NCBI GenBank assembly: GCA_018971485.1
Contig: JAGXAQ010000001.1
Span: forward strand, 1 to 64,000
Origin: Pseudomonadota bacterium
GTDB lineage: Bacteria > Pseudomonadota > Gammaproteobacteria > Burkholderiales > REEB80
Length of the DNA stretch: 64,000 bases
Reading direction: 5' to 3'
The translations under genes were made by a program, and so were the position numbers. Within the stretch, counting starts at the first letter, position 1, and the number at the start of each line of letters is the position of its first letter. The notes under the pieces were generated by a model, which made no database searches, was not told the DNA's origin, and was given only the letters and a program-made list of their open reading frames with translations. This document shows, piece after piece, positions 1-64,000 of the stretch.

Positions 1-407
1 TTCCAGCAGCTTGCGCTGCCTGTTCGCTTCGCGCTCCATTACTACAGAGCACTTCATCAATCGAGCTTCAAGAGAGCCAAAACTCCCTCACCCCTCCATC
101 AACAAGTGCCCACACTTATCGGCTATACCTTTTTAAAGAACGGTTGGTTTAACTTGTAAACCAAAAGTCGAGCATTCTAACTCTTTTTTAGCAGCCCAGT
201 CAAACAAAGCATACTAATTTCTGGCAGATACTACTTCTTTACAAACAAGAAAATTCAATGATAAATAACCACATTGAATCTCGAAATGATTTAACAAAAA
301 AACACTGTAATATTTGCCTAAAAAAATCGCTAGCCTAAATTTACGGAACGATTTTTTTCTTGGCCCGCGCCCTATCTAGAGAAACGATTAAACACGGCAA
401 GGTGCGC
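1..407 (-). other. rRNA operon leader (16S gene beyond left end)
   Basis: Read on the minus strand this is the untranslated leader of an rRNA operon running out of the left end. Positions 131-142 read CGTTCTTTAAAA on the minus strand, close to the boxA antitermination signal, and 104-117 forms a small hairpin (AAGTG arms) within a phrase, 'cgataagtgtgggcacttg', that I recognise from betaproteobacterial rRNA leaders and spacers. There is no open frame. The 16S gene itself is not in the window, so the assignment rests on the promoter, boxA and this phrase. An AT-rich inverted repeat with arms at 320-329 and 349-358 lies early in the leader. Confidence 0.6.
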
Positions 408-435
408 ATTATACAGGCTCAGGGATCTCCGTCAA
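408..435 (-). promoter_or_regulatory. rRNA operon promoter
   Basis: On the minus strand TTGACG (435-430) and TATAAT (413-408) are separated by 16 bases, followed by a GC-rich discriminator (GCGCACC). This is a near-consensus sigma-70 promoter with the GC-rich start region typical of stringently controlled stable-RNA promoters. The -35 box overlaps the tyrS stop codon at 432-434. No protein gene follows leftwards within the window, and the leader carries a boxA-like signal, so an rRNA operon is the natural target. Confidence 0.7.
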
Positions 436-1634
436 GCAACTTCAACAACAACACGAACAAAATGCCTTTTCCCAACCTGTAACACCATGGGCTCACCTGG
501 AAAAATCATATAATGGCGATCTTTCACAGGTTCCTGATTAATACGAACAGCCCCTTCCTCAATTTTTCTCATCGCGATTGAAGTGCTAGTTACCAGGCCA
601 GACAACTTCAAGGCCTGACTTAATGCAACTCCCTCTTGGCCAGCAATCAGTTTTACCTCAGGCATATCCTGAGGCATCCCGTGCCGGGAAACTGCTTCGA
701 ACTCATCTCTGGCGCGATGAGCCGCAATTGTCCCATGAAATCTTTCTGTCAGCTCCAAAGCGAGCATTATCTTGATTTCTCTAGGGTTACGACCTTGATT
801 TACCTCTTTCTCAAGCTGATTAAGTTCGGCTTCACTTTTAAAGGACAGCAAGGATAAATACCTCCACATCAAACTATCATTGATCCTCATGAGTTTTCCG
901 AACATACTATTTGGAGGCTCAGTAATTCCAATCGTATTGCCCAGCGACTTGGACATCTTGTTGTTCCCGTCCAATCCCTCAAGTAAAGGCATCATCAAAA
1001 TACATTGTGCAGGCTGTCCAAAATGTTTTTGTAACTCCCTGCCCATAAGTAAATTAAACTTCTGATCCGTTCCCCCCAGTTCAATATCAGACCGTAACGC
1101 TACTGAATCATAACCTTGAAGCAAAGGATATAAAAATTCATGCAGGGCAATCGGCTGATTCGCCTTATACCGTTTTTCAAAATCATCGCGTTCAAGCATC
1201 CGAGCCACAGTATGTGTAGCAGCAAGGCGCACGATCCCATCCGCACCTAACTGGTTCATCCACTCGGAATTATATACAACCTGGGTAGACTCCTGACGCA
1301 AGATCTTAAAAACCTGCTCAGTATAAGTCTGGGAATTTTCTTTAATCATTGTTTCTGAAAGAGGTGGGCGTGTAGCATTTTTACCCGTCGGATCTCCTAT
1401 AAGCGAAGTAAAATCACCAATAAGAAACAAAACATCATGGCCTAAATCCTGTAATTGACGCAACTTGGTCAAAAGTACTGTATGGCCTAAATGCAAATCA
1501 GGTGCAGTAGGATCAAATCCTGCCTTAATGCGTAAAGGGCGTTCTAACTGAAGTTTCTTTAGAAGTTCATCTTCTGGCAAAACCTCATCGCATCCTCGCA
1601 TAATCAGCGACAGGGTTGCTTGCAAATCACTCAT
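432..1634 (-). CDS. tyrS: Tyrosyl-tRNA synthetase
   Basis: Class I aminoacyl-tRNA synthetase that charges tRNA-Tyr with tyrosine in the cytoplasm. The HIGH signature appears as HLGH near residue 50 and the KMSKS loop as NNKMSKS near residue 230; a C-terminal S4-type RNA-binding region ([20 protein letters not shown]) follows. At about 400 residues it matches the TyrZ-like branch common in proteobacteria. An in-frame ATG lies five codons upstream (1649); neither start has a strong ribosome site, and I prefer the one giving MSDLQ. The gene runs towards the rRNA promoter, whose -35 box overlaps its stop codon, and is divergent from anmK. Confidence 0.95.
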
Positions 1635-1688
1635 TGGTTTTTTTCTCATTAACTATGCTGACCTGACTATTCTACCTTGAAAGGGATT

Positions 1689-1717
1689 TTGCCGAAATCA
1701 TACTGATTCATTATACA
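1689..1717 (+). promoter_or_regulatory. Candidate sigma-70 promoter of anmK
   Basis: TTGCCG (1689-1694) and TATACA (1712-1717) are separated by exactly 17 bases and lie 45 bases before the anmK start codon. Both boxes are reasonable matches to sigma-70 hexamers. This is sequence inspection only. Confidence 0.4.
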
Positions 1718-1761
1718 ATTAAGCTAGTATTGAACTTTTTTAAAAAACACAGGCACCAAGA

Positions 1762-2850
1762 ATGAATTTACCTCCCTATATGATTGGTCTTATGTCAGGA
1801 ACAAGTCTTGATGGAGTAGATGCTGTCCTCATCCGTTTTCAGCCAAAAACTGAATTAATTTATAGCCTGCATACTTCTTTCCCCCCGGCTCTCAAACAAG
1901 AACTGCTCTCTTTCAATTTTCCGGGAGACAATGAGCTTGAGCGTTCCCGGACAAACGGTATCAAACTTAGCCAGTTATATGCGGCCAGTGTAAACAGGTT
2001 ATTAAAAGAAACCTCAATTTCACAATCCTGTGTAGGCGCAATTGGATGTCACGGGCAAACGATCCGACATCGTCCCGACCTGGGTTATAGCATTCAAATC
2101 GGAGAACCTGCTCTCCTTGCTGAATTAACCGGGATTACTGTTGTCGCTGATTTTAGATCAAGGGATATTGCAGCAGGTGGACAAGGCGCTCCCTTGGTTC
2201 CTGCATTTCATGCCTTTTTATTTAAGAGCCCTACCCAAGACCGGGCTGTTGTAAACATAGGGGGGATTAGCAATCTGACATTTTTACCCCCCAACAAGCC
2301 CGTAAGCGGTTTTGATTGTGGCCCAGGCAATATGTTAATGGATGCGTGGATTCATGAAGTAAAAGGGGTTCCATTTGATGAGAATGGCCAGTTTGCTGCA
2401 ACAGGTCGTGTCTTGCCAGAACTTTTACAAAAACTGCTGGTCCACCCCTTCTTTCTGCTCAAGCCACCCAAAAGTACAGGTAGGGAAGTTTTTAATATTG
2501 AATGGCTGAAAACATTCCTTTCCGGCCGAGAACAACCAGAAGACGTTCAAGCAACCTTACTCGAGTTAACCGTTCTTTCCATTACCCAAGCCCTAGATAA
2601 ACATTATCCTGACTGCAAGGAACTGTATGTTGGTGGTGGTGGAGCAAAGAATAAAACGCTTATGAAAAAACTATCATCTTCTAGCTTTAGGGTCCAAACA
2701 ACAGAAGCGCTTGGAGTGGATACCCAGCTTGTTGAAGCCTATGCTTTCGCCTGGCTGGCCAGACAAACTCTTGAAAACAAGACAGCTAACCTGCCAGAAG
2801 TCACCGGGGCACGACACGATTGTATACTAGGTGCAATTTATCCGGCATGA
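1762..2850 (+). CDS. anmK: Anhydro-N-acetylmuramic acid kinase
   Basis: Cleaves the anhydro ring of 1,6-anhydro-MurNAc and phosphorylates it to MurNAc-6-phosphate, a step of peptidoglycan recycling in the cytoplasm. The N-terminal signature GLMSGTSLDGVDAVL (residues 8-22) is diagnostic, and the ATPase core shows IGCHGQTIRH, NIGGISNLT and FDCGPGNMLMDAW. The 362-residue length is typical. It is divergent from tyrS and overlaps the 3' end of the opposing yqjK-like gene by 13 bases. amgK and murU about 18 kb away supply the other MurNAc salvage route. Confidence 0.96.
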   Translation: MNLPPYMIGLMSGTSLDGVDAVLIRFQPKTELIYSLHTSFPPALKQELLSFNFPGDNELERSRTNGIKLSQLYAASVNRLLKETSISQSCVGAIGCHGQTIRHRPDLGYSIQIGEPALLAELTGITVVADFRSRDIAAGGQGAPLVPAFHAFLFKSPTQDRAVVNIGGISNLTFLPPNKPVSGFDCGPGNMLMDAWIHEVKGVPFDENGQFAATGRVLPELLQKLLVHPFFLLKPPKSTGREVFNIEWLKTFLSGREQPEDVQATLLELTVLSITQALDKHYPDCKELYVGGGGAKNKTLMKKLSSSSFRVQTTEALGVDTQLVEAYAFAWLARQTLENKTANLPEVTGARHDCILGAIYPA

Positions 2851-3098
2851 CGACGGCGAGAAAAATTGGTAAGTAGCCATAACGCCAATGCTAACAAGCC
2901 CTTTTTTCTCCGACCTGGCCAAAGAAGCCACAGCAGGCCGCTTCCGGCAATCAACCCTCGCACCCATGAAATCCCCGAAGCAACCCAGGAATTTGGGTGA
3001 AAAAGAGTTTCGGTATAAAACCTTATATCCTGACGTTGCTCTTCAATCTGCTCAAGCAGCTTAACCCGCTGTTCATACAACCGCTCAAGTTTTCTCAT
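2838..3098 (-). CDS. YqjK-like small membrane protein
   Basis: Small protein of 86 residues with a charged N-terminal half (RKLERLYEQRVKLLEQIEEQ, likely helical) and a hydrophobic stretch around residues 45-75 ending in RRRHAG. Position after yqjD- and yqjE-like genes, and the charged-helix-then-membrane layout, fit the YqjK family; the biochemical role is unknown. Its start overlaps the end of the yqjE-like gene by 14 bases, so translation is probably coupled. Its 3' end overlaps anmK tail to tail. Confidence 0.7.
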   Translation of the reverse strand: MRKLERLYEQRVKLLEQIEEQRQDIRFYTETLFHPNSWVASGISWVRGLIAGSGLLWLLWPGRRKKGLLALALWLLTNFSRRRHAG

Positions 3099-3486
3099 CA
3101 GATTTCCCTAACGTCTGGCTATCCTTTTTAAGTTCATCCAAGGATACACTTAATAAAGAAGGTTTATCCCGGATATGGCATCTGAGCTGCCAGACAGCAA
3201 TTCCTGCCATGGCAACATAAATAAGTGAAAAACACAAAATGCCAAAAGCACCCAGCATTGACCAAAAAACAAGAACAAGAAAAGTGGACAGAAACACTAA
3301 CCCCAAGCCACCAAACATAATGGCCATAAACATCAGGAGCATTCGTCTCTCAAATCTGAGCCATTCTTCCTCAATCTCATTCGCAATCAAACGTCCGCGC
3401 GTATGAACCAAATCAATACAGGTTCCAATTAACGCTTTTATGGACATAATCATACCCGGTTTATCGGATGCTTCATGACGCGCCAT
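3085..3486 (-). CDS. YqjE/holin-like phage superfamily III membrane protein
   Basis: Membrane protein of about 133 residues. After a short cytoplasmic part with TRGRLIANEIEEEWLRFERR come two strongly hydrophobic segments (around LLMFMAIMFGGLGLVFLSTF and LGAFGILCFSLIYVAMAGIA), the layout of the Phage_holin_3_6/YqjE family. I chose the ATG at 3486, one base after the stop of the yqjD-like gene, because a longer reading runs deep into that gene. Middle gene of a yqjD-yqjE-yqjK trio, probably one transcript. Function is unknown; the family is linked to envelope or stationary-phase stress by association only. Confidence 0.75.
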   Translation of the reverse strand: MARHEASDKPGMIMSIKALIGTCIDLVHTRGRLIANEIEEEWLRFERRMLLMFMAIMFGGLGLVFLSTFLVLVFWSMLGAFGILCFSLIYVAMAGIAVWQLRCHIRDKPSLLSVSLDELKKDSQTLGKSDEKT

Positions 3487-3487
3487 A

Positions 3488-3811
3488 TTAACGCCTACCG
3501 ATAAGCAGGCCAAGAAGGATGCCAACACCCAGACCAATGCCCGCAGCTCCCCATGGATTTTCCCTGACCATGGCATCCGTTTTTTGAGCAGCAACTCGCG
3601 TCCGCTCTATAATGTTTTCATCCAAATCACTGAGCCGTTCCCGAAGATCACTTAAACGTGACTCAGCTTTTTTACGAAGTTCCATGACCTGCTCTCCAGT
3701 TTGGCTTGCCGTAACCTTAAGTAAATCTTCCGCATCATGAATTACTGCCTTCACGTCAGACAATAATTTTTCGCGTCCCGATCCTGGTATAGATGGTGTT
3801 GATTTTGACAT
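3488..3811 (-). CDS. yqjD: DUF883/ElaB-YqjD family membrane-anchored protein
   Basis: A 107-residue protein with a long charged helix (residues about 15-80, rich in E, K and R) and a glycine-rich C-terminal anchor (WGAAGIGLGVGILLGLLIGRR) ending in the RR typical of the family. E. coli YqjD, ElaB and YgaM are stationary-phase inner-membrane proteins that bind ribosomes; that role is inferred here from the family. An AAGGAG ribosome site precedes the ATG. It heads the yqjDEK operon. Confidence 0.85.
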   Translation of the reverse strand: MSKSTPSIPGSGREKLLSDVKAVIHDAEDLLKVTASQTGEQVMELRKKAESRLSDLRERLSDLDENIIERTRVAAQKTDAMVRENPWGAAGIGLGVGILLGLLIGRR

Positions 3812-3930
3812 AATATAAAACTCCTTGCTTTTCGGTTAACCATAAATTAAAACAGCCAATATTGTATGGCATCCCTATTATTCATTAGATATCATAGGCT
3901 TTTTAACAAAATTTCAAAAGACCATATATC

Positions 3931-4461
3931 ATGATAATGACATTTTCCCCAGCCAGGAAAATACCCCATAATCATAAACAACAACTTAAGCTTGCCTATC
4001 AGCACACGTCCTATCAAATCCTCATGTCAGGCAAAAGAATCAGCCTTCATATCGGACGAAACAGTCCGAGGATGGACAGGTTTCTAAATCAGGCCGGATA
4101 TGAAACGTATGCTATCATTAGCGCTGCCAACCCGGGCTCAAAACGAGCAAAAAGAACAGATAATCGCGCTCGACATCAAGCACTCCGGACTCGGATACTC
4201 AGATCAAATCCTAACTGCCTACCCACAATTGCCTGTGCCAATACACCATGCTGGCCAGATGAAATGGGATGGCTCGTTCCAGACTGCGGATTATCAGAAA
4301 TCATGAACCTAGGAAACCAATTCGGTCAATTGGCAATTGTCGCGGGCCAAATCAGAACAGCCCCCAAACTGGCGTGGCTATTCCATCGGGCCCAAAAAAA
4401 CTCATTCAAACGGAAAAGGATGATCCACACCCACAAGTTGTTGACGCATTCGGATTCTTAA
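3931..4461 (+). CDS. DUF3293 domain protein
   Basis: Hypothetical protein of 176 residues. The conserved run fits DUF3293: SLHIG near residue 39, [11 protein letters not shown] near 61, [15 protein letters not shown] near 101, then [11 protein letters not shown] near 127. No function is known for the family. The domain is intact in one frame; the basic C-terminal tail overlaps the end of the opposing erpA gene by 56 bases. A second in-frame ATG two codons downstream could be the start. Confidence 0.75.
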
Positions 4462-4756
4462 TGACAAACTGTGCCCCTTCAAGACCTTCTGAATAGTCAA
4501 TTTCAGCACCCATCAAATAGGTCAGGCTCATTGGATCAATCAGGAGGGTAACACCATTTTTAACGACCACAGTATCATCTTCATTAGAAGATTCATCAAA
4601 CGTGAATCCATACTGAAACCCAGAACAACCACCCCCGCTGACAAAGACCCTCAGTTTCAGATCTTCACTACCTTCTTCCTCAATTAACTCTTTAACTTTA
4701 TGAGCTGCACTATCCGTAAAAATAAGCGGATCAGGTATTTCTACTGGCGCGTTCAT
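4406..4756 (-). CDS. erpA: Iron-sulfur cluster insertion protein ErpA
   Basis: A-type Fe-S carrier that passes clusters to target enzymes. The three cluster cysteines are visible in [11 protein letters not shown] and the C-terminal [10 protein letters not shown] chose the ATG at 4756 because it follows a very strong ribosome site (GGAGGAGGTGATA); it gives 116 residues, the normal length. It lies downstream of argC with about 65 bases between, the betaproteobacterial arrangement. Confidence 0.96.
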
Positions 4757-4823
4757 TATCACCTCCTCCATACATTTCAACCTATTATCTACCTTGGAAA
4801 ATACAAGGTCAATGCATAACCAG

Positions 4824-5852
4824 TTATGGAACAATCGGAATCTGCATCAAACCTGTGTTTTCAGGGAAACCAAACATGAGGTTCATATTTTGCACCGCCT
4901 GCCCAGCTGCACCCTTTACGAGATTGTCAATTACCGACAACACAACGACAGTATCCCCGCCTTGTGGCTGATGAACTGCAATTCTACAATAATTTGAGGC
5001 CCGAACAGATCGGGTATCAGGATGATTCCCTGGGGACATCACATCAACGAACGGTTCATCCTGATACCGGTCCTCGTACAGTTTCTGTAAATCAAGCGAA
5101 CGAGTAAGCTGTCCATACAACGTGGCGTGAATTCCCCGAATAAGTGGCGTCAAATGGGGCACAAACACCAATCCAATAGAAGTGCGGGCCGCAATCTCCA
5201 GCCTATGCTGGATTTCAGGCAAATGACGATGTCCTTGAACTCCGTAAGCCTTAAAATTATCCGCCGATTCAGCAAACAGGATATTTAATTCCGCCTTTCG
5301 TCCCGCTCCAGAAACACCTGATTTAACATCGGCAATCAAGTGGTCCAGCCTAACTGCACCTGATTCTACTAAAGGAAGGAATCCCAACTGAACAGCTGTC
5401 GGGTAACAGCCAGGATTAGCCACCAAACGTGCAACGCGGATTGCATCTCGATTAGTCTCGGGTAAACCATAAACAGCCTGCGGAAGATATTCTGGACAGG
5501 CATGTTTCATGCCATACCACTTTTCCCAGACATCTACATCCGGGATACGAAAATCTGCAGCTAAATCAATAACCCGAATCCCTAAACCTAGAAGATGGGG
5601 CACCTGTTTCATGGCAACTCCATTAGGAGTTGCAAAGAACACAACATCGCATTGTGCAAGTTCTGCATTATCAGGATCAGAAAAGGTAAGATTCGTACGT
5701 CCACGCAGATTGGGAAAAAGCGAAGCAACAGGCATTCCCGCCTCATTGCGAGATGTAATAGTCAAAAGTTCAACGCCTTCATGCTGAAACAAAAGGCGTA
5801 ACAACTCAACACCGGTATAACCTGTTCCTCCGACAATGCCGACTTTAATCAT
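4824..5852 (-). CDS. argC: N-acetyl-gamma-glutamyl-phosphate reductase
   Basis: NADPH-dependent third step of arginine synthesis, reducing N-acetylglutamyl phosphate to the semialdehyde. The N-terminal nucleotide-binding motif is [17 protein letters not shown]; the catalytic cysteine sits in [12 protein letters not shown] and a later [11 protein letters not shown] segment is family-typical. The ATG at 5852 is preceded by GGGAG and gives 342 residues. Transcribed towards erpA; the 301 bases upstream contain the end of the rplM-rpsI unit. Confidence 0.96.
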
Positions 5853-6153
5853 TCTAACTCCCAATCAACTGCAACACACAAACCAGTCCATTCATCACAA
5901 CAGCTATCAATTTTATTCCTCTCTTGTCTTGAACAGGTATATTCAACAAACCTTAAAACATTAAAAATGCAGTACCATTGACGTTACCCAAGAACAGGGG
6001 CTATTTACACCCTAATCAAGATCCAAAAAAGAACACCCTTCAATTCATTCCAAAATATCTAAACACCCCGCCTAACCAGAAACATCTAAATCCATCTATT
6101 AATGGAACAGATGTAAAAAAAGCCGCCCTTCGGCGGCTTTTCGCTTCCCTATT
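5853..6153. other. Intergenic stretch argC/rpsI
   Basis: About 300 bases without a convincing gene. It contains the rpsI terminator at its right end and presumably the argC promoter, which I cannot place with confidence. The open frame on the plus strand across it looks like chance. Confidence 0.5.
6115..6141 (-). terminator. Rho-independent terminator of rplM-rpsI
   Basis: Stem GCCGCC/GGCGGC (6122-6127 with 6132-6137) around a four-base loop, followed on the minus strand by a run of seven T. It lies 13 bases beyond the rpsI stop. Confidence 0.9.
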
Positions 6154-6546
6154 CTACCGTTTAGAGAATTGTTTACGTCGCCGAGCTTTTCTCAAACCAA
6201 CTTTCTTCCGCTCAACTTCTCGGGCATCACGGGTTACCAATCCAGCTTTGCTTAATGTGCTTTTTAAATCATGATCAAAATCAATAAGTGCACGTGTAAT
6301 ACCATGCCGAACCGCTCCTGCCTGGCCTGATTCTCCACCGCCCGATACATTCACCATGATATCAAAAGTTGCGAGGTGGCTCGTCAGGTTCAAAGGCTGA
6401 CGAACAATCATCCGGCCTGTTTCGCGGGAGAAATAACTGTCAACAGGTTTACCATTCACAATGATATCCCCTTTACCAGCCTTAATAAACACGCGGGCGA
6501 TTGAATTTTTACGCCGCCCCGTCCCGTAATGATATTGTCCAATCAT
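6154..6546 (-). CDS. rpsI: Ribosomal protein S9 (uS9)
   Basis: Small-subunit protein whose basic C-terminal tail reaches the ribosomal P site. The 130-residue sequence starts [14 protein letters not shown] and ends in the basic tail [12 protein letters not shown], as expected. It follows rplM with nine bases between and ends just before a strong terminator. Confidence 0.97.
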
Positions 6547-6555
6547 TGTAATTCC

Positions 6556-6984
6556 TTATATATCCAAAGACTTGGGTTGCTGCGCCACATGATCATGTTC
6601 TGGACCGGCAAATACCTTAAGCTTTTTTAACATGGCATAACCAAGAGGCCCTTTAGGAAGCATTCCCTTAACCGCTTTTTCAAGCGCTCTTCCCGGGAAG
6701 CGTTCCTGCATCTTGGCAAAAGTTGTTTCATAAATACCACCAGGATATCCAGTATGACGGTAATATTTCTTGCCTTCAGATTTATTTCCAGTAACACGAA
6801 TTTTACCGGCATTCACAACAACAATATAATCCCCTGTATCAACATGCGGGGTATACTCAGGTTTATGCTTGCCACGCAATCTTGAGGCAATCTCTGTTGC
6901 CAGCCTCCCTAAAACTTTCTCGGAAGCATCTACGACAAACCATTCGCGTCTTACTTCATGCGATTTCGCTGAAAACGTTTTCAT
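6556..6984 (-). CDS. rplM: Ribosomal protein L13 (uL13)
   Basis: Early-assembling large-subunit protein. It shows the family landmarks [34 protein letters not shown] and [10 protein letters not shown]; 142 residues is the normal length. First gene of the rplM-rpsI unit; the promoter must lie within 6985-7255, shared with the divergent OsmC-family gene. Confidence 0.97.
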
Positions 6985-7255
6985 TATACTTACGTATCAG
7001 TAACCCTTCCTGACACGTCTCCTTAAAATTAATATAGCCGCGGCTCGCAATTTATCACCAGTAAAATCACAATATCGAAATAATACCAATGCTCCGGAAT
7101 ACCGCAAAAATACCGGAAAAGGTGCAATTCTATGAGGATTTACCCATAGATGTCAATCTTGCGCCCCAAACAAATTTCATTAGCTAAAAATTATGACCAA
7201 ATCCTGATTTATCGTAAAATACTTTCTTCATTTACTCTCAAATAAGGATTACGTC

Positions 7256-7693
7256 GTGCATACCCGTATAAGCTGGCTCAAAGATGGTATAACTTTTGCA
7301 GGCGAAGATGACAAAGGGCATCTTCTCGTCATGGATGGCCCTGAAAACGCAGGGGGAAAGGATCTGGGGTTCCGCCCAATGGAACTGATCCTGATTGGAG
7401 CAGGCGGGTGCATGTCAATTGATGTTCTGCAAATTCTAAAAAACAGCAACCAAGACATAACCAGCTGTATCTGCGATGTCAGTGCTGAAAGAGCTGAGAC
7501 CGATCCAAAAGTCTTTACCCGGATTCACTTTCATTTTTCAATCAACGGGAATAATCTCCGTGAGCAATACGTTGAAAGGGCCATACAGTCTTCAGCAACC
7601 AAGTATTGTTCAGCCACAAACATGTTGGCAAAAACCGCAGAAATCACCCATGACTTCGATATTTCTGAACGAACCAAGTTGGAAATTAATTAA
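7256..7693 (+). CDS. OsmC/YhfA family protein
   Basis: 145-residue OsmC-like protein. The two cysteines characteristic of this fold are present in GAGGCMSIDVLQIL and KYCSATNMLA; in OsmC/Ohr enzymes these form the peroxidatic pair, though YhfA-type members have no proven substrate. The start is GTG, preceded by AAGGA. It stands alone, divergent from rplM, and converges on the coq7 operon with a strong terminator between. Confidence 0.85.
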   Translation: MHTRISWLKDGITFAGEDDKGHLLVMDGPENAGGKDLGFRPMELILIGAGGCMSIDVLQILKNSNQDITSCICDVSAERAETDPKVFTRIHFHFSINGNNLREQYVERAIQSSATKYCSATNMLAKTAEITHDFDISERTKLEIN

Positions 7694-7733
7694 GAATAAG
7701 CCTGTCGAACCGATTCTGGCATAACCAAAAAAG

Positions 7734-7791
7734 TGGCCCTGGAATCTTTGGATCAATGAGGTTTAATCAAACCTCCTAAGAGCCAGGGCCA
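7734..7791. terminator. Bidirectional terminator with nested hairpin
   Basis: Outer arms TGGCCCTGG (7734-7742) and CCAGGGCCA (7783-7791) are perfect complements. Inside lies a second perfect hairpin, GAGGTTT (7758-7764) with AAACCTC (7769-7775). On the minus strand the outer stem is followed by CTTTTTT, a good terminator for the trp-coq7 operon; on the plus strand the run is weaker (ATTTCT). It lies between two convergent genes. Confidence 0.75.
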
Positions 7792-7802
7792 TTTCTGTCC
7801 TG

Positions 7803-8414
7803 TCATAGTCTATAAGCACTACGAGTCATGATATATGAACATAAGCGCATAACCCGACGAACTGGCGCAGGAAGTTGGGCGCCACCCGCATCCTTGGCGC
7901 TTTGTTCATGTTTGGCCTCATCTGATTGCATCATTGAAACTATCATTCTGGTTCTTGCATCATCAACAGGTAATTTTTCAAGATGGCCTGCAAGATGCTC
8001 TCCGACCTGACGTTCTGTTTCTGCCAAAAACCCCATGCTGATTCTGTCTCCAAACAGTCCAGCACAGGCTCCAATCGTAAATGAGCCTACAAACCAGAGT
8101 AAATTAAGCTTGCTCGTCTGCCCATTTAACTCCTTGATTCTCGTTTCACACCAACCCAGGTGATCTGCTTCTTCTGCTGCTGCCAAATCAAACATCTTCT
8201 TCATATCAGGTCGGCGGGCCGTTAGGCTCTGCCCAAGATATAAGGCCTGCGCGCTCACTTCTCCGCTATGGTTGACACGCATCAAGGCAGCAGATTGCTG
8301 TTGCTCTTTTTCACTCAAACCACCCTCTTTTACCTCTGGAAGAGGACGGCTTACCAAGACAGGCCCAACAAGTGTTTTTACAATACGATCAAAACCGACA
8401 ATCCACTTATCCAT
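7803..8414 (-). CDS. coq7: Demethoxyubiquinone hydroxylase (Coq7)
   Basis: Di-iron monooxygenase that adds the C6 hydroxyl in ubiquinone synthesis. Iron ligands are visible in MRVNHSGEVSAQALY, AAEEADHLGWCE and QSDEAKHEQSA, giving the paired E and ExxH pattern. The length of 203 residues is typical. The ATG follows a GGGAG site. It is the last gene of the rpe-gph-trpEGDC operon, nine bases after trpC. It stands in for UbiF in organisms that have it. Confidence 0.94.
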   Translation of the reverse strand: MDKWIVGFDRIVKTLVGPVLVSRPLPEVKEGGLSEKEQQQSAALMRVNHSGEVSAQALYLGQSLTARRPDMKKMFDLAAAEEADHLGWCETRIKELNGQTSKLNLLWFVGSFTIGACAGLFGDRISMGFLAETERQVGEHLAGHLEKLPVDDARTRMIVSMMQSDEAKHEQSAKDAGGAQLPAPVRRVMRLCSYIMTRSAYRL

Positions 8415-8423
8415 GAGTCTCCC

Positions 8424-9248
8424 TTAGCCATTTAATAATTCTCCTGAATCCACACTTTCATCATAGAATAAGGCTAGAAGTGCAGCGCCTGGGTCAGGGG
8501 ATCGCATAAAAGCTTCACCCACCAAAAAGGCCCGTACATTATTTTCAAGCATATTCTTGACATGCTCCCGATTTAGGATGCCACTTTCAGTGACAACCAG
8601 TCGTTCTGAAGGAATCTCTGGCAACAGGTTAATTGTTGTTTCAAGTTTTGTCTCAAAAGTCTGCAAATCCCGATTATTAATCCCTATTAATGGGGTGCAG
8701 AGCCTAAGGGCAGCATCCAACTCATGATAGCCATGAATTTCAACCAGAACATCCATTCCCAGTTCATTCGCTTGCGCTTCCAGTTCCAGCATATGGCTGG
8801 TATCTAACGCAGAAGCAATCAACAAGATGCAATCCGAGCCTATTGCTCTTGCCTCCAGAACCTGATAGGAATCGACAATAAAATCTTTACGTAAAACAGG
8901 TAGAACAGAGGCTGAGCGAGCCATTTCAAGGTAAGCCGGGCTCCCCTGAAAATACTGCCTGTCAGTTAAAACAGATAGGCAGGTGGCCCCAGCCCGTTCA
9001 TAGCTTCTTGCAATTTCAGCAGGATCAAAATCCTCCCTTAAAATCCCTTTACTTGGGGAAGCCTTTTTTATTTCAGCAATCACAGCAGGAATCTGTCGGT
9101 GATATCGATCTTGCAACGCCTTGGAAAATCCACGGGGAGCAGGAGCAGCCAGGATTCTATCCTCAAGGAGACTAACCGGTACAGAATGCCGGGAGAGCCT
9201 GACCTCCTCGGCCTTGGTTACCAGAATTTTTTCAAGCACATTATTCAT
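8424..9248 (-). CDS. trpC: Indole-3-glycerol phosphate synthase
   Basis: Converts CdRP to indole-3-glycerol phosphate in tryptophan synthesis. A TIM-barrel enzyme of 274 residues with [13 protein letters not shown] (catalytic lysine), [24 protein letters not shown] and VTESGI. Its ATG overlaps the trpD stop as ATGA. It is not fused to trpF, which is not in this window. Confidence 0.97.
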
Positions 9249-10300
9249 GGCAGCTCTGCCAGTGGATCATTATCCATAGCCAGAAGTGTCTGGGAATAAT
9301 TTTTTAGATTTTCAAGTTTTTCCCGTGCTGCTCCACTTTCTATGGCTTCACCTGCCATCCGGACACCTAAAGCAAGCGTAGAAGCAATCCCTGAAACATA
9401 AATTGCCGCTCCAGCGTTAAGACGTACAATATTTCCTGCAGCGCCTGTTGCGCCATTTAAAACAGCAAGAAACATTTCACGCGCCTCATTAATAGAACCA
9501 ACCTGAATAGATGCCAAAGGTTGCCGTTCCATACCAAAATCTTCAGGCGCAATCCGGTACTCAGTAATAGTTCCCTGGCGTAACTCTGCAATGTGGGTTT
9601 CCACACTAATTGAAATTTCATCCATCCCATCTGCACCATGCACGACCATCACATGCTGGCTTCCGAGTTCTCCAAGAACATGGGCAAGCAGCGGTACCAG
9701 ATCAACATGAAAAACACCCATAACCTGACATTTTGCTCCGGCAGGGTTAGTCAATGGGCCTAACAAGTTAAAAAAGGTTCTAACCCCTAATTCTCGACGA
9801 ACAGAGGCTGCATGTTTCATAGCAGTGTGATAGTTGGGGGCCAACATGAAGCCAATACCAAGCTCATCAATTGAACGCGCTGCGGCTTCAGGAGAAAGAT
9901 TGACTGCAACGCCCAATGCCTCCAGAACATCTGCACTGCCACAGGTAGATGAAACCGATCGTCCCCCATGTTTTGCCACACGGGCTCCCGCAGCTGCGGC
10001 CACAATTGCGCTCGCCGTCGAAATATTAAAGGTATGCGCGCCATCCCCCCCGGTACCACAAGTATCCACCAAATGATTGGGATCCTTCACCGGAATTGAC
10101 ACAGCCATTTCCCGCATTACTTCTGCAGCCGCAGCTACTTCTACCGATTTTTCCCCTTTAACCCGCAGGGCCATCACAAACCCTGCAATCTGGACAGGAG
10201 TATACGTACCAGTCATGATCTGGCGCATTATGCCAAGCATCTCTGTCCGTGAAAAATCTTCATGCTGGATTAAACGTGTCAATACCTCCGAAAAATTCAC
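9245..10300 (-). CDS. trpD: Anthranilate phosphoribosyltransferase
   Basis: Transfers the phosphoribosyl group from PRPP to anthranilate. The PRPP loop is [17 protein letters not shown] and the following [10 protein letters not shown] and [16 protein letters not shown] are diagnostic. The start codon is GTG, overlapping the trpG stop as GTGA, so translation is coupled. 351 residues, a normal length. Confidence 0.97.
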
Positions 10301-10866
10301 TCGTTCCCTTTCAGAAAATTATCCAGCAGTTCATGACCTTGCTCAGTCAGGATAGACTCTGGATGAAACTGAACTCCTGCCACAGGAAGACTGCGATGCC
10401 TTACCCCCATAATTTCACCATCTGTTGTCCAGGCCGTAATCTCCAAACAATCCGGCAATGTTTCCCGATCAATTACCAAAGAATGATATCGTGTTGCAGT
10501 AAACGGGTTCGACAACCCTATAAAAACACTTTGATTATGATGATACACCTGTGAAGTTTTACCATGCATCAGAACCTTGGCATGAACAACATGGCCACCA
10601 AATGCCTGGCCAATGCTTTGATGTCCAAGACAGACACCCAGAATTGGGATTCTTCCTGAAAAATGCTGGATCAGCGGGACTGATATACCCGCTTCATTCG
10701 GGGTGCATGGTCCTGGCGATATCACGATATAGTCAGGCTTGAGCTGCTCAACTTCAGTCAGGGAAAGATGATCATTGCGATAAACCTGCACATCCTGACC
10801 AAGCTCACCCAAATACTGAACCAGATTCCAAGTAAAGGAATCATAATTATCAATCATCAGCAGCAT
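10297..10866 (-). CDS. trpG: Anthranilate synthase glutaminase subunit
   Basis: Class I glutamine amidotransferase that feeds ammonia to TrpE and, in many bacteria, also to PabB. Catalytic cysteine in [16 protein letters not shown], catalytic HPE in [10 protein letters not shown]. 189 residues. It lies 39 bases after trpE and is coupled to trpD. Confidence 0.96.
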
Positions 10867-10905
10867 CAGCTCATTATCCTAATCTATTATCGTGTCGCAA
10901 TTACT

Positions 10906-12390
10906 TCACAAAGCCATATCAAAACCTGACTCCGCCATATCTGCAGCCTTAAGAATGGCATTGGCCTTATTCTGGGTCTCCTCCCATTCCTTTTCAGGAA
11001 TAGAATCAGCCACGATGCCAGCGCCAGCCTGCACATAAAGTGTTCCATCCTGAATCAGTGCTGTTCGAATGGCAATGGCCAAATCCATATCACCGTTAAA
11101 ACCCAGATACCCTACTGCTCCTGCATATACGCTTCGATTACTGACCTCAAGCTCATCAATGATTTCCATTGCTCGAACCTTGGGGGCTCCCGAAACTGTT
11201 CCCGCCGGAAAAGTGGCTTTCAGCACATCCATAGCACTTACACCCGGCTTTAACCGGCCTTCAACATTAGATACAATATGCATTACATGAGAGTAGTTTT
11301 CGATACTCATGCAATCGGTTACTTCCACGCTCCCAGTTACCGCAACACGTCCAACATCGTTACGTCCCAAATCAACCAGCATCAAGTGTTCCGCCCGCTC
11401 TTTTGGATCAGCAAGCAACTCTTCAGACAACGCCAAATCCTGTTCCCGCGTTTTACCACGCGGGCGAGTGCCTGCAATTGGTCGAACTGTCACGCGTTCA
11501 TCTTCAAGCCGCACTAAAATCTCTGGAGAGGCACCAACCACCTGGCTATTTCCAAAATCATAATAAAACATATAAGGCGATGGATTGAGCACCCGCAACG
11601 CTCGATATAAAGCCATGGGCTGTGCGGCAAAAGGTCGCTTTATGCGATGCGAAAGAACCACCTGCATAATATCGCCATCGTAAATATATTGCCTGGCTTT
11701 TTCTACTGCATGTTCATAAGCTGCACGCCCTTGCTCTGAAACAGGTTTCCCGGGCTGCTGTCTCAATTCAGGCAAGCTAACGGTAATAGGCTGTTCAAGT
11801 TTTTTTTGCAGTCGATGCAATTTTTCAAGGGCATCAAAATAAGCGTGGGACTCTTTGGGATCAGCATAAACTATCAAAAAAATCCGACCTGAAACATTAT
11901 CCAGCACGGCGAGCTCTTCGGTCAGTAGCAGGTGGATATCAGGCAAGCCTAAGGCATCAGGAGGAGTGGAATGAGCCAGTTTTGGCTCTATGTAACGAAT
12001 GGTATTATAGCCAAAATACCCTGCATACCCCCCACAAAACCGCGGAAGCCCTTTAATTTCAGGCACCTTAAATCCGGTAATTCTGCGAGAAATCTCATCC
12101 AATGGATTAACTTTTTGGGTTAACGCCCTGAGTTCCTCGCCATAATACTCTGACAAGGTATCCCCGGTTGCGACCAACCGAGTAACAGCAGGCAGGCCGA
12201 TAAAAGAATAGCGGCCGAAACGTTCGCCTCCCACAACAGATTCCAAAAGATAGGAATAAGGTGCGTTAGCTAATTTCAAGTAAACAGATAAAGGGGTATT
12301 AAGGTCAGCCAGGCTGGTCCATACCAAAGGAATACGGTCATATCCCTCATTTGCCAACTGATTAAATTCCTGCTCTGACAGCACTCCCAT
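10906..12390 (-). CDS. trpE: Anthranilate synthase component I
   Basis: Makes anthranilate from chorismate. The chorismate-binding half carries DIMQVVLSHRIKRPF, RPIAGTRPRG, LVDLGRNDVGRV and GTVSGAPKVRAMEIIDELE. The N-terminal half contains LLESVVGGERFGRYSFIG, which matches the tryptophan-feedback pocket of the family. 494 residues. The 30 bases upstream leave no room for a leader peptide or attenuator, so it is read through from rpe-gph. Confidence 0.97.
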   Translation of the reverse strand: MGVLSEQEFNQLANEGYDRIPLVWTSLADLNTPLSVYLKLANAPYSYLLESVVGGERFGRYSFIGLPAVTRLVATGDTLSEYYGEELRALTQKVNPLDEISRRITGFKVPEIKGLPRFCGGYAGYFGYNTIRYIEPKLAHSTPPDALGLPDIHLLLTEELAVLDNVSGRIFLIVYADPKESHAYFDALEKLHRLQKKLEQPITVSLPELRQQPGKPVSEQGRAAYEHAVEKARQYIYDGDIMQVVLSHRIKRPFAAQPMALYRALRVLNPSPYMFYYDFGNSQVVGASPEILVRLEDERVTVRPIAGTRPRGKTREQDLALSEELLADPKERAEHLMLVDLGRNDVGRVAVTGSVEVTDCMSIENYSHVMHIVSNVEGRLKPGVSAMDVLKATFPAGTVSGAPKVRAMEIIDELEVSNRSVYAGAVGYLGFNGDMDLAIAIRTALIQDGTLYVQAGAGIVADSIPEKEWEETQNKANAILKAADMAESGFDMAL

Positions 12391-12420
12391 TTATTATTAC
12401 CCTAAAATTGCTTAAAAATA

Positions 12421-13125
12421 TCATATCCCTGAGCTTTTTCCAACGCCAGCTGGAAGAATCCACCCATTCACTTCAAGCAGACTGGAAACCATCTTGACTG
12501 CTTGAGGCCCGCTTTCCCCAACCGCTCCAATATAGCCATACCGAACACAGAATACCGGACAGCCCGCCTGACGCGCTGCCTGTATATCATTAAATGAGTC
12601 CCCAACCATGAGTGTTTCAGATGGATCTGAGTCAAGCAGCTTTGCCGCATGAAGCAAAGGTTCAGGTGATGGTTTTTTTGTGCTAAGCGTATCACCACTG
12701 ACAACAACAGGAAAATAGGAATGAATATCAAGTTCTTTAAGCAATGGGCGTGTAAACCGATCAGATTTATTGGTTACGATCCCCATGGAAAACCCGCGAT
12801 TTTGCATTTGTTCCAGCCCTTCTCTAACCCCATTATACAGCCGACTTGCCTCACAGATATGTTCAGAATAATAGGACTCAAACAAATGGATAGCCTCATC
12901 AAATAAGGCGGCAGGGGGTTCACCTTCAACCTGGCCGGTGAGCAGACGCTTCACCATCCGCGACATTCCATTACCAATATAGGTTTCAAATACGGTTTTC
13001 TCAACATACGGTCTACCCAGACCCATCAGCATGGCATTAGCCGCATTCAACAAATCTGGCAAGGAATCAACCAAGGTTCCATCAAGATCGAAAAGAACAG
13101 CCCGGACAGGCAGAAACTCACCCAT
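12421..13125 (-). CDS. gph: Phosphoglycolate phosphatase
   Basis: HAD-family phosphatase that removes 2-phosphoglycolate. The nucleophile motif is FDLDGTLVDSLPDL, motif II TNKSD, motif III KKPSPEPLL and motif IV MVGDSFNDIQAA. 234 residues. It sits between rpe and trpE with three bases after the rpe stop, the conserved betaproteobacterial order. Confidence 0.93.
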   Translation of the reverse strand: MGEFLPVRAVLFDLDGTLVDSLPDLLNAANAMLMGLGRPYVEKTVFETYIGNGMSRMVKRLLTGQVEGEPPAALFDEAIHLFESYYSEHICEASRLYNGVREGLEQMQNRGFSMGIVTNKSDRFTRPLLKELDIHSYFPVVVSGDTLSTKKPSPEPLLHAAKLLDSDPSETLMVGDSFNDIQAARQAGCPVFCVRYGYIGAVGESGPQAVKMVSSLLEVNGWILPAGVGKSSGI

Positions 13126-13128
13126 GAC

Positions 13129-13794
13129 TTATTGTTCATCCAAAGCGAGTCTCATAGAATCGATCGCTGCCGAATAATCTGGGGCACCAAAAATTGCCGA
13201 ACCTGCCACAAACGTATCTGCACCCGCTTTTGATATGGCCGCAATATTATCTGATTTAATTCCTCCATCCACCTCCAGCCAAATAGATTTCTCAAGAATA
13301 TCAATACGCTCACGCACCGCTTTAATTTTGGAAAGCGACCGACTGATAAAAGACTGACCACCAAACCCAGGGTTAACCGACATAATCAAAACCAGATCGA
13401 GCTGTTCAAGGGTATGATCCAACCAGTTCAATGGTGTGGCGGGATTAAATGCAAGGCCAACCTTACAGCCCCCTTCCCGTATTAACCCTATCGTTCTATC
13501 CACATGCTCTGAAGCTTCGGGATGAAAAGTGATAATATTGGCACCAGCATGAATGAAATCAGGAATAAGGCGATCAACCGGCTTAACCATTAGATGGACA
13601 TCCAATGGTAAATCCGTGTGGGATCGAATCGCTTCAAGCACCATAGGGCCAAAAGTCAGATTGGGGACATAGTGATTATCCATTACATCAAAATGAATCA
13701 GATCGGCACCTGCAGAAGCCACGGCAACGACCTCTTCACCCAATTTGGAAAAATCGGCCGAAAGAAGACTTGGTGCTATTCGAAATGAAGACAT
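13129..13794 (-). CDS. rpe: Ribulose-phosphate 3-epimerase
   Basis: Interconverts ribulose-5-phosphate and xylulose-5-phosphate. The TIM-barrel landmarks are [52 protein letters not shown] and EVDGGI. 221 residues. First gene of the long operon ending in coq7; its promoter must be in the 112 bases shared with divergent apaG. Confidence 0.96.
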
Positions 13795-13906
13795 AAATAA
13801 ACTTTCTTAACTAAAAAGGTATTCTAGCAAAATCAGTACACAGCGGCGACTGTCTTACCTCTCATTTCATGTTAAGCTTTTCATGATAAACATAACAGGA
13901 TCAGCC

Positions 13907-14287
13907 ATGGCAAAAATGCACCAAAATATAAAAATACAAGTGACAACGCATTACCTGGAGGAACAATCGGACATAAATGAAGAAAGGTTCATGTTCGCTT
14001 ATACGATCACAATTAACAATACAGGTAAAATCGGGGTACAACTTATTGGCAGGCACTGGATTATTACCGACGCTAACAATTCAGTACAGGAGGTTCGAGG
14101 TATAGGGGTGGTTGGAGAACAACCCCGTCTCGCACCTGGCGAAGGCTATGAATATACCAGTGGAACCCCATTGTCCACACCCATTGGCACCATGAAAGGA
14201 AGCTATCAGATGGTCACAGACGACGGAACTGAATTCGATGTGCCCATAGATGAATTTTTATTAAGTGTACCTGGAGCTTTACATTGA
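13907..14287 (+). CDS. apaG: ApaG family protein
   Basis: Small Ig-like-fold protein of unknown biochemical role, linked to Co2+/Mg2+ handling by older genetics. It shows VTTHYLEEQSD, FMFAYTITINNTG, LIGRHWIITDANN and LAPGEGYEYTSGTPL. I chose the ATG at 13907, which has AGGA upstream and gives 126 residues, the usual length; an ATG eight codons earlier has no such site. Divergent from rpe. Confidence 0.93.
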   Translation: MAKMHQNIKIQVTTHYLEEQSDINEERFMFAYTITINNTGKIGVQLIGRHWIITDANNSVQEVRGIGVVGEQPRLAPGEGYEYTSGTPLSTPIGTMKGSYQMVTDDGTEFDVPIDEFLLSVPGALH

Positions 14288-14501
14288 TACCAGACACACT
14301 GATTTCCGACAGCAACCCAAGCACTCCCTGTCTGTTTGCCATGGCCTGCCTTATCTGTCTTTACCAGTTTTCAACGTATCACACAAATCCATTTGATACC
14401 CCAGCCAATAAAACCGGGATTGGGACCCCAAAAAAAATCAGGAAGGGGCTTTCCATAAAATCAGCCCTTTTCCTTCAGCCCAGCCAAAAAAGACCTTAAC
14501 C

Positions 14502-15749
14502 ATGCAAAGGAACCTTTCGCTATTCAAGCTTATGTCCCGCATGGCCTTTTCAGGATTAGCCCTATTGGCCTCCTGCACCAATTTACCTAGGATTACACCT
14601 TCAAAGCAGCCTTCAACCCAAACTAAAACCTCCCATTTCATTTCACCACCCCCACCTTCTGCCCGAATAACCCGCATATCTTACAAAACTCTGCCAGGGT
14701 GGAATCAGGACAACCTTGATAACGCCTATCAGGCTTTTTCAAATAGCTGCGCAGCACTTGCAAAGGAACCAGACTGGGCAGGGCCATGCCAAGCCTTCCA
14801 AGCTGTCGCGGACAATAATCCCAAGCAATTAAGGCAATATTTTGAAACCTGGTTTTATCCCTACGAAATTAAAGAATCAAATCACAAGAATACAGGGCTC
14901 ATCACCGGATATTACGAACCTGAACTCAATGGAAGCCTTGTTAAAACCCCGAAATACCGATACCCGGTTTATGGCATCCCTGAAAACCTGATTGATGTCA
15001 ACATGGCTGGCAGCTACCCCCAACTCAATAACTTAAGGATACGGGGGCGTATCCAAGGAAGGCAATTACTTCCTTATTATACAAGAGAACAGATCGAATC
15101 CTCGCCCCTCCTCACTCAGGCCCCTATTATTTGCTATGTTGACAACCAGCTCGATCTGTTTATTTTACAAATTCAGGGCTCAGGAAAAATTCGCCTCAAA
15201 AACGGAAAAACCCTGGCTGTAGGGTATGGAGACGAAAACGGGCAACCCTATCGGGTATTAGGCCATATTCTTGCAAAAGCCGGAAAAATACCCGGCCATC
15301 ACATTACCATGCAGTCGATCATCAAATGGAGCAAGCTTCATCCAGACGAGGTATCCCGATATCTGGACATGAATCCCAGCTATGTTTTTTTTCGATTACT
15401 TCAGAATCCCAAAAAGTCCCCAGAAGGTTCTCTAGGCGAAACCTTGACTGCTGGACGCTCCATCGCCATTGATACCCGCTACATTCCCCTAGGGGCGCCC
15501 GTATACATTTCAACCACTTATCCAGACAGCAAGTCACCACTTAACCGCCTGGTTTTTGCGCAGGATACCGGTGGAGCGATTCAAGGTCCCATCCGGGCAG
15601 ATTTCTACTTCGGAGAGGGCCAGAAAGCTCAATATCAAGCTGGCCAAATGCAAGAGGATGGACGACTTTGGGTATTGCTTCCAAAAAATTCGCCCATAAA
15701 ACATTTTTGTCATGCTCCTACCTGTTATGTCACTCCATCCAGCACATAA
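14502..15749 (+). CDS. mltA: Membrane-bound lytic murein transglycosylase A
   Basis: Outer-membrane lipoprotein that cuts peptidoglycan glycan strands and leaves 1,6-anhydroMurNAc ends. A signal peptide ends in the lipobox LLASC (Cys near residue 25). The MltA domain has GLITGYYEPELNGS and the C-terminal 3D domain has SIAIDTRYIPLGAPVYI and FAQDTGGAIQGPIRADFYFG, with its conserved aspartates. 415 residues. The 214 bases after apaG hold no clear gene. It overlaps the opposing tonB-like gene by 25 bases. Its product feeds the AnmK step. Confidence 0.94.
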   Translation: MQRNLSLFKLMSRMAFSGLALLASCTNLPRITPSKQPSTQTKTSHFISPPPPSARITRISYKTLPGWNQDNLDNAYQAFSNSCAALAKEPDWAGPCQAFQAVADNNPKQLRQYFETWFYPYEIKESNHKNTGLITGYYEPELNGSLVKTPKYRYPVYGIPENLIDVNMAGSYPQLNNLRIRGRIQGRQLLPYYTREQIESSPLLTQAPIICYVDNQLDLFILQIQGSGKIRLKNGKTLAVGYGDENGQPYRVLGHILAKAGKIPGHHITMQSIIKWSKLHPDEVSRYLDMNPSYVFFRLLQNPKKSPEGSLGETLTAGRSIAIDTRYIPLGAPVYISTTYPDSKSPLNRLVFAQDTGGAIQGPIRADFYFGEGQKAQYQAGQMQEDGRLWVLLPKNSPIKHFCHAPTCYVTPSST

Positions 15750-16534
15750 TGAACCGTCTGTAACAACTTGCTGTCCACTGCGTGACCATTAACTAATGCA
15801 GGCTTAAAACGCGCACCTAGAAAAGCCTTGCGGGCTGAAGACTCAAAATAACCAGCAGGATCAGCAGATTTAATCCTGACTGCAAGAACCCGGCCACGTC
15901 GGTTGATTGACAACTCCAGGATCACGGTTCCCTCGATTCCCTCCTCTCGTGCCCGAGATGGATAAGAAGGGGTAACGGGGTGTAGAAGCTGTGGAGGTCG
16001 GTCGACCCTAGGTGAAGAAGCCGCAAAAGAGGTTCCTGTTAAAGGCCTGGGTTCAGGATGGTTCGAACGTTCTGAAGCCTGGCCGAATCCGGCTGAGGAT
16101 TGAATCCTAGCAGAGCCGTGCAATCTGGAAGAACCATTCATTTTACTTTCCAAAACAGGGGTAGGCATTACTCCTGATGGTTCAGGATTCTCGAGTTGAC
16201 GAGACAAAGGGACATCCAAAGTTCTACGGCGAATTTTTCGGCGGGCGTGAACTGCTACAACAGGTCCTGGTATTTTCATGGGAACAGGAGCAACACGCTC
16301 TAAAACATGACCTGATGAATCTTGAGCAACATGCCGATGCAAGGGTAAAGAAAGTGGGGTTGCAGCAGACTGATGTCCCTGATTTCCTGAAGCCTGCGCA
16401 AGCAGGCTGACCTGAAGCTCCTTTTCTTGCCGGCCAGGTTGATGATACTCAGGAACCAGAAGAAATAACCCATGAAAGAGGAGAGACAATAATACGGCAA
16501 TACCTAGTCGGCGATTATCGCGAAAAAGCGTCAT
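15725..16534 (-). CDS. TonB-family energy transducer protein
   Basis: Inner-membrane-anchored periplasmic protein of 269 residues. A single N-terminal membrane segment (LGIAVLLSLLFHGLFLLV) is followed by a low-complexity linker and a C-terminal TonB domain (PSYPSRAREEGIEGTVILEL, then ARFKPALVNG). The linker is less proline-lysine rich than classical TonB. No exbB, exbD or receptor gene is adjacent, so the partner is unknown. Confidence 0.8.
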   Translation of the reverse strand: MTLFRDNRRLGIAVLLSLLFHGLFLLVPEYHQPGRQEKELQVSLLAQASGNQGHQSAATPLSLPLHRHVAQDSSGHVLERVAPVPMKIPGPVVAVHARRKIRRRTLDVPLSRQLENPEPSGVMPTPVLESKMNGSSRLHGSARIQSSAGFGQASERSNHPEPRPLTGTSFAASSPRVDRPPQLLHPVTPSYPSRAREEGIEGTVILELSINRRGRVLAVRIKSADPAGYFESSARKAFLGARFKPALVNGHAVDSKLLQTVHYVLDGVT

Positions 16535-16677
16535 CTACCTCACTGCCTCTCCTGAACCAGGTCTTCAGGCTTACCACATGATTCATTTACCATAAAAAAC
16601 CCAAGGAAAAATTCCAGATCACCTGATATGGATTATGCCAGCTTGACTCAAACCAACAAGCAAGCCTTCCAATCTGG

Positions 16678-17832
16678 CTAGCCACCACCGTACATTGCAA
16701 CCTTCATAATCTGTTTTTTAACCCATGGAAGTCGATTGACACCCTGCATTCCCACATTTCTCAACCACTCCGAGAAAGGATCCTCGAGCACAAAGAGATA
16801 TTGCAAGCCATCAGTTATCTTTTGCATCTGTTTTACAGCACGGGCCCGTCTATAAGCATATTGATTCAGCAAAAAGCGTTCACCAGGATCATGTTTTCCA
16901 CGATGGAGGATTACTTCTGCTAATGCTTCTGCATCCTGAATACCTAGATTAGCGCCCTGCCCGGCCAATGGGTGAACAATGTGGGCTGCATCTCCCATCA
17001 GAGCAACCCTGTCCATAACAGGGCTTGCCAAACTTAAAAGCGACAAGGGAAAGGACTGGGCAGAAGACATATCGCTCAAAGTGCCTGCCTTGCCAAAACT
17101 CGCCTGAGACAATTCAGCTATCTGGTTTGCTTCGGATTGATCCAGAAATTTTCCTGCCTCTTTTTCTGGCATCGACCACACAACCGACAAGAAATTGTTT
17201 GGCAAAGGCAGAAAAGCCAATATGCATCCCTTATCAAACCATTGCCTGGCTACCCCAGAGTGAGGAATAGACGCTTTAATATTAAATGTAACCGCCCGAT
17301 GCCCATAAGTCTTAATACAACTTTCAAAGCCGACATGATTCCGAACAAAAGACTGCCCCCCATCCGCACCTACAAGCAGGCTTGTGCTGAGTCCGGTTCT
17401 ATCATCAAAACTCGCCTGAATGAAATCAGGTGTACCATGCACATCCATAATCCGTGCGGATTGTCTTGTAACAGCGGTTTTATTGAGCTCGTCATCAAGC
17501 GCCAACTGAAGATCGCCCTCGGAAACAATCCATCCTAACTCTGCCACTCCGTATTCACTGGAACAAAATGAAAGCTGTGACTTTTCACCATCCCCAAAAA
17601 CCTGCATTGCCTTAATCGGTTCAATCCGCTCGGTATCAAGACGGTCCCAAATACCCAGTCTTGCCAAAAAACGCTGACTTGCTGGCGACAAGGCATATAC
17701 CCGTCTACCCGTACTGCTTCCTGGCTGTTTGTCTGAAACCAGGACGACTTTCAATCCAGACCCTACCAAGGCCAAGGACAAAGCCGAGCCTGCTATTCCG
17801 CTCCCACAAACAAGTATGTCTATATCGACCAT
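16678..17832 (-). CDS. UbiI/UbiF-like ubiquinone-ring FAD monooxygenase
   Basis: UbiH/Coq6-family flavoprotein hydroxylase. FAD-binding GxGxxG near the N-terminus (CGSGIAGSALSLAL) and the second FAD motif GDAAHIVHPLAGQGANLG near residue 280. The GDAAH form resembles UbiI/UbiF rather than UbiH, which has GNAAQ. Because Coq7 is present for C6, a C5 (UbiI-type) role is the simplest reading, but this is inference. It follows ubiH with a six-base gap and an AAGGA site. Confidence 0.8.
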   Translation of the reverse strand: MVDIDILVCGSGIAGSALSLALVGSGLKVVLVSDKQPGSSTGRRVYALSPASQRFLARLGIWDRLDTERIEPIKAMQVFGDGEKSQLSFCSSEYGVAELGWIVSEGDLQLALDDELNKTAVTRQSARIMDVHGTPDFIQASFDDRTGLSTSLLVGADGGQSFVRNHVGFESCIKTYGHRAVTFNIKASIPHSGVARQWFDKGCILAFLPLPNNFLSVVWSMPEKEAGKFLDQSEANQIAELSQASFGKAGTLSDMSSAQSFPLSLLSLASPVMDRVALMGDAAHIVHPLAGQGANLGIQDAEALAEVILHRGKHDPGERFLLNQYAYRRARAVKQMQKITDGLQYLFVLEDPFSEWLRNVGMQGVNRLPWVKKQIMKVAMYGGG

Positions 17833-17838
17833 AAATCC

Positions 17839-18975
17839 TTAACCCCGCCACCCAAATATCATCTTGCGCGACACCCATCGCCGCAATATGGGCAGCATTT
17901 CCAGTGCAGCAAGTCCCACCCCTCTACCAGAAGCAATGACAGGATTATTACTGCCAAACCATTCAATCAGATGATCTGTCCACCACAGACCGGCTGAGCT
18001 ATCAACACGGCGTAAATTTGCGTATTGCCTAAGTACAGAGGATTCACCCCAGTCCTGTTCAGCATGTATCAGCGTTTGAGCCAAATCTCGCGCATCCCTG
18101 ATCCCCAGGTTAAATCCCTGCCCAGCAACAGGATGCAAGGTTTGCGCAGCATTTCCAATCAAGGCAATCCGATGTGCTATCGGGGAACGGGCTTCTCTCA
18201 AAAACAATGGAAAAACAGACCGATAATCAACCCGGATTGCTGAAGGCAGATACTTGTCCAGTTCAGAATTCAGATATTTTAAAAATAACCCTGATTCAAG
18301 ATTACAATAAGCTTCAGCCTTTTCAGGCTCCAAAGCCCAAACTAACGCATAATCCGGGCCTGATGGCAACAAAGCCAAAGGTCCCCTCGCAGTAAAACGC
18401 TCATGTGCATCACCCCTGGCAGGCTCTTCAAGCGTAACCCGGGCCACCAGAGCATACTCAGCATATTTCTTTTCTCGCATCTGGATAGCTCCATGCTCCC
18501 AGGCAAGTTTCCCCCCATCAGCAAATACCGCGAGGCGGGCATCAAAATACTGCTGACCAGAATATAAACGGACTTTAGAAAATCCCTGTTCAAACCGATC
18601 GATCCGGAAGCCTTCAATCAACCCACCTTGATGTTGCCGTAACACTTTCAGGACATGATATTCAAGATCAGCATAGCGCACCACATAGCCTAATGCGGGA
18701 AAATCGAGTTCTTCAGCCGAAAAATGAACGCGACCAAAACCATTTTGCTGGCTCACACTAATTGACGTAATTGGAGTTACAGGTAAATCAGCCCAAACCC
18801 CCATGGATTCAAAAATCAGCCGGGTTCCCCATGATAGAGCCAACATTCTCGAATCTCTCCCCGGAGTCGAGCGGGCTTCGATAACTGCAACTGACCGACC
18901 TGTTGAAGCCAGCATTACACCCAGCATGGCTCCTACCGGTCCACCACCTACAATTACTGCATCATATTCAATCAT
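17839..18975 (-). CDS. ubiH: 2-octaprenyl-6-methoxyphenol hydroxylase (UbiH)
   Basis: FAD monooxygenase assigned to C1 hydroxylation of the ubiquinone ring. N-terminal VGGGPVGAMLGVMLAS binds FAD; ERFTARGPLALLPSG and GNAAQTLHPVAGQGFNLGIRD are the distinguishing UbiH segments. 378 residues. Its start overlaps the pepP stop by eight bases, the same pepP-ubiH order as in E. coli, and a second family member follows it. Confidence 0.9.
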   Translation of the reverse strand: MIEYDAVIVGGGPVGAMLGVMLASTGRSVAVIEARSTPGRDSRMLALSWGTRLIFESMGVWADLPVTPITSISVSQQNGFGRVHFSAEELDFPALGYVVRYADLEYHVLKVLRQHQGGLIEGFRIDRFEQGFSKVRLYSGQQYFDARLAVFADGGKLAWEHGAIQMREKKYAEYALVARVTLEEPARGDAHERFTARGPLALLPSGPDYALVWALEPEKAEAYCNLESGLFLKYLNSELDKYLPSAIRVDYRSVFPLFLREARSPIAHRIALIGNAAQTLHPVAGQGFNLGIRDARDLAQTLIHAEQDWGESSVLRQYANLRRVDSSAGLWWTDHLIEWFGSNNPVIASGRGVGLAALEMLPILRRWVSRKMIFGWRG

Positions 18976-20272
18976 GGTTGGCCATCAATGTCTCAATTCC
19001 TCCAACTGATTTAGGCACTTTATCTGTCAACACTTCATGACCAGTACGCGTCACCCTGACATCATCCTCAATTCGTATACCTATGTTCCAGAATGTCTCT
19101 GGCACATCTTTTGCCGGACGTATATAAAGACCCGGCTCCACAGTCAATACCATATCCGGAAGAAGTGTCCGCCATTCATTTTCCTCCTTATACTCCCCCA
19201 CATCATGCACATCCAAACCAAGCCAGTGACTTGTACGATGCATATAGAAACGTTGGTATTCCCCCGTTTCTATCAAATCTTCCACATGCCCTTTAAGCAA
19301 ACCCAAATCAACCAATCCTTGGGTCAGCACCTGAACAGCCGCTTCATGAGGGTCATTAAAAGTCTGACCTGGCCTTACAGCCTCAATCGCTTTTAGCTGG
19401 GCCTGCAAAACAATCTCATACAAAGCCTTACCTGCCCCCTTGAACTGCCCATCTACTGGAAAGGTTCTTGTAATATCAGCAGCATACCCACCATACTCAC
19501 ATCCTGCATCAATCAGTAAAAGATCATCTGGCTCAAGCCGGGATTGATTGGTGACATAATGCAGCACACAGGCATTTTTCCCACTTGCCACAATAGAATT
19601 GTATGCGACCGAAGGCGAGCCCTGTCTTGCAAACTCATAGGAAATTTCAGCCCCGATTTCAAATTCCATCCGGCCAGGCCGTGTACAAGCCATCGCACGA
19701 CAATGGGCAGCAGCGGAGATATCGGCCGCTTTCTTCATCAAATCCATCTCGGTCTTATCTTTAAACAGACGCATCTCATCTGAAATCTGACGCACATCAC
19801 ATAGCATACCGGGCCCTTTCACTCCGGAACGGGATCGCCCCCTTATGGAATTAAACCACCCCATGACACGGGTATCCCAACCTGCATCTTCCCCAAGAAA
19901 AGTAAAAAGCTTTTTAGACCCACAGACAAACTCAAGCATCTTTTGATCCAAAAGCCCGATTGGCAAAGCCAGATCAAACCCAAATTTTCTTTGCGCTGCT
20001 TTAGGCCCATAGCGAAAGCCATCCCAGATTTCACGCTCCCCATCTTTTTCACGACAAAACAGGATCGATTTTGGTTCTTTTCCACCAAGCACAACCAGCA
20101 CAGCTTCAGGTTCCTCAAATCCAGTCAGATAATAAAAAGTACTGTCAAAACGATAAGGAAAATAATTATCCCGATTCCGGGGCCGTTCTGGTGCCGTCGG
20201 TAAAACTGCTATTCCAGAAGTCAGTTGTTGTGCAAGACGGGCTCTTCTTTGCCGATAAACCGAGGAAGACAT
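18968..20272 (-). CDS. pepP: Xaa-Pro aminopeptidase
   Basis: Manganese metallopeptidase that removes N-terminal residues before proline. The N-terminal aminopeptidase-P domain (RRARLAQQLTSGIAVLPTA) is followed by the pita-bread catalytic domain: LLIDAGCEYGGYAADITRTF (two Asp ligands), HRTSHWLGLDVHDVG (His ligand), VLTVEPGLYI and IRIEDDVRVT (Glu ligands). 434 residues. First of pepP-ubiH-ubiI-like. Confidence 0.95.
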   Translation of the reverse strand: MSSSVYRQRRARLAQQLTSGIAVLPTAPERPRNRDNYFPYRFDSTFYYLTGFEEPEAVLVVLGGKEPKSILFCREKDGEREIWDGFRYGPKAAQRKFGFDLALPIGLLDQKMLEFVCGSKKLFTFLGEDAGWDTRVMGWFNSIRGRSRSGVKGPGMLCDVRQISDEMRLFKDKTEMDLMKKAADISAAAHCRAMACTRPGRMEFEIGAEISYEFARQGSPSVAYNSIVASGKNACVLHYVTNQSRLEPDDLLLIDAGCEYGGYAADITRTFPVDGQFKGAGKALYEIVLQAQLKAIEAVRPGQTFNDPHEAAVQVLTQGLVDLGLLKGHVEDLIETGEYQRFYMHRTSHWLGLDVHDVGEYKEENEWRTLLPDMVLTVEPGLYIRPAKDVPETFWNIGIRIEDDVRVTRTGHEVLTDKVPKSVGGIETLMANHD

Positions 20273-20325
20273 CCTAATTCCCTTAATAAAATTAATCTAA
20301 ACTTATAATATCATCCGCCTTACCA

Positions 20326-21006
20326 TCAGCCAGCCAGAAGGCTCCGATCTAATGCAGATAGCCTCTCCATCGTACCTGCATCTACCCACAAACCCGTATA
20401 GCGTTCTGCAGAAATACAGTTATCTGGCATCATCTGATGAATTACCTGTGCAAGGGGGCACTTTTCTCCTAAAGCGAGCCCATCAAACACTGATGGATGC
20501 CACATGCTAATCCCACTAAACGTCAAATAAGGAGGCGTCTGCGTCAACCGACCCTCAAACAGGCCAAAATCGCCTTGTTGATGGTGGGGTGGATTATCAA
20601 CCAGGACAAGATGGGCTTTTTGTACTCCTTGAGATAAAAAACAATACGCGTGGTTTAAATTGATAAAGGGATAATCCGTATAGATATCGGCATTCACAAC
20701 CAGAAAAGGCTGGTTACCCAACAAATGCAAAGCCTGCCGAATACCACCAGCAGTTTCCAGGGCTACTTCTTCTCTGGAATAGGATAGCCTGGCTTTCCAA
20801 CGACTCCCATCGCCAAGTTCCTGTTCAATCTGATACCCCAACCAGGATACATTAACCACAATCTCATCAAATCCCGCCTGTACAAGGCGCATGATATGCC
20901 AAACAATCAACGGATACCCGCCTACGCAAAGCAAAGGCTTAGGCACTTTATCAGTCAATGGACGCATTCTTTCTCCACGACCGGCTGCCAGAATCATTGC
21001 CTTCAT
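20326..21006 (-). CDS. murU: MurNAc-1-phosphate uridylyltransferase
   Basis: Nucleotidyltransferase converting MurNAc alpha-1-phosphate to UDP-MurNAc, bypassing MurA/MurB. The N-terminal signature LAAGRGERMRPLTDKVPKPL and VNADIYTD (metal-binding Asp) are visible. The ATG at 21006 shares a base with the amgK stop (TGATG), a classic coupled pair. About 226 residues. Other sugar nucleotidyltransferases look similar; the amgK partner decides the call. Confidence 0.88.
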   Translation of the reverse strand: MKAMILAAGRGERMRPLTDKVPKPLLCVGGYPLIVWHIMRLVQAGFDEIVVNVSWLGYQIEQELGDGSRWKARLSYSREEVALETAGGIRQALHLLGNQPFLVVNADIYTDYPFINLNHAYCFLSQGVQKAHLVLVDNPPHHQQGDFGLFEGRLTQTPPYLTFSGISMWHPSVFDGLALGEKCPLAQVIHQMMPDNCISAERYTGLWVDAGTMERLSALDRSLLAG

Positions 21007-21977
21007 CAAGTCACCGAGTCACACAACAGACGGTACAAGGGAGAAAATTCACGATAACGCCGTGCCACCTGTACTACATAACCAAGAACCAAAGGAATAT
21101 CCTGCAAGTAAACATGCTTATCATCCCGATAACTCAATCTGGAGAATATCCCCAGCACCTTCAGATGCCGCTGCATTCCCATCCACTCAAAATCCCGGTA
21201 AAAAACCGAAAAATCATCCGGAACAGCTATTCTTTGCCTCCTGGCCTTTTCCCAATAGCGAATTGTCCAATCCAGGATCTGCTCTTCATCCCATTTAATA
21301 TAAGCATCTTTTAACAAGGAAACCAGATCATAGGTAACCGGGCCATAAACTGCATCCTGAAAATCAAGCACTCCAACCGCATCAGGAAGCATCATCAAAT
21401 TTCGAGAATGAAAATCCCTATGAACGAAAACTTTAGCCTGCCTATCGGCCGCTTCGGCCAACTGGCAAAATATATTTTCAAGTTCGGATTCTTGGAACAG
21501 CTTTTCAGATAGATTCAAATGCCTTTTCAGGTACCACTCTGGAAACAGCCTCATTTCACCAATGAGTTTTAATTTATCATAACCAGGCAACACTGTTTCA
21601 CGGCTTGCCCTTTGAAGGGTAATCAGTGTATCTGTAGCCAGATCATACAAATGAGGGGCTGTTTCATTCTCTAGAATCGACAAATATGTGGTTGTTCCAA
21701 AATCAGACAGCAATAAAAACCCCTCATGCAGGTTTTGGGAAAAAATTTTTGGCACATGCAAACCAGCTTCTTCAAAAATCCGAGCCACAGTCAAAAAGGG
21801 CCGACAATCCTCAAATTCAGGCGGAGCATCCATAACAATATAAGAGCTATCATCCATGGCCACTCGAAAATAACGGCGAAAACTGGCATCACTTGAGGCA
21901 GGTGTCAAGGTATAAGAACGCCTGTCAAAGAGCTTGTCCAACCAGTCCCTGATTTTTATTTCTCGATTAAATTGCAT
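21006..21977 (-). CDS. amgK: MurNAc/GlcNAc anomeric kinase
   Basis: Aminoglycoside-phosphotransferase-fold kinase that phosphorylates MurNAc at the anomeric carbon. Catalytic loop FVHRDFHSRNLMML and metal motif VLDFQDAVYGPVTYDLVSLL are visible. 323 residues. Pairing with murU gives the Pseudomonas-type recycling route from MurNAc to UDP-MurNAc. Divergent from lptD with about 60 bases between. Confidence 0.88.
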   Translation of the reverse strand: MQFNREIKIRDWLDKLFDRRSYTLTPASSDASFRRYFRVAMDDSSYIVMDAPPEFEDCRPFLTVARIFEEAGLHVPKIFSQNLHEGFLLLSDFGTTTYLSILENETAPHLYDLATDTLITLQRASRETVLPGYDKLKLIGEMRLFPEWYLKRHLNLSEKLFQESELENIFCQLAEAADRQAKVFVHRDFHSRNLMMLPDAVGVLDFQDAVYGPVTYDLVSLLKDAYIKWDEEQILDWTIRYWEKARRQRIAVPDDFSVFYRDFEWMGMQRHLKVLGIFSRLSYRDDKHVYLQDIPLVLGYVVQVARRYREFSPLYRLLCDSVT

Positions 21978-22040
21978 AATGATGCATTGCCTAAAGAAAA
22001 AAAGTATGACATTTTACCTGTTCTGCGAGTTTAGCCAAAA

Positions 22041-24263
22041 ATGCATAATAAACGTTTAGCACCTTTAACCCTAGCCCTGATTTATGCCTTTTCACCGACT
22101 GTTCGGGCGAATGAGATCAAATCAGCTGCGCCTTCCCGCCCAGCATCAGCAAAAAAAACACTCCCCATTCATATTACAGCTGATAAAGTCAATGGCAGTC
22201 AGAATGCAACGATTACTGCTAAAGGACATGTGGTGCTCACCCAAGGGGACAATACCCTGCGTGCCCCAGTCCTGAATTACACCACTTCAAGCGGACTTGT
22301 TAAAGCACCCAGAGCCATATGCCTGCAAAGCAGTACGATCCTGGTCAATGGCCATAATCTTTCATTCAATACCATCTCCCAGACAGGGGTCGTTTATAAC
22401 GCCACCTATGCTCTTAAACAAGAAGCAGGCAGAGGGCAGGCCAAAAAAATACAGTTCTTAAGTCCTACCCACTATCAATTACATCAGGCAACCTATACCA
22501 CTTGCAAAGAAAATACGCAGGATTGGTATCTCAACGTTCATACGCTGGATCTGGATCGAACAACCAAAACCGGGACAGCTTATGGCTCATCCCTTATCTT
22601 TAAGGGCCATCCTATCGCCTGGTTACCCTGGATGGAATTTCCGCTGTCAAACCAGAGACAAAGCGGTCTGTTAACACCCAGTTTTGGCTCATCAGCCAAT
22701 AACGGTTTCGATATTCGCATTCCTTATTACTTCAATATCGCGCCCAATCTGGATGATACCTTTGCCACCCGGATTCTCACCAAACGAGGCATACAGTTTC
22801 AAAACCAGTTTCGTTATCTGGAACCAAATTTTTCCGGACAACTCAGTCTTGAATATTTACCTAACGATCGCCTTGTACATCGAGATCGTTATGCCATCTT
22901 TTTTCAGCATCAACAAAATTTCGGGCATGGGCTTACAGGCAATATTAATTATCAACGCGTATCCGACTCAACCTATTTTTCAGATCTCAGCACCTATCTT
23001 GCCAACACAGCCCTAACTACACTTCCCCAGCAGGCCAGTTTAAATTATAGCTTTGGCACGTGGGATCTGACCGCCGAAACCCAACAATTCCAGACACTAC
23101 AGGATCCGAGCGCTCCTATAATACCTCCCTACGGACACCACGAGCTTGCCTTGTCAGGGGGACAGGATTTCGAAAACAACATCCATTTCAGGATGAATAC
23201 GGATGTCACCCATTTCTTTAATCCAGACAGGCTGGATGGGGATCGATTTATCCTATATCCATCACTAAGCTACCCTATAGAGAAAAGTTATGGCTATATC
23301 ACACCCAAAATCGGTTATAACTTTACCCGCTACCATATTAATACTGCAAGCATCACCCCGCTTGATCTTGCATTAAACAACAATGTACCCATTAGCGCCA
23401 ATACGACGCGTAGCCTGCCTATTATGAGTGTTGACAGCGGTCTTTATCTGAACAAAACCACTCACCTATTTAACCACACCTATACTCAAACACTGGAACC
23501 GCGGCTCTACTATCTCTATATCCCATACCGGAACCAAAATAATATACCCGTATTTGACAGTGCACTGGCAGACTTCAGCTTCACCCAGATGTTTTCAGAA
23601 AACCGTTTTCTGGGAAATGATCGAATCAACAATGCCAACCAGCTCACTGCAGCTGTTACCTCAAAACTCAATGATCCGGAAACCGGAGTCACCCGTTTCT
23701 ATGGCGCTCTTGGGCAAAGATTTAATTTCACCCCTCAACAAGTTTTTTTGCCGAACGAGCCTCCTGATCTCAGTGGCACCTCGGATCTGCTCGGAGCAGC
23801 GGGGTTTGCCTTTAACCAGCATTGGTCAGTTGATGGGGCAGTCGACTACAATACCTCACAAAATACAAACCAAAACAATGCATTAACACTTAGGTATCAA
23901 GGGAGCCCCGGGGAAATCATCAACTTCCGGTACCGCTACTCCCGGGATTTCCTGGAACAGGTTGATCTTTCTACCCAATGGCCTATACATGGGAACTGGT
24001 ACCTTCTGGCGCGCTGGAATTATTCACTACGTGACCGACGTATTTTGGAAGGACTGGCTGGTTTAGAATATAATGGGGGCTGCTGGCAGTTTCGTTCCGT
24101 GGTTCATCACCTCGTTACAGGAGTTAATACGGCCAGCAACGCGTTTTTCTTGCAGTTGGAATTTGATGGCCTTGGTCAATTAGGGACCAACCCTCTTGAT
24201 GTTTTAAAGCGGAATATTTCCGGTTATGAAGATACCAGCCAACTTGATGCTAACTTACCCTGA
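22041..24263 (+). CDS. lptD: LPS-assembly protein LptD
   Basis: Outer-membrane beta-barrel that inserts lipopolysaccharide into the outer leaflet. A signal peptide (LAPLTLALIYAFSPTVRA) is followed by the periplasmic OstA/LptA-like domain (HITADKVNGSQNATITAKGH) and a long beta-rich C-terminal region ending EFDGLGQLGTNPLDVLKRNI. 740 residues. Cysteines at APRAICLQ, TTCKENTQDWYL and NGGCWQFRSVV are candidates for the LptD disulfides; only one C-terminal Cys is seen where E. coli has two adjacent. Followed by surA. Confidence 0.95.
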   Translation: MHNKRLAPLTLALIYAFSPTVRANEIKSAAPSRPASAKKTLPIHITADKVNGSQNATITAKGHVVLTQGDNTLRAPVLNYTTSSGLVKAPRAICLQSSTILVNGHNLSFNTISQTGVVYNATYALKQEAGRGQAKKIQFLSPTHYQLHQATYTTCKENTQDWYLNVHTLDLDRTTKTGTAYGSSLIFKGHPIAWLPWMEFPLSNQRQSGLLTPSFGSSANNGFDIRIPYYFNIAPNLDDTFATRILTKRGIQFQNQFRYLEPNFSGQLSLEYLPNDRLVHRDRYAIFFQHQQNFGHGLTGNINYQRVSDSTYFSDLSTYLANTALTTLPQQASLNYSFGTWDLTAETQQFQTLQDPSAPIIPPYGHHELALSGGQDFENNIHFRMNTDVTHFFNPDRLDGDRFILYPSLSYPIEKSYGYITPKIGYNFTRYHINTASITPLDLALNNNVPISANTTRSLPIMSVDSGLYLNKTTHLFNHTYTQTLEPRLYYLYIPYRNQNNIPVFDSALADFSFTQMFSENRFLGNDRINNANQLTAAVTSKLNDPETGVTRFYGALGQRFNFTPQQVFLPNEPPDLSGTSDLLGAAGFAFNQHWSVDGAVDYNTSQNTNQNNALTLRYQGSPGEIINFRYRYSRDFLEQVDLSTQWPIHGNWYLLARWNYSLRDRRILEGLAGLEYNGGCWQFRSVVHHLVTGVNTASNAFFLQLEFDGLGQLGTNPLDVLKRNISGYEDTSQLDANLP

Positions 24264-24273
24264 CATGGAAACC

Positions 24274-25587
24274 ATGCCCACTCAATACTCAGCCCCAAAA
24301 GCAAAATACTTCTTTTTTGCAATTTTTTTTCTGGCACTATCATTACTCCCCACCCTGAGCCAGGCCAAACCAATCGACTGGATCGTGGCTGTTGTCAACA
24401 ATGATGTCATTACCTCCCATGAACTCAATACTAAACTCAGATCAACTGAAAATAACCTGAAGCAACAAGGTATCCCCCTTCCTCCAACCCATGTTCTAAA
24501 AGCACAGGTGCTCGAACATCTCATTACAGAACGCATAGAACTCCAACAAGCCAAGAAGACCGGCATTACGGTATCTGATGAGCAAATGGATGAAGCCATC
24601 AACAATATAGCAGCCCGCAACCACCTCTCCAGAAGTGAACTGGAGCAGCAAGTCACGAATAGTGGAATCTCTCTCAAAGACTTTGAGCATCAGATCCGGA
24701 ATGAGATCACCATAGAAAAACTGAAAGAAAGGGATGTCCTCAGCCGGATACAGGTATCTAATACAGAAATCAATAATTTCCTGAAACAAAAAGCACTACA
24801 GCCTGACATGCTCAAACAGTATAAAATCGCCCATATTTTTATCAGGCTGCCTGACAACGCCACCAGTGCTCAGATTAAGGTCTACCGCGAAAAAGCCAGC
24901 CGAGCACTTGCTGATTTAAAATCGGGAAAAAATTTCGCACAGGTCGCCGCATCCTATTCTGACGCTCCAGATGCCTTATCCGGCGGCCAACTGAACTGGC
25001 GCAGTGGTGCACAACTACCAGATCTTTATTTACGCGCTATCAGCTCTCTTAAGCCTGGTGAGATGACAGGGATTTTACGCAGCCCGAATGGGTTTAACAT
25101 TCTCAAGCTCGTTAATGAACGTGATGAACACAAACAGGTAATCGTTACCCAAACACATGTTAGACATATCCTGATTCGAACAAGTGATCTTGTCTCAGAT
25201 AAAGAGGCCCGCGACAAACTGGAAAAAATAAGGGCAAAAATCCTGGCAGGAGCAAGCTTTGCAAAAATGGCCAAAGCCTATTCCGATGATGGTTCGGCTT
25301 CTCAAGGAGGCGATCTGGGATGGATTTCACCCGGAGAAACAGTCCCTGCATTCGAAAATGCAATGAATCAGTTGGCTCCTGGCCAAATCAGCCAACCTGT
25401 GCACACGCAGTTTGGCTGGCATCTCATTCAGGTCCTCGGCCGGCGCCAGGCAAATATCACCAAGAAAGAACAGCGCAACGAAGCACGCAAGGCCATTTAT
25501 GAAAGCAAGGCCGATGAAGCTGTACAGGAATGGCTTCGTGAATTGCGAGGCGCCGCCTATGTCCGTTATTTCCCACGCCCATCCTGA
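24274..25587 (+). CDS. surA: Periplasmic chaperone/prolyl isomerase SurA
   Basis: Chaperone for outer-membrane proteins, including LptD. After a signal peptide (FFFAIFFLALSLLPTLSQA) comes IDWIVAVVNNDVITSHEL and two parvulin domains: first around YKIAHIFIRLP, second around THVRHILIRTSDLVSDKEAR. I chose the ATG at 24274, preceded by GGAAA and ten bases after the lptD stop; an ATG at 24265 is also possible. About 437 residues. Overlaps pdxA by 29 bases. Confidence 0.94.
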   Translation: MPTQYSAPKAKYFFFAIFFLALSLLPTLSQAKPIDWIVAVVNNDVITSHELNTKLRSTENNLKQQGIPLPPTHVLKAQVLEHLITERIELQQAKKTGITVSDEQMDEAINNIAARNHLSRSELEQQVTNSGISLKDFEHQIRNEITIEKLKERDVLSRIQVSNTEINNFLKQKALQPDMLKQYKIAHIFIRLPDNATSAQIKVYREKASRALADLKSGKNFAQVAASYSDAPDALSGGQLNWRSGAQLPDLYLRAISSLKPGEMTGILRSPNGFNILKLVNERDEHKQVIVTQTHVRHILIRTSDLVSDKEARDKLEKIRAKILAGASFAKMAKAYSDDGSASQGGDLGWISPGETVPAFENAMNQLAPGQISQPVHTQFGWHLIQVLGRRQANITKKEQRNEARKAIYESKADEAVQEWLRELRGAAYVRYFPRPS

Positions 25588-26560
25588 GCTCAAGCCAGTT
25601 TCTGTGCTGGTAGTTACAGCCGGTGAACCAGCAGGAATCGGCCCCGATCTGGTCTTGATGCACCACATTGAACCTGGAACCCGGGTTGTCGTTGTAGCGG
25701 ACAGAGACATGCTCGAATCGCGCGCCAAACAGTTAGGCCTAGATATTCCTATCATAGATTATAAACAGAACACACCGATTACCGGAAAACTGGAAGTGCT
25801 TCACATTCCTTTAGTTCAGCCAACTCAACCCGGGCAGCTCAACCCGAAAAACAGTCCTTATGTCCTTGAGACCATCAAGCATGCAGTTTCTGGCTGTCTT
25901 TCCGGGGAATTTTCTGCCCTTGTAACTGGACCCGTCCATAAGGGGATCATCAATGATGCAGGCATTCCATTTACTGGACATACTGAATTTCTAGCCCAAC
26001 TCACCTCAACTCCCGTTGTTGTCATGATGCTGATAGGTGGCGGACTAAAAGTTGCACTGGCTACAACCCACCTGCCCCTCTCCAAAGTCAGCGAATCTCT
26101 TAGCCAGCCCCTTCTTGAATCAGTGTTGCGCGTCATGCATGATGATCTTCAATTCCGCTTCAAACTGATCCAGCCCAGAATACTTGTAGCTGGCCTTAAT
26201 CCTCATGCCGGAGAAAGCGGCCATCTCGGTCATGAAGAGATTGAAATCATACATCCAGTCATAAACCGCCTAAGACAGGAGGGAATGAAACTAACAGGAC
26301 CGCTACCAGCCGACACCCTGTTTACCCCTCCATGGCTATCAACACATGATGCCGTACTGGCCATGTACCATGACCAAGGCCTTGCCGTACTCAAATACGC
26401 AAGTTTTGGCAAAGGTGTCAATGTAACCCTGGGGCTTCCTATCATTCGCACCTCAGTCGATCATGGTACCGCCCTTGATTTGGCCGGTAGCGGAAAAATC
26501 TCAACGGGGAGTATGACTGCCGCCGTCAAGACCGCACAGATGCTTTCCAGCCCAACATGA
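25559..26560 (+). CDS. pdxA: 4-hydroxythreonine-4-phosphate dehydrogenase
   Basis: NAD-dependent enzyme of the DXP-dependent vitamin B6 route. Landmarks are TAGEPAGIGPDL, TGPVHKGIINDAGIPFTGHT (metal-binding His), LNPHAGESGHLG and AMYHDQGL. The open frame extends far upstream inside surA, but family length (about 330) and a GAGG site support the ATG at 25559. It overlaps rsmA as ATGA. Confidence 0.95.
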   Translation: MSVISHAHPELKPVSVLVVTAGEPAGIGPDLVLMHHIEPGTRVVVVADRDMLESRAKQLGLDIPIIDYKQNTPITGKLEVLHIPLVQPTQPGQLNPKNSPYVLETIKHAVSGCLSGEFSALVTGPVHKGIINDAGIPFTGHTEFLAQLTSTPVVVMMLIGGGLKVALATTHLPLSKVSESLSQPLLESVLRVMHDDLQFRFKLIQPRILVAGLNPHAGESGHLGHEEIEIIHPVINRLRQEGMKLTGPLPADTLFTPPWLSTHDAVLAMYHDQGLAVLKYASFGKGVNVTLGLPIIRTSVDHGTALDLAGSGKISTGSMTAAVKTAQMLSSPT

Positions 26561-27342
26561 CAACAGCCCATCATCCCCGAAAACGGTTTGGTCAAAATTT
26601 CCTGAAGGATCCAGGGGTCATTGAAAATATCATCAAACTAATTCACCCCAAAAAAAACGAAAACCTACTCGAAATTGGCCCAGGACTAGGGGCGCTGACT
26701 TTTCCAATTCTTGATCAGGTGGCTCACCTTACCGTTATTGAAATTGATCATGATCTCATCCACAAGCTCCAGAAAAAATGGCCCGAACCTCAATTGACTA
26801 TTGTTTCTGCTGATGTTCTGAATGTCGATTTTTCTCATTACGGACAAAGACTTCGCATCATTGGCAACCTCCCCTACAATATTTCTACACCATTACTTTT
26901 TCATCTGGCCCAATTTAGGGCTCAAATTCAGGACCTCCATTTCATGCTACAAAAAGAGGTTATCGATAGAATGATTGCCAATCCTGGAACAACCGCCTTT
27001 GGACGTCTGTCGGTTATGCTGCAGTACTGGTTTACCATGGAGAAATTACTTGAGGTACCTGCTGAAGCTTTTCATCCAAAACCAAAAGTTGAGTCAGCCA
27101 TCATTCGAATGGTACCAAAGCTTACTATACCTTCAGCCATTAACGAATCAGAGTTATCCTGTTTAGTCAAGGCAGCATTCTCTCAAAGGCGAAAAACCCT
27201 ACGCAACACCCTAAAAGGAACAATCAACCCTGTCCTGTTTTCCCAGGCAGAAATTGATAGTGGTTTAAGGGCAGAAGACTTATCTGTTTCTGACTATGTT
27301 CGACTGGCCAACCTATTAACCACCAGTCAAAACCGAAATTAA
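26557..27342 (+). CDS. rsmA: 16S rRNA dimethyladenosine transferase (RsmA/KsgA)
   Basis: Dimethylates A1518 and A1519 of 16S rRNA late in 30S assembly. RKRFGQNFLKDPGVIENII, SAM motif LLEIGPGLGALTF and catalytic NLPYNISTPLLFH are all present; the C-terminal FSQRRKTLRNTLKG is typical. 261 residues. Last of lptD-surA-pdxA-rsmA, with short overlaps throughout the downstream part. Confidence 0.96.
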   Translation: MTTAHHPRKRFGQNFLKDPGVIENIIKLIHPKKNENLLEIGPGLGALTFPILDQVAHLTVIEIDHDLIHKLQKKWPEPQLTIVSADVLNVDFSHYGQRLRIIGNLPYNISTPLLFHLAQFRAQIQDLHFMLQKEVIDRMIANPGTTAFGRLSVMLQYWFTMEKLLEVPAEAFHPKPKVESAIIRMVPKLTIPSAINESELSCLVKAAFSQRRKTLRNTLKGTINPVLFSQAEIDSGLRAEDLSVSDYVRLANLLTTSQNRN

Positions 27343-27348
27343 TTCAAA

Positions 27349-28056
27349 TCAGGAAGGAGATAAATGAAGATTAGACTCAATCCAGGCCCTGGCTTCGGCA
27401 TTGATCTGTTCAGGGGAGCGTCCAATCGTATTAATTACAGGGCCAATATTGACTTTAATTACCCCGGAACGACGTAAAAAAGCGTGTTTTTGCCAGAATA
27501 CCCCTGCATTATGAACCACAGGAACAACAGGAACGCCAGCATGGGTAGCTAGCCAGGCCCCACCAATAGCAAAATGGCCTAGTTCACCAGGCTTTCTCCT
27601 GGTGCCTTCAGGATATATAACCACCCAAAATCCCTGCTTCAAACGTTCATGGCCTTGTTGCAATAATTGCCTTAATGCCTTCTTTCCACCAGCCCGATCA
27701 ATAGCAATCGGGCTAGTCAGAGCCAAACCCCAGCCAAAAAAAGGGATTCGAAGTAATTCCCGTTTGAGCACATAGGAAATAGGCGGGAAAATCTCTGCAA
27801 ATGCGATTGTTTCCCAGGCAGATTGATGATTAGACAGGATGACAGCAGGGCCAGCAGGGAGGTTTTCAATCCCAGTCACTTCATATCTTAAACTACAGGT
27901 CAGGGATAACCATCGCAACATGACCCGATTCCAGATGGTGATAAAGGCGTATCGCCGCTTCGCAGAAAAAGGATAAGTACCCAGGGATAAAACAGCATAA
28001 ACAGGAGTAAACAGCAATAGCCCTATAAAATAGGCCAAGGAACGCAAACCGGTCAC
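27349..28056 (-). CDS. plsC: 1-acylglycerol-3-phosphate O-acyltransferase
   Basis: Inner-membrane enzyme making phosphatidic acid. The acyltransferase motif appears as NHQSAWE, with Glu where the HX4D motif has Asp; I recall the same variant in other betaproteobacterial homologues. VIYPEGTRRKPGE is motif III. An N-terminal membrane segment is present. The start is GTG overlapping the gmhB stop as GTGA. 235 residues. Confidence 0.9.
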   Translation of the reverse strand: MTGLRSLAYFIGLLLFTPVYAVLSLGTYPFSAKRRYAFITIWNRVMLRWLSLTCSLRYEVTGIENLPAGPAVILSNHQSAWETIAFAEIFPPISYVLKRELLRIPFFGWGLALTSPIAIDRAGGKKALRQLLQQGHERLKQGFWVVIYPEGTRRKPGELGHFAIGGAWLATHAGVPVVPVVHNAGVFWQKHAFLRRSGVIKVNIGPVINTIGRSPEQINAEARAWIESNLHLSPS

Positions 28057-28598
28057 TTGATCTGCCCAATCAAATAATCCGCTGCTTCTCCAAGATCTGA
28101 GAAAACAAGCGTTTCTTCTGGAACGCCTCCCTCCTTAATCGTCTTCTCGCCCTTACCTGTACGCACCAGAATTGGAAGAGCCCCTACCCTGGAAGCTGCT
28201 TGCAAATCCCGAAGTGAATCCCCTATGGCGGGCACACTTTTTAAAGACAGACTAAATCGCTCCGAAATCTCACGGAACATGCCTGTCTTCGGTTTTCGGC
28301 AATCACAATTAGCCGTTTGATTATGGGGGCAATAAAAAAAAGCATCAATTCTCCCCCCATGCAAACTGACTGCACGATACAACTTATCGTGGATCTCATT
28401 CAGCGTAGCCATATCAAACAAACCACGCCCTACTCCGGACTGATTACTCGCCAGAACCACACGAAATCCAGATTGCGTCAACCGGGCGATCGCTTCAAGG
28501 CTTCCGGGAATAGGACGCCATTCATCAGGAGATTTAATAAACTTTTCGCTATCAAAATTTACGACGCCATCTCTATCCAATATCGCCATGCGCATCAT
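28053..28598 (-). CDS. gmhB: D,D-heptose 1,7-bisphosphate phosphatase
   Basis: HAD phosphatase of LPS inner-core heptose synthesis. DRDGVVNFD is the nucleophile motif; CPHNQTANCDCRKPKTGM holds the zinc-binding loop; AIGDSLRDLQAA is the last motif. 181 residues. Three ATGs lie close together after an AGGAGG site, and the second (28595) has the better spacing. Lies six bases after glyS. Confidence 0.93.
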   Translation of the reverse strand: MMRMAILDRDGVVNFDSEKFIKSPDEWRPIPGSLEAIARLTQSGFRVVLASNQSGVGRGLFDMATLNEIHDKLYRAVSLHGGRIDAFFYCPHNQTANCDCRKPKTGMFREISERFSLSLKSVPAIGDSLRDLQAASRVGALPILVRTGKGEKTIKEGGVPEETLVFSDLGEAADYLIGQIK

Positions 28599-28604
28599 GT
28601 CCTC

Positions 28605-30737
28605 CTAGCCAGCAAGACAGGAAATGTCTGCAACCTGATTCATCAAACCGGACAAGGCTGCCAGCAATCTCAACCGATTTTCTCGAATCGTAGCATCCTC
28701 AGCCATTACCATAACATTATCAAAAAACTGATCAACATGGGGGCGAATAGCAGACATGGCAACCAAGGCGCCAGTCCAATCCTGGATTTCAACCTGCTCA
28801 TTCACCACGGGCTTGATAGCTTGCAGTACCTTATAAAGGTTTATTTCTGCAGGTTCCTTGAAATTCTGGGGGGAAGGATCCATTAACCCTGACCAGTTTT
28901 CTGCCTTAGATAATAAATTCTGAATACGCTTGTTTGCAGCAGACAGGGCTTGGGCCTCTGGCATCTGCCTGAATTTCTGCAAGGCCAAGAGTTTTCCTGG
29001 CAACAGATCCAGTCTGGATAGCCTTAAAATGGTCACAGCTTCAATCTCATCAGGCGCATACCCTAGCTCACGCAAATAAAACTTTAGTCTCTCAAGCATA
29101 AAAGCATAAAGTGCATCTACAACAGGAGTCTGTTGCTCCTGCAAGTGAACTTCTACAGCCTGATGAAGCAACGTGGGCAAAGACAGCGAAAAAGGCTTTT
29201 CAATCAGGATACGCAATATCCCTATCGCCTGTCGCCGCAATCCAAATGGATCCTTATCCCCTGTTGGGAATATCCCGATACTGAAAAATCCCGCCAACAT
29301 TTCAAGCTTGTCTGCCAAGGCAAGGCAGGTTGCCTCCTTGAGATCAGGCAACCTGTCTCCGGAGAACCGGGGCAGATAATGTTCCTGGATTGCACGGGTA
29401 ACGATTTCCGGCTCCCCTTGCACTCTGGCATAATATCCACCCATGACACCCTGCAACTCTGGAAACTCCCCTACCATTCCAGTCAGCAAATCAGCCTTGC
29501 ACAACCAAGCTGCCCGTTGAACCAAATGTTCGTCTACTGCACATGTCCTAGCCAGTTTTTCAGCCAGTGATGAGATGCGGGCAACGCGTAGGAGCATATT
29601 TCCTAGCTTGTTATGATAAATCACCCCTTCCAGTTCAGAAACCCGTTCATCAAGCCGTCGTTTTTGATCCTGGTAAAAGAAAAACCGGGCATCTTCAAGA
29701 CGTGCTCGCAATACCCTCTCATTCCCATGAATGATTTTCATTGAATCCACCGGATCCAGATTGGCAACCATCATGAAGCTGGGCATTAACTGTCCATCGT
29801 TACCGACCATAGGAAAATATTTCTGGTTCTGCTTCATAGTCAGGGTCAGGCATTCTACCGGAATATCCAGAAATTCCTTTGGGAAATGGCCCACATAGAC
29901 CTTGGGATATTCAACCAAAGCTGTCACTTCATCCAGCAGGACATCGCCTCCCAGGCAATCAGCAAGCTGAGGGGACAAGCCTTCGCCTGGCTCGAAAGGT
30001 GGCCCTAATACTCTTGCCTTATAATCAACTGCTAACGCTTTCAGTTGTGTGACAATGATTTCTTTCCTGCGGGAGAAAGAAGGGATGACTTTTCCTCGTT
30101 CACCCAGTTCACGTTCATATGAATCCGCATGACCAATCATGACTGGCCCATTGCTCATATATCTGTGGCCAAAGGTCAAACAGCCACTGACCTGCCCTAA
30201 AACTGATCCGGGTATAACCTTGTCCCCATAAATCATAACCAGGCCATGTACAGGCCTAACAAAAGAAAAATCATGATCGCCCCAGCGCATCAAACGTGGT
30301 GCCGGCAATTTTTTCAAGGCTTCCTCAACCAGACCAGCCAGAAGAACATCAAGCCTTTCCCCATCCTGCATCACACGTGCTACCAGATACTCTCCTTTCC
30401 CATCCACTTCCCGCTCAAGTGAATCAGGATCAACGGCAATTGAGCGAGCAAAGCCTAATAATGCGGGCGTTGGTCTGCCTGCAGCATCAAAACTTGCTTT
30501 GACGGAAGGACCACGGCGAATTATGACCTGATCAGGCTGCTCATCGCTAACAAAAGAAAAATGAACTGCAAGACGACGAGGAGTTGCATAGGGGATCATC
30601 TGAGAAGAAGCAGACAAAAAATCCCGATTCTTTAAATTGTCCCATAAGGTATTGGCAAAACTCTGACTCAAATCAGCCAGAATTTTAGGCGGAAGTTCTT
30701 CAGTCAATACTTCAATCAGGAGTGACTCAAGGTTCAT
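28605..30737 (-). CDS. glyS: Glycyl-tRNA synthetase beta subunit
   Basis: Beta chain of the bacterial alpha2beta2 glycyl-tRNA synthetase, needed for tRNA binding. [18 protein letters not shown] at the start and the [18 protein letters not shown] segment near residue 500 are diagnostic. 710 residues, full length. Its ATG overlaps the glyQ stop. Confidence 0.96.
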
Positions 30738-31618
30738 GGTTCCAGCACCTCTTTAAGAAGGGGAAATCCAAGAGCCTGTCTCATCTCATAAAAACTAGAA
30801 GCGACCAACCTGGCCAAGGTACGAATCCTGCTGATATAGGTAGCGCGTTCTGTAACTGATATCGCCCCGCGGGCATCCAGCAAATTAAAGACATGAGAGC
30901 ATCGCACAACCATCTCGTAAGCAGGTAGAGGCAACTTCACTTCCAGAAGCCGGTTAGCCTCAAGCTCATAATCAGAAAACTGGCGATAAAGCCAGGATAT
31001 ATTGCTACATTCAAAGTTATAGGTAGACTGTTCCACCTCATTCTGATGATACACATCACGATATGAAACATTTGCAGACCAGACGAGATCATAAACATTT
31101 TCAACCCCCTGGAGATACATGGCCAACCGCTCCAAACCATATGTCAGCTCACCCAGCACGGGGTGGCATTGCTGGCCCCCAACTTCCTGAAAGTAGGTAA
31201 ACTGTGAAATCTCCATTCCATTGAGCCAGATCTCCCAACCCAAACCCCAAGCACCCAGGGTAGGAGACTCCCAGTTATCCTCAACAAATCGAATATCATG
31301 TTCATATGGATCAATGCCCAATGAAACCAATGAATCCAGATAAAGCTGTTGGATATTCTCCGGGGAAGGTTTTAAAACAACCTGAAACTGATAATAATGC
31401 TGAAGACGGTTAGGGTTCTCACCATAGCGTCCATCATTCGGTCGACGTGCCGGTTGCACAAATGCGGCACGCCAGGGTTCAGGGCCAATTGCCCGTAAAA
31501 AAGTCGCCGGATGGAAAGTGCCTGCACCTACCTCCATATCAAATGGCTGAAGTACAACACATCCTTGTTCTGACCAATAGTTCTGAAGCCTGAAAATAAT
31601 ATCCTGAAAGGTTGGCAT
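30734..31618 (-). CDS. glyQ: Glycyl-tRNA synthetase alpha subunit
   Basis: Catalytic alpha chain forming glycyl-adenylate. [39 protein letters not shown] and [17 protein letters not shown] are unmistakable. 294 residues. First gene of glyQ-glyS-gmhB-plsC; the promoter should lie in 31619-31827. Confidence 0.97.
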
Positions 31619-31827
31619 AACCAGTCCAATCCATTTAAATTGCTTAAACCCTCATACCTACACATATCCCCATCCGGGGTCGCCAGAATGAAGCCAGGAT
31701 ACAGCCTGACTAGAAAGGCAGCATTATAGTCCAAAAGAACAACCCCAGCCATTTAACCGAAAATCAAACCAATCAGAATTACCTCCTATCACAACAGAAG
31801 AACGCTGAACAAAAAATCCTGTTGTCT

Positions 31828-32619
31828 TTAGTTTGCAGGTTTATTGGAAAATGCAATTAATGACTTACGCCATGATGGAATCAAGTCTCGAACACTCGTT
31901 GCGGCGCCAATTAGCCGGGTTATTCCAGTACGATAACGTCGGGACTTCAGAAACTGAACATCAATATTGCAAAAACCAGCGGTCTTCAATAACAATTCCA
32001 ACTCCTTTTTTGTAAACTCCCGATTATGCCGCAGGAAGAAAAATGAGTGGCCCTGATCCAGAACTGGTTTTGCCAGCAAATAATGTTCCTGATAATCATA
32101 GGTGATGTTTTTCCCACGTAAAATTCTGCTCCGGTTACGAAAACAAGCCACATTAGGCACATCAACCTCCAAGATTCCGCCAGGTTTTAATACCCGCATC
32201 ATTTCCAATACTGCAGGCAGGTGAGAATGTGTAAAATGCTCCAGAACCTGACAACAAGTAACCGCATCAAATGTATGTTCCGGATAAGGGAAGGGGCTGA
32301 TTTCGATATTGCATCGACTCAGCTTTATACCATGCATTGAATAAACCATTGAAGGATGTTCAGTCTTATCAAAGAAATCCAAACCACAACACTCATGGCC
32401 TAAACAGTGTAAAAGTGCCAAAAACATGCCGTGTCCTGAACCAACATCCAACACGCTTGAACAATTTTGAAGAGCAAAAGCAATTTCAACAAACCGATCA
32501 ATACTACCAAAAAATACATTCTCTAAAGCCTTATCCTTCAAGTCGTACAACAACCCTTGCTGACGAAACTCCTGAGCCCGAAGATAAATCTGCCGTTTTG
32601 TTCCCTCTTGAGAATTCAT
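31828..32619 (-). CDS. Class I SAM-dependent methyltransferase
   Basis: Methyltransferase of the Methyltransf_11 type, substrate unknown. The SAM motif is SSVLDVGSGHGMFLALL; motif II/III region TFDAVTCCQVLEHF and MRVLKPGGILEVDVPN. The C-terminal part (TKKELELLLKTAGF) is common in cell-surface or lipid-sugar methyltransferases, but nothing proves that here. The ATG at 32619 has AAGGA upstream, giving 263 residues. It stands alone between glyQ and the GIY-YIG gene. Confidence 0.8.
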   Translation of the reverse strand: MNSQEGTKRQIYLRAQEFRQQGLLYDLKDKALENVFFGSIDRFVEIAFALQNCSSVLDVGSGHGMFLALLHCLGHECCGLDFFDKTEHPSMVYSMHGIKLSRCNIEISPFPYPEHTFDAVTCCQVLEHFTHSHLPAVLEMMRVLKPGGILEVDVPNVACFRNRSRILRGKNITYDYQEHYLLAKPVLDQGHSFFFLRHNREFTKKELELLLKTAGFCNIDVQFLKSRRYRTGITRLIGAATSVRDLIPSWRKSLIAFSNKPAN

Positions 32620-32755
32620 GCTATTTATCCTTTTAAAAGAACAGATACTGCCCAAAACTTCATCAACTCAACTTATCCTGCTCTGGTTTAACTGAATTGT
32701 TGCCCATAAATAAAATACATCGTTGGGATGTAGACAAACCATACTGGAATGAAAC

Positions 32756-33019
32756 TTAAATAGTACCTGTTTTTCCCTCCAGATGAATCAAGGCAAGTTT
32801 ATCCATACGACTCAATCTCTTGATAGCTGCCTCACGGGACTGCGCCTCTACACGGCTTGAAACCACTTCTTTCCAGATAAGCTGAACGGGTAAATGTGAA
32901 CGGGTGTATTTACTTGCACGACCTAGATTATGTTTTAAAAGCCGGGCCTCAATGTCTGTGGTAATGCCTGTATAAAGGCTTCCACCACGACACTCAAGAA
33001 TGTAAACAAACCAGGTCAT
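32756..33019 (-). CDS. GIY-YIG nuclease-domain protein
   Basis: Single-domain protein of 87 residues. WFVYILECRGGSLYTGITTD is the GIY-YIG signature (here VYI and YTG), followed by RLLKHNLGRASKYTRSHLPV; this matches the YhbQ/UPF0213 group, whose cellular role is uncertain. Its ATG overlaps the lnt stop as ATGA, so it is probably translated with lnt. Confidence 0.88.
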   Translation of the reverse strand: MTWFVYILECRGGSLYTGITTDIEARLLKHNLGRASKYTRSHLPVQLIWKEVVSSRVEAQSREAAIKRLSRMDKLALIHLEGKTGTI

Positions 33020-34482
33020 GCCTTTTTTCTCCAAAAGAAAGCAAGCAATACCAAAATACCTGACAGTACAATAACAGGTCTATCCCCAAAGCGAGAATAA
33101 GGGGTCATACCTGCATAACCTTGAGCCATCCCTACCAGAGAACCTGTTATATCGGGGGGAAGCCGGGACAGCACTCTACCATGTTCATTGATAATTGCAG
33201 TCATCCCCGTATTGGTTGCACGCAACATATACCTCCCGTTTTCAAGAGCACGTGCCTGGGAAATTTGCAGATGCTGGAAAGCCGCATAATCATGGCCAAA
33301 CCATGCATCATCTGTCTCATTAACCAGAACGCTGGCTTGAGGAAGCGACTGTCTAATTTCATTACCGAAATTATCTTCATAGCAGATATCTACCGCAATT
33401 TTTTGTCCAGCTGCAACAATAGGGGGTTGATTAACTCGTCCCCGGTTAAAACTATCCAGCGGGATATTCACCCATGCCATAAGCGGTTTAAAAATAAACT
33501 TCAACGGGATAAACTCACCAAATGGCACCAGATGATGCTTACGATAAATCTGCGTGGGCGCCACACCCAGTGTCATCACACTATTATAAAAATGTTTTCC
33601 ATCCTGTTCAGGCACACCATAAAGCAAGGTCGATCCAGTCTGCCGCAAATGATTGGCCATCGCTGATAAATAATGCATAGGCAGCATGCTGGAAAAAACC
33701 GGAAAAGCCGTTTCTGGCAATATGATCAGCTGCTCATGAGACGCATCAACCAGACCCTGATAAAGCTTCAGTGTCTTTTGAGCCTGGTCGGGTTCCCACT
33801 TAATACTTTGCGGGATATTTCCCTGTATCAGTCTTACACTAAAAGGAGATCCCTGAGGATGGGTATACGAAACCTGATTCATTCCAAAAGAAAACAAGAC
33901 GAGTCCTGTCAGGCCCATTAATGCTCTTCGGCTCCATCCTGAAACGAATACCAACCTGATAAGAAGAGCCACCAGCCCAATCAGAAAACTGGTTCCATAA
34001 ATACCCAGTATGGGGTCAATCCATCTGAACCAGCCTGAAGGAATCTGGCTATAACCCAGACTAAGCCATGGAAAACCAGTGAAAAGAGTACCTCGAAGCC
34101 AATCCATCAATCCTAAAACAGAAGGAACAGCAATAAGCTGCAAAGCCGGGCTATTTCGAAAGGACCAGATCATTCTGGCTGCTATCATCCAGTACAATGC
34201 CAGTAGAAAGACAAACAAGATAAGACATAACGCTGCCAAGTAAACTGGCATTCCACCATACACATGAAGACTGATATAAATCCATACCACCCCAACCAGA
34301 AAGAAACCCAGCCCAAAAAACAATCCAACGCCTAAGGCCATCTTCCCGGTTTTCTGCCTAAACAGCAGCTCCAGCCATAAGGCCAGAATAGCCAGCAAAA
34401 AAAAACTATACCCTTCTGGATAAAACGCAAGAGGAGATAACGCACCAAGAAAGAAGGCAATCAGGATGATCCCGAGCCGCAT
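33016..34482 (-). CDS. lnt: Apolipoprotein N-acyltransferase
   Basis: Inner-membrane enzyme adding the third acyl chain to lipoproteins. The first half has several membrane segments; the nitrilase-like domain shows LPETAFPVF (catalytic Glu) and VDICYEDNFGNEI (catalytic Cys). 488 residues. Starts at the corC stop (TAATG) within the phoH-ybeY-corC-lnt cluster. It would mature MltA, LolB and the TPR lipoprotein of this window. Confidence 0.95.
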   Translation of the reverse strand: MRLGIILIAFFLGALSPLAFYPEGYSFFLLAILALWLELLFRQKTGKMALGVGLFFGLGFFLVGVVWIYISLHVYGGMPVYLAALCLILFVFLLALYWMIAARMIWSFRNSPALQLIAVPSVLGLMDWLRGTLFTGFPWLSLGYSQIPSGWFRWIDPILGIYGTSFLIGLVALLIRLVFVSGWSRRALMGLTGLVLFSFGMNQVSYTHPQGSPFSVRLIQGNIPQSIKWEPDQAQKTLKLYQGLVDASHEQLIILPETAFPVFSSMLPMHYLSAMANHLRQTGSTLLYGVPEQDGKHFYNSVMTLGVAPTQIYRKHHLVPFGEFIPLKFIFKPLMAWVNIPLDSFNRGRVNQPPIVAAGQKIAVDICYEDNFGNEIRQSLPQASVLVNETDDAWFGHDYAAFQHLQISQARALENGRYMLRATNTGMTAIINEHGRVLSRLPPDITGSLVGMAQGYAGMTPYSRFGDRPVIVLSGILVLLAFFWRKKA

Positions 34483-35312
34483 TAGACCTTTACCTGATTC
34501 AACGGTATAACCAGAAGGGTGTGCAGTCGGCGACTATCGGCACGCAACACCTGAAAAATTAGATCATTCAGCTCAACCTGTTCTCCACGCTTGGGCAGCC
34601 TGCCAAAAAGACTAATGACAAGACCTCCTACCGTATCATAGTCATCATCGCTGAAATCTGTACCCAAAACGGTATTAAAGTCCTCAATTTCTGTCTGGGC
34701 CTTTACGCGGTAGCGACCTGACTTGTCTCGAATAATATTGTCTTCAGTCTCATCAAAATCATATTCATCCTCAATATCCCCAACAATCTGCTCCAACACG
34801 TCCTCTATGGTGACCATCCCGGCTACCCCACCATATTCATTCACGACAATAGCAATATGATTCCTGTTACTTCGAAATTCCTTTAGCAGGATATTCAGTC
34901 GTTTTGATTCAGGGATAAATATTGCCGGTCGTAACATATCCCGAACATTAAATTCTTCCCCGGCATAGTAACGAAGCATATCCTTGGCCAGCAGAATCCC
35001 GATGACATCATCGCGATCCCTATCAATCACGGGAAACCTTGAGTGGGCGGTTTCAATCACAAATGGAATAAACTTGTCTGGAGTTTCATCAATATCAATT
35101 ACATCCATCTGAGATCTGGGAATCATGATGTCCCTTACCTGCATTTCAGATACCTGAAGCACGCCCTCAATCATGCTAAGCGCATCAGCATCTAGTAGAT
35201 TACGCTCATAAGCTGCATGCATAAGGGTAACAAGCTGCTCCCGGTCCTCAGGTTCACGCATCAGCAGATGGCTTAATCGTTCCAGCCAACCCGGTTTACC
35301 AGCCTCATCCAT
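34482..35312 (-). CDS. corC: CorC/HlyC-family CBS-domain protein
   Basis: Cytoplasmic protein with paired CBS domains (DIMIPRSQMDVIDIDE; RFPVIDRDRDDVIGILLAKD; IAIVVNEYGGVAGMVTIEDV) and a C-terminal CorC_HlyC domain (YDTVGGLVISLFGRLPKRGE). The family is tied to magnesium and cobalt efflux; E. coli YbeX is also linked to ribosome function. 276 residues. Clustered with ybeY and phoH. Confidence 0.9.
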   Translation of the reverse strand: MDEAGKPGWLERLSHLLMREPEDREQLVTLMHAAYERNLLDADALSMIEGVLQVSEMQVRDIMIPRSQMDVIDIDETPDKFIPFVIETAHSRFPVIDRDRDDVIGILLAKDMLRYYAGEEFNVRDMLRPAIFIPESKRLNILLKEFRSNRNHIAIVVNEYGGVAGMVTIEDVLEQIVGDIEDEYDFDETEDNIIRDKSGRYRVKAQTEIEDFNTVLGTDFSDDDYDTVGGLVISLFGRLPKRGEQVELNDLIFQVLRADSRRLHTLLVIPLNQVKV

Positions 35313-35330
35313 TTCTTATCCTTTAATCAT

Positions 35331-35771
35331 TCAAAATCCATCTTTTACGTAGGGATTAGGTATATGCAACCTTTCAAGAATGGCACACTCCCGGTTCTCC
35401 ATAATGACTGCCTCCGCATCAGTCTCATGATCATAACCTTGCAGATGCAGCACACCATGAACAACAAGATGGGCATAATGATGTGTAAGCAATTTCCCCT
35501 GCTCCCGCGCTTCTTTTTCAACAACAGGAGCACATAACACCAAGTCTCCGATAAAAGGGGCAGCAGACGAATACACGAAGGTCAGCACGTTAGTCGCAGT
35601 ATGGCGGTTCCGAAAACGATTCAGCTCACGACCCTCTGGTTCATCTACGATTCTTAGGGTAAGTTCCATCGGGGCTTCCATAGCCGCCTTAATCCACCGC
35701 CTGATGGTAGCACGATCCGGCATGAATCGGCCTTCTACTGCATACTGGACTGTAACTGATAATTGATTCAT
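35331..35771 (-). CDS. ybeY: rRNA maturation factor/endoribonuclease YbeY
   Basis: Metal-dependent RNase involved in 16S 3'-end maturation and 70S quality control. The metal site HGVLHLQGYDHE is clear. The open frame extends into phoH, but the ATG at 35771 (MNQLSVTVQY), ten bases past the phoH stop, gives the normal 146 residues. Confidence 0.95.
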   Translation of the reverse strand: MNQLSVTVQYAVEGRFMPDRATIRRWIKAAMEAPMELTLRIVDEPEGRELNRFRNRHTATNVLTFVYSSAAPFIGDLVLCAPVVEKEAREQGKLLTHHYAHLVVHGVLHLQGYDHETDAEAVIMENRECAILERLHIPNPYVKDGF

Positions 35772-35781
35772 ATTGACATGA

Positions 35782-36717
35782 TCATCCACCAGTTTTGCCA
35801 GGGTACTGGGCATAAGCATTAACAATCTGCTGAACGAGCGGATGCCTGACCACATCATCCGAAGTAAATTCTCGAAAACGGATCCCGCGGACTTGGGTCA
35901 AAATCCGCCAGGCCTCCAATAGGCCCGACTCCTGGCCTTTTGGCAAATCTATCTGGGTCACATCCCCGGTAATGACAGCCTTGCTACCAAAGCCAATCCG
36001 TGTCAGGAACATTTTCATCTGCTCCCTGGTTGTATTCTGTGCTTCATCTAGAATAACAAATGCATGATTAAGTGTCCGGCCTCTCATGTAAGCCAAAGGA
36101 GCAATTTCTATCGCAGCCTTTTCAGATAAACGGGAAACCTTGTCATAGCCCAAAAGATCATTCAAGGCATCATATAAAGGCCTCAGGTAGGGATCAACTT
36201 TCTGTGCCAGATCGCCTGGAAGAAACCCTAACCTCTCCCCTGCTTCAACTGCCGGTCTAACCAGAACAATCCGTTCTACTATGCCACGCTCCAATGCATC
36301 TACCGCACAAGCCACAGCCAGAAAAGTCTTACCAGTACCTGCAGGGCCAATCCCGAATGTAATGTCATGGGACTGGATATCTTCCAGATACGAGGCTTGA
36401 TTTGAGGTCCTGGGCTTAAGACCAGGCTTACGGCCTCCTAGCAACTGAGGCATATTCAGATTCTTTGCAGATGCTGCTTCAATAAGACCCAGCTGAATAT
36501 CATCCACTGACAAAGGAGAAGCAGCCTGATCATAAAAGTTTCGCAGTGCCCATGCTGCCTGCTCCATCGGAACAGGCTCACCCTGAAGTTCGAAACGCTC
36601 ACCAACACGATTTATCGTGATATTCAATGCGGTTTCAATCTGCCTTAAATTATCATCCAGAACTCCACACAGATTGACTAGGCGATGATTATCAACAGGA
36701 GTAAATTTAATCTTCAC
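35782..36717 (-). CDS. PhoH-like ATPase (YbeZ)
   Basis: Cytoplasmic ATPase that partners YbeY in rRNA processing. Walker A is GPAGTGKTFLAVA near residue 128 and Walker B FVILDEAQNTT near 220; LPKGQESGLLEAW follows. The start codon is GTG. 311 residues. It heads phoH-ybeY-corC-lnt. Confidence 0.93.
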   Translation of the reverse strand: MKIKFTPVDNHRLVNLCGVLDDNLRQIETALNITINRVGERFELQGEPVPMEQAAWALRNFYDQAASPLSVDDIQLGLIEAASAKNLNMPQLLGGRKPGLKPRTSNQASYLEDIQSHDITFGIGPAGTGKTFLAVACAVDALERGIVERIVLVRPAVEAGERLGFLPGDLAQKVDPYLRPLYDALNDLLGYDKVSRLSEKAAIEIAPLAYMRGRTLNHAFVILDEAQNTTREQMKMFLTRIGFGSKAVITGDVTQIDLPKGQESGLLEAWRILTQVRGIRFREFTSDDVVRHPLVQQIVNAYAQYPGKTGG

Positions 36718-36850
36718 AATTTTTTATCTGTAAGAAACGGAAAAACTGGATTATTCATCCCTAACCCCCACCCCCATCTCATTTTAAAATAAGCGTAGAG
36801 GCAGCCAAAATTCAACAGGCTGAACCAACAAAGCCAAAACCTGTCCTGAC

Positions 36851-38170
36851 TCACACCATCTTACCGCGCAAGGAATGGGGCAAAGCCTCAGTAATCCTGA
36901 CATCAACAAACTGATACATACAAGAATCGGGGCCTGAAAAATTCACCACTCTGTTATTATCCGTTCGTCCGGTCAATTCCTGGTTATTTTTCCTGGAATG
37001 CCCATCAACAAGAACATGCTGTATTGATCCGATCATGGCCTGGCTTGCTTGCTGGCCTAACAACCCAATCAAAACCTGAAGTTTTTCAAGCCTGGCCTGC
37101 TTTACTTCCAGCGGCACAGGATCAGGTAAACTGGCTGCAGGGGTTCCAGGCCTTGCACTATAAAGAAAGCTAAAACTGCCATCAAACCCTATATCCTTAA
37201 TCAAAGCCAGAGTTGCCTCAAAATCATCATCTGTTTCACCTGGAAAACCCACTATAAAATCAGATGAAACAGATAACTCCGGCCGGATCTTGCGCAACCT
37301 GCGAATTATTGATTTATATTCCATCACGGTATAGCCACGCTTCATCAGGGCCAGAATACGATCAGACCCCGACTGTACGGGCAAATGAACATGGTTAACC
37401 AGTTTAGGCAATGAGGAGTAAGCCTTAATCAGGGATGACGTGAATTCAATCGGATGAGAAGTAGTATAGCGAATTCGCTCTATTCCTGGAATTTCAGACA
37501 CACAGTGTAACAAGCCGGCAAAATCTTCTTTTGGGCCAAACCCCTCCTGATTTTGCCAGGCATTGACATTTTGACCCAACAGGGTGATTTCCCGAACCCC
37601 TCTATCTGCAAGCTCTGCTACCTCGGTCAACACATCAAGTAAGGGTCTCGATATTTCTTCTCCCCTGGTATAAGGCACCACACAAAAACTACAGTATTTG
37701 CTGCACCCTTCCATAATCGAGACAAATGCACTTGCTCCTTCTACCCGTGCTGGAGGAAGGGCATCAAATTTTTCAATTTCAGGGAAGCTGATATCAACCT
37801 GAGCATGCCCGCTTGCCCTTCTGGCATCAATCATCTGAGGTAGCCGATGAAGGGTTTGTGGCCCAAACACCATATCAACAAATGGTGCGCGATGCAGAAT
37901 CGACTCTCCTTCCTGGCTCGCCACACATCCACCCACCCCAATAATAATATCAGGCCTTGCCTGCTTAAGGGTTTTCCAGCGACCTAATTGATGAAATACC
38001 TTTTCTTGCGCCTTTTCACGAACAGAGCAGGTATTTAGAAGCAAAACATCGGCTTCTTCAGGATTATTTGTGCTCTCCATGCTTTGCGCTGCTGCCAGAA
38101 TATCTGCCATTTTCTCCGAGTCATACTCGTTCATTTGACAGCCGTATGTCTTGATAAAAACTTTTTTCAC
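36851..38170 (-). CDS. miaB: tRNA-2-methylthio-N6-isopentenyladenosine synthase
   Basis: Radical-SAM methylthiotransferase acting on A37 of tRNA. N-terminal cluster cysteines in [18 protein letters not shown] and GVGGCVASQ; radical-SAM cluster in [16 protein letters not shown]-terminal TRAM region. The frame opens at TTG, but I prefer the GTG at 38170, which has GAGG at the right distance and gives 439 residues. Conserved order miaB-phoH-ybeY. Confidence 0.95.
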
Positions 38171-38849
38171 AAAAACCTCGAACAATCACGCCTAATCAGA
38201 TCTAAAAACCATACATACCTACCAGAAAACCATAAACTGCTAGAACAAAAATAGTAGCAGCTTCATTGCAAAAATGCACAAAACACTCAAATTTATTTAG
38301 GCACTTTTCTTGCAAAAACCTATTATATCCAATTATGTTTCCTGTAAGGGGCAGGTTTTATGGGTGCTCTTTCATGAACCTCTAATCTAAAAGCAGGCCC
38401 TTTGATAAAGAATCACCAAGAAGAACAGCATAAGAATACCGAACCAGATTGTCTTTTTCCAACTCTGAAAAACCAAAAGAACCTTACCCATTGGTAATTA
38501 AAACTGGTTTGGATAGAACAATAAGGTCTTACTTTAAATCATAAACAACAAGATACATTCAACAACCCGAAAGACTGCCTCAGAAAACTTAGGAAATACA
38601 CTAAACCCAAGCATCTTAGTTTCAATATGATCCAGCCATTTCAATGTAGCGGGGCTCACTATCCTTGTTTATCTGATTGTTTCTTAAACCTAAACAAAAT
38701 GTTATTAGTATAAATATTGCTTTAACCAAACGTGAAAGAGACATCTTTCAAGCCAGATTCAACGTTTTTTAGTTTACCTGACTCGTTCTACGGCTAAAAA
38801 GAACGCATCAAACAACCAATATTATGTTTCTGTTAGCAGGAGAATTTTA
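38171..38849. other. Gene-poor interval upstream of miaB
   Basis: About 680 bases between miaB and the broken gene. Apart from one possible 34-codon membrane ORF on the minus strand I see nothing that resembles a gene, and no clear repeat. The miaB promoter should be near its left end. Confidence 0.4.
38387..38491 (-). CDS. Possible 34-residue membrane miniprotein
   Basis: ATG-started frame of 34 codons. A basic, amphipathic start (GKVLLVFQSWKKT) is followed by a continuous hydrophobic segment (IWFGILMLFFLVILY) and a short RAC tail, the look of a single-pass miniprotein. I see no good ribosome site, and chance hydrophobic ORFs occur in AT-rich DNA, so support is weak. Confidence 0.2.
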   Translation of the reverse strand: MGKVLLVFQSWKKTIWFGILMLFFLVILYQRACF

Positions 38850-39639
38850 ATGCAGAAGAAAATGCTGGAGCTGGTCGTTGTGGCAGGATTGTGGGGCTTG
38901 CCACACCTGCTTCTGCCACTGTCGTAGGCACTGGTCCCACGACAAATTACGTGTTCCGGGAGCAAGGCATTCCGCCAACAAGCCGGGCATCCAGGGCAGG
39001 TTTGACTGGTCCGGCCCCACTGGCTGGCCTGCCGGTGCCCGGGGCAGCAGCATCAGCTCCGATGTTTTTCAGAACCAGGGCAGGGTCAATGAGGAAACCG
39101 ACTTCTATGGGGGTATACCGGGACCTTCCTGCAGCACTGGGGGATCGGCCTCATCGACTATGCCTATTTCGGCAACACCCGCTTAATACCATCGAGGACA
39201 ACGTCTTTCTGGGCTACCGCTGGCTCACCCTCAAATACAGCCATGAACTGGGCAAGTATTACAATCTGGCCGATTCCAGCAGCTCCTACTATTATGAAGC
39301 TGCCCTGGCCATCCCCCTGCCCAGCCGGTTCAGCCCCGGCCTGCATGCCGGGCACCAGGTCATCGCAGGGGCGCCCAACATCAGACTGAACCACACCGAC
39401 TACCGCTTCTGCCTGTCCCGCAATTTCAGCCATGGCTACAGCGCCAGCCTCAACTATACGGCTAACAATGCCAACAAGACCCTGTATATACCGAATCTGA
39501 TGGCGTCAATGTGACCAACCTCCACGCCTTCGTCAGCATGACCAAAACCTTTCAGTCCTTCCAGCCCCCCGCCAAAACAGGTCTGGCGGGAAAACAGTAT
39601 CACTTATGTGCTTCTGGCCCATCAAATTACTTAGGGTGA
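38850..39639 (+). pseudogene. Broken TIGR02001/Gcw_chp-family gene
   Basis: Remains of a gene for a secreted, probably outer-membrane, protein of the TIGR02001 (Gcw_chp) family, function unknown. An ATG with GCAGGAG upstream opens a signal-peptide-like start, but that frame hits a stop at 38925. Family-like pieces then appear in changing frames: TVVGTGPTTNYVFRE, then IQGRFDWSGPTGW and NEETDFYGG, then TGTFLQHWGIGLIDYAYFG, then NVFLGYRWLTLKYSHELG and RLNHTDYRFCLSRNFSHGYS, then DGVNVTNLHAFVSMTKTF to a stop at 39637. At least five frame changes are needed. The total span, about 263 codons, fits a full-length member. GC is far above the surroundings (83 of 120 bases at 39301-39420), suggesting acquired DNA. 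Confidence 0.8.
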
Positions 39640-40208
39640 ATCCGTGAGACTTTTGTACCTTCAAGACTGACACTCAGCATCAACCCCTGCTGATTAAATA
39701 TGAAAGCGTAAGCATCATCCTTCAATGTCGTTGATGAGAGGTTCCTCGCTACACCACTATCTACCACCACAACGCTTGGTCCAACACCAATTTCCCAGCC
39801 ATCTGTCTTGTTTAAATATTTAATGGCTTTATCATTCATCAAGAAAACGGCATACCCATACGTCTGGGCACCTGCCTGTAAACCCCATGAAGCGGAAACA
39901 GAATTATAATAGCCTGCAACGCGTGAATTTTGATATAAAACCCCCTCGCCATAACTTCCGCCAACAATTAAGCCTGCCTTGATAATCTTCGGAAAAACCA
40001 GAATTGCCTTGGCTTTTCTGGCTATAACTGATGCAACTGGATTCGTCTGATACAAAATCTGCAAGGCATGAGCAGAGGAGGTATTCAAGTCCGCTGCAGA
40101 CTCAGCCTTTGCGCAAAAACTCACAGATACCAGAAGAACCCCTATCACTGCACAAAAAATTGAACTTAAAACCTTACTGTGCATATGAATATTTTTTATG
40201 CTTATCAT
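39627..40208 (-). CDS. SYLF/YSC84-domain lipid-binding protein
   Basis: Secreted protein of about 193 residues. After a signal peptide (VIGVLLVSVSFCAKA) comes a SYLF/Ysc84 domain: AKAILVFPKIIKAGLIVGGS, GEGVLYQNSRVAGYYNSVSA, SWGLQAGAQTYGYAVFLMND and GVGPSVVVVDSG. Eukaryotic SYLF domains bind phosphoinositides; bacterial ones are found in the periplasm and remain uncharacterised. The ATG at 40208 has GGAG seven bases upstream. Its 3' end overlaps the tail of the opposing broken gene by 13 bases. Confidence 0.85.
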   Translation of the reverse strand: MISIKNIHMHSKVLSSIFCAVIGVLLVSVSFCAKAESAADLNTSSAHALQILYQTNPVASVIARKAKAILVFPKIIKAGLIVGGSYGEGVLYQNSRVAGYYNSVSASWGLQAGAQTYGYAVFLMNDKAIKYLNKTDGWEIGVGPSVVVVDSGVARNLSSTTLKDDAYAFIFNQQGLMLSVSLEGTKVSRIHPK

Positions 40209-40491
40209 CATCGATCTCCAAACACAAATGAGTGAGATACACCAAATCGACCAAAATGACTCAGCCATCCAGCTTCAAAATGGCTCATTTCGGGAGTTCT
40301 CAAAATCCAGGATCACACAACAATACAAACTAAAAAAACCTGAACTTAGGTTATGGGCTTATTTGACTCGAACACCACTGTATTAAATCCTGCCCTAATC
40401 AACCTATTGATTTTATAAATCAAGTAAACTGAAAAAAACATCTGCAGCTAGCCCGGGGGGGATAAACTGTGAACCTGGTTACAGTATATAC

Positions 40492-41457
40492 CTAGTTGGC
40501 TCGACCAGACTGTTTAGTTTCATACATCAATAAATCACCATCAGCTAATAGTGCATCAATTGAATCATGTTGTTCTGGAATGAATTCCACAACTCCGGCA
40601 GAAAACAAAATATCATATCCGCGATTCGCTTCCAAAGCAGCTGCCCTAACTAACTGGCGTAATCGGGTTACAGCTTCCTCCGCTTTTTCCTTTGTTGTAT
40701 TAATAAGCAACGCTGCAAATTCATCTCCCCCCAAACGGGCCAAAATATCCGAATCCCGATATGCACGTTTCATCTGTCTAGCAAAACTTATCAATACCCT
40801 GTCTCCTTCGGCATGCCCTAGCATGTCATTAACCAATTTAAATTTATCCAAATCCATAAAGACAAGGGAAATCGGAAGATTCTGCCTGCGGCCCAACTGT
40901 AGAGCATGTTCCGAAAGCATCATAAATCCGCGCCGATTAGATACATTGGTCAACTCATCCATTGTGGCCAGCTGCATGACTGCCACCTCACGCTCAACCA
41001 TAGAGGCCAAATCCACTAACACCTTAATATCATCACCCGTAAAGTAGCGTGGCTTTTGATCAATAATACATAACGTTCCTAATTTATAGCCATTTACAGC
41101 TTTAATCGGGCATCCGGCATAAAAGCGTATTTTGGGTTCATGAGTTACCAATGAATTACTGGAAAAACGGGCATCTTCTAATGCATCAGGCACAATAAGC
41201 GGCCCATCTTCTTTTATCGCATGATGACAAAAGGAAACATCCCTCGATGTTTCACGCACCTCTAATCCCTGACATGATTTAAACCACTGACGATCTTCAT
41301 CAACCAAACTAACAAGCGCAATTGGCACATCAAATATTCTTTTTGCCATACGCGTCAGACGGTCGAAACGTTCTTCAGTCGGTGTATCTAAAATACCCAA
41401 TGACCAAAGTGCTTCAAGCCTGGCTTGCTCCTCTCCTGGAATATCAGGTTTATTCAA
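40492..41457 (-). CDS. GAF-GGDEF diguanylate cyclase
   Basis: Probable c-di-GMP synthase of 321 residues with an N-terminal GAF sensor (about residues 20-150, CQGLEVRETSRDVSFCHHAI) and a C-terminal GGDEF domain. The active site RLGGDEFAALL is intact, and RDSD lies five residues before GGDEF, the spacing of the inhibitory I-site. There is no membrane segment, so it senses a cytoplasmic signal that I cannot name. It stands alone in the accessory stretch; no receptor or phosphodiesterase gene is near. Confidence 0.9.
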   Translation of the reverse strand: MNKPDIPGEEQARLEALWSLGILDTPTEERFDRLTRMAKRIFDVPIALVSLVDEDRQWFKSCQGLEVRETSRDVSFCHHAIKEDGPLIVPDALEDARFSSNSLVTHEPKIRFYAGCPIKAVNGYKLGTLCIIDQKPRYFTGDDIKVLVDLASMVEREVAVMQLATMDELTNVSNRRGFMMLSEHALQLGRRQNLPISLVFMDLDKFKLVNDMLGHAEGDRVLISFARQMKRAYRDSDILARLGGDEFAALLINTTKEKAEEAVTRLRQLVRAAALEANRGYDILFSAGVVEFIPEQHDSIDALLADGDLLMYETKQSGRAN

Positions 41458-42791
41458 AACTTCATTTCCTTAAATTCAGCTCAGAATAGCAATCCTGAAC
41501 AAAACAAAACCACTAGTTCAAACAGATCAAGTTATATCAACAATATAACGTTTTATATCCATTTATTTCAATGGCATCAAATCATAAAGGCCCACTAAAA
41601 ACGCCAGGAAAAATAAGGTTGCTGACTTTATAACTCAAGCCGGGTGGTCGTTTACCCAGATTTGAAATTTATTTACAACCCATTCCTATGGGACAAACCG
41701 ACACATCAGCCAATGATGAAGCATAATTTCTGCTTAAGACGTGAACCTCTACGAAGGACCAAAGAATCAAAAAAATATTAATTTTTTTCCAGTCCTGTCA
41801 ACTTTATCCACTAGTGAAAAGCAAGACAACAAGACATGAGTATAACCCCAAGTTTACACAGAACCTGCACAATTCAGCAAAATAAAACCCCAACGGGGAC
41901 CCGTTAAAGTTTCAGATATGGTGGCTTTGCCTAACATATCGCCAAACTGCCCTATCCCTTTACCAGATTAACTTACGAAAACAGAAAATACTGCAAGGAA
42001 GTTCGCACTCTCAGAGCCATTAGCCAAAAAGGCCACCCTCATAATTTACTCATCTTTGAATTTCCTGGTAAATCACTAACTCAACACTTTTATCCGTTTC
42101 AAAGCTAACGTAGATTACCAATATCAATTAATACAGACAACGTTCCCGTGAGCGTAATCACATTTACCTGTCTAAAAACCGGATGCCAGATGCTGGCTAC
42201 GTTGAATGGAATATAATACAGTGACCTATCCAGAAAATGCCATTACTCGTAAAGCAATTTCATGTTTAACACGTAATTTCTTTACCAAGAACATCCGGGT
42301 TAAATTTAAATTAAATGGAGCTTCGCCTGAATACCTGAACGCAACGACAAGGAATCCACAAATTCAGAGCCTTCTTACTCATTAATCTCACAACCCATAT
42401 AGGTATCCTCACTAAACCATAACTGATAAAACACGTTACCAGGCTTTGCCACTGTTTTCAGCTTTTGTCTTCTGTTAACTCATTTGATTATTTCAGGCAA
42501 ACAGACAAATATCATTCAATACTTCCTTCTATTTTGCTCATCCTAAAAATTATCATCTAAACCAATGCCAAGCTCATCGGCTTTAAAAAATCATTCTAAA
42601 TCCAATATTCTTCGCATTACTTCAATAAAGCTTTAATCAACTGAGCGATAGGTCTTAAAACCATGTCTACATCAGTCAACGCAACCGCCTGCTACTTTAT
42701 TTAGAAGTCAAATGCCAATGAATAAAAAAGTATTTAATATCCCATCGTTAAAATGAGGCCATCTATCAGATGGCCCCTTAAAGGGTATCCT
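41458..42791. other. 1.3 kb interval without recognisable genes
   Basis: No open frame of useful length on either strand and no family-like peptide that I can see. An AACGGG/CCCGTT palindrome lies in the stretch near 41894-41907. The right end carries the hsp20 terminator candidate. It may be decayed DNA or hold small RNAs; sequence alone does not say. Confidence 0.5.
42757..42775 (-). terminator. Candidate terminator of hsp20
   Basis: Perfect eight-base arms GGCCATCT (42757-42764) and AGATGGCC (42768-42775) with a three-base loop, 17 bases past the hsp20 stop. The T-rich run after it on the minus strand is poor (TCATTTT), so efficiency is doubtful. Confidence 0.5.
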
Positions 42792-43298
42792 TTATTCCAC
42801 TTTTACTGAAACTGACCGTACCTTTCCCGGGTTTAATTTAGGCATTTCAATTCTCAATACCCCATTTTTATAACTGGCTTTTGCAGCTTCAATTTTCACT
42901 GGTACAGACAAAGGGAATACCCGTCGAAACGAACCGTAAGCACATTGAAATGTGCGCCATCTACCTATCGTTTTCTCATTTTCAAAACGTTTTTCCCCTC
43001 TAATAATTAATATCTCACCATCAATTTCAATATTTAAGTCCTTTTTATCCATGCCTGGAGTTTCCACCCTAACGACTAACCGTTGATCATCTTCAAATAA
43101 TTCTGCTCCAAGGACAGACCAACCCTTTTCGGCTGACCAGGCATCATCATCAATTTGCGATGCCACAGGTAAATTCGTCGCCTCATCAGGTTTAAAATGA
43201 GTCAATGCATCACTTGTTGTTTTCCAAAGATGGCGCCATCCTTCGGCCATACCGTTTAGCCATGATTCTATATTTACCTTAAGGTTATCAAGTTTCAT
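42792..43298 (-). CDS. Hsp20 family small heat-shock protein
   Basis: ATP-independent holdase of 168 residues. The alpha-crystallin domain spans about residues 65-168: DQRLVVRVETPGMDKKDLNI, GEILIIRGEKR, FRRVFPLSVPVKIEAAKASY and NGVLRIEMPK. The C-terminal IXI-type motif of classical members is not evident. The ATG at 43298 has AAGGAG at ideal distance. I could not find a convincing sigma-32 promoter upstream. Confidence 0.92.
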   Translation of the reverse strand: MKLDNLKVNIESWLNGMAEGWRHLWKTTSDALTHFKPDEATNLPVASQIDDDAWSAEKGWSVLGAELFEDDQRLVVRVETPGMDKKDLNIEIDGEILIIRGEKRFENEKTIGRWRTFQCAYGSFRRVFPLSVPVKIEAAKASYKNGVLRIEMPKLNPGKVRSVSVKVE

Positions 43299-44215
43299 GG
43301 TCAATCTCCTTACCTTACAAAAACTATTATAATGATTGAATAACAACGGCATATTAAATCTTCTTGGTTCATAGAGTTAACACAGCCTGCTGAAAATTGC
43401 CTGAAATCTTGCGAGTATCCAAATCATTTAGCAAGATAGGTATCCTATTGAACTAAAATATATCTACATCATCGTAAATAGCCTCCATACCATCAGGAGA
43501 CACCAATCAAAATTCGCCTTCCGACACATCATGGGAACCAACCTACATTCGCCACTAAGAGCAAGCGGCCTTTCCTCGACCTCAATATCAATAGTAAAAG
43601 GGGCTATTATTGTTTCAACTACATAAATTTCAACAGATTTAACACTAACCCTCCCCCATTTGCCACTGAATAGTCACTTTTTTATTACCATCAATACTTG
43701 TCATAAAAATCCACTTTAAAATTCTTTGCCTTTCAGCGAATGCGTCATTAGGAAAAATTCCTGTAACTCATAATCACTTCCCTATCCTATCTGGATGCAC
43801 GATCAAAACCATCAATGTAATTGATATTTAAATATGATTGATGAATTAATTTTTCAAGCCCCAAGAACTCAAGCCTGGTCTCGATTAAACGATTTAAATT
43901 ATAGGATTACCAAATATTTCTTGAAGAGACTCACGAAAATAAATTTCATAAACAACCACGAACCCTGATACTCATTGGGCTCGCAAAATAATGCCAACAT
44001 TACAGAAAATACCCGCCCCACTATTCGTAGTGCTGGCATAATTGGTAAAAAGATCTGTCTGCATGTGCCATTCATGTGCAGATCTGAATTGATTTTTTGA
44101 AAACATCGAACAGAAGTGGGTTTACCTGAGCACAATTCGGCACTAATCAACTGGTTTCAGGTCAAAGAATGCCATGCACAAAATATTGCGAAACCGCGCG
44201 TGAGTGACAAAAACG
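43299..44215. other. Gene-poor interval between hsp20 and tRNA-Met
   Basis: About 0.9 kb. An 83-codon frame on the minus strand (43899-44150) has no family-like features. The only clear structure is an inverted repeat at 44051-44085. The hsp20 promoter should lie at the left end. Confidence 0.45.
44051..44085. terminator. Inverted repeat with terminator-like flank
   Basis: Arms AGATCTG (44051-44057) and CAGATCT (44079-44085) enclose a loop that holds a direct repeat of CATGTGC. On the minus strand the hairpin is followed by TTTTT and on the plus strand by a T-rich stretch. It could be a second terminator beyond tRNA-Met or a remnant of a lost gene. Confidence 0.4.
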
Positions 44216-44246
44216 AAAAAACGAAAAACCGACTAAGAACAGCCGG
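44214..44246 (-). terminator. Terminator of tRNA-Met
   Basis: On the minus strand CCGGCT pairs with AGTCGG (44241-44246 with 44229-44234, one G-T pair) around a six-base loop, then TTTTTCGTTTTTTCG follows. It lies about 10 bases past the tRNA CCA end. Confidence 0.75.
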
Positions 44247-44256
44247 CCTTGAATAA

Positions 44257-44333
44257 TGGTGGTGATGGGCAGAATCGAACTGCCGACCCCGGGGTTATGA
44301 ATCCCGTGCTCTAACCGTCTGAGCTACATCACC
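44257..44333 (-). tRNA. tRNA-Met (CAT), elongator type
   Basis: 77-base cloverleaf including an encoded CCA. Acceptor stem GGTGATG/CATCACC, D arm GCTC...GAGC, T arm GGCAG/CTGCC around TTCGATT, anticodon CAT in loop TTCATAA. The acceptor stem begins with a normal G-C pair, so it is not initiator tRNA. tRNA-Ile2, also CAT, is possible but the body looks like elongator Met. The innermost pair of the anticodon stem is A-C (CGGGA against CCCCG), where a T would be expected. Confidence 0.9.
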
Positions 44334-44452
44334 AGGTAAAATAGCCATTAAAACTTAAATACGCTTGAGAAGCACTTTCTCAACCCCAAGCATCAGGAAT
44401 AAAGCGGGCAATTTTCGCCTGCAATATCAGATCCTGTCAAGCTTTCTCAAAA

Positions 44453-45544
44453 TCAGACGTTAAATCTAAAATGTACTATATCCCCATCACGAACAACATA
44501 CTCTTTCCCTTCTAGCCGCATTTTTCCTGCATCCCTGGCGCCCTGCTCTCCGCTAAAGCGAATAAAATCATCAAAACCAATTACCTCTGCACGAATAAAA
44601 CCCCGCTCAAAATCCGAATGAATCACTCCAGCAGACTGGGGAGCGGTATACCCGATAGGAATAGTCCAGGCTCTGACCTCCTTCACACCTGCAGTAAAAT
44701 AGGTTTGTAATCCAAGCAAAGTAAATGCCGTACGAATCACTCGGTTTAAGCCTGGCTCAACAAGACCTAAATCAGATAGAAATGCTATTTTATCCTGATC
44801 TTCCAGCATAGCAATTTCTGATTCAAGTGACGCGCAGATCTCAACAACAAGAGCACCTTCCTTATCTGCATGAGATCTCAAGGATTGCACATAAAGGTTA
44901 TTCAAAGATTCAGCTTCACCAATATTAGCTACATACATTAGAGGTTTTGCCGTAAGTAAAAACAAAGGTTGGATACGAACCTCATCTTCGACGTCCAGCC
45001 CCATGGCACGAACAGGTCTCCCCTTATCAAGCTCAGCACGCAAATGCTCAAGCAAAGTTAGCATATGCTGAGCTTCCTTATCCCCTGCCTTAACCATGCG
45101 TGAAAATCTTGCAAAGGACTTATCAACAGTCTCCAGATCTGCCAAGGCCAATTCAGTGTTAATAACCTCAATATCTGAAAGCGGATCCACCCGTCCCGCC
45201 ACGTGAACAACATCACCATGATCAAAACACCGGACCACATGAGCGATTGCATTTGTCTCACGGATATTGGCAAGAAACTGGTTGCCCAAGCCTTCACCTT
45301 TCGATGCACCTGCTACCAAGCCAGCTATATCAACAAACTCCACTAATGCAGGCTGGATTTTTTGGGGATGCACAATTTCTGCCAGAGCAGCCAGACGGGA
45401 ATCAGGCACCTCAACAATACCAATATTGGGTTCAATCGTACAAAAAGGATAGTTTTCAGCCGCTATGCCCGCATTGGTAATCGCATTGAATAGGGTCGAT
45501 TTACCCACATTGGGCAAACCCACAATCCCACACTTAAGGCTCAT
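44453..45544 (-). CDS. ychF: Redox-regulated ATPase YchF
   Basis: OBG-family P-loop protein that prefers ATP and binds ribosomes. [18 protein letters not shown] is the P-loop; [20 protein letters not shown] is the G3 region; a C-terminal TGS domain ends in [15 protein letters not shown]. 363 residues. Its ATG overlaps the pth stop as ATGA. Confidence 0.96.
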
Positions 45545-46146
45545 GGGTTCCCCTCATCTGAAACTTGTGGTAGACGACGGTTTAAAACCTGCATGACTGC
45601 ATCCATCTTTCCTGAAGACAATTCGGCTAAAAATGGCAGGCTATCCCGAATGGATCCTTCTATTTTTGCCAAATCAACCGGGCCAGGGCGGCCTAAAACA
45701 TAGCCCAACACTTTTTCACGAGACCCTGGGTGGCCGATACCAATTCGTAAACGCCAAAAATCAGATGATCCAAGCGAGGCAATAATACTACGCAATCCAT
45801 TATGGCCCCCATGACCCCCAGCCTGTTTCAGCCGGATAACACCAGGAGGCAAATCAAGTTCATCATGCACAACTAGAATCTCATCAGCTGCAACATGATA
45901 AAAACGGGACAACGCACCCACTGCAAGACCGCTGTCATTCATAAAAGTCTGCGGTTTTACCAGCCAGACATCCTGTTTCTCAACACGCGCCTGACCTACC
46001 AGAGCATGGTGCTTTACCTGCATCCCCAGCTTCACATCGATATTTTTGCTTAAATCATCCAACCACCAGAAGCCGGCATTATGGCGGGTCGATTCATACT
46101 CACGCCCAGGATTTCCCAAGCCTACAATCAATCGAATAAATGACAT
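45541..46146 (-). CDS. pth: Peptidyl-tRNA hydrolase
   Basis: Releases tRNA from prematurely dropped peptidyl-tRNA. [20 protein letters not shown] contains the catalytic His; [13 protein letters not shown] and [11 protein letters not shown] follow. The ATG at 46146 is preferred over an upstream TTG; 201 residues. Separated from rplY by a strong hairpin, coupled to ychF. Confidence 0.96.
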
Positions 46147-46164
46147 GTATTTCGCCAAATGAAC

Positions 46165-46193
46165 AAGGCCCGCCGCAGATTTCGGCGGGCCTT
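46165..46193 (-). terminator. Terminator after rplY
   Basis: Ten-base perfect arms AAGGCCCGCC (46165-46174) and GGCGGGCCTT (46184-46193), nine-base loop, then TTGTTCATTTGG on the minus strand. It lies 14 bases past the rplY stop and may partly separate prs-rplY from pth-ychF. Confidence 0.7.
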
Positions 46194-46207
46194 ACCTGAC
46201 TAGTTAG

Positions 46208-46495
46208 CTAAACACGTTTAAAATCAACATGTAAAACCAAGGGACGAAAAGGATGCATCTGGATATTCTGAACCATAACAGAATGCTTCGTGTTATCAAG
46301 AACAAGCGTTAACGGAGATTCGAAAAACTCTTTATGTTTAATCTGATGAAAAACCGTATTGTGATCAATCTCGATGGATAAGGGATCTTCCTTACCACCA
46401 TATACAATTGCAGGCACACGACCAGCGCGGCGTAGACGGCGGCTCGCACCCGTTCCAAACGCACTCCTTGCGGTTGCTATCATTTCATAACTCAT
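46208..46495 (-). CDS. rplY: Ribosomal protein L25 (bL25), short form
   Basis: 5S rRNA-binding protein. The 95-residue, single-domain form has RSAFGTGASRRLRRAGRVPA and LHVDFKRV at the end; the longer CTC form with a C-terminal extension is absent. The ATG at 46495 has GGAG at good distance; the upstream TTG is not used in my reading. It follows prs. Confidence 0.94.
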   Translation of the reverse strand: MSYEMIATARSAFGTGASRRLRRAGRVPAIVYGGKEDPLSIEIDHNTVFHQIKHKEFFESPLTLVLDNTKHSVMVQNIQMHPFRPLVLHVDFKRV

Positions 46496-46558
46496 CTTTA
46501 TCTCCAAAATTTATGTTGCCCGCGACCAGGCTAACATTACACGGGGGATCCCCACTCC

Positions 46559-47512
46559 TTAATCTATAAAAAGCGAACTGACTGACTCTTCACGACTAAT
46601 CCTTGAAATTGTTTCCGCTAATAGGCCTGCAATCGACAGCTGACGAATTTTTGGGTTATTTTTTGCTTCCGGTGTCAGTGGGATGGTATCTGTCACTACA
46701 AGCATATCCAGTGCTGAAGCAGTAATTCGGAACAAAGCCTGTCCAGAGAGTACGGGGTGTGTAGCATAAGCAAGTACACGCGCCGCGCCTTGCTCCTTAA
46801 GCGCCCGCGCAGCTTCACATAAAGTATTGGCCGTATCCACCATGTCATCCATAATGACACAGGTTTTCCCAGCAACTTCGCCGATGATGTTCATCACTTT
46901 TGCAACATTTGGCTTTGGCCGACGCTTATCTATAATTGCCAAATCAGAATCATCCAAAAGCTTAGCCATGGCTCGCGCTCTCACAACTCCACCCACATCC
47001 GGAGAAATTACCACCAGATTTTCATACTTCTGCTCACGTAAATCAGCAAGCAATACGGGTGTTGAGTAGATATTATCCACCGGGACATCAAAAAATCCTT
47101 GAATCTGATCGGAATGCAAATCTACTGTAAGCAGGCGATCCACACCTGCACCCGTTAGCATGTTCGCTACCACCTTTGCTGAGATTGGAACGCGGGCTGA
47201 ACGGGGACGTCTATCCTGGCGCGCATATCCAAAATAAGGGATTGCTGCAGTGATTCGGCCTGCTGATGCGCGTTTTAGCGCATCCACCATAATCATGACT
47301 TCCATCAGGTGATCATTAGTTGGGTGGCAAGTGGATTGAAGCACAAAAACATCACTTCCTCTCACATTATCAAGCAATTCAGCCATAACCTCACCATCAC
47401 TGAATCGCCCGACTACTGCTCGCCCTAGCGGAATTCCAAGATATTTTGTGACATCCTCGGCCAAGCCCACGTTAGCTGTGCCAGTAAATATCATCATGTT
47501 TGCATTGCTCAC
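46559..47512 (-). CDS. prs: Ribose-phosphate pyrophosphokinase
   Basis: Makes PRPP, which TrpD in this window consumes. Landmarks are [32 protein letters not shown], and the PRPP loop [12 protein letters not shown] chose the GTG at 47512 with AAGGG upstream, giving 317 residues; an ATG five codons later is also possible. Conserved order tRNA-Gln-prs-rplY-pth. Confidence 0.95.
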
Positions 47513-47589
47513 GCTTCTACCCTTCGCCTGAACGCAATACTGACCATTTTCATCTGCGGCTTCATGACTCACTTACCCTATCAAACCAA

Positions 47590-47614
47590 AAGGGCGAGCA
47601 TGTAACTCGCCCTT
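47590..47614 (-). terminator. Terminator after tRNA-Gln
   Basis: Perfect arms AAGGGCGAG (47590-47598) and CTCGCCCTT (47606-47614) with a seven-base loop, followed by TTTTGG on the minus strand. It lies nine bases past the tRNA 3' end and separates it from prs. Confidence 0.75.
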
Positions 47615-47622
47615 AATCATAA

Positions 47623-47697
47623 TGGCTGGGGAGGTAGGGATCGAACCTACGAATGCCGGAATCAAAATCCGGTGCCTTACCACTTGGCGACTCCCCA
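47623..47697 (-). tRNA. tRNA-Gln (TTG)
   Basis: 75-base cloverleaf with encoded CCA. Acceptor stem starts TGGGGAG, anticodon TTG in a CCGGA/TCCGG stem, T arm GTAGG/CCTAC around TTCGATC. The weak U1-A72 first pair is a known tRNA-Gln feature. It begins two bases after the ispE stop, so it is probably cut from the ispE message. Confidence 0.96.
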
Positions 47698-47699
47698 AT

Positions 47700-48548
47700 T
47701 CAATCAATCAATTCATAATGCGGATGCCGATCCAGGCCCTGAGCCATAAACCCACGCATTCCACGAGGTTTAGCCAAAAATACACGCCTTGCCTCATCTT
47801 CTCGATCAAACTCTGCAAACACACAAGCTCCGGATCCAGTCATGCGCGCTTCACCATACTGCATAAGCCATTCAAGACATCTGGCAATCTGCGGGTGTCG
47901 TGCAATCGCAATGTCTTGCAATTCGTTTCGCATTGGTCCGGGAAAGTCGGTCATTCTGTCAACAAAATCCCCGACTGTCAATCCAAGCGATTCAAAAATC
48001 TCTCTCGTTGAAACAAATACATCTGGGGCTAGAACCACATACCAGGCAGGCAAGCAAACAACCGGATCAAATCGCTCCCCGATACCTTGCACCCTGGCAT
48101 TAATTCCATAAACAAAAAAAGGCACATCTGCCCCCAAGGTCAACGCAATATCCAATAATGAATCCCGGCTCAAATGCGTTTTCCAAAGATGGTTTAATGC
48201 AATAAGAACAGTAGCAGCATCAGAACTCCCTCCACCCAGGCCACCCCCAATCGGCAGGGTCTTTCTCAAACGAATTCGAGCACCAAGCGGGCAATTAGTC
48301 AGGACCTTTAACCGCCTTGCCGCAAGCAGGCACAGATCATCAGCTTCTTCAACCCCAGGAACAGATTGTGCCCGTTCAATCCTGCCGTCCTCCATCACAC
48401 TAATGTAGATCTTGTCTGACACATCGACCAGTCTGAACAAACTATCAAGCAGGTGGTATCCATCCGGACGTCGCCCCATTACCCGTAAAGATAAATTAAG
48501 CTTCGCCGGTGCCAGAAATAAGTGCTCTGGCATATGTTCCTTCTTCAT
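47700..48548 (-). CDS. ispE: 4-diphosphocytidyl-2-C-methylerythritol kinase
   Basis: GHMP kinase of the MEP isoprenoid route, which supplies the ubiquinone side chain. PAKLNLSLRVMGRRPDGYH opens the protein and LPIGGGLGGGSSDAATVL is the ATP loop; MTGSGACVFAEF is the C-terminal glycine-rich motif. The ATG at 48548 overlaps the lolB stop as ATGA. 282 residues. Confidence 0.95.
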   Translation of the reverse strand: MKKEHMPEHLFLAPAKLNLSLRVMGRRPDGYHLLDSLFRLVDVSDKIYISVMEDGRIERAQSVPGVEEADDLCLLAARRLKVLTNCPLGARIRLRKTLPIGGGLGGGSSDAATVLIALNHLWKTHLSRDSLLDIALTLGADVPFFVYGINARVQGIGERFDPVVCLPAWYVVLAPDVFVSTREIFESLGLTVGDFVDRMTDFPGPMRNELQDIAIARHPQIARCLEWLMQYGEARMTGSGACVFAEFDREDEARRVFLAKPRGMRGFMAQGLDRHPHYELID

Positions 48549-49123
48549 GCTGGTGCCCACCGGTCAATAATTAATTTTACCTTTACTTCGGGGCCCTTCA
48601 GAATCAATCGGGAAGGCAGCATGACCTGCCCTTGCTGGCTATAGCCACTATAGTCAACAATCCAGCCTTCCTGTTCCAGATGAACCAGTTGACCTGCCTG
48701 ATTCAGGCGGGTCAATGCCTGACCAGGCGCTGGCTGCCCCATTACCCAATAATGCAGGCCTTTGATAGGCAAAGGCCAGCCTAGAATTCTTTGGGTCAAT
48801 GCCCTGGCAGAACCAGACACCCACTTCTTTCCATCAGCTGTTTCAAGCACAACGGCCTTATCATTACGTACGATACGCGCCACTCCCTGACCCAACGGAG
48901 AAAGAATCAAGACAACATCCTGATGCTTTAGATGACGCCAGGTCAAAGAACCAGAAAAACTTTTCTGGCGATCAATAACACCAATATGACCTGACAGGAG
49001 ATAGGCCTGACTGCTCAGCGGAGATTGCACCCCTGAATCTGGAGGCAAGGTCAGGCCAGCACATCCCGACAAAACGAAAACAAGCGCCAGAACTACTTTT
49101 TTAGCAGGTGAAAATACCCCCAT
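48545..49123 (-). CDS. lolB: Outer-membrane lipoprotein receptor LolB
   Basis: Accepts lipoproteins from LolA and inserts them in the outer membrane. Lipobox LSGC closes the signal peptide near residue 21; the LolB fold shows SGSLTWRHLKHQDVVLILSP and a C-terminal VKLIIDRWAP. About 192 residues from the ATG at 49123. Placed between the TPR lipoprotein and ispE. Confidence 0.9.
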   Translation of the reverse strand: MGVFSPAKKVVLALVFVLSGCAGLTLPPDSGVQSPLSSQAYLLSGHIGVIDRQKSFSGSLTWRHLKHQDVVLILSPLGQGVARIVRNDKAVVLETADGKKWVSGSARALTQRILGWPLPIKGLHYWVMGQPAPGQALTRLNQAGQLVHLEQEGWIVDYSGYSQQGQVMLPSRLILKGPEVKVKLIIDRWAPA

Positions 49124-49126
49124 CAA

Positions 49127-50839
49127 TTAATGCTCCAGCCGTTTTATAGTGGCTTTTAAAACAACATTGTCAGGATGGAGCCGTAGACACTTATCCCAAA
49201 TCTTTCTAGCCTCATAATGATGTCCTGCCTGCCACAACACTTCCCCCCAATGCGCACCGATTTCTGGATCCGGATAAGCTGTATACGCTTTTTTCAGATC
49301 AGCCAGGGCCTGTTGGAAATGCCCCAAACGATACTGCAGCCAGCCCAGACTATCCATAATTAAGGGGTCATCAGGGAGCAGGGCATATGCCTTATCAAGC
49401 AAGATCCCTGCCTCTTTCAAATGCACATCATGATCAGCATAGGTATAGCCTAATGCGTTATAGGCCTGCCCATCATCAGGTTTCAGGGCAATTAGCTGGT
49501 GCATATCTGACTCAAAAACACCTTCAAGCCCAATCCGCTCGGCTGCCAGGCCATGGGCATACAATACATCAGGGTTAGCTGGTGCCTCCTTGTACAGCTT
49601 ATCCAGCAAGACATAGGCCCGTCTGCGTTTCCCCATCTTGTTCAAGAGTTCTGTTTTAGCCAGCGTCACGACAATCCGGTCCTGAAGGTTACTCACTGGA
49701 AGAGAAGATAGAACGGCCATGGCATCATGATTCTTGCCTTCATCAGACAAAACGCCCGCCAACCGGATCCGGGCCATAACATAATAAGGGCCCTCAATGA
49801 CTGAAGCATACCAGTCCAGAGCCTTATGCGGATGACCCAATGCCTGCTCTGTCTGGCCAAGATATAATTTGATCTGCTCCTTGTTGGCTACCGGAAGGGT
49901 CAGTGCCCTTAGAAAATAGGCATGCGCAACCTTCCAGTCTCCCATCTGTGCAGATAACAAGCCCACAGCCAAATTAATTGCAGCATTATCCGGATTACTT
50001 TTTGCTAAAAGTTCAAACTGGGCACGAGCAGCATGAAAATGCGAAGCACTGACCAGGGCCCGCGCATAAACCAGGCGAACGTTGGGGTCATTGTCATGAT
50101 TTAGAAAAACCTTGAGAAAATTTACTGCAGCTTCAGGAGATTGTCGATCAAGTATCACCCCCTTTAATACAGCTGCCTCAGGGGAATGAGGGTTAAGAGT
50201 CAGGGCTACATTCACCTGTTGAAGGGCAACCGCTGCTTTTTTAGCCCTAAATGCAGTTTCTCCTGCAAATATATGGGCTTGATATTTGTCAGGGTAATGC
50301 TTTGCCAGTGATAGGGCGAATGCTAACGCCCTTTCCACATCCGGAATTTGAGCAACCAGGCTATCCAAATTTGAAAAAACCACATTATCATTAATATCCT
50401 TACGATTTAAAACCGATTCAACATAGGGCAAGGCGCGGTTAAAATCCCCTTTTTCAATCAACATAACAGCTAGCATCTGCACAGGCTCAGTAGCTTTTGG
50501 ATCAAGCCTTATCCATAGTTTCGCCGCCTGTTCAGCCAGAGTAATCTGGTGATCATGCAAGGCAATCTCCAAAGCATGCTGTACAAACCTCACATCGTGC
50601 GTCACTTTGGCCAAATGCATAAAAACCCGAACAGATATCGTTTCCTGTCCTTCCTGATTTGCTATTTCTCCAACCAAATCCTCATAAAGGAGCTCATCAG
50701 GTTTAATCGCAGTTGGATGGGACTGTCTTGCGCCTAAAAAACCTACCGGATTATTCTGAGCGGAAGGAATGGGATGATGCATTGCACAGGCACCCAAAAA
50801 AACAATCAGTAACAACACCAGAAGAAAACGAAAACTCAT
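49127..50839 (-). CDS. TPR-repeat lipoprotein
   Basis: 570-residue lipoprotein with lipobox FLGAC (Cys at residue 18) and tetratricopeptide repeats through most of its length, clearest from residue about 200 on (for example LNPHSPEAAVLKGVILD, NPDNAAINLAVGLLSAQMGD, KPDDGQAYNALGYTYADHD). TPRs mediate protein contacts; no enzymatic motif is seen. Conserved next to lolB-ispE in related genomes, so an envelope role is likely but unproven. Confidence 0.85.
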   Translation of the reverse strand: MSFRFLLVLLLIVFLGACAMHHPIPSAQNNPVGFLGARQSHPTAIKPDELLYEDLVGEIANQEGQETISVRVFMHLAKVTHDVRFVQHALEIALHDHQITLAEQAAKLWIRLDPKATEPVQMLAVMLIEKGDFNRALPYVESVLNRKDINDNVVFSNLDSLVAQIPDVERALAFALSLAKHYPDKYQAHIFAGETAFRAKKAAVALQQVNVALTLNPHSPEAAVLKGVILDRQSPEAAVNFLKVFLNHDNDPNVRLVYARALVSASHFHAARAQFELLAKSNPDNAAINLAVGLLSAQMGDWKVAHAYFLRALTLPVANKEQIKLYLGQTEQALGHPHKALDWYASVIEGPYYVMARIRLAGVLSDEGKNHDAMAVLSSLPVSNLQDRIVVTLAKTELLNKMGKRRRAYVLLDKLYKEAPANPDVLYAHGLAAERIGLEGVFESDMHQLIALKPDDGQAYNALGYTYADHDVHLKEAGILLDKAYALLPDDPLIMDSLGWLQYRLGHFQQALADLKKAYTAYPDPEIGAHWGEVLWQAGHHYEARKIWDKCLRLHPDNVVLKATIKRLEH

Positions 50840-50986
50840 CTAAATAACCTTAAGGAACACCAAAAATGACTCATCCTAAATCAGGATGCCACGTGACTAT
50901 CAAGCGATATTAGATGAGTTAGGCATACGACTCAAGCAGCGAACGTGCTATTCTTGAATTATTTAAAGCAGCCTTTAGCTAAAAAC

Positions 50987-52065
<1,079 letters not shown>

Positions 52066-52106
52066 TCAAGGTTGTTACTACTCACAACCATGACATTCTA
52101 TCAAAT

Positions 52107-53194
<1,088 letters not shown>

Positions 53195-53308
53195 TTTCTT
53201 TCAAATTCCTGCATATCCTTGCGCCATATGATTTGATATCATAGCCGCAAGAGAAATTCCTCGCTAGCCTGACTATTCGGCTCCGGTTCACTTAAATTGC
53301 CTATTTCC

Positions 53309-54274
53309 ATGTTTAGTTTTTTAAAAAATAACACACCAAAAAATAACCCGATACCCGAAACCTCTACTGCATCAGGGATTGGAAGCAGGCTTCGGGCCGG
53401 ACTTGCAAAAACCAGGGATCGGTTACGGGACCTCACACCCTTGTTTTCCAGCTCAAAAATTGATGGGGCTTTCTATGAGGAAATTGAGGCGCTCCTGTTA
53501 TCTGCAGATTGTGGAATCAAAGCGACTGCCACAATTATCCAGACACTGCGTAATACAGCAAATGAAAAAAAACTAAATTCTCCTGCGGAGTTAAAACCCA
53601 TATTACACTCCACCCTCGTCAAACTTCTAAGCCCTCTTGAATCGCCGCTTGACACCAGAAATGCCCATCCTTTCGTCATCCTGCTAGCAGGAGTTAACGG
53701 CGCAGGGAAAACGACCACAATCGGAAAGTTGACTCATTTATTTCAGTCACAGGGGCTTTCTGTTCTCCTGGCTGCCGGAGACACATTTCGGGCTGCAGCA
53801 AAAGAACAACTCAAAATCTGGGCAGAACGCAACCAAGTCGATATTATCAGCCAAAGTGGCAATGATCCGTCTGCTGTAATGTACGATGCTGTTACCGCCG
53901 CTCAGGCGAGACAGATTGATATTGTCCTAGCAGATACAGCAGGACGTCTTCCAACACAGACACATCTCATGGATGAGATTCGCAAAATCAAGCGGGTTAT
54001 TGACAAGGCCCAGACCAATGCACCCCACGAAATTCTTTTAGTACTGGATGCCAGTACCGGGCAAAATGCCATCAACCAAGTCAAAGCATTCCACCAAGCC
54101 TTGAATCTGACCGGACTGGTACTGACAAAACTTGACGGAAGTGCACGAGGAGGAGTATTACTGGCCATCGCACAAGAATGTCCTGTTCCAATAAAATATA
54201 TAGGTGTAGGAGAGAATGTGACTGACCTCAAAAAGTTTGATGCCCAAGAATTCATCGCTGCATTACTAGACTGA
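53309..54274 (+). CDS. ftsY: Signal recognition particle receptor FtsY
   Basis: GTPase that docks SRP-ribosome complexes at the membrane. NG domain complete: [53 protein letters not shown]. The acidic A domain of E. coli FtsY is missing, giving about 321 residues from the ATG at 53309. First of ftsY-ftsE-ftsX-rpoH. Confidence 0.96.
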
Positions 54275-54281
54275 CAGAACA

Positions 54282-54962
54282 ATGGTGATCCGGTTTAATC
54301 AAGTCTGCAAAACCTATCCGGGCAAATTAGAAGCCATACGTGATTTAAGCCTGGAAATTCAGTCCGGGGAGGCTGTTCTACTGACAGGTCGATCTGGCTC
54401 AGGTAAAACCACCCTCATCAAGATGATCTGTGCACTGGAAATGCCGACGTCCGGTCAAATCCTGGTCAACAATCAGGACATCTCCCGTATCAAGAAAGGC
54501 CATATCCCCTACTTAAGACAAAATATAGGTCTGGTTTTTCAAGAACAAAAGATTCTATACGACCACACTGTACTATCGAATGTGTCCCTACCTCTACATA
54601 TTAGCGGACACAGCCGTTCAGAGACGGCCCAGCGTGCCAAAGCGGCACTTGAACATGTTGGCTTGCTTCATCGAGAAAAAGCCAACCCCTTGACATTATC
54701 AGGAGGGGAACGACAACGAATGTGTATTGCACGTGCAATCGTGAACCGGCCAAGCCTATTGCTAGTAGATGAGCCAACTGCCAACCTTGATGCAGAACAT
54801 GCCGCATCCATCATCGATTTGTTTGGTTCATTCCACCAGGCCGGAGTAACGGTTATTATTGCAACACATGATGATCAGGTTATCAGGCGGTTACCCTTGA
54901 GGCAGATTCATCTTGAGGCAGGCCAACTTGAAAGGCCTTTCCCTTTATCAGGCCGGCACTAA
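54282..54962 (+). CDS. ftsE: Cell division ATP-binding protein FtsE
   Basis: ABC ATPase that with FtsX controls septal peptidoglycan hydrolases. Walker A TGRSGSGKTTLIK, signature LSGGERQRMCIARAI, Walker B LLLVDEPTANLD. 226 residues. Seven bases after ftsY. Confidence 0.96.
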   Translation: MVIRFNQVCKTYPGKLEAIRDLSLEIQSGEAVLLTGRSGSGKTTLIKMICALEMPTSGQILVNNQDISRIKKGHIPYLRQNIGLVFQEQKILYDHTVLSNVSLPLHISGHSRSETAQRAKAALEHVGLLHREKANPLTLSGGERQRMCIARAIVNRPSLLLVDEPTANLDAEHAASIIDLFGSFHQAGVTVIIATHDDQVIRRLPLRQIHLEAGQLERPFPLSGRH

Positions 54963-54969
54963 TATCTTT

Positions 54970-55869
54970 ATGGCAAACTGGATCCTACAACACTGGTTCA
55001 CGTTCTGGCAGGCTTTCGGCAAGCTTTTTAAAACACCCTTGTCCTCCTTCCTCACAATCCTGGCAATGGGTGCTTCCCTGTGCCTTCCAGCCGGCCTTTA
55101 CCTGATACTACAAAGTCTAGGTAGCCTGCAAGGGGTCGTTCACACCAATCCGCAAATCTCTATTTTCATGAACCCTCAGGCCAGCAGTTCAGATATTGGG
55201 CAAGTCAACCAGTTGCTCAGCCAGAATACAGAAATCAAACAGTATCGCTTTATACCAAAATCTGAAGCCATTCAATCCCTGGCTAAAAGCTCCGGTATAT
55301 CAAACCTGCTGGCTGGACTTCCTTCCAATCCACTACCGGATGCCTTTGTGGTTTACCTGAAAAACAGTTCACCAGAAAACATGGCTCAATTTAAAAAACT
55401 CGCCAAAAGCTGGGCATCTGTTGATTCAGTACGGTTTGATGCTACCTGGGTGCGCAGGCTACATGCACTTTTGATGCTTGGACAGAACTTTTTTGTCTTG
55501 ATCAGCAGCCTGTTAGGGTTAACAGTTGCGGTTGTTATTGGCAATACTATCCGCCTGCAAATAGCCACACGTCATGACGAAATAGAAATCAGCCTGCTTA
55601 TCGGAGCCACCCGTCGATTTATTCGTCGGCCATTTCTTTATTTCGGTCTGATCCAAGGCCTTCTGGCCGGGCTTGCTGCCTGGGGAATGCTCAGTATTTG
55701 TCTATTAATTGCCAATACAGACATCGCCGCTTTTTCCAGTACATATGGTTCAACTTTTTCTATCCATAATCTACCTTCAGTTGCCGTAGGAACTCTTCTG
55801 ATTTGCTCTTCCTTTTTCGGATGGTTGGGCGCCCTCATTGGGTCCTCTTCTGCTATCAAAAATTTTTAA
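54970..55869 (+). CDS. ftsX: Cell division protein FtsX
   Basis: Integral membrane partner of FtsE with four predicted membrane segments: one near residue 30, three in the C-terminal third, with a periplasmic loop between (NPQISIFMNPQASSSDIGQV). I chose the ATG at 54970, seven bases past the ftsE stop, giving 299 residues; a longer frame runs into ftsE. Confidence 0.93.
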   Translation: MANWILQHWFTFWQAFGKLFKTPLSSFLTILAMGASLCLPAGLYLILQSLGSLQGVVHTNPQISIFMNPQASSSDIGQVNQLLSQNTEIKQYRFIPKSEAIQSLAKSSGISNLLAGLPSNPLPDAFVVYLKNSSPENMAQFKKLAKSWASVDSVRFDATWVRRLHALLMLGQNFFVLISSLLGLTVAVVIGNTIRLQIATRHDEIEISLLIGATRRFIRRPFLYFGLIQGLLAGLAAWGMLSICLLIANTDIAAFSSTYGSTFSIHNLPSVAVGTLLICSSFFGWLGALIGSSSAIKNF

Positions 55870-55895
55870 CGTGTCTGTCAATTTCAAAGAGAATA

Positions 55896-55925
55896 TTGGC
55901 ACTCAAGCACAGAGAGTGCTAAAAT
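55896..55925 (+). promoter_or_regulatory. CIRCE operator over the rpoH promoter
   Basis: TTGGCACTC (55896-55904), nine bases, then GAGTGCTAA (55914-55922): one mismatch from the consensus HrcA operator TTAGCACTC-N9-GAGTGCTAA. The same bases supply a sigma-70-like -35 (TTGGCA, 55896-55901) and -10 (TAAAAT, 55920-55925) with 18-base spacing, so bound HrcA would block polymerase. The start of rpoH is 50 bases downstream. Confidence 0.88.
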
Positions 55926-55974
55926 AGAACCTGAAGTTCTTTACATACTTGTATTTTGTATTTGTGGAGGCTAT

Positions 55975-56814
55975 ATGGCGAATCAATTTGCGCTTCCAGT
56001 AGCGACTGCTGGTAACCTTGAAAGGTACATCCAGTCTGTCAAGCAGTTCCCTATCCTCTCAGCTAAAGAGGAAGCTGAACTGGGGCGTCAACTTCATCAG
56101 AACAATGATTTAAATGCAGCAAGGCAATTAATCCTGTCCCATCTTCGCGTGGTAGTCAGCATAGCGCGAGGCTATCATGGTTATGGATTACCGCAAGCTG
56201 ATCTCATTCAAGAAGGCAATATTGGTCTGATGAAAGCAGTTCGTCGTTTTGATCCAGACCGAGGTGTGCGACTCGTTTCATTTGCCATTCACTGGATCAA
56301 GGCAGAAATTAACGAGTACATTATCCGCAACTGGAAAATGGTTAAAATCGCAACCACTAAAGCCCAACGGCGACTATTCTTTAATCTTCGCAGCATGAAG
56401 CAGAATCTAGGCTTTATGGGAAAAGAGGAGATCCATGAAATAGCCCGTGAACTCAAGGTCAAACCTGAAGAAGTCATTGAAATGGATATGAGAATTTCAG
56501 GGCATGACTGTGCCTTGGAAAACCCGGATGACGAAGGCCCCGGTCCATTAGCCTATCTTGCCGATCCAGGCGCTGAACCGTCAGTGTTACTTGAGAATCT
56601 GGAACAGGAAAAACGGCTAAATACGGAGCTTAATGATGCTCTATCCCATCTTGATGCCAGAAGCCGGAGAGTCATCGAAACAAGGTGGTTGAATCCTGAT
56701 CATGCACTCACCCTTCACGATCTGGCTTCGGAATTTAACGTTTCAGCCGAACGAATCCGGCAGATTGAACAAAAAGCCTTAAAACAGCTCAAAAATGCCA
56801 TGATAGACGATTGA
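55975..56814 (+). CDS. rpoH: RNA polymerase sigma-32 factor RpoH
   Basis: Heat-shock sigma factor. Region 2 is GLPQADLIQEGNIGLMKAVR and SFAIHWIKAEINEYII; the RpoH box QRRLFFNLRSMK identifies the family; region 4 ends with FNVSAERIRQIEQKALKQLK. 279 residues. The ATG follows GTGGAGG. It has its own promoter under a CIRCE operator, separate from ftsYEX. Confidence 0.97.
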   Translation: MANQFALPVATAGNLERYIQSVKQFPILSAKEEAELGRQLHQNNDLNAARQLILSHLRVVVSIARGYHGYGLPQADLIQEGNIGLMKAVRRFDPDRGVRLVSFAIHWIKAEINEYIIRNWKMVKIATTKAQRRLFFNLRSMKQNLGFMGKEEIHEIARELKVKPEEVIEMDMRISGHDCALENPDDEGPGPLAYLADPGAEPSVLLENLEQEKRLNTELNDALSHLDARSRRVIETRWLNPDHALTLHDLASEFNVSAERIRQIEQKALKQLKNAMIDD

Positions 56815-56842
56815 CTGGTTTCTTTCCTCCCCGAGAAAATCG

Positions 56843-56875
56843 ACTGGCTCTGGATACACCCTGTCCAGAGCCAGT
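56843..56875. terminator. Bidirectional terminator rpoH/ctaB
   Basis: Twelve-base perfect arms ACTGGCTCTGGA (56843-56854) and TCCAGAGCCAGT (56864-56875) with a nine-base loop, placed between the ends of two convergent genes and directly abutting the ctaB stop. T-rich flanks are modest on both sides. Confidence 0.75.
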
Positions 56876-57769
56876 TTAGCGATATAAATAATGATCAATC
56901 AGCAAGGCAGCAAAAATTAATGCCAGGTAAACAATGGAATAGCGAAACGTTTTTCTAGCCAGAATGTCACTATAGGAACGCACCAGCAAGACAGCATACC
57001 TTACAAATACCAGATCAAGCGTCAACGCCACAAGCAAATAGAACAAGTGGCTCATTCTTGCCGCATAAGGAAGCAGGCTCACGGCTGTCAGCATCAATGT
57101 ATAAAACAAGACATGTATACGGGTATAATGCTCCCCATGGGTTACCGGTAGCATGGGCATGCCTACCTTTTCATATTCTTTTCTTCTATACAATGCCAGC
57201 GACCAGAAATGGGGCGGGGTCCAGGCAAAGATGATCAGAAAAAGTAAAAGCGCATTTCCACTTACGCTTCCGGTCACAGCCGCCCATCCCAATACCGGGG
57301 GCATTGCTCCAGAAGCTCCGCCAATTACAATATTCTGTGGTGTTACCGGTTTAAGTAAAATGGTATAGATAATGGCATACCCAATAAATGTCAAAAGGGT
57401 TAGCCACATCGTCAATGAATTAACTTTCTGATCCAAGAGCCACAATCCCATTCCACCCGTCAGGGTCGCAAAAACCAGCGTCTGCAATGACGTGATTTCT
57501 CCCCTTGGAAGAGGCCTTGCCCGGGTACGGGCCATGGCAGCATCAATCTTTTGTTCTACCAGACAGTTAATAGCCGCAGCTGAACCTGCAACAAGTGCAA
57601 TTCCAGTGGTTGCATATAAAAGTAAAGATAACGGAACCATCCCAGGTGTAGCAAGGAACATACCTATAACAGCAGTAAAGACAATCAGCGAAACCACATT
57701 AGGCTTGGTAAGCCTTATAAACTGGCCTATCCGGCTGTATTTGCCTATGTTTGAAACAATCGCTGTCAT
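56876..57769 (-). CDS. ctaB: Protoheme IX farnesyltransferase (heme O synthase)
   Basis: UbiA-family prenyltransferase making heme O. The prenyl-diphosphate motif [20 protein letters not shown] and [20 protein letters not shown] are diagnostic; nine hydrophobic segments fit the fold. 297 residues. Its ATG overlaps the ctaA stop as ATGA. Confidence 0.95.
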
Positions 57770-58755
57770 CTAACACTCCTTGAATAAGCTGACGACTGAT
57801 AAATTAGATAATTGATTGTAACCAGCGTAACTAATAACAGTGCTGCACCAGCATTATGAGCCACTGCAATTGACAAAGGTAAATCCAGCTCGACGCTGGC
57901 AATCCCCAAGCCGACCTGGGCGCACAGCAAGCAGGCCAGAAGACCCCCCCACACCCTGAATCCGGATTCACGTACCAACCTCAATGCCAGCCATCCAATA
58001 TAACTAAACGTAACCAATGCACCTAACCGATGAACCCAGTGAATGGCAACAAGAGCAGAATAATCCAATGGTGCGCCCGAAGCTGTTTTTCCTAGACTCC
58101 TGAACAATTCAAACCCATGGGTAAAGTCCATTGGAGGGATCCATTGACCATTACAGGTTGGAAAACCTGTACAGGCCAACCCTGCATAATTGGTCGATGT
58201 CCACCCACCCAAGCCAATCTGAACGCAGAGAATAATGAAGCCAATAATCGCATAGGGTCGTAACCGGGCTATTGTTACCGATCGGGGTATCATTCCTCCT
58301 GGTAACTGTCGCAATGCAAGCCACCAGGCCAGTGCAAGGGTTGTCATTCCACCAAGCAAATGGGATGTCACTACGATTGGGCGCAAAAGTAGTGTAACTG
58401 TCCACATCCCCAGCAAAGCCTGAAAAATAACTGTTGCCAACAACGCAAATGGAAGCCCTAGGGGCTCCTGCAGCCGCCAGGATAAGCCTGCAATCAAGGC
58501 TATCAAAACAGCCAGCGTTCCAGCAAAATAACGGTGCATCATCTCTTTCCAGGCTTTAGCCTCCACCACAGACCGGCCTGGCCATTTGATTTCATCCTGA
58601 CGAACTTGTGCGCGAGTATCGGGAGCAGCGATCTGGCCATAGCACCCCGGCCAGTCCGGGCAACCAAGGCCAGCATTGGATTGACGTACAAATGCGCCAA
58701 TTATAACAACACAAAGAGCAAGAAAAGCAGTCAAGACTACCAGCTTTTTATACAT
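57766..58755 (-). CDS. ctaA: Heme A synthase (CtaA/COX15)
   Basis: Membrane enzyme oxidising heme O to heme A. Heme-ligand histidines are in [29 protein letters not shown] and [25 protein letters not shown] is the conserved cysteine loop. 329 residues with about eight membrane segments. All ligands look intact, which implies that the cell makes heme A. Confidence 0.95.
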
Positions 58756-59238
58756 CTTGAGTCATAACTCCAATCAATAGCATTCAAGCATCCTTTCTTA
58801 TAAAACCTACCTATCCCGCTTTCATGATTCATCATACCAGAGGCCTGTTTTATCTTGACTTACACTCAATTAAACAGGTTACATATGCAAACATATCCTA
58901 TGCCTGTTCTTCCCCTGGCTCCTAAAAGAATCCGTCTTATTCGTTTCAAGCCTTATCCTGGATGGACAGAAATGATAGCCTGCTGAACACTTCCCTAAAT
59001 TACACAGAAAGGACAGAACCTACACTTATAGCAACCCAATATAACAACCCAAAAAGGGATATTATAAAGAACTAATTAAAAGTTTCATAATTTCTACCCG
59101 GTTCATCCGGCCGGAAAATCTAAAAACAACCCCAAAAATAATTTCCAGGCTATAAATAAATACCTTCAACACTACTTACACCTAGACATGCCCAAATGCA
59201 CCAGCCTAGGCTGGTGCTGCCTTAACTAGGATGAACAA
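58756..59238. other. Interval between ctaA and the coxB-like gene
   Basis: 483 bases where related genomes usually have coxA, ctaG and coxC. I see no remnants of those genes. A 33-codon frame at 58885 is not convincing. A nine-base perfect hairpin at 59198-59217 follows the coxB-like gene but lacks a T run. Confidence 0.5.
59198..59217 (-). terminator. Hairpin after the coxB-like gene
   Basis: GCACCAGCC (59198-59206) pairs with GGCTGGTGC (59209-59217) around two bases, 21 bases past the gene's stop. No T run follows on the minus strand, so termination is uncertain. Confidence 0.4.
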
Positions 59239-60060
59239 TCACGGTAGCACCTTAGAAACCTGCTTGAAGGACTCAACCCAGACCTTGAAATGATGCCGGC
59301 CAACCACTCTTACCGGAACAGCCAGACAACCATGATAACTATCACATAACTGGGCTTGCGTATCCTGAAACAGCCCTGGTGGGCCTGCTTTAAACCAAAC
59401 TGTTCGGATTAGGCCAGATGATTGGGGAATACCTGGCTTGGTCCAGTACCAGGCAGTAATGACTGGGTTGGAAACCAGCCTTAACCGAACCAGTTGACCT
59501 GCTGGTACGAAAATAGGCAAAACGGCCTTGTAGGATAAGCCCGGACATGATTGAGAATCGACGGCCTGCCCTTCACACACGGATACCAGTCTGCTTGAAA
59601 CATGAATACCCTGCCTGGGGTAAAAATAATCCCATCCCCAACGATGCCCTGTTATCTGTATGGGCAGGATTGCTGTGTCTGGATAGGCAGCATCGAATAT
59701 AGTTTTACTGGCCGGATAGGCCATACCCACAAGAATGATAAAGGGGATAAGGGTCCAAATGATCTCAACTAGTATGCTTTCATGAAAGTGCCCCGCATCC
59801 GGCGCACCTAGTTGACGCTGTTTAAAAATAGAGTAAAACGTAAGACCAAGGGCCACAGCAAAGACAATCAAGCAGATCCAGAATACAATCAGATGAAGTG
59901 AATCCTGCTGTTTGTGGGCATGGATGACAAGTGGCTGGATAGCCTGCTTCGAATCCGCGTAAACCTTTCCTGAGGCCAGCGCCATCAAGAACCATCCTAT
60001 CACTTGCAGTACTTTACCCATCAGGTTGTATTGTCTTGAAATTTCCAAAAAACTCTCCAT
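59239..60060 (-). CDS. Cytochrome oxidase subunit II-like protein lacking most CuA ligands
   Basis: Membrane protein of about 273 residues: N-terminal signal or anchor, two membrane helices (IVFWICLIVFAVALGLTFYS; then HFHESILVEIIWTLIPFIIL) and a periplasmic cupredoxin domain with ITGHRWGWDYFYPRQGI. This is the COX2 layout. But the CuA site is changed: the usual VIHSFW His is Thr (VITAWYW), and the CxExCxxxHxxM set reads QAQLCDSYHGCL, leaving only one Cys and the His. A full CuA centre is not possible in the normal way. The WxW...YPxQGI stretch also resembles quinol-oxidase subunit II (CyoA). No subunit I gene is adjacent. I chose the ATG at 60060; ATG at 60021 is possible. Confidence 0.82.
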   Translation of the reverse strand: MESFLEISRQYNLMGKVLQVIGWFLMALASGKVYADSKQAIQPLVIHAHKQQDSLHLIVFWICLIVFAVALGLTFYSIFKQRQLGAPDAGHFHESILVEIIWTLIPFIILVGMAYPASKTIFDAAYPDTAILPIQITGHRWGWDYFYPRQGIHVSSRLVSVCEGQAVDSQSCPGLSYKAVLPIFVPAGQLVRLRLVSNPVITAWYWTKPGIPQSSGLIRTVWFKAGPPGLFQDTQAQLCDSYHGCLAVPVRVVGRHHFKVWVESFKQVSKVLP

Positions 60061-60218
60061 TAAAAACTCAAACAAAACACCATAACATGCAACACGTTAT
60101 TTAACCCATGAAACGTTAAAAAGCAAACAGCCCTCTCATGACCAGAACTAAAAACAGGAACTAACGCTTTCCTTCTTGCTTAATCAAGGTTTGTTCAAAC
60201 GTGCCCAGCATTATCTTT

Positions 60219-60935
60219 TCATTCTTGACCTTCAATTAACCGATGTATCCAGTTCATCCTGTCTTCTGCTGCAAGAGTATTAACCCAGTTCCCAGGAGGT
60301 TCTAAATCCAGATGAGCTAACCGTGGCACCCTAATCAAGGGAGGACACCCTAGCAACTCTGAAAGCGAATCCACATTTTCATCTGCAACGAGCATGTCGG
60401 GATCAAGCATATTGGCTATCCATCCACATAAGGGAATCTGCCGCTTAACAATAGCCTCATAGGTCAGTAACGCATGATTGATACAACCCAGGCGGATTCC
60501 AACCACGAGAATTACAGGCAACCCCATCAGGAGGGCTACATCAGCCATTGTCAACCCATCATTAAAAGGAACCATCAATCCTCCAACCCCTTCCACAACC
60601 ACTCTATCTGATTCCTTTCCCAGAACAGTTAACGCCTCCTGCAAAACCCCCATATCCATCCTGATACCCTCTATTTTGGCCGCAAGGTGGGGGGCAACAG
60701 GAAGGCGAAAACGATATGGGCTACAAAATTCATCCGGGAAATTTACCGATGCAGCACGGGATAGTGCGTCCACATCTTCCCAAATTTCCACGCCAGAACG
60801 CTCGACACTTCCAGCCGCAACCGGTTTCATCGCTGTGACACGAATACCAGTTTGAACCAAGGCCCGAATCAGCCCGGATGCAATCAAGGTCTTCCCAATA
60901 CCCGTATCTGTTCCCGTGATAAACCACCCCTTCAA
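60219..60935 (-). CDS. bioD: Dethiobiotin synthetase
   Basis: ATP-dependent closure of the ureido ring from DAPA. P-loop FITGTDTGIGKT at the very start, then MKPVAAGS and VEGVGGLMVPFN. A longer frame reaches 61004, but a TTG at 60935 overlaps the bioC stop as TTGA and has a GGAGG site at ideal spacing; it starts LKGWFITG, where this family begins. 238 residues. Last gene of the biotin operon. Confidence 0.95.
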   Translation of the reverse strand: MKGWFITGTDTGIGKTLIASGLIRALVQTGIRVTAMKPVAAGSVERSGVEIWEDVDALSRAASVNFPDEFCSPYRFRLPVAPHLAAKIEGIRMDMGVLQEALTVLGKESDRVVVEGVGGLMVPFNDGLTMADVALLMGLPVILVVGIRLGCINHALLTYEAIVKRQIPLCGWIANMLDPDMLVADENVDSLSELLGCPPLIRVPRLAHLDLEPPGNWVNTLAAEDRMNWIHRLIEGQE

Positions 60936-61813
60936 GAAACCCTCCTTTCCGGAAAAATCTTGATAGTCTTGCCCTGAACGGATGATAAGCCTGGGCCTGC
61001 CCATGCATGCCCATAAACAACTTCAAAAGTCGCAGGAAACCTTCCTTGCTGCTTGAACGATTCATACTCCTGGGTTAGTCTTGCTAGCCAGCTTTTTCCT
61101 GTTAAACCGCGCATCCTTTCGCTTGCTGCATTATGTGCCCCGAGATTTTTCAGGTCCCGCATTAGTGCCGGAATATTTTCATAGGTCAAGGTAAAATATT
61201 CCATGTCCATAACCGGGGTTTCAAACCCTGCATGAATCAAGGCATCACCAACATCATGCATATCCATAAAATGATTCACATGAGGCCTGTCATCCAGCCT
61301 AGAGAAAGCCTGCCTCAATTCCATCAGCGTATCCGGGCCAAACGTGGCAAACATAAGTAAGCCCCCTGCCCTCATGACCCGAGCCATTTCAATCAATGTA
61401 GCGTCCAGATCAATAGACCATTGCAAGGCAAAAGCAGACCAGATCATATCCATACTGGCCGATGGCAACGGAATTGCATCCATATCCGCACACACCGTAT
61501 GAATACGGCGTGATGGTGAATTTGGCCTGATACGATCCCAAAACCCGGCACGGGCCCTCACCTGCATCAGCATTGCATGGGCTAAATCCAATGACACAAT
61601 CTGGGCTGTTCCATAACGACTGGCAAGCCAACTACTCCCCAGGCCGGTACCAGAACCTAAATCAAGAATATGTGTAGGCTGATGCTTAATTAGCTCAAGG
61701 CGATCAAACAACCGCTGACCAGCTTCACGCTGCAAAACAGCAGAAGTATCATAGGTCAATGCAGCCCTGGAAAAAGAACGCATGACTTCCTGTTTATCAA
61801 TCATCTGCTTCAT
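60932..61813 (-). CDS. bioC: Malonyl-ACP O-methyltransferase BioC
   Basis: Methylates malonyl-ACP to start pimeloyl synthesis. FSRAALTYDTSAVLQREAG opens it; SAM motif ILDLGSGTGLGSSWLA; MDMIWSAFALQW and ARVMRAGGLLMFATFGPDT are BioC-typical. 293 residues. Overlaps bioH by 17 bases and bioD by four; an ATG three codons in is an alternative start. Confidence 0.93.
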   Translation of the reverse strand: MKQMIDKQEVMRSFSRAALTYDTSAVLQREAGQRLFDRLELIKHQPTHILDLGSGTGLGSSWLASRYGTAQIVSLDLAHAMLMQVRARAGFWDRIRPNSPSRRIHTVCADMDAIPLPSASMDMIWSAFALQWSIDLDATLIEMARVMRAGGLLMFATFGPDTLMELRQAFSRLDDRPHVNHFMDMHDVGDALIHAGFETPVMDMEYFTLTYENIPALMRDLKNLGAHNAASERMRGLTGKSWLARLTQEYESFKQQGRFPATFEVVYGHAWAGPGLSSVQGKTIKIFPERRVS

Positions 61814-62489
61814 CTTGAAAGAAACCTCTTAAATAGCTGGAAAGGTAATCAGCGTGCGATAAGAACAATGCATGCCCCGCATTGCGCACTTCAATATACC
61901 TCCCGTCGCGCAAAAGAGCTGCAAGCCTTTGGCCTGCCTCGGCTGGAACAATGAAATCTGAACTCCCATGCAGACAACAGCTTGGCTGCTCAATCGACAT
62001 TGCCAGTTCCCGCATGTCCCAATTTCGCAACCAACTCATTTGATGGTTCAGGGTCAAAGGATCTAGCTGAGCCGTAAAGGGAAGCCTAATCCTTTTCATG
62101 CTACCCATTGTGGCTAAAGCAGAGAATTTTTTCATGGTTTGAGTGGGGCTTTTCTTCAACGATGCCGCAAAGGACTCAAAAAGAGGAGATGGCATTGCAC
62201 ACGACCATTCATCTGAAGAAACAAATTTCATATTTGCAGCAAGAAAGGCTATTCGTCTAACCCTGTCAGGAGCATGGCAAGCCAGCCTTGCTGCAAGTTG
62301 CCCCCCTTGCGACCAGCCACACAAATCAAAAGAAGAAGGTAAATCAGAAAGCAACCCGTCTAAACCTTCATGTATCATCTTCGTCCATTCAGGACAGTGC
62401 ACCTTCCATGAAGCAGGCAAAGCAGGCACGAATGAAGAAAAAATACCTGGACCATATCCAAATCCATGTAATAAGACAAGATTATTCAC
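61797..62489 (-). CDS. bioH: Pimeloyl-ACP methyl ester carboxylesterase BioH
   Basis: Alpha/beta hydrolase that removes the methyl ester from pimeloyl-ACP. LVLLHGFGYGPGIFSS forms the oxyanion region, LCGWSQGGQLAARLA carries the nucleophile Ser, and the late GSSDFIVPAEAG and NAGHALFLSHAD carry Asp and His. 230 residues with a GTG start overlapping bioF by eight bases. Position between bioF and bioC supports BioH over a general esterase. Confidence 0.9.
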   Translation of the reverse strand: MNNLVLLHGFGYGPGIFSSFVPALPASWKVHCPEWTKMIHEGLDGLLSDLPSSFDLCGWSQGGQLAARLACHAPDRVRRIAFLAANMKFVSSDEWSCAMPSPLFESFAASLKKSPTQTMKKFSALATMGSMKRIRLPFTAQLDPLTLNHQMSWLRNWDMRELAMSIEQPSCCLHGSSDFIVPAEAGQRLAALLRDGRYIEVRNAGHALFLSHADYLSSYLRGFFQDEADD

Positions 62490-63645
62490 GCTTTAAAAGC
62501 CCATCAAGAACCTCAAGAAGCTTCAACACGTCCTCATTCGTATGGGCAGCACTCAAGCTCACCCTTAACCTTGCCTGTGCGACAGTGGGGGGGCGAATTG
62601 CCGGTACGAGAACCCCTCTTTCAAGCAGCCGGTTGTAAAGAATCATTGCACGCTTGCTCGTCTGCATCATAACGGGTTGAATAGGTGTGTCTGATGGAAG
62701 TAACTCCCAGCCAAGAGTGGAAGCCCCCTCTCGAAACACCTGAATCAACCTAGACAAATGCTCTCTTTTCTCATGTGCCATGGTAGCAACCTGTAATGCA
62801 TGACACATGGCATATGCCATTGCAGGCGGCATAGCGGTCGTGTAAATATAGCTTTTTGCCTTTTGCACTAAATAATCAATTAAGATCTGGCGTCCTGCTA
62901 CAAACGCTCCATAGCCTCCCAACGCTTTGCTAAGCGTAGCCATATACACTATCTGGTCAGTCGCAAGCCTTGTTCCATACAAGCTCCCCCGGCCTGCGTT
63001 CAGGAGCCCAAATCCATGCGCATCATCAACAATAAGCCAGGCATCATGCTCAGCACAAAGCCCGGATAGCTCTTCAAGAGGAGCCCTGTCTCCATCCATG
63101 CTGAAGACTGCATCTGTAGCAACAATTTTTTGCCTGTTTTTCTCCAAAGACATTAGCCGGGACAACTGGCTTAGGTTCATATGCTGATAGCGAACCAGCT
63201 TCGCCCGTAAAAGCAAGGCCCCTTCATTTAGAGAGGCATGATTAAGCCGATCAGCGAAAAAGGTTGTATGACGACTGGCGAGAGCGCCCATGATACCAAG
63301 ATTGGCTAAATAACCTGACCCGAACAGCAGGCTCGCCTCTTGTCCGACACACTCCGAAAGCGCCTGTTCCAGTTCGACATGTGGCTGCATATGGCCGCAA
63401 ACCAGATGAGAGCCACCTGCACCTACTCCATATAGCCGGGCACCTTGCCTTAAGGCACCAATGATTTCAGGATGATTAGCCAAACCAAGGTAATCATTAC
63501 TACAAAATGAAAGCAATCGCTGGCTTCCCCGGATAACATAGCTATCCTGTGGGCTCCTTACGACATGAAGCTTGCGACGCAGTTCCTGGCTTTCTAATTG
63601 TTCAAGCTCAAGCTCAATTTCTGACCAACCCAATAACTTTCCCAT
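62482..63645 (-). CDS. bioF: 8-amino-7-oxononanoate synthase
   Basis: PLP enzyme joining pimeloyl-ACP and alanine. FCSNDYLGLANHPEII, FADRLNHASLNEGALL, VDDAHGFGLLN and the lysine loop ATLSKALGGYGAFVAG are visible. 387 residues. Three bases after bioB. Confidence 0.96.
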   Translation of the reverse strand: MGKLLGWSEIELELEQLESQELRRKLHVVRSPQDSYVIRGSQRLLSFCSNDYLGLANHPEIIGALRQGARLYGVGAGGSHLVCGHMQPHVELEQALSECVGQEASLLFGSGYLANLGIMGALASRHTTFFADRLNHASLNEGALLLRAKLVRYQHMNLSQLSRLMSLEKNRQKIVATDAVFSMDGDRAPLEELSGLCAEHDAWLIVDDAHGFGLLNAGRGSLYGTRLATDQIVYMATLSKALGGYGAFVAGRQILIDYLVQKAKSYIYTTAMPPAMAYAMCHALQVATMAHEKREHLSRLIQVFREGASTLGWELLPSDTPIQPVMMQTSKRAMILYNRLLERGVLVPAIRPPTVAQARLRVSLSAAHTNEDVLKLLEVLDGLLKRE

Positions 63646-63648
63646 TTT

Positions 63649-64000
63649 TTAAAGAGGGACAATACCCAGCTTCAAAAACAGATTCTGATCAGCTTTAACT
63701 TCCGGATTCCCTGTCGTTAAAAGCTTTTCTCCATAAAAAATAGAATTTGCGCCTGCTAGGAAACATAATGCCTGAACGGACTCAGACATCTGTTGACGGC
63801 CTGCTGACAGTCTTACAAAACTCCTGGGCATACAGATTCTGGCTACGGCCACAGTTCTAACAAACTCAAGCGGATCCAGCACTTCTGAACCAAACAATGG
63901 CGTACCCTCAACCTGAACCAGCATATTGATTGGAACGCTTTCAGGTTGGGGATCAAGTTTTGCGAGTTGATAAATCAAGCCAGCCCGGGTTTGTCGCGAC
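63649..64000 (-). CDS. bioB: Biotin synthase (C-terminal part, runs off the window)
   Basis: C-terminal 116 or so residues of the radical-SAM enzyme that inserts sulfur into dethiobiotin. [39 protein letters not shown] and [18 protein letters not shown] are unmistakable. The frame is open to the right edge ([12 protein letters not shown]), so the rest and the start lie beyond 64000. First visible gene of bioBFHCD. Confidence 0.95.

Follow-up and report, generated by a model that had tools for sequence, protein, structure and literature searches.

The window, a 64,000-nucleotide stretch of DNA, holds a coxB gene whose product has lost its CuA site, in a genome that has no cytochrome c oxidase. 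In the textbook view, CoxB carries the copper center through which electrons enter the oxidase. On balance, the gene seems to be an orphan remnant of a caa3-type coxB that survives as a non-redox membrane hairpin after deletion of its operon. As synteny shows, a deletion took out coxA, ctaG, coxC, surf1, and sco together with the part of coxB that encodes the C-terminal cytochrome c domain, and the lineage now respires oxygen with Cyo and bd, both quinol oxidases. The subunit left behind has lost its CuA site and presumably no longer carries electrons. The open frame and the retained TM2 residues suggest a hairpin kept for a non-redox role in the membrane, the likeliest job being, we infer, that of a partner in docking or assembly, either for subunit I of a heme-copper oxidase or for the neighboring heme O and heme A synthases. 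The cupredoxin domain may be eroding or merely structural, and heme A made by CtaA would go to the Cyo oxidase, turning it into a ba3-like enzyme.

The history of the locus can be read from its gene order. In the only congener compared (G001), the genes run bioF-bioH-bioC-bioD-coxB-coxA-(small genes)-coxC-surf1-sco-ctaA-ctaB-rpoH. The window locus has the same flanks, and the gap between coxB and ctaA is only 483 bp:

56876..57769, reverse strand: ctaB/cyoE, heme O synthase, intact, with 90/92 near-invariant sites kept
57766..58755, reverse strand: ctaA, heme A synthase, intact, with 69/72 near-invariant sites kept, including E71, H74, H132, H242, H300, and the Cys pairs
58756..59238, no strand: deletion site, where the coxB cytochrome c tail, coxA, ctaG, coxC, surf1, and sco are missing by synteny with the congener
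59242..60021, reverse strand: CuA-less CoxB, 260 codons from ATG60021, a start homologous to that of the congener; stop codon at 59239-59241
60219..60935, reverse strand: bioD, the upstream neighbor that anchors the synteny with the congener

Synteny with the congener bears out the original prediction that coxA, ctaG, and coxC are missing between coxB and ctaA; for ctaG and coxC, this is an absence at the locus only. A tblastn search of the 483-bp gap detected no remnants of coxA, coxC, surf1, or sco. CoxB of the congener bears a C-terminal cytochrome c domain, as is typical of caa3 oxidases, and the window CoxB stops just short of this domain. Since the window genome (G000) and the congener are sisters in the CoxB, CtaA, and CtaB trees, the window gene is a vertically inherited coxB, orthologous by synteny to that of a caa3 operon. 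About 22 bp past the coxB stop, at 59199-59216, lies a perfect 18-bp palindrome, CACCAGCCTAGGCTGGTG, which occurs once in the window and has no T tract.

The gene belongs to the coxB family by its profile matches as well. Its ORF, 59239-60060 on the reverse strand, starts at ATG60060, and the frame is open as far as TTG60075; the alternative starts are TTG60048 (with GGAGAG), ATG60060, and TTG60075. Residue numbers given here follow the 278-aa numbering from TTG60075. The frame is unbroken across every aligned CoxB column, with none of the stops, frameshifts, or truncations that would define a pseudogene; the sole missing part is the cytochrome c tail. The COX2_TM profile (PF02790) matches with 33 bits (cut-off, 22.8), which identifies the two-helix hairpin, and the COX2 profile (PF00116) falls just below its cut-off at 21.2 bits. 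The CoxB profile TIGR02866 covers residues 55-268 with 87.3 bits and does not reach its equivalog cut-off of 147.7. A Foldseek search with the structural model had subunit II of cytochrome c oxidase as its top hits. A pattern search of public genome contigs for this protein gave 16 matches, none of them relatives, and a literature search on CuA-less subunit II other than the known quinol oxidases found nothing relevant.

The original prediction had likened an aromatic stretch to that of quinol-oxidase subunit II and had considered a quinol-fed aa3-type oxidase. A subunit like CyoA or QoxA would share the absence of CuA with CyoA and would fit both the YP-x-Q stretch and the fact that the only family-A oxygen reductase of the genome is a quinol oxidase. 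However, the CoxB profile (87 bits) outscores QOXA (42 bits; cut-off, 241) and CyoA (22 bits; cut-off, 266), and the gene is syntenic with coxB. The aromatic stretch itself loses its meaning as a marker, since W146, W148, Y150, and Y152 are near invariant in intact CoxB. There is also no partner for such a subunit: no subunit I gene adjoins the window coxB, cyoA is intact in the cyo operon next to its own CyoB, and no subunit I is left free. We therefore reject the window protein as subunit II of a quinol-fed oxidase, a highly improbable reading.

The domains of the window CoxB and the positions of its former copper ligands are as follows:

59692..59916, reverse strand: two-helix COX2_TM hairpin, residues 54-128 (profile, alignment, and AlphaFold model helices)
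59272..59691, reverse strand: degenerate cupredoxin (CuA) domain, residues 129-268 (alignment and AlphaFold model)
59455..59457, reverse strand: CuA His position 207, here Thr (alignment)
59344..59358, reverse strand: CuA loop, with 240 Cys to Gln, 242 Glu to Gln, and 244 Cys kept (alignment)
59323..59334, reverse strand: CuA positions 248, His kept, and 251, Met to Leu, with a new Cys at 250 (alignment)

The CuA ligands expected of a CoxB are His, Cys, Glu (or a backbone site), Cys, His, and Met. When the window protein is aligned with 87 intact CoxB sequences, the six ligand columns read T-Q-Q-C-H-L in the window protein and HCECHM (82 proteins) or HCQCHM (5 proteins) in the relatives. Four of the six ligands are replaced and only C244 and H248 remain, in agreement with the earlier reading by eye, which had found Thr, Gln, Gln, and Leu beside one Cys and one His. 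The remaining pair could in principle belong to a redesigned metal or redox center, or to disulfides, formed by Cys244, His248, and the new Cys250 or by a pair of new cysteines in the loop that follows residue 165. The arrangement C244-x3-H248-x-C250 and the two loop cysteines all lie in the periplasmic domain. Yet the ligand columns offer no second His or Met, none of the relatives has these changes, and the cupredoxin part is modeled with low confidence; we consider such a center highly improbable. The domain as a whole keeps 31/80 conserved columns (conservation of at least 0.75 over residues 129-272). Because the CuA ligands are lost and the genome has neither CoxA nor another CoxB, the window protein presumably cannot relay electrons.

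That genome is 100% complete and encodes no CoxA; its COX1 family consists only of CyoB and a qNOR-type NorZ. Genome-wide, the only COX2-family protein besides the window gene is CyoA, so there is no other CoxB, and no SURF1 was found either. The search proposed at the outset for coxA or cyoB thus returned cyoB with its own adjacent cyoA and no coxA, and a second coxB with a coxA elsewhere, which would have spoken against the finding, is absent from the genome. The idea of an electron route that bypasses CuA falls as well: with no CoxA in the genome, there is nothing to bypass to. The oxygen reductases are cyoABCD and cydAB. Since the congener has CoxA and NorZ but no Cyo, the window lineage has given up its cytochrome c oxidase and taken on a quinol oxidase instead. 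Contig 31 of the window genome (L040:2619-5246) carries a bc1 complex whose Rieske, cytochrome b, and c1 heme motifs are intact, despite the lack of a cytochrome c oxidase, and c-type cytochromes are encoded in the genome. Contig 34 (L041:7237-15905) has a cluster of NorZ, NnrS, a cupredoxin, and a copper nitrite reductase; the nitrite reductase ORF apparently includes a cupredoxin piece at its N terminus. Because the bc1 complex, c-type cytochromes, and the copper nitrite reductase cluster are all present, nitrite reduction is probably the sink for bc1 electrons.

The heme A genes beside coxB are intact, as had been noticed: their near-invariant sites are almost all kept, those of CtaA with the His, Glu, and Cys residues that catalysis should require, and the branch of CtaA is not unusual. 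The CtaB branch is about 3 times that of the congener (0.24 versus 0.08), and its conserved sites are nonetheless retained. Since CtaA evolves normally, heme A is probably still made. Among 60 relatives surveyed, ctaA is found in every genome with a standard CoxA and is missing from those without CoxA, except in the window genome and G009, and both of these carry cyo. G009 (L173:9206-11294) keeps ctaB and ctaA without coxA or coxB and has cyoABCD, and it is a second candidate for a heme A-containing Cyo oxidase. When expressed in Paracoccus, which makes heme A, the cyoABCD genes of E. coli yield a functional ba3 oxidase (PMC9145763), and Acetobacter has a ba3 quinol oxidase alongside ctaA (PMC5158111). 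Most likely, heme A enters CyoABCD in the window lineage. The prediction is that, in a lineage that has abandoned cytochrome c oxidase, the heme A synthase it kept supplies a Cyo-type quinol oxidase.

Is the coxB remnant simply decaying? The gene may have drifted unselected after the deletion, its frame staying open by luck, and in the form of slow decay this is a serious rival, even if a somewhat unlikely one. In trees built with LG+G4, the CoxB branch of the window genome is 2.43 and that of the congener 0.19, about a 13-fold difference; the corresponding values are 0.30 and 0.22 for CtaA and 0.24 and 0.08 for CtaB. About half of the near-invariant residues of CoxB are gone (20/39 kept, versus 69/72 for CtaA and 90/92 for CtaB). 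Constraint over most of the protein is strongly relaxed. Decay would also account for a codon usage at the 4th percentile among the genes of the genome, for the loss of the Shine-Dalgarno site of the ancestral start, and for a weaker fold model than that of an intact relative (AlphaFold pLDDT of 66 versus 79, with 59 sequences for each). Synonymous sites are saturated between the window coxB and that of G001, the only congener. Against decay stands the frame. Under neutral decay, counting point mutations only and with domain-specific divergence, the probability of finding no stop is 5 × 10−4 to 1 × 10−3, and that of never having passed through a stop, again with point mutations only, is about 2 × 10−5 to 4 × 10−5. 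Both figures exclude frameshifts, of which there are 0 in 780 bp. Chance survival of the open frame is improbable.

Retention is also uneven, which argues against unselected drift. The hairpin keeps 25/37 conserved columns versus 31/80 in the cupredoxin domain, and 9/11 conserved aromatics are retained, among them all six near-invariant Trp. In TM2, the core residues R87, E104, W107, T108, P111, I114, L115, P121, and A122 are kept, and the same TM2 residues persist in independent lineages, described below. The suggestion that this is a decaying gene kept in frame was therefore right about relaxed constraint on most of the protein; it does less well with a frame that would stay open by chance about once in a thousand cases or less and with a hairpin that is selected in related genomes.

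A narrower version of the hairpin explanation holds that only the hairpin is selected and that the cupredoxin domain is a passenger on its way to a short form without it. The better retention of the hairpin fits this, as do the short CoxB proteins and an ORF at L082, both described below, which have no cupredoxin domain. The cupredoxin part alone, however, would be free of stops under neutral drift with a probability of only 3 × 10−3 to 5 × 10−3, and it retains the aromatics W209, W227, and W266. We regard selection restricted to the hairpin as unlikely. A hairpin with a non-redox role, attached to a domain that is eroding or structural, remains the reading we prefer.

While checking the window finding, we came across two still shorter relatives, which we call mini-CoxB: one of 96 aa in G083 (L180:8860-9147, reverse strand) and one of 94 aa in its congener G160 (L214:7042-7323, reverse strand). 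The loci read bioF-bioH-bioC-bioD-[96 aa]-ctaB and bioD-[94 aa]-ctaB-sco, respectively. Each protein comprises only the pair of CoxB helices behind a signal peptide, and both end in IFG followed by the stop; the family of these genomes differs from that of the window genome. Because two genomes of another genus in that family have a full coxB-coxA operon at the same place, mini-CoxB there arose by deletion. G160 has a separate, complete aa3 operon with its own intact CuA subunit, so its mini-CoxB is not needed as the helix part of that oxidase. Mini-CoxB is under purifying selection: between G083 and G160, dN is 0.27 and dS is 1.98 (dN/dS of about 0.14), and in the last 66 codons 24/63 changes are nonsynonymous, versus 74% expected without selection (P = 2 × 10−9).

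A further CuA-less remnant occurs in Rhodocyclaceae MAG-172 (G060). Its ORF at L082:8268-8876, forward strand, has the CoxB signal, TM1, and TM2 and no cupredoxin domain, and it adjoins sco-ctaA-ctaB. We considered L082 as a sign of a need for heme A and rejected it, as G060 holds an intact caa3 operon elsewhere. Two other genomes flagged for a stop or a short frame (G108 and G064) have ordinary cox operons, and a TM-only CoxB at L058 is, at a guess, a frame error in the MAG.

The three CuA-less lineages (window, G083/G160, and L082) share 9/18 near-invariant hairpin residues, namely the nine TM2 core residues listed above. If losses were independent, 4.1 would be expected (P = 6 × 10−5); this value is optimistic, as similarity, which favors TM2, led to two of the three lineages. 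The dN/dS of mini-CoxB is free of this detection bias. The window CoxB has the traits of mini-CoxB (the R, E, WT, P, IL, and PA of TM2, a lack of CuA, and a locus without coxA) but still carries its degenerate cupredoxin domain. We tentatively suggest, as a possibility short of an even chance, that CuA-less CoxB proteins, from full length down to the 94- to 96-aa mini-CoxB, form a recurring, undescribed class. Their hairpin would do something that needs neither CuA nor CoxA, probably together with the heme O/A synthases or with another oxidase, and selection would keep it after loss of the cytochrome c oxidase. The persistence of a CoxB hairpin without copper after its oxidase is lost, with measurable purifying selection in one genus or more, implies that this part of the protein has a second role, possibly in oxidase assembly or heme delivery.

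Among known systems, the closest is CoxB of the caa3-type oxidases of the relatives (TIGR02866; PF02790 plus PF00116). The window protein resembles it in synteny, in the helix hairpin, in the cupredoxin outline, and in its position in the tree beside coxB of the congener. It differs in having lost 4/6 CuA ligands and the cytochrome c tail, in the lack of a coxA in the genome, in its roughly 13-fold-longer branch, and in scoring below the equivalog cut-off. CyoA and QoxA share with it a subunit II fold without CuA, but they have their own profiles and a subunit I partner in the operon, and the window gene lies far below both profile cut-offs. In protists, algae, and Dielis wasps, the helix part of COX2 is a separate gene, COX2A, and the two halves are thought to form a heteromer that works in place of COX2 (PMC9895450). 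The mini-CoxB of G083 and G160 is likewise the helix part alone, but there is no matching CuA half in the window genome or at the mini-CoxB locus. Finally, Brucella ovis has also lost cytochrome c oxidase function; there, coxB is broken by a frameshift and coxA is present (PMC2677664), whereas in the window genome coxB has stayed open and coxA is gone.
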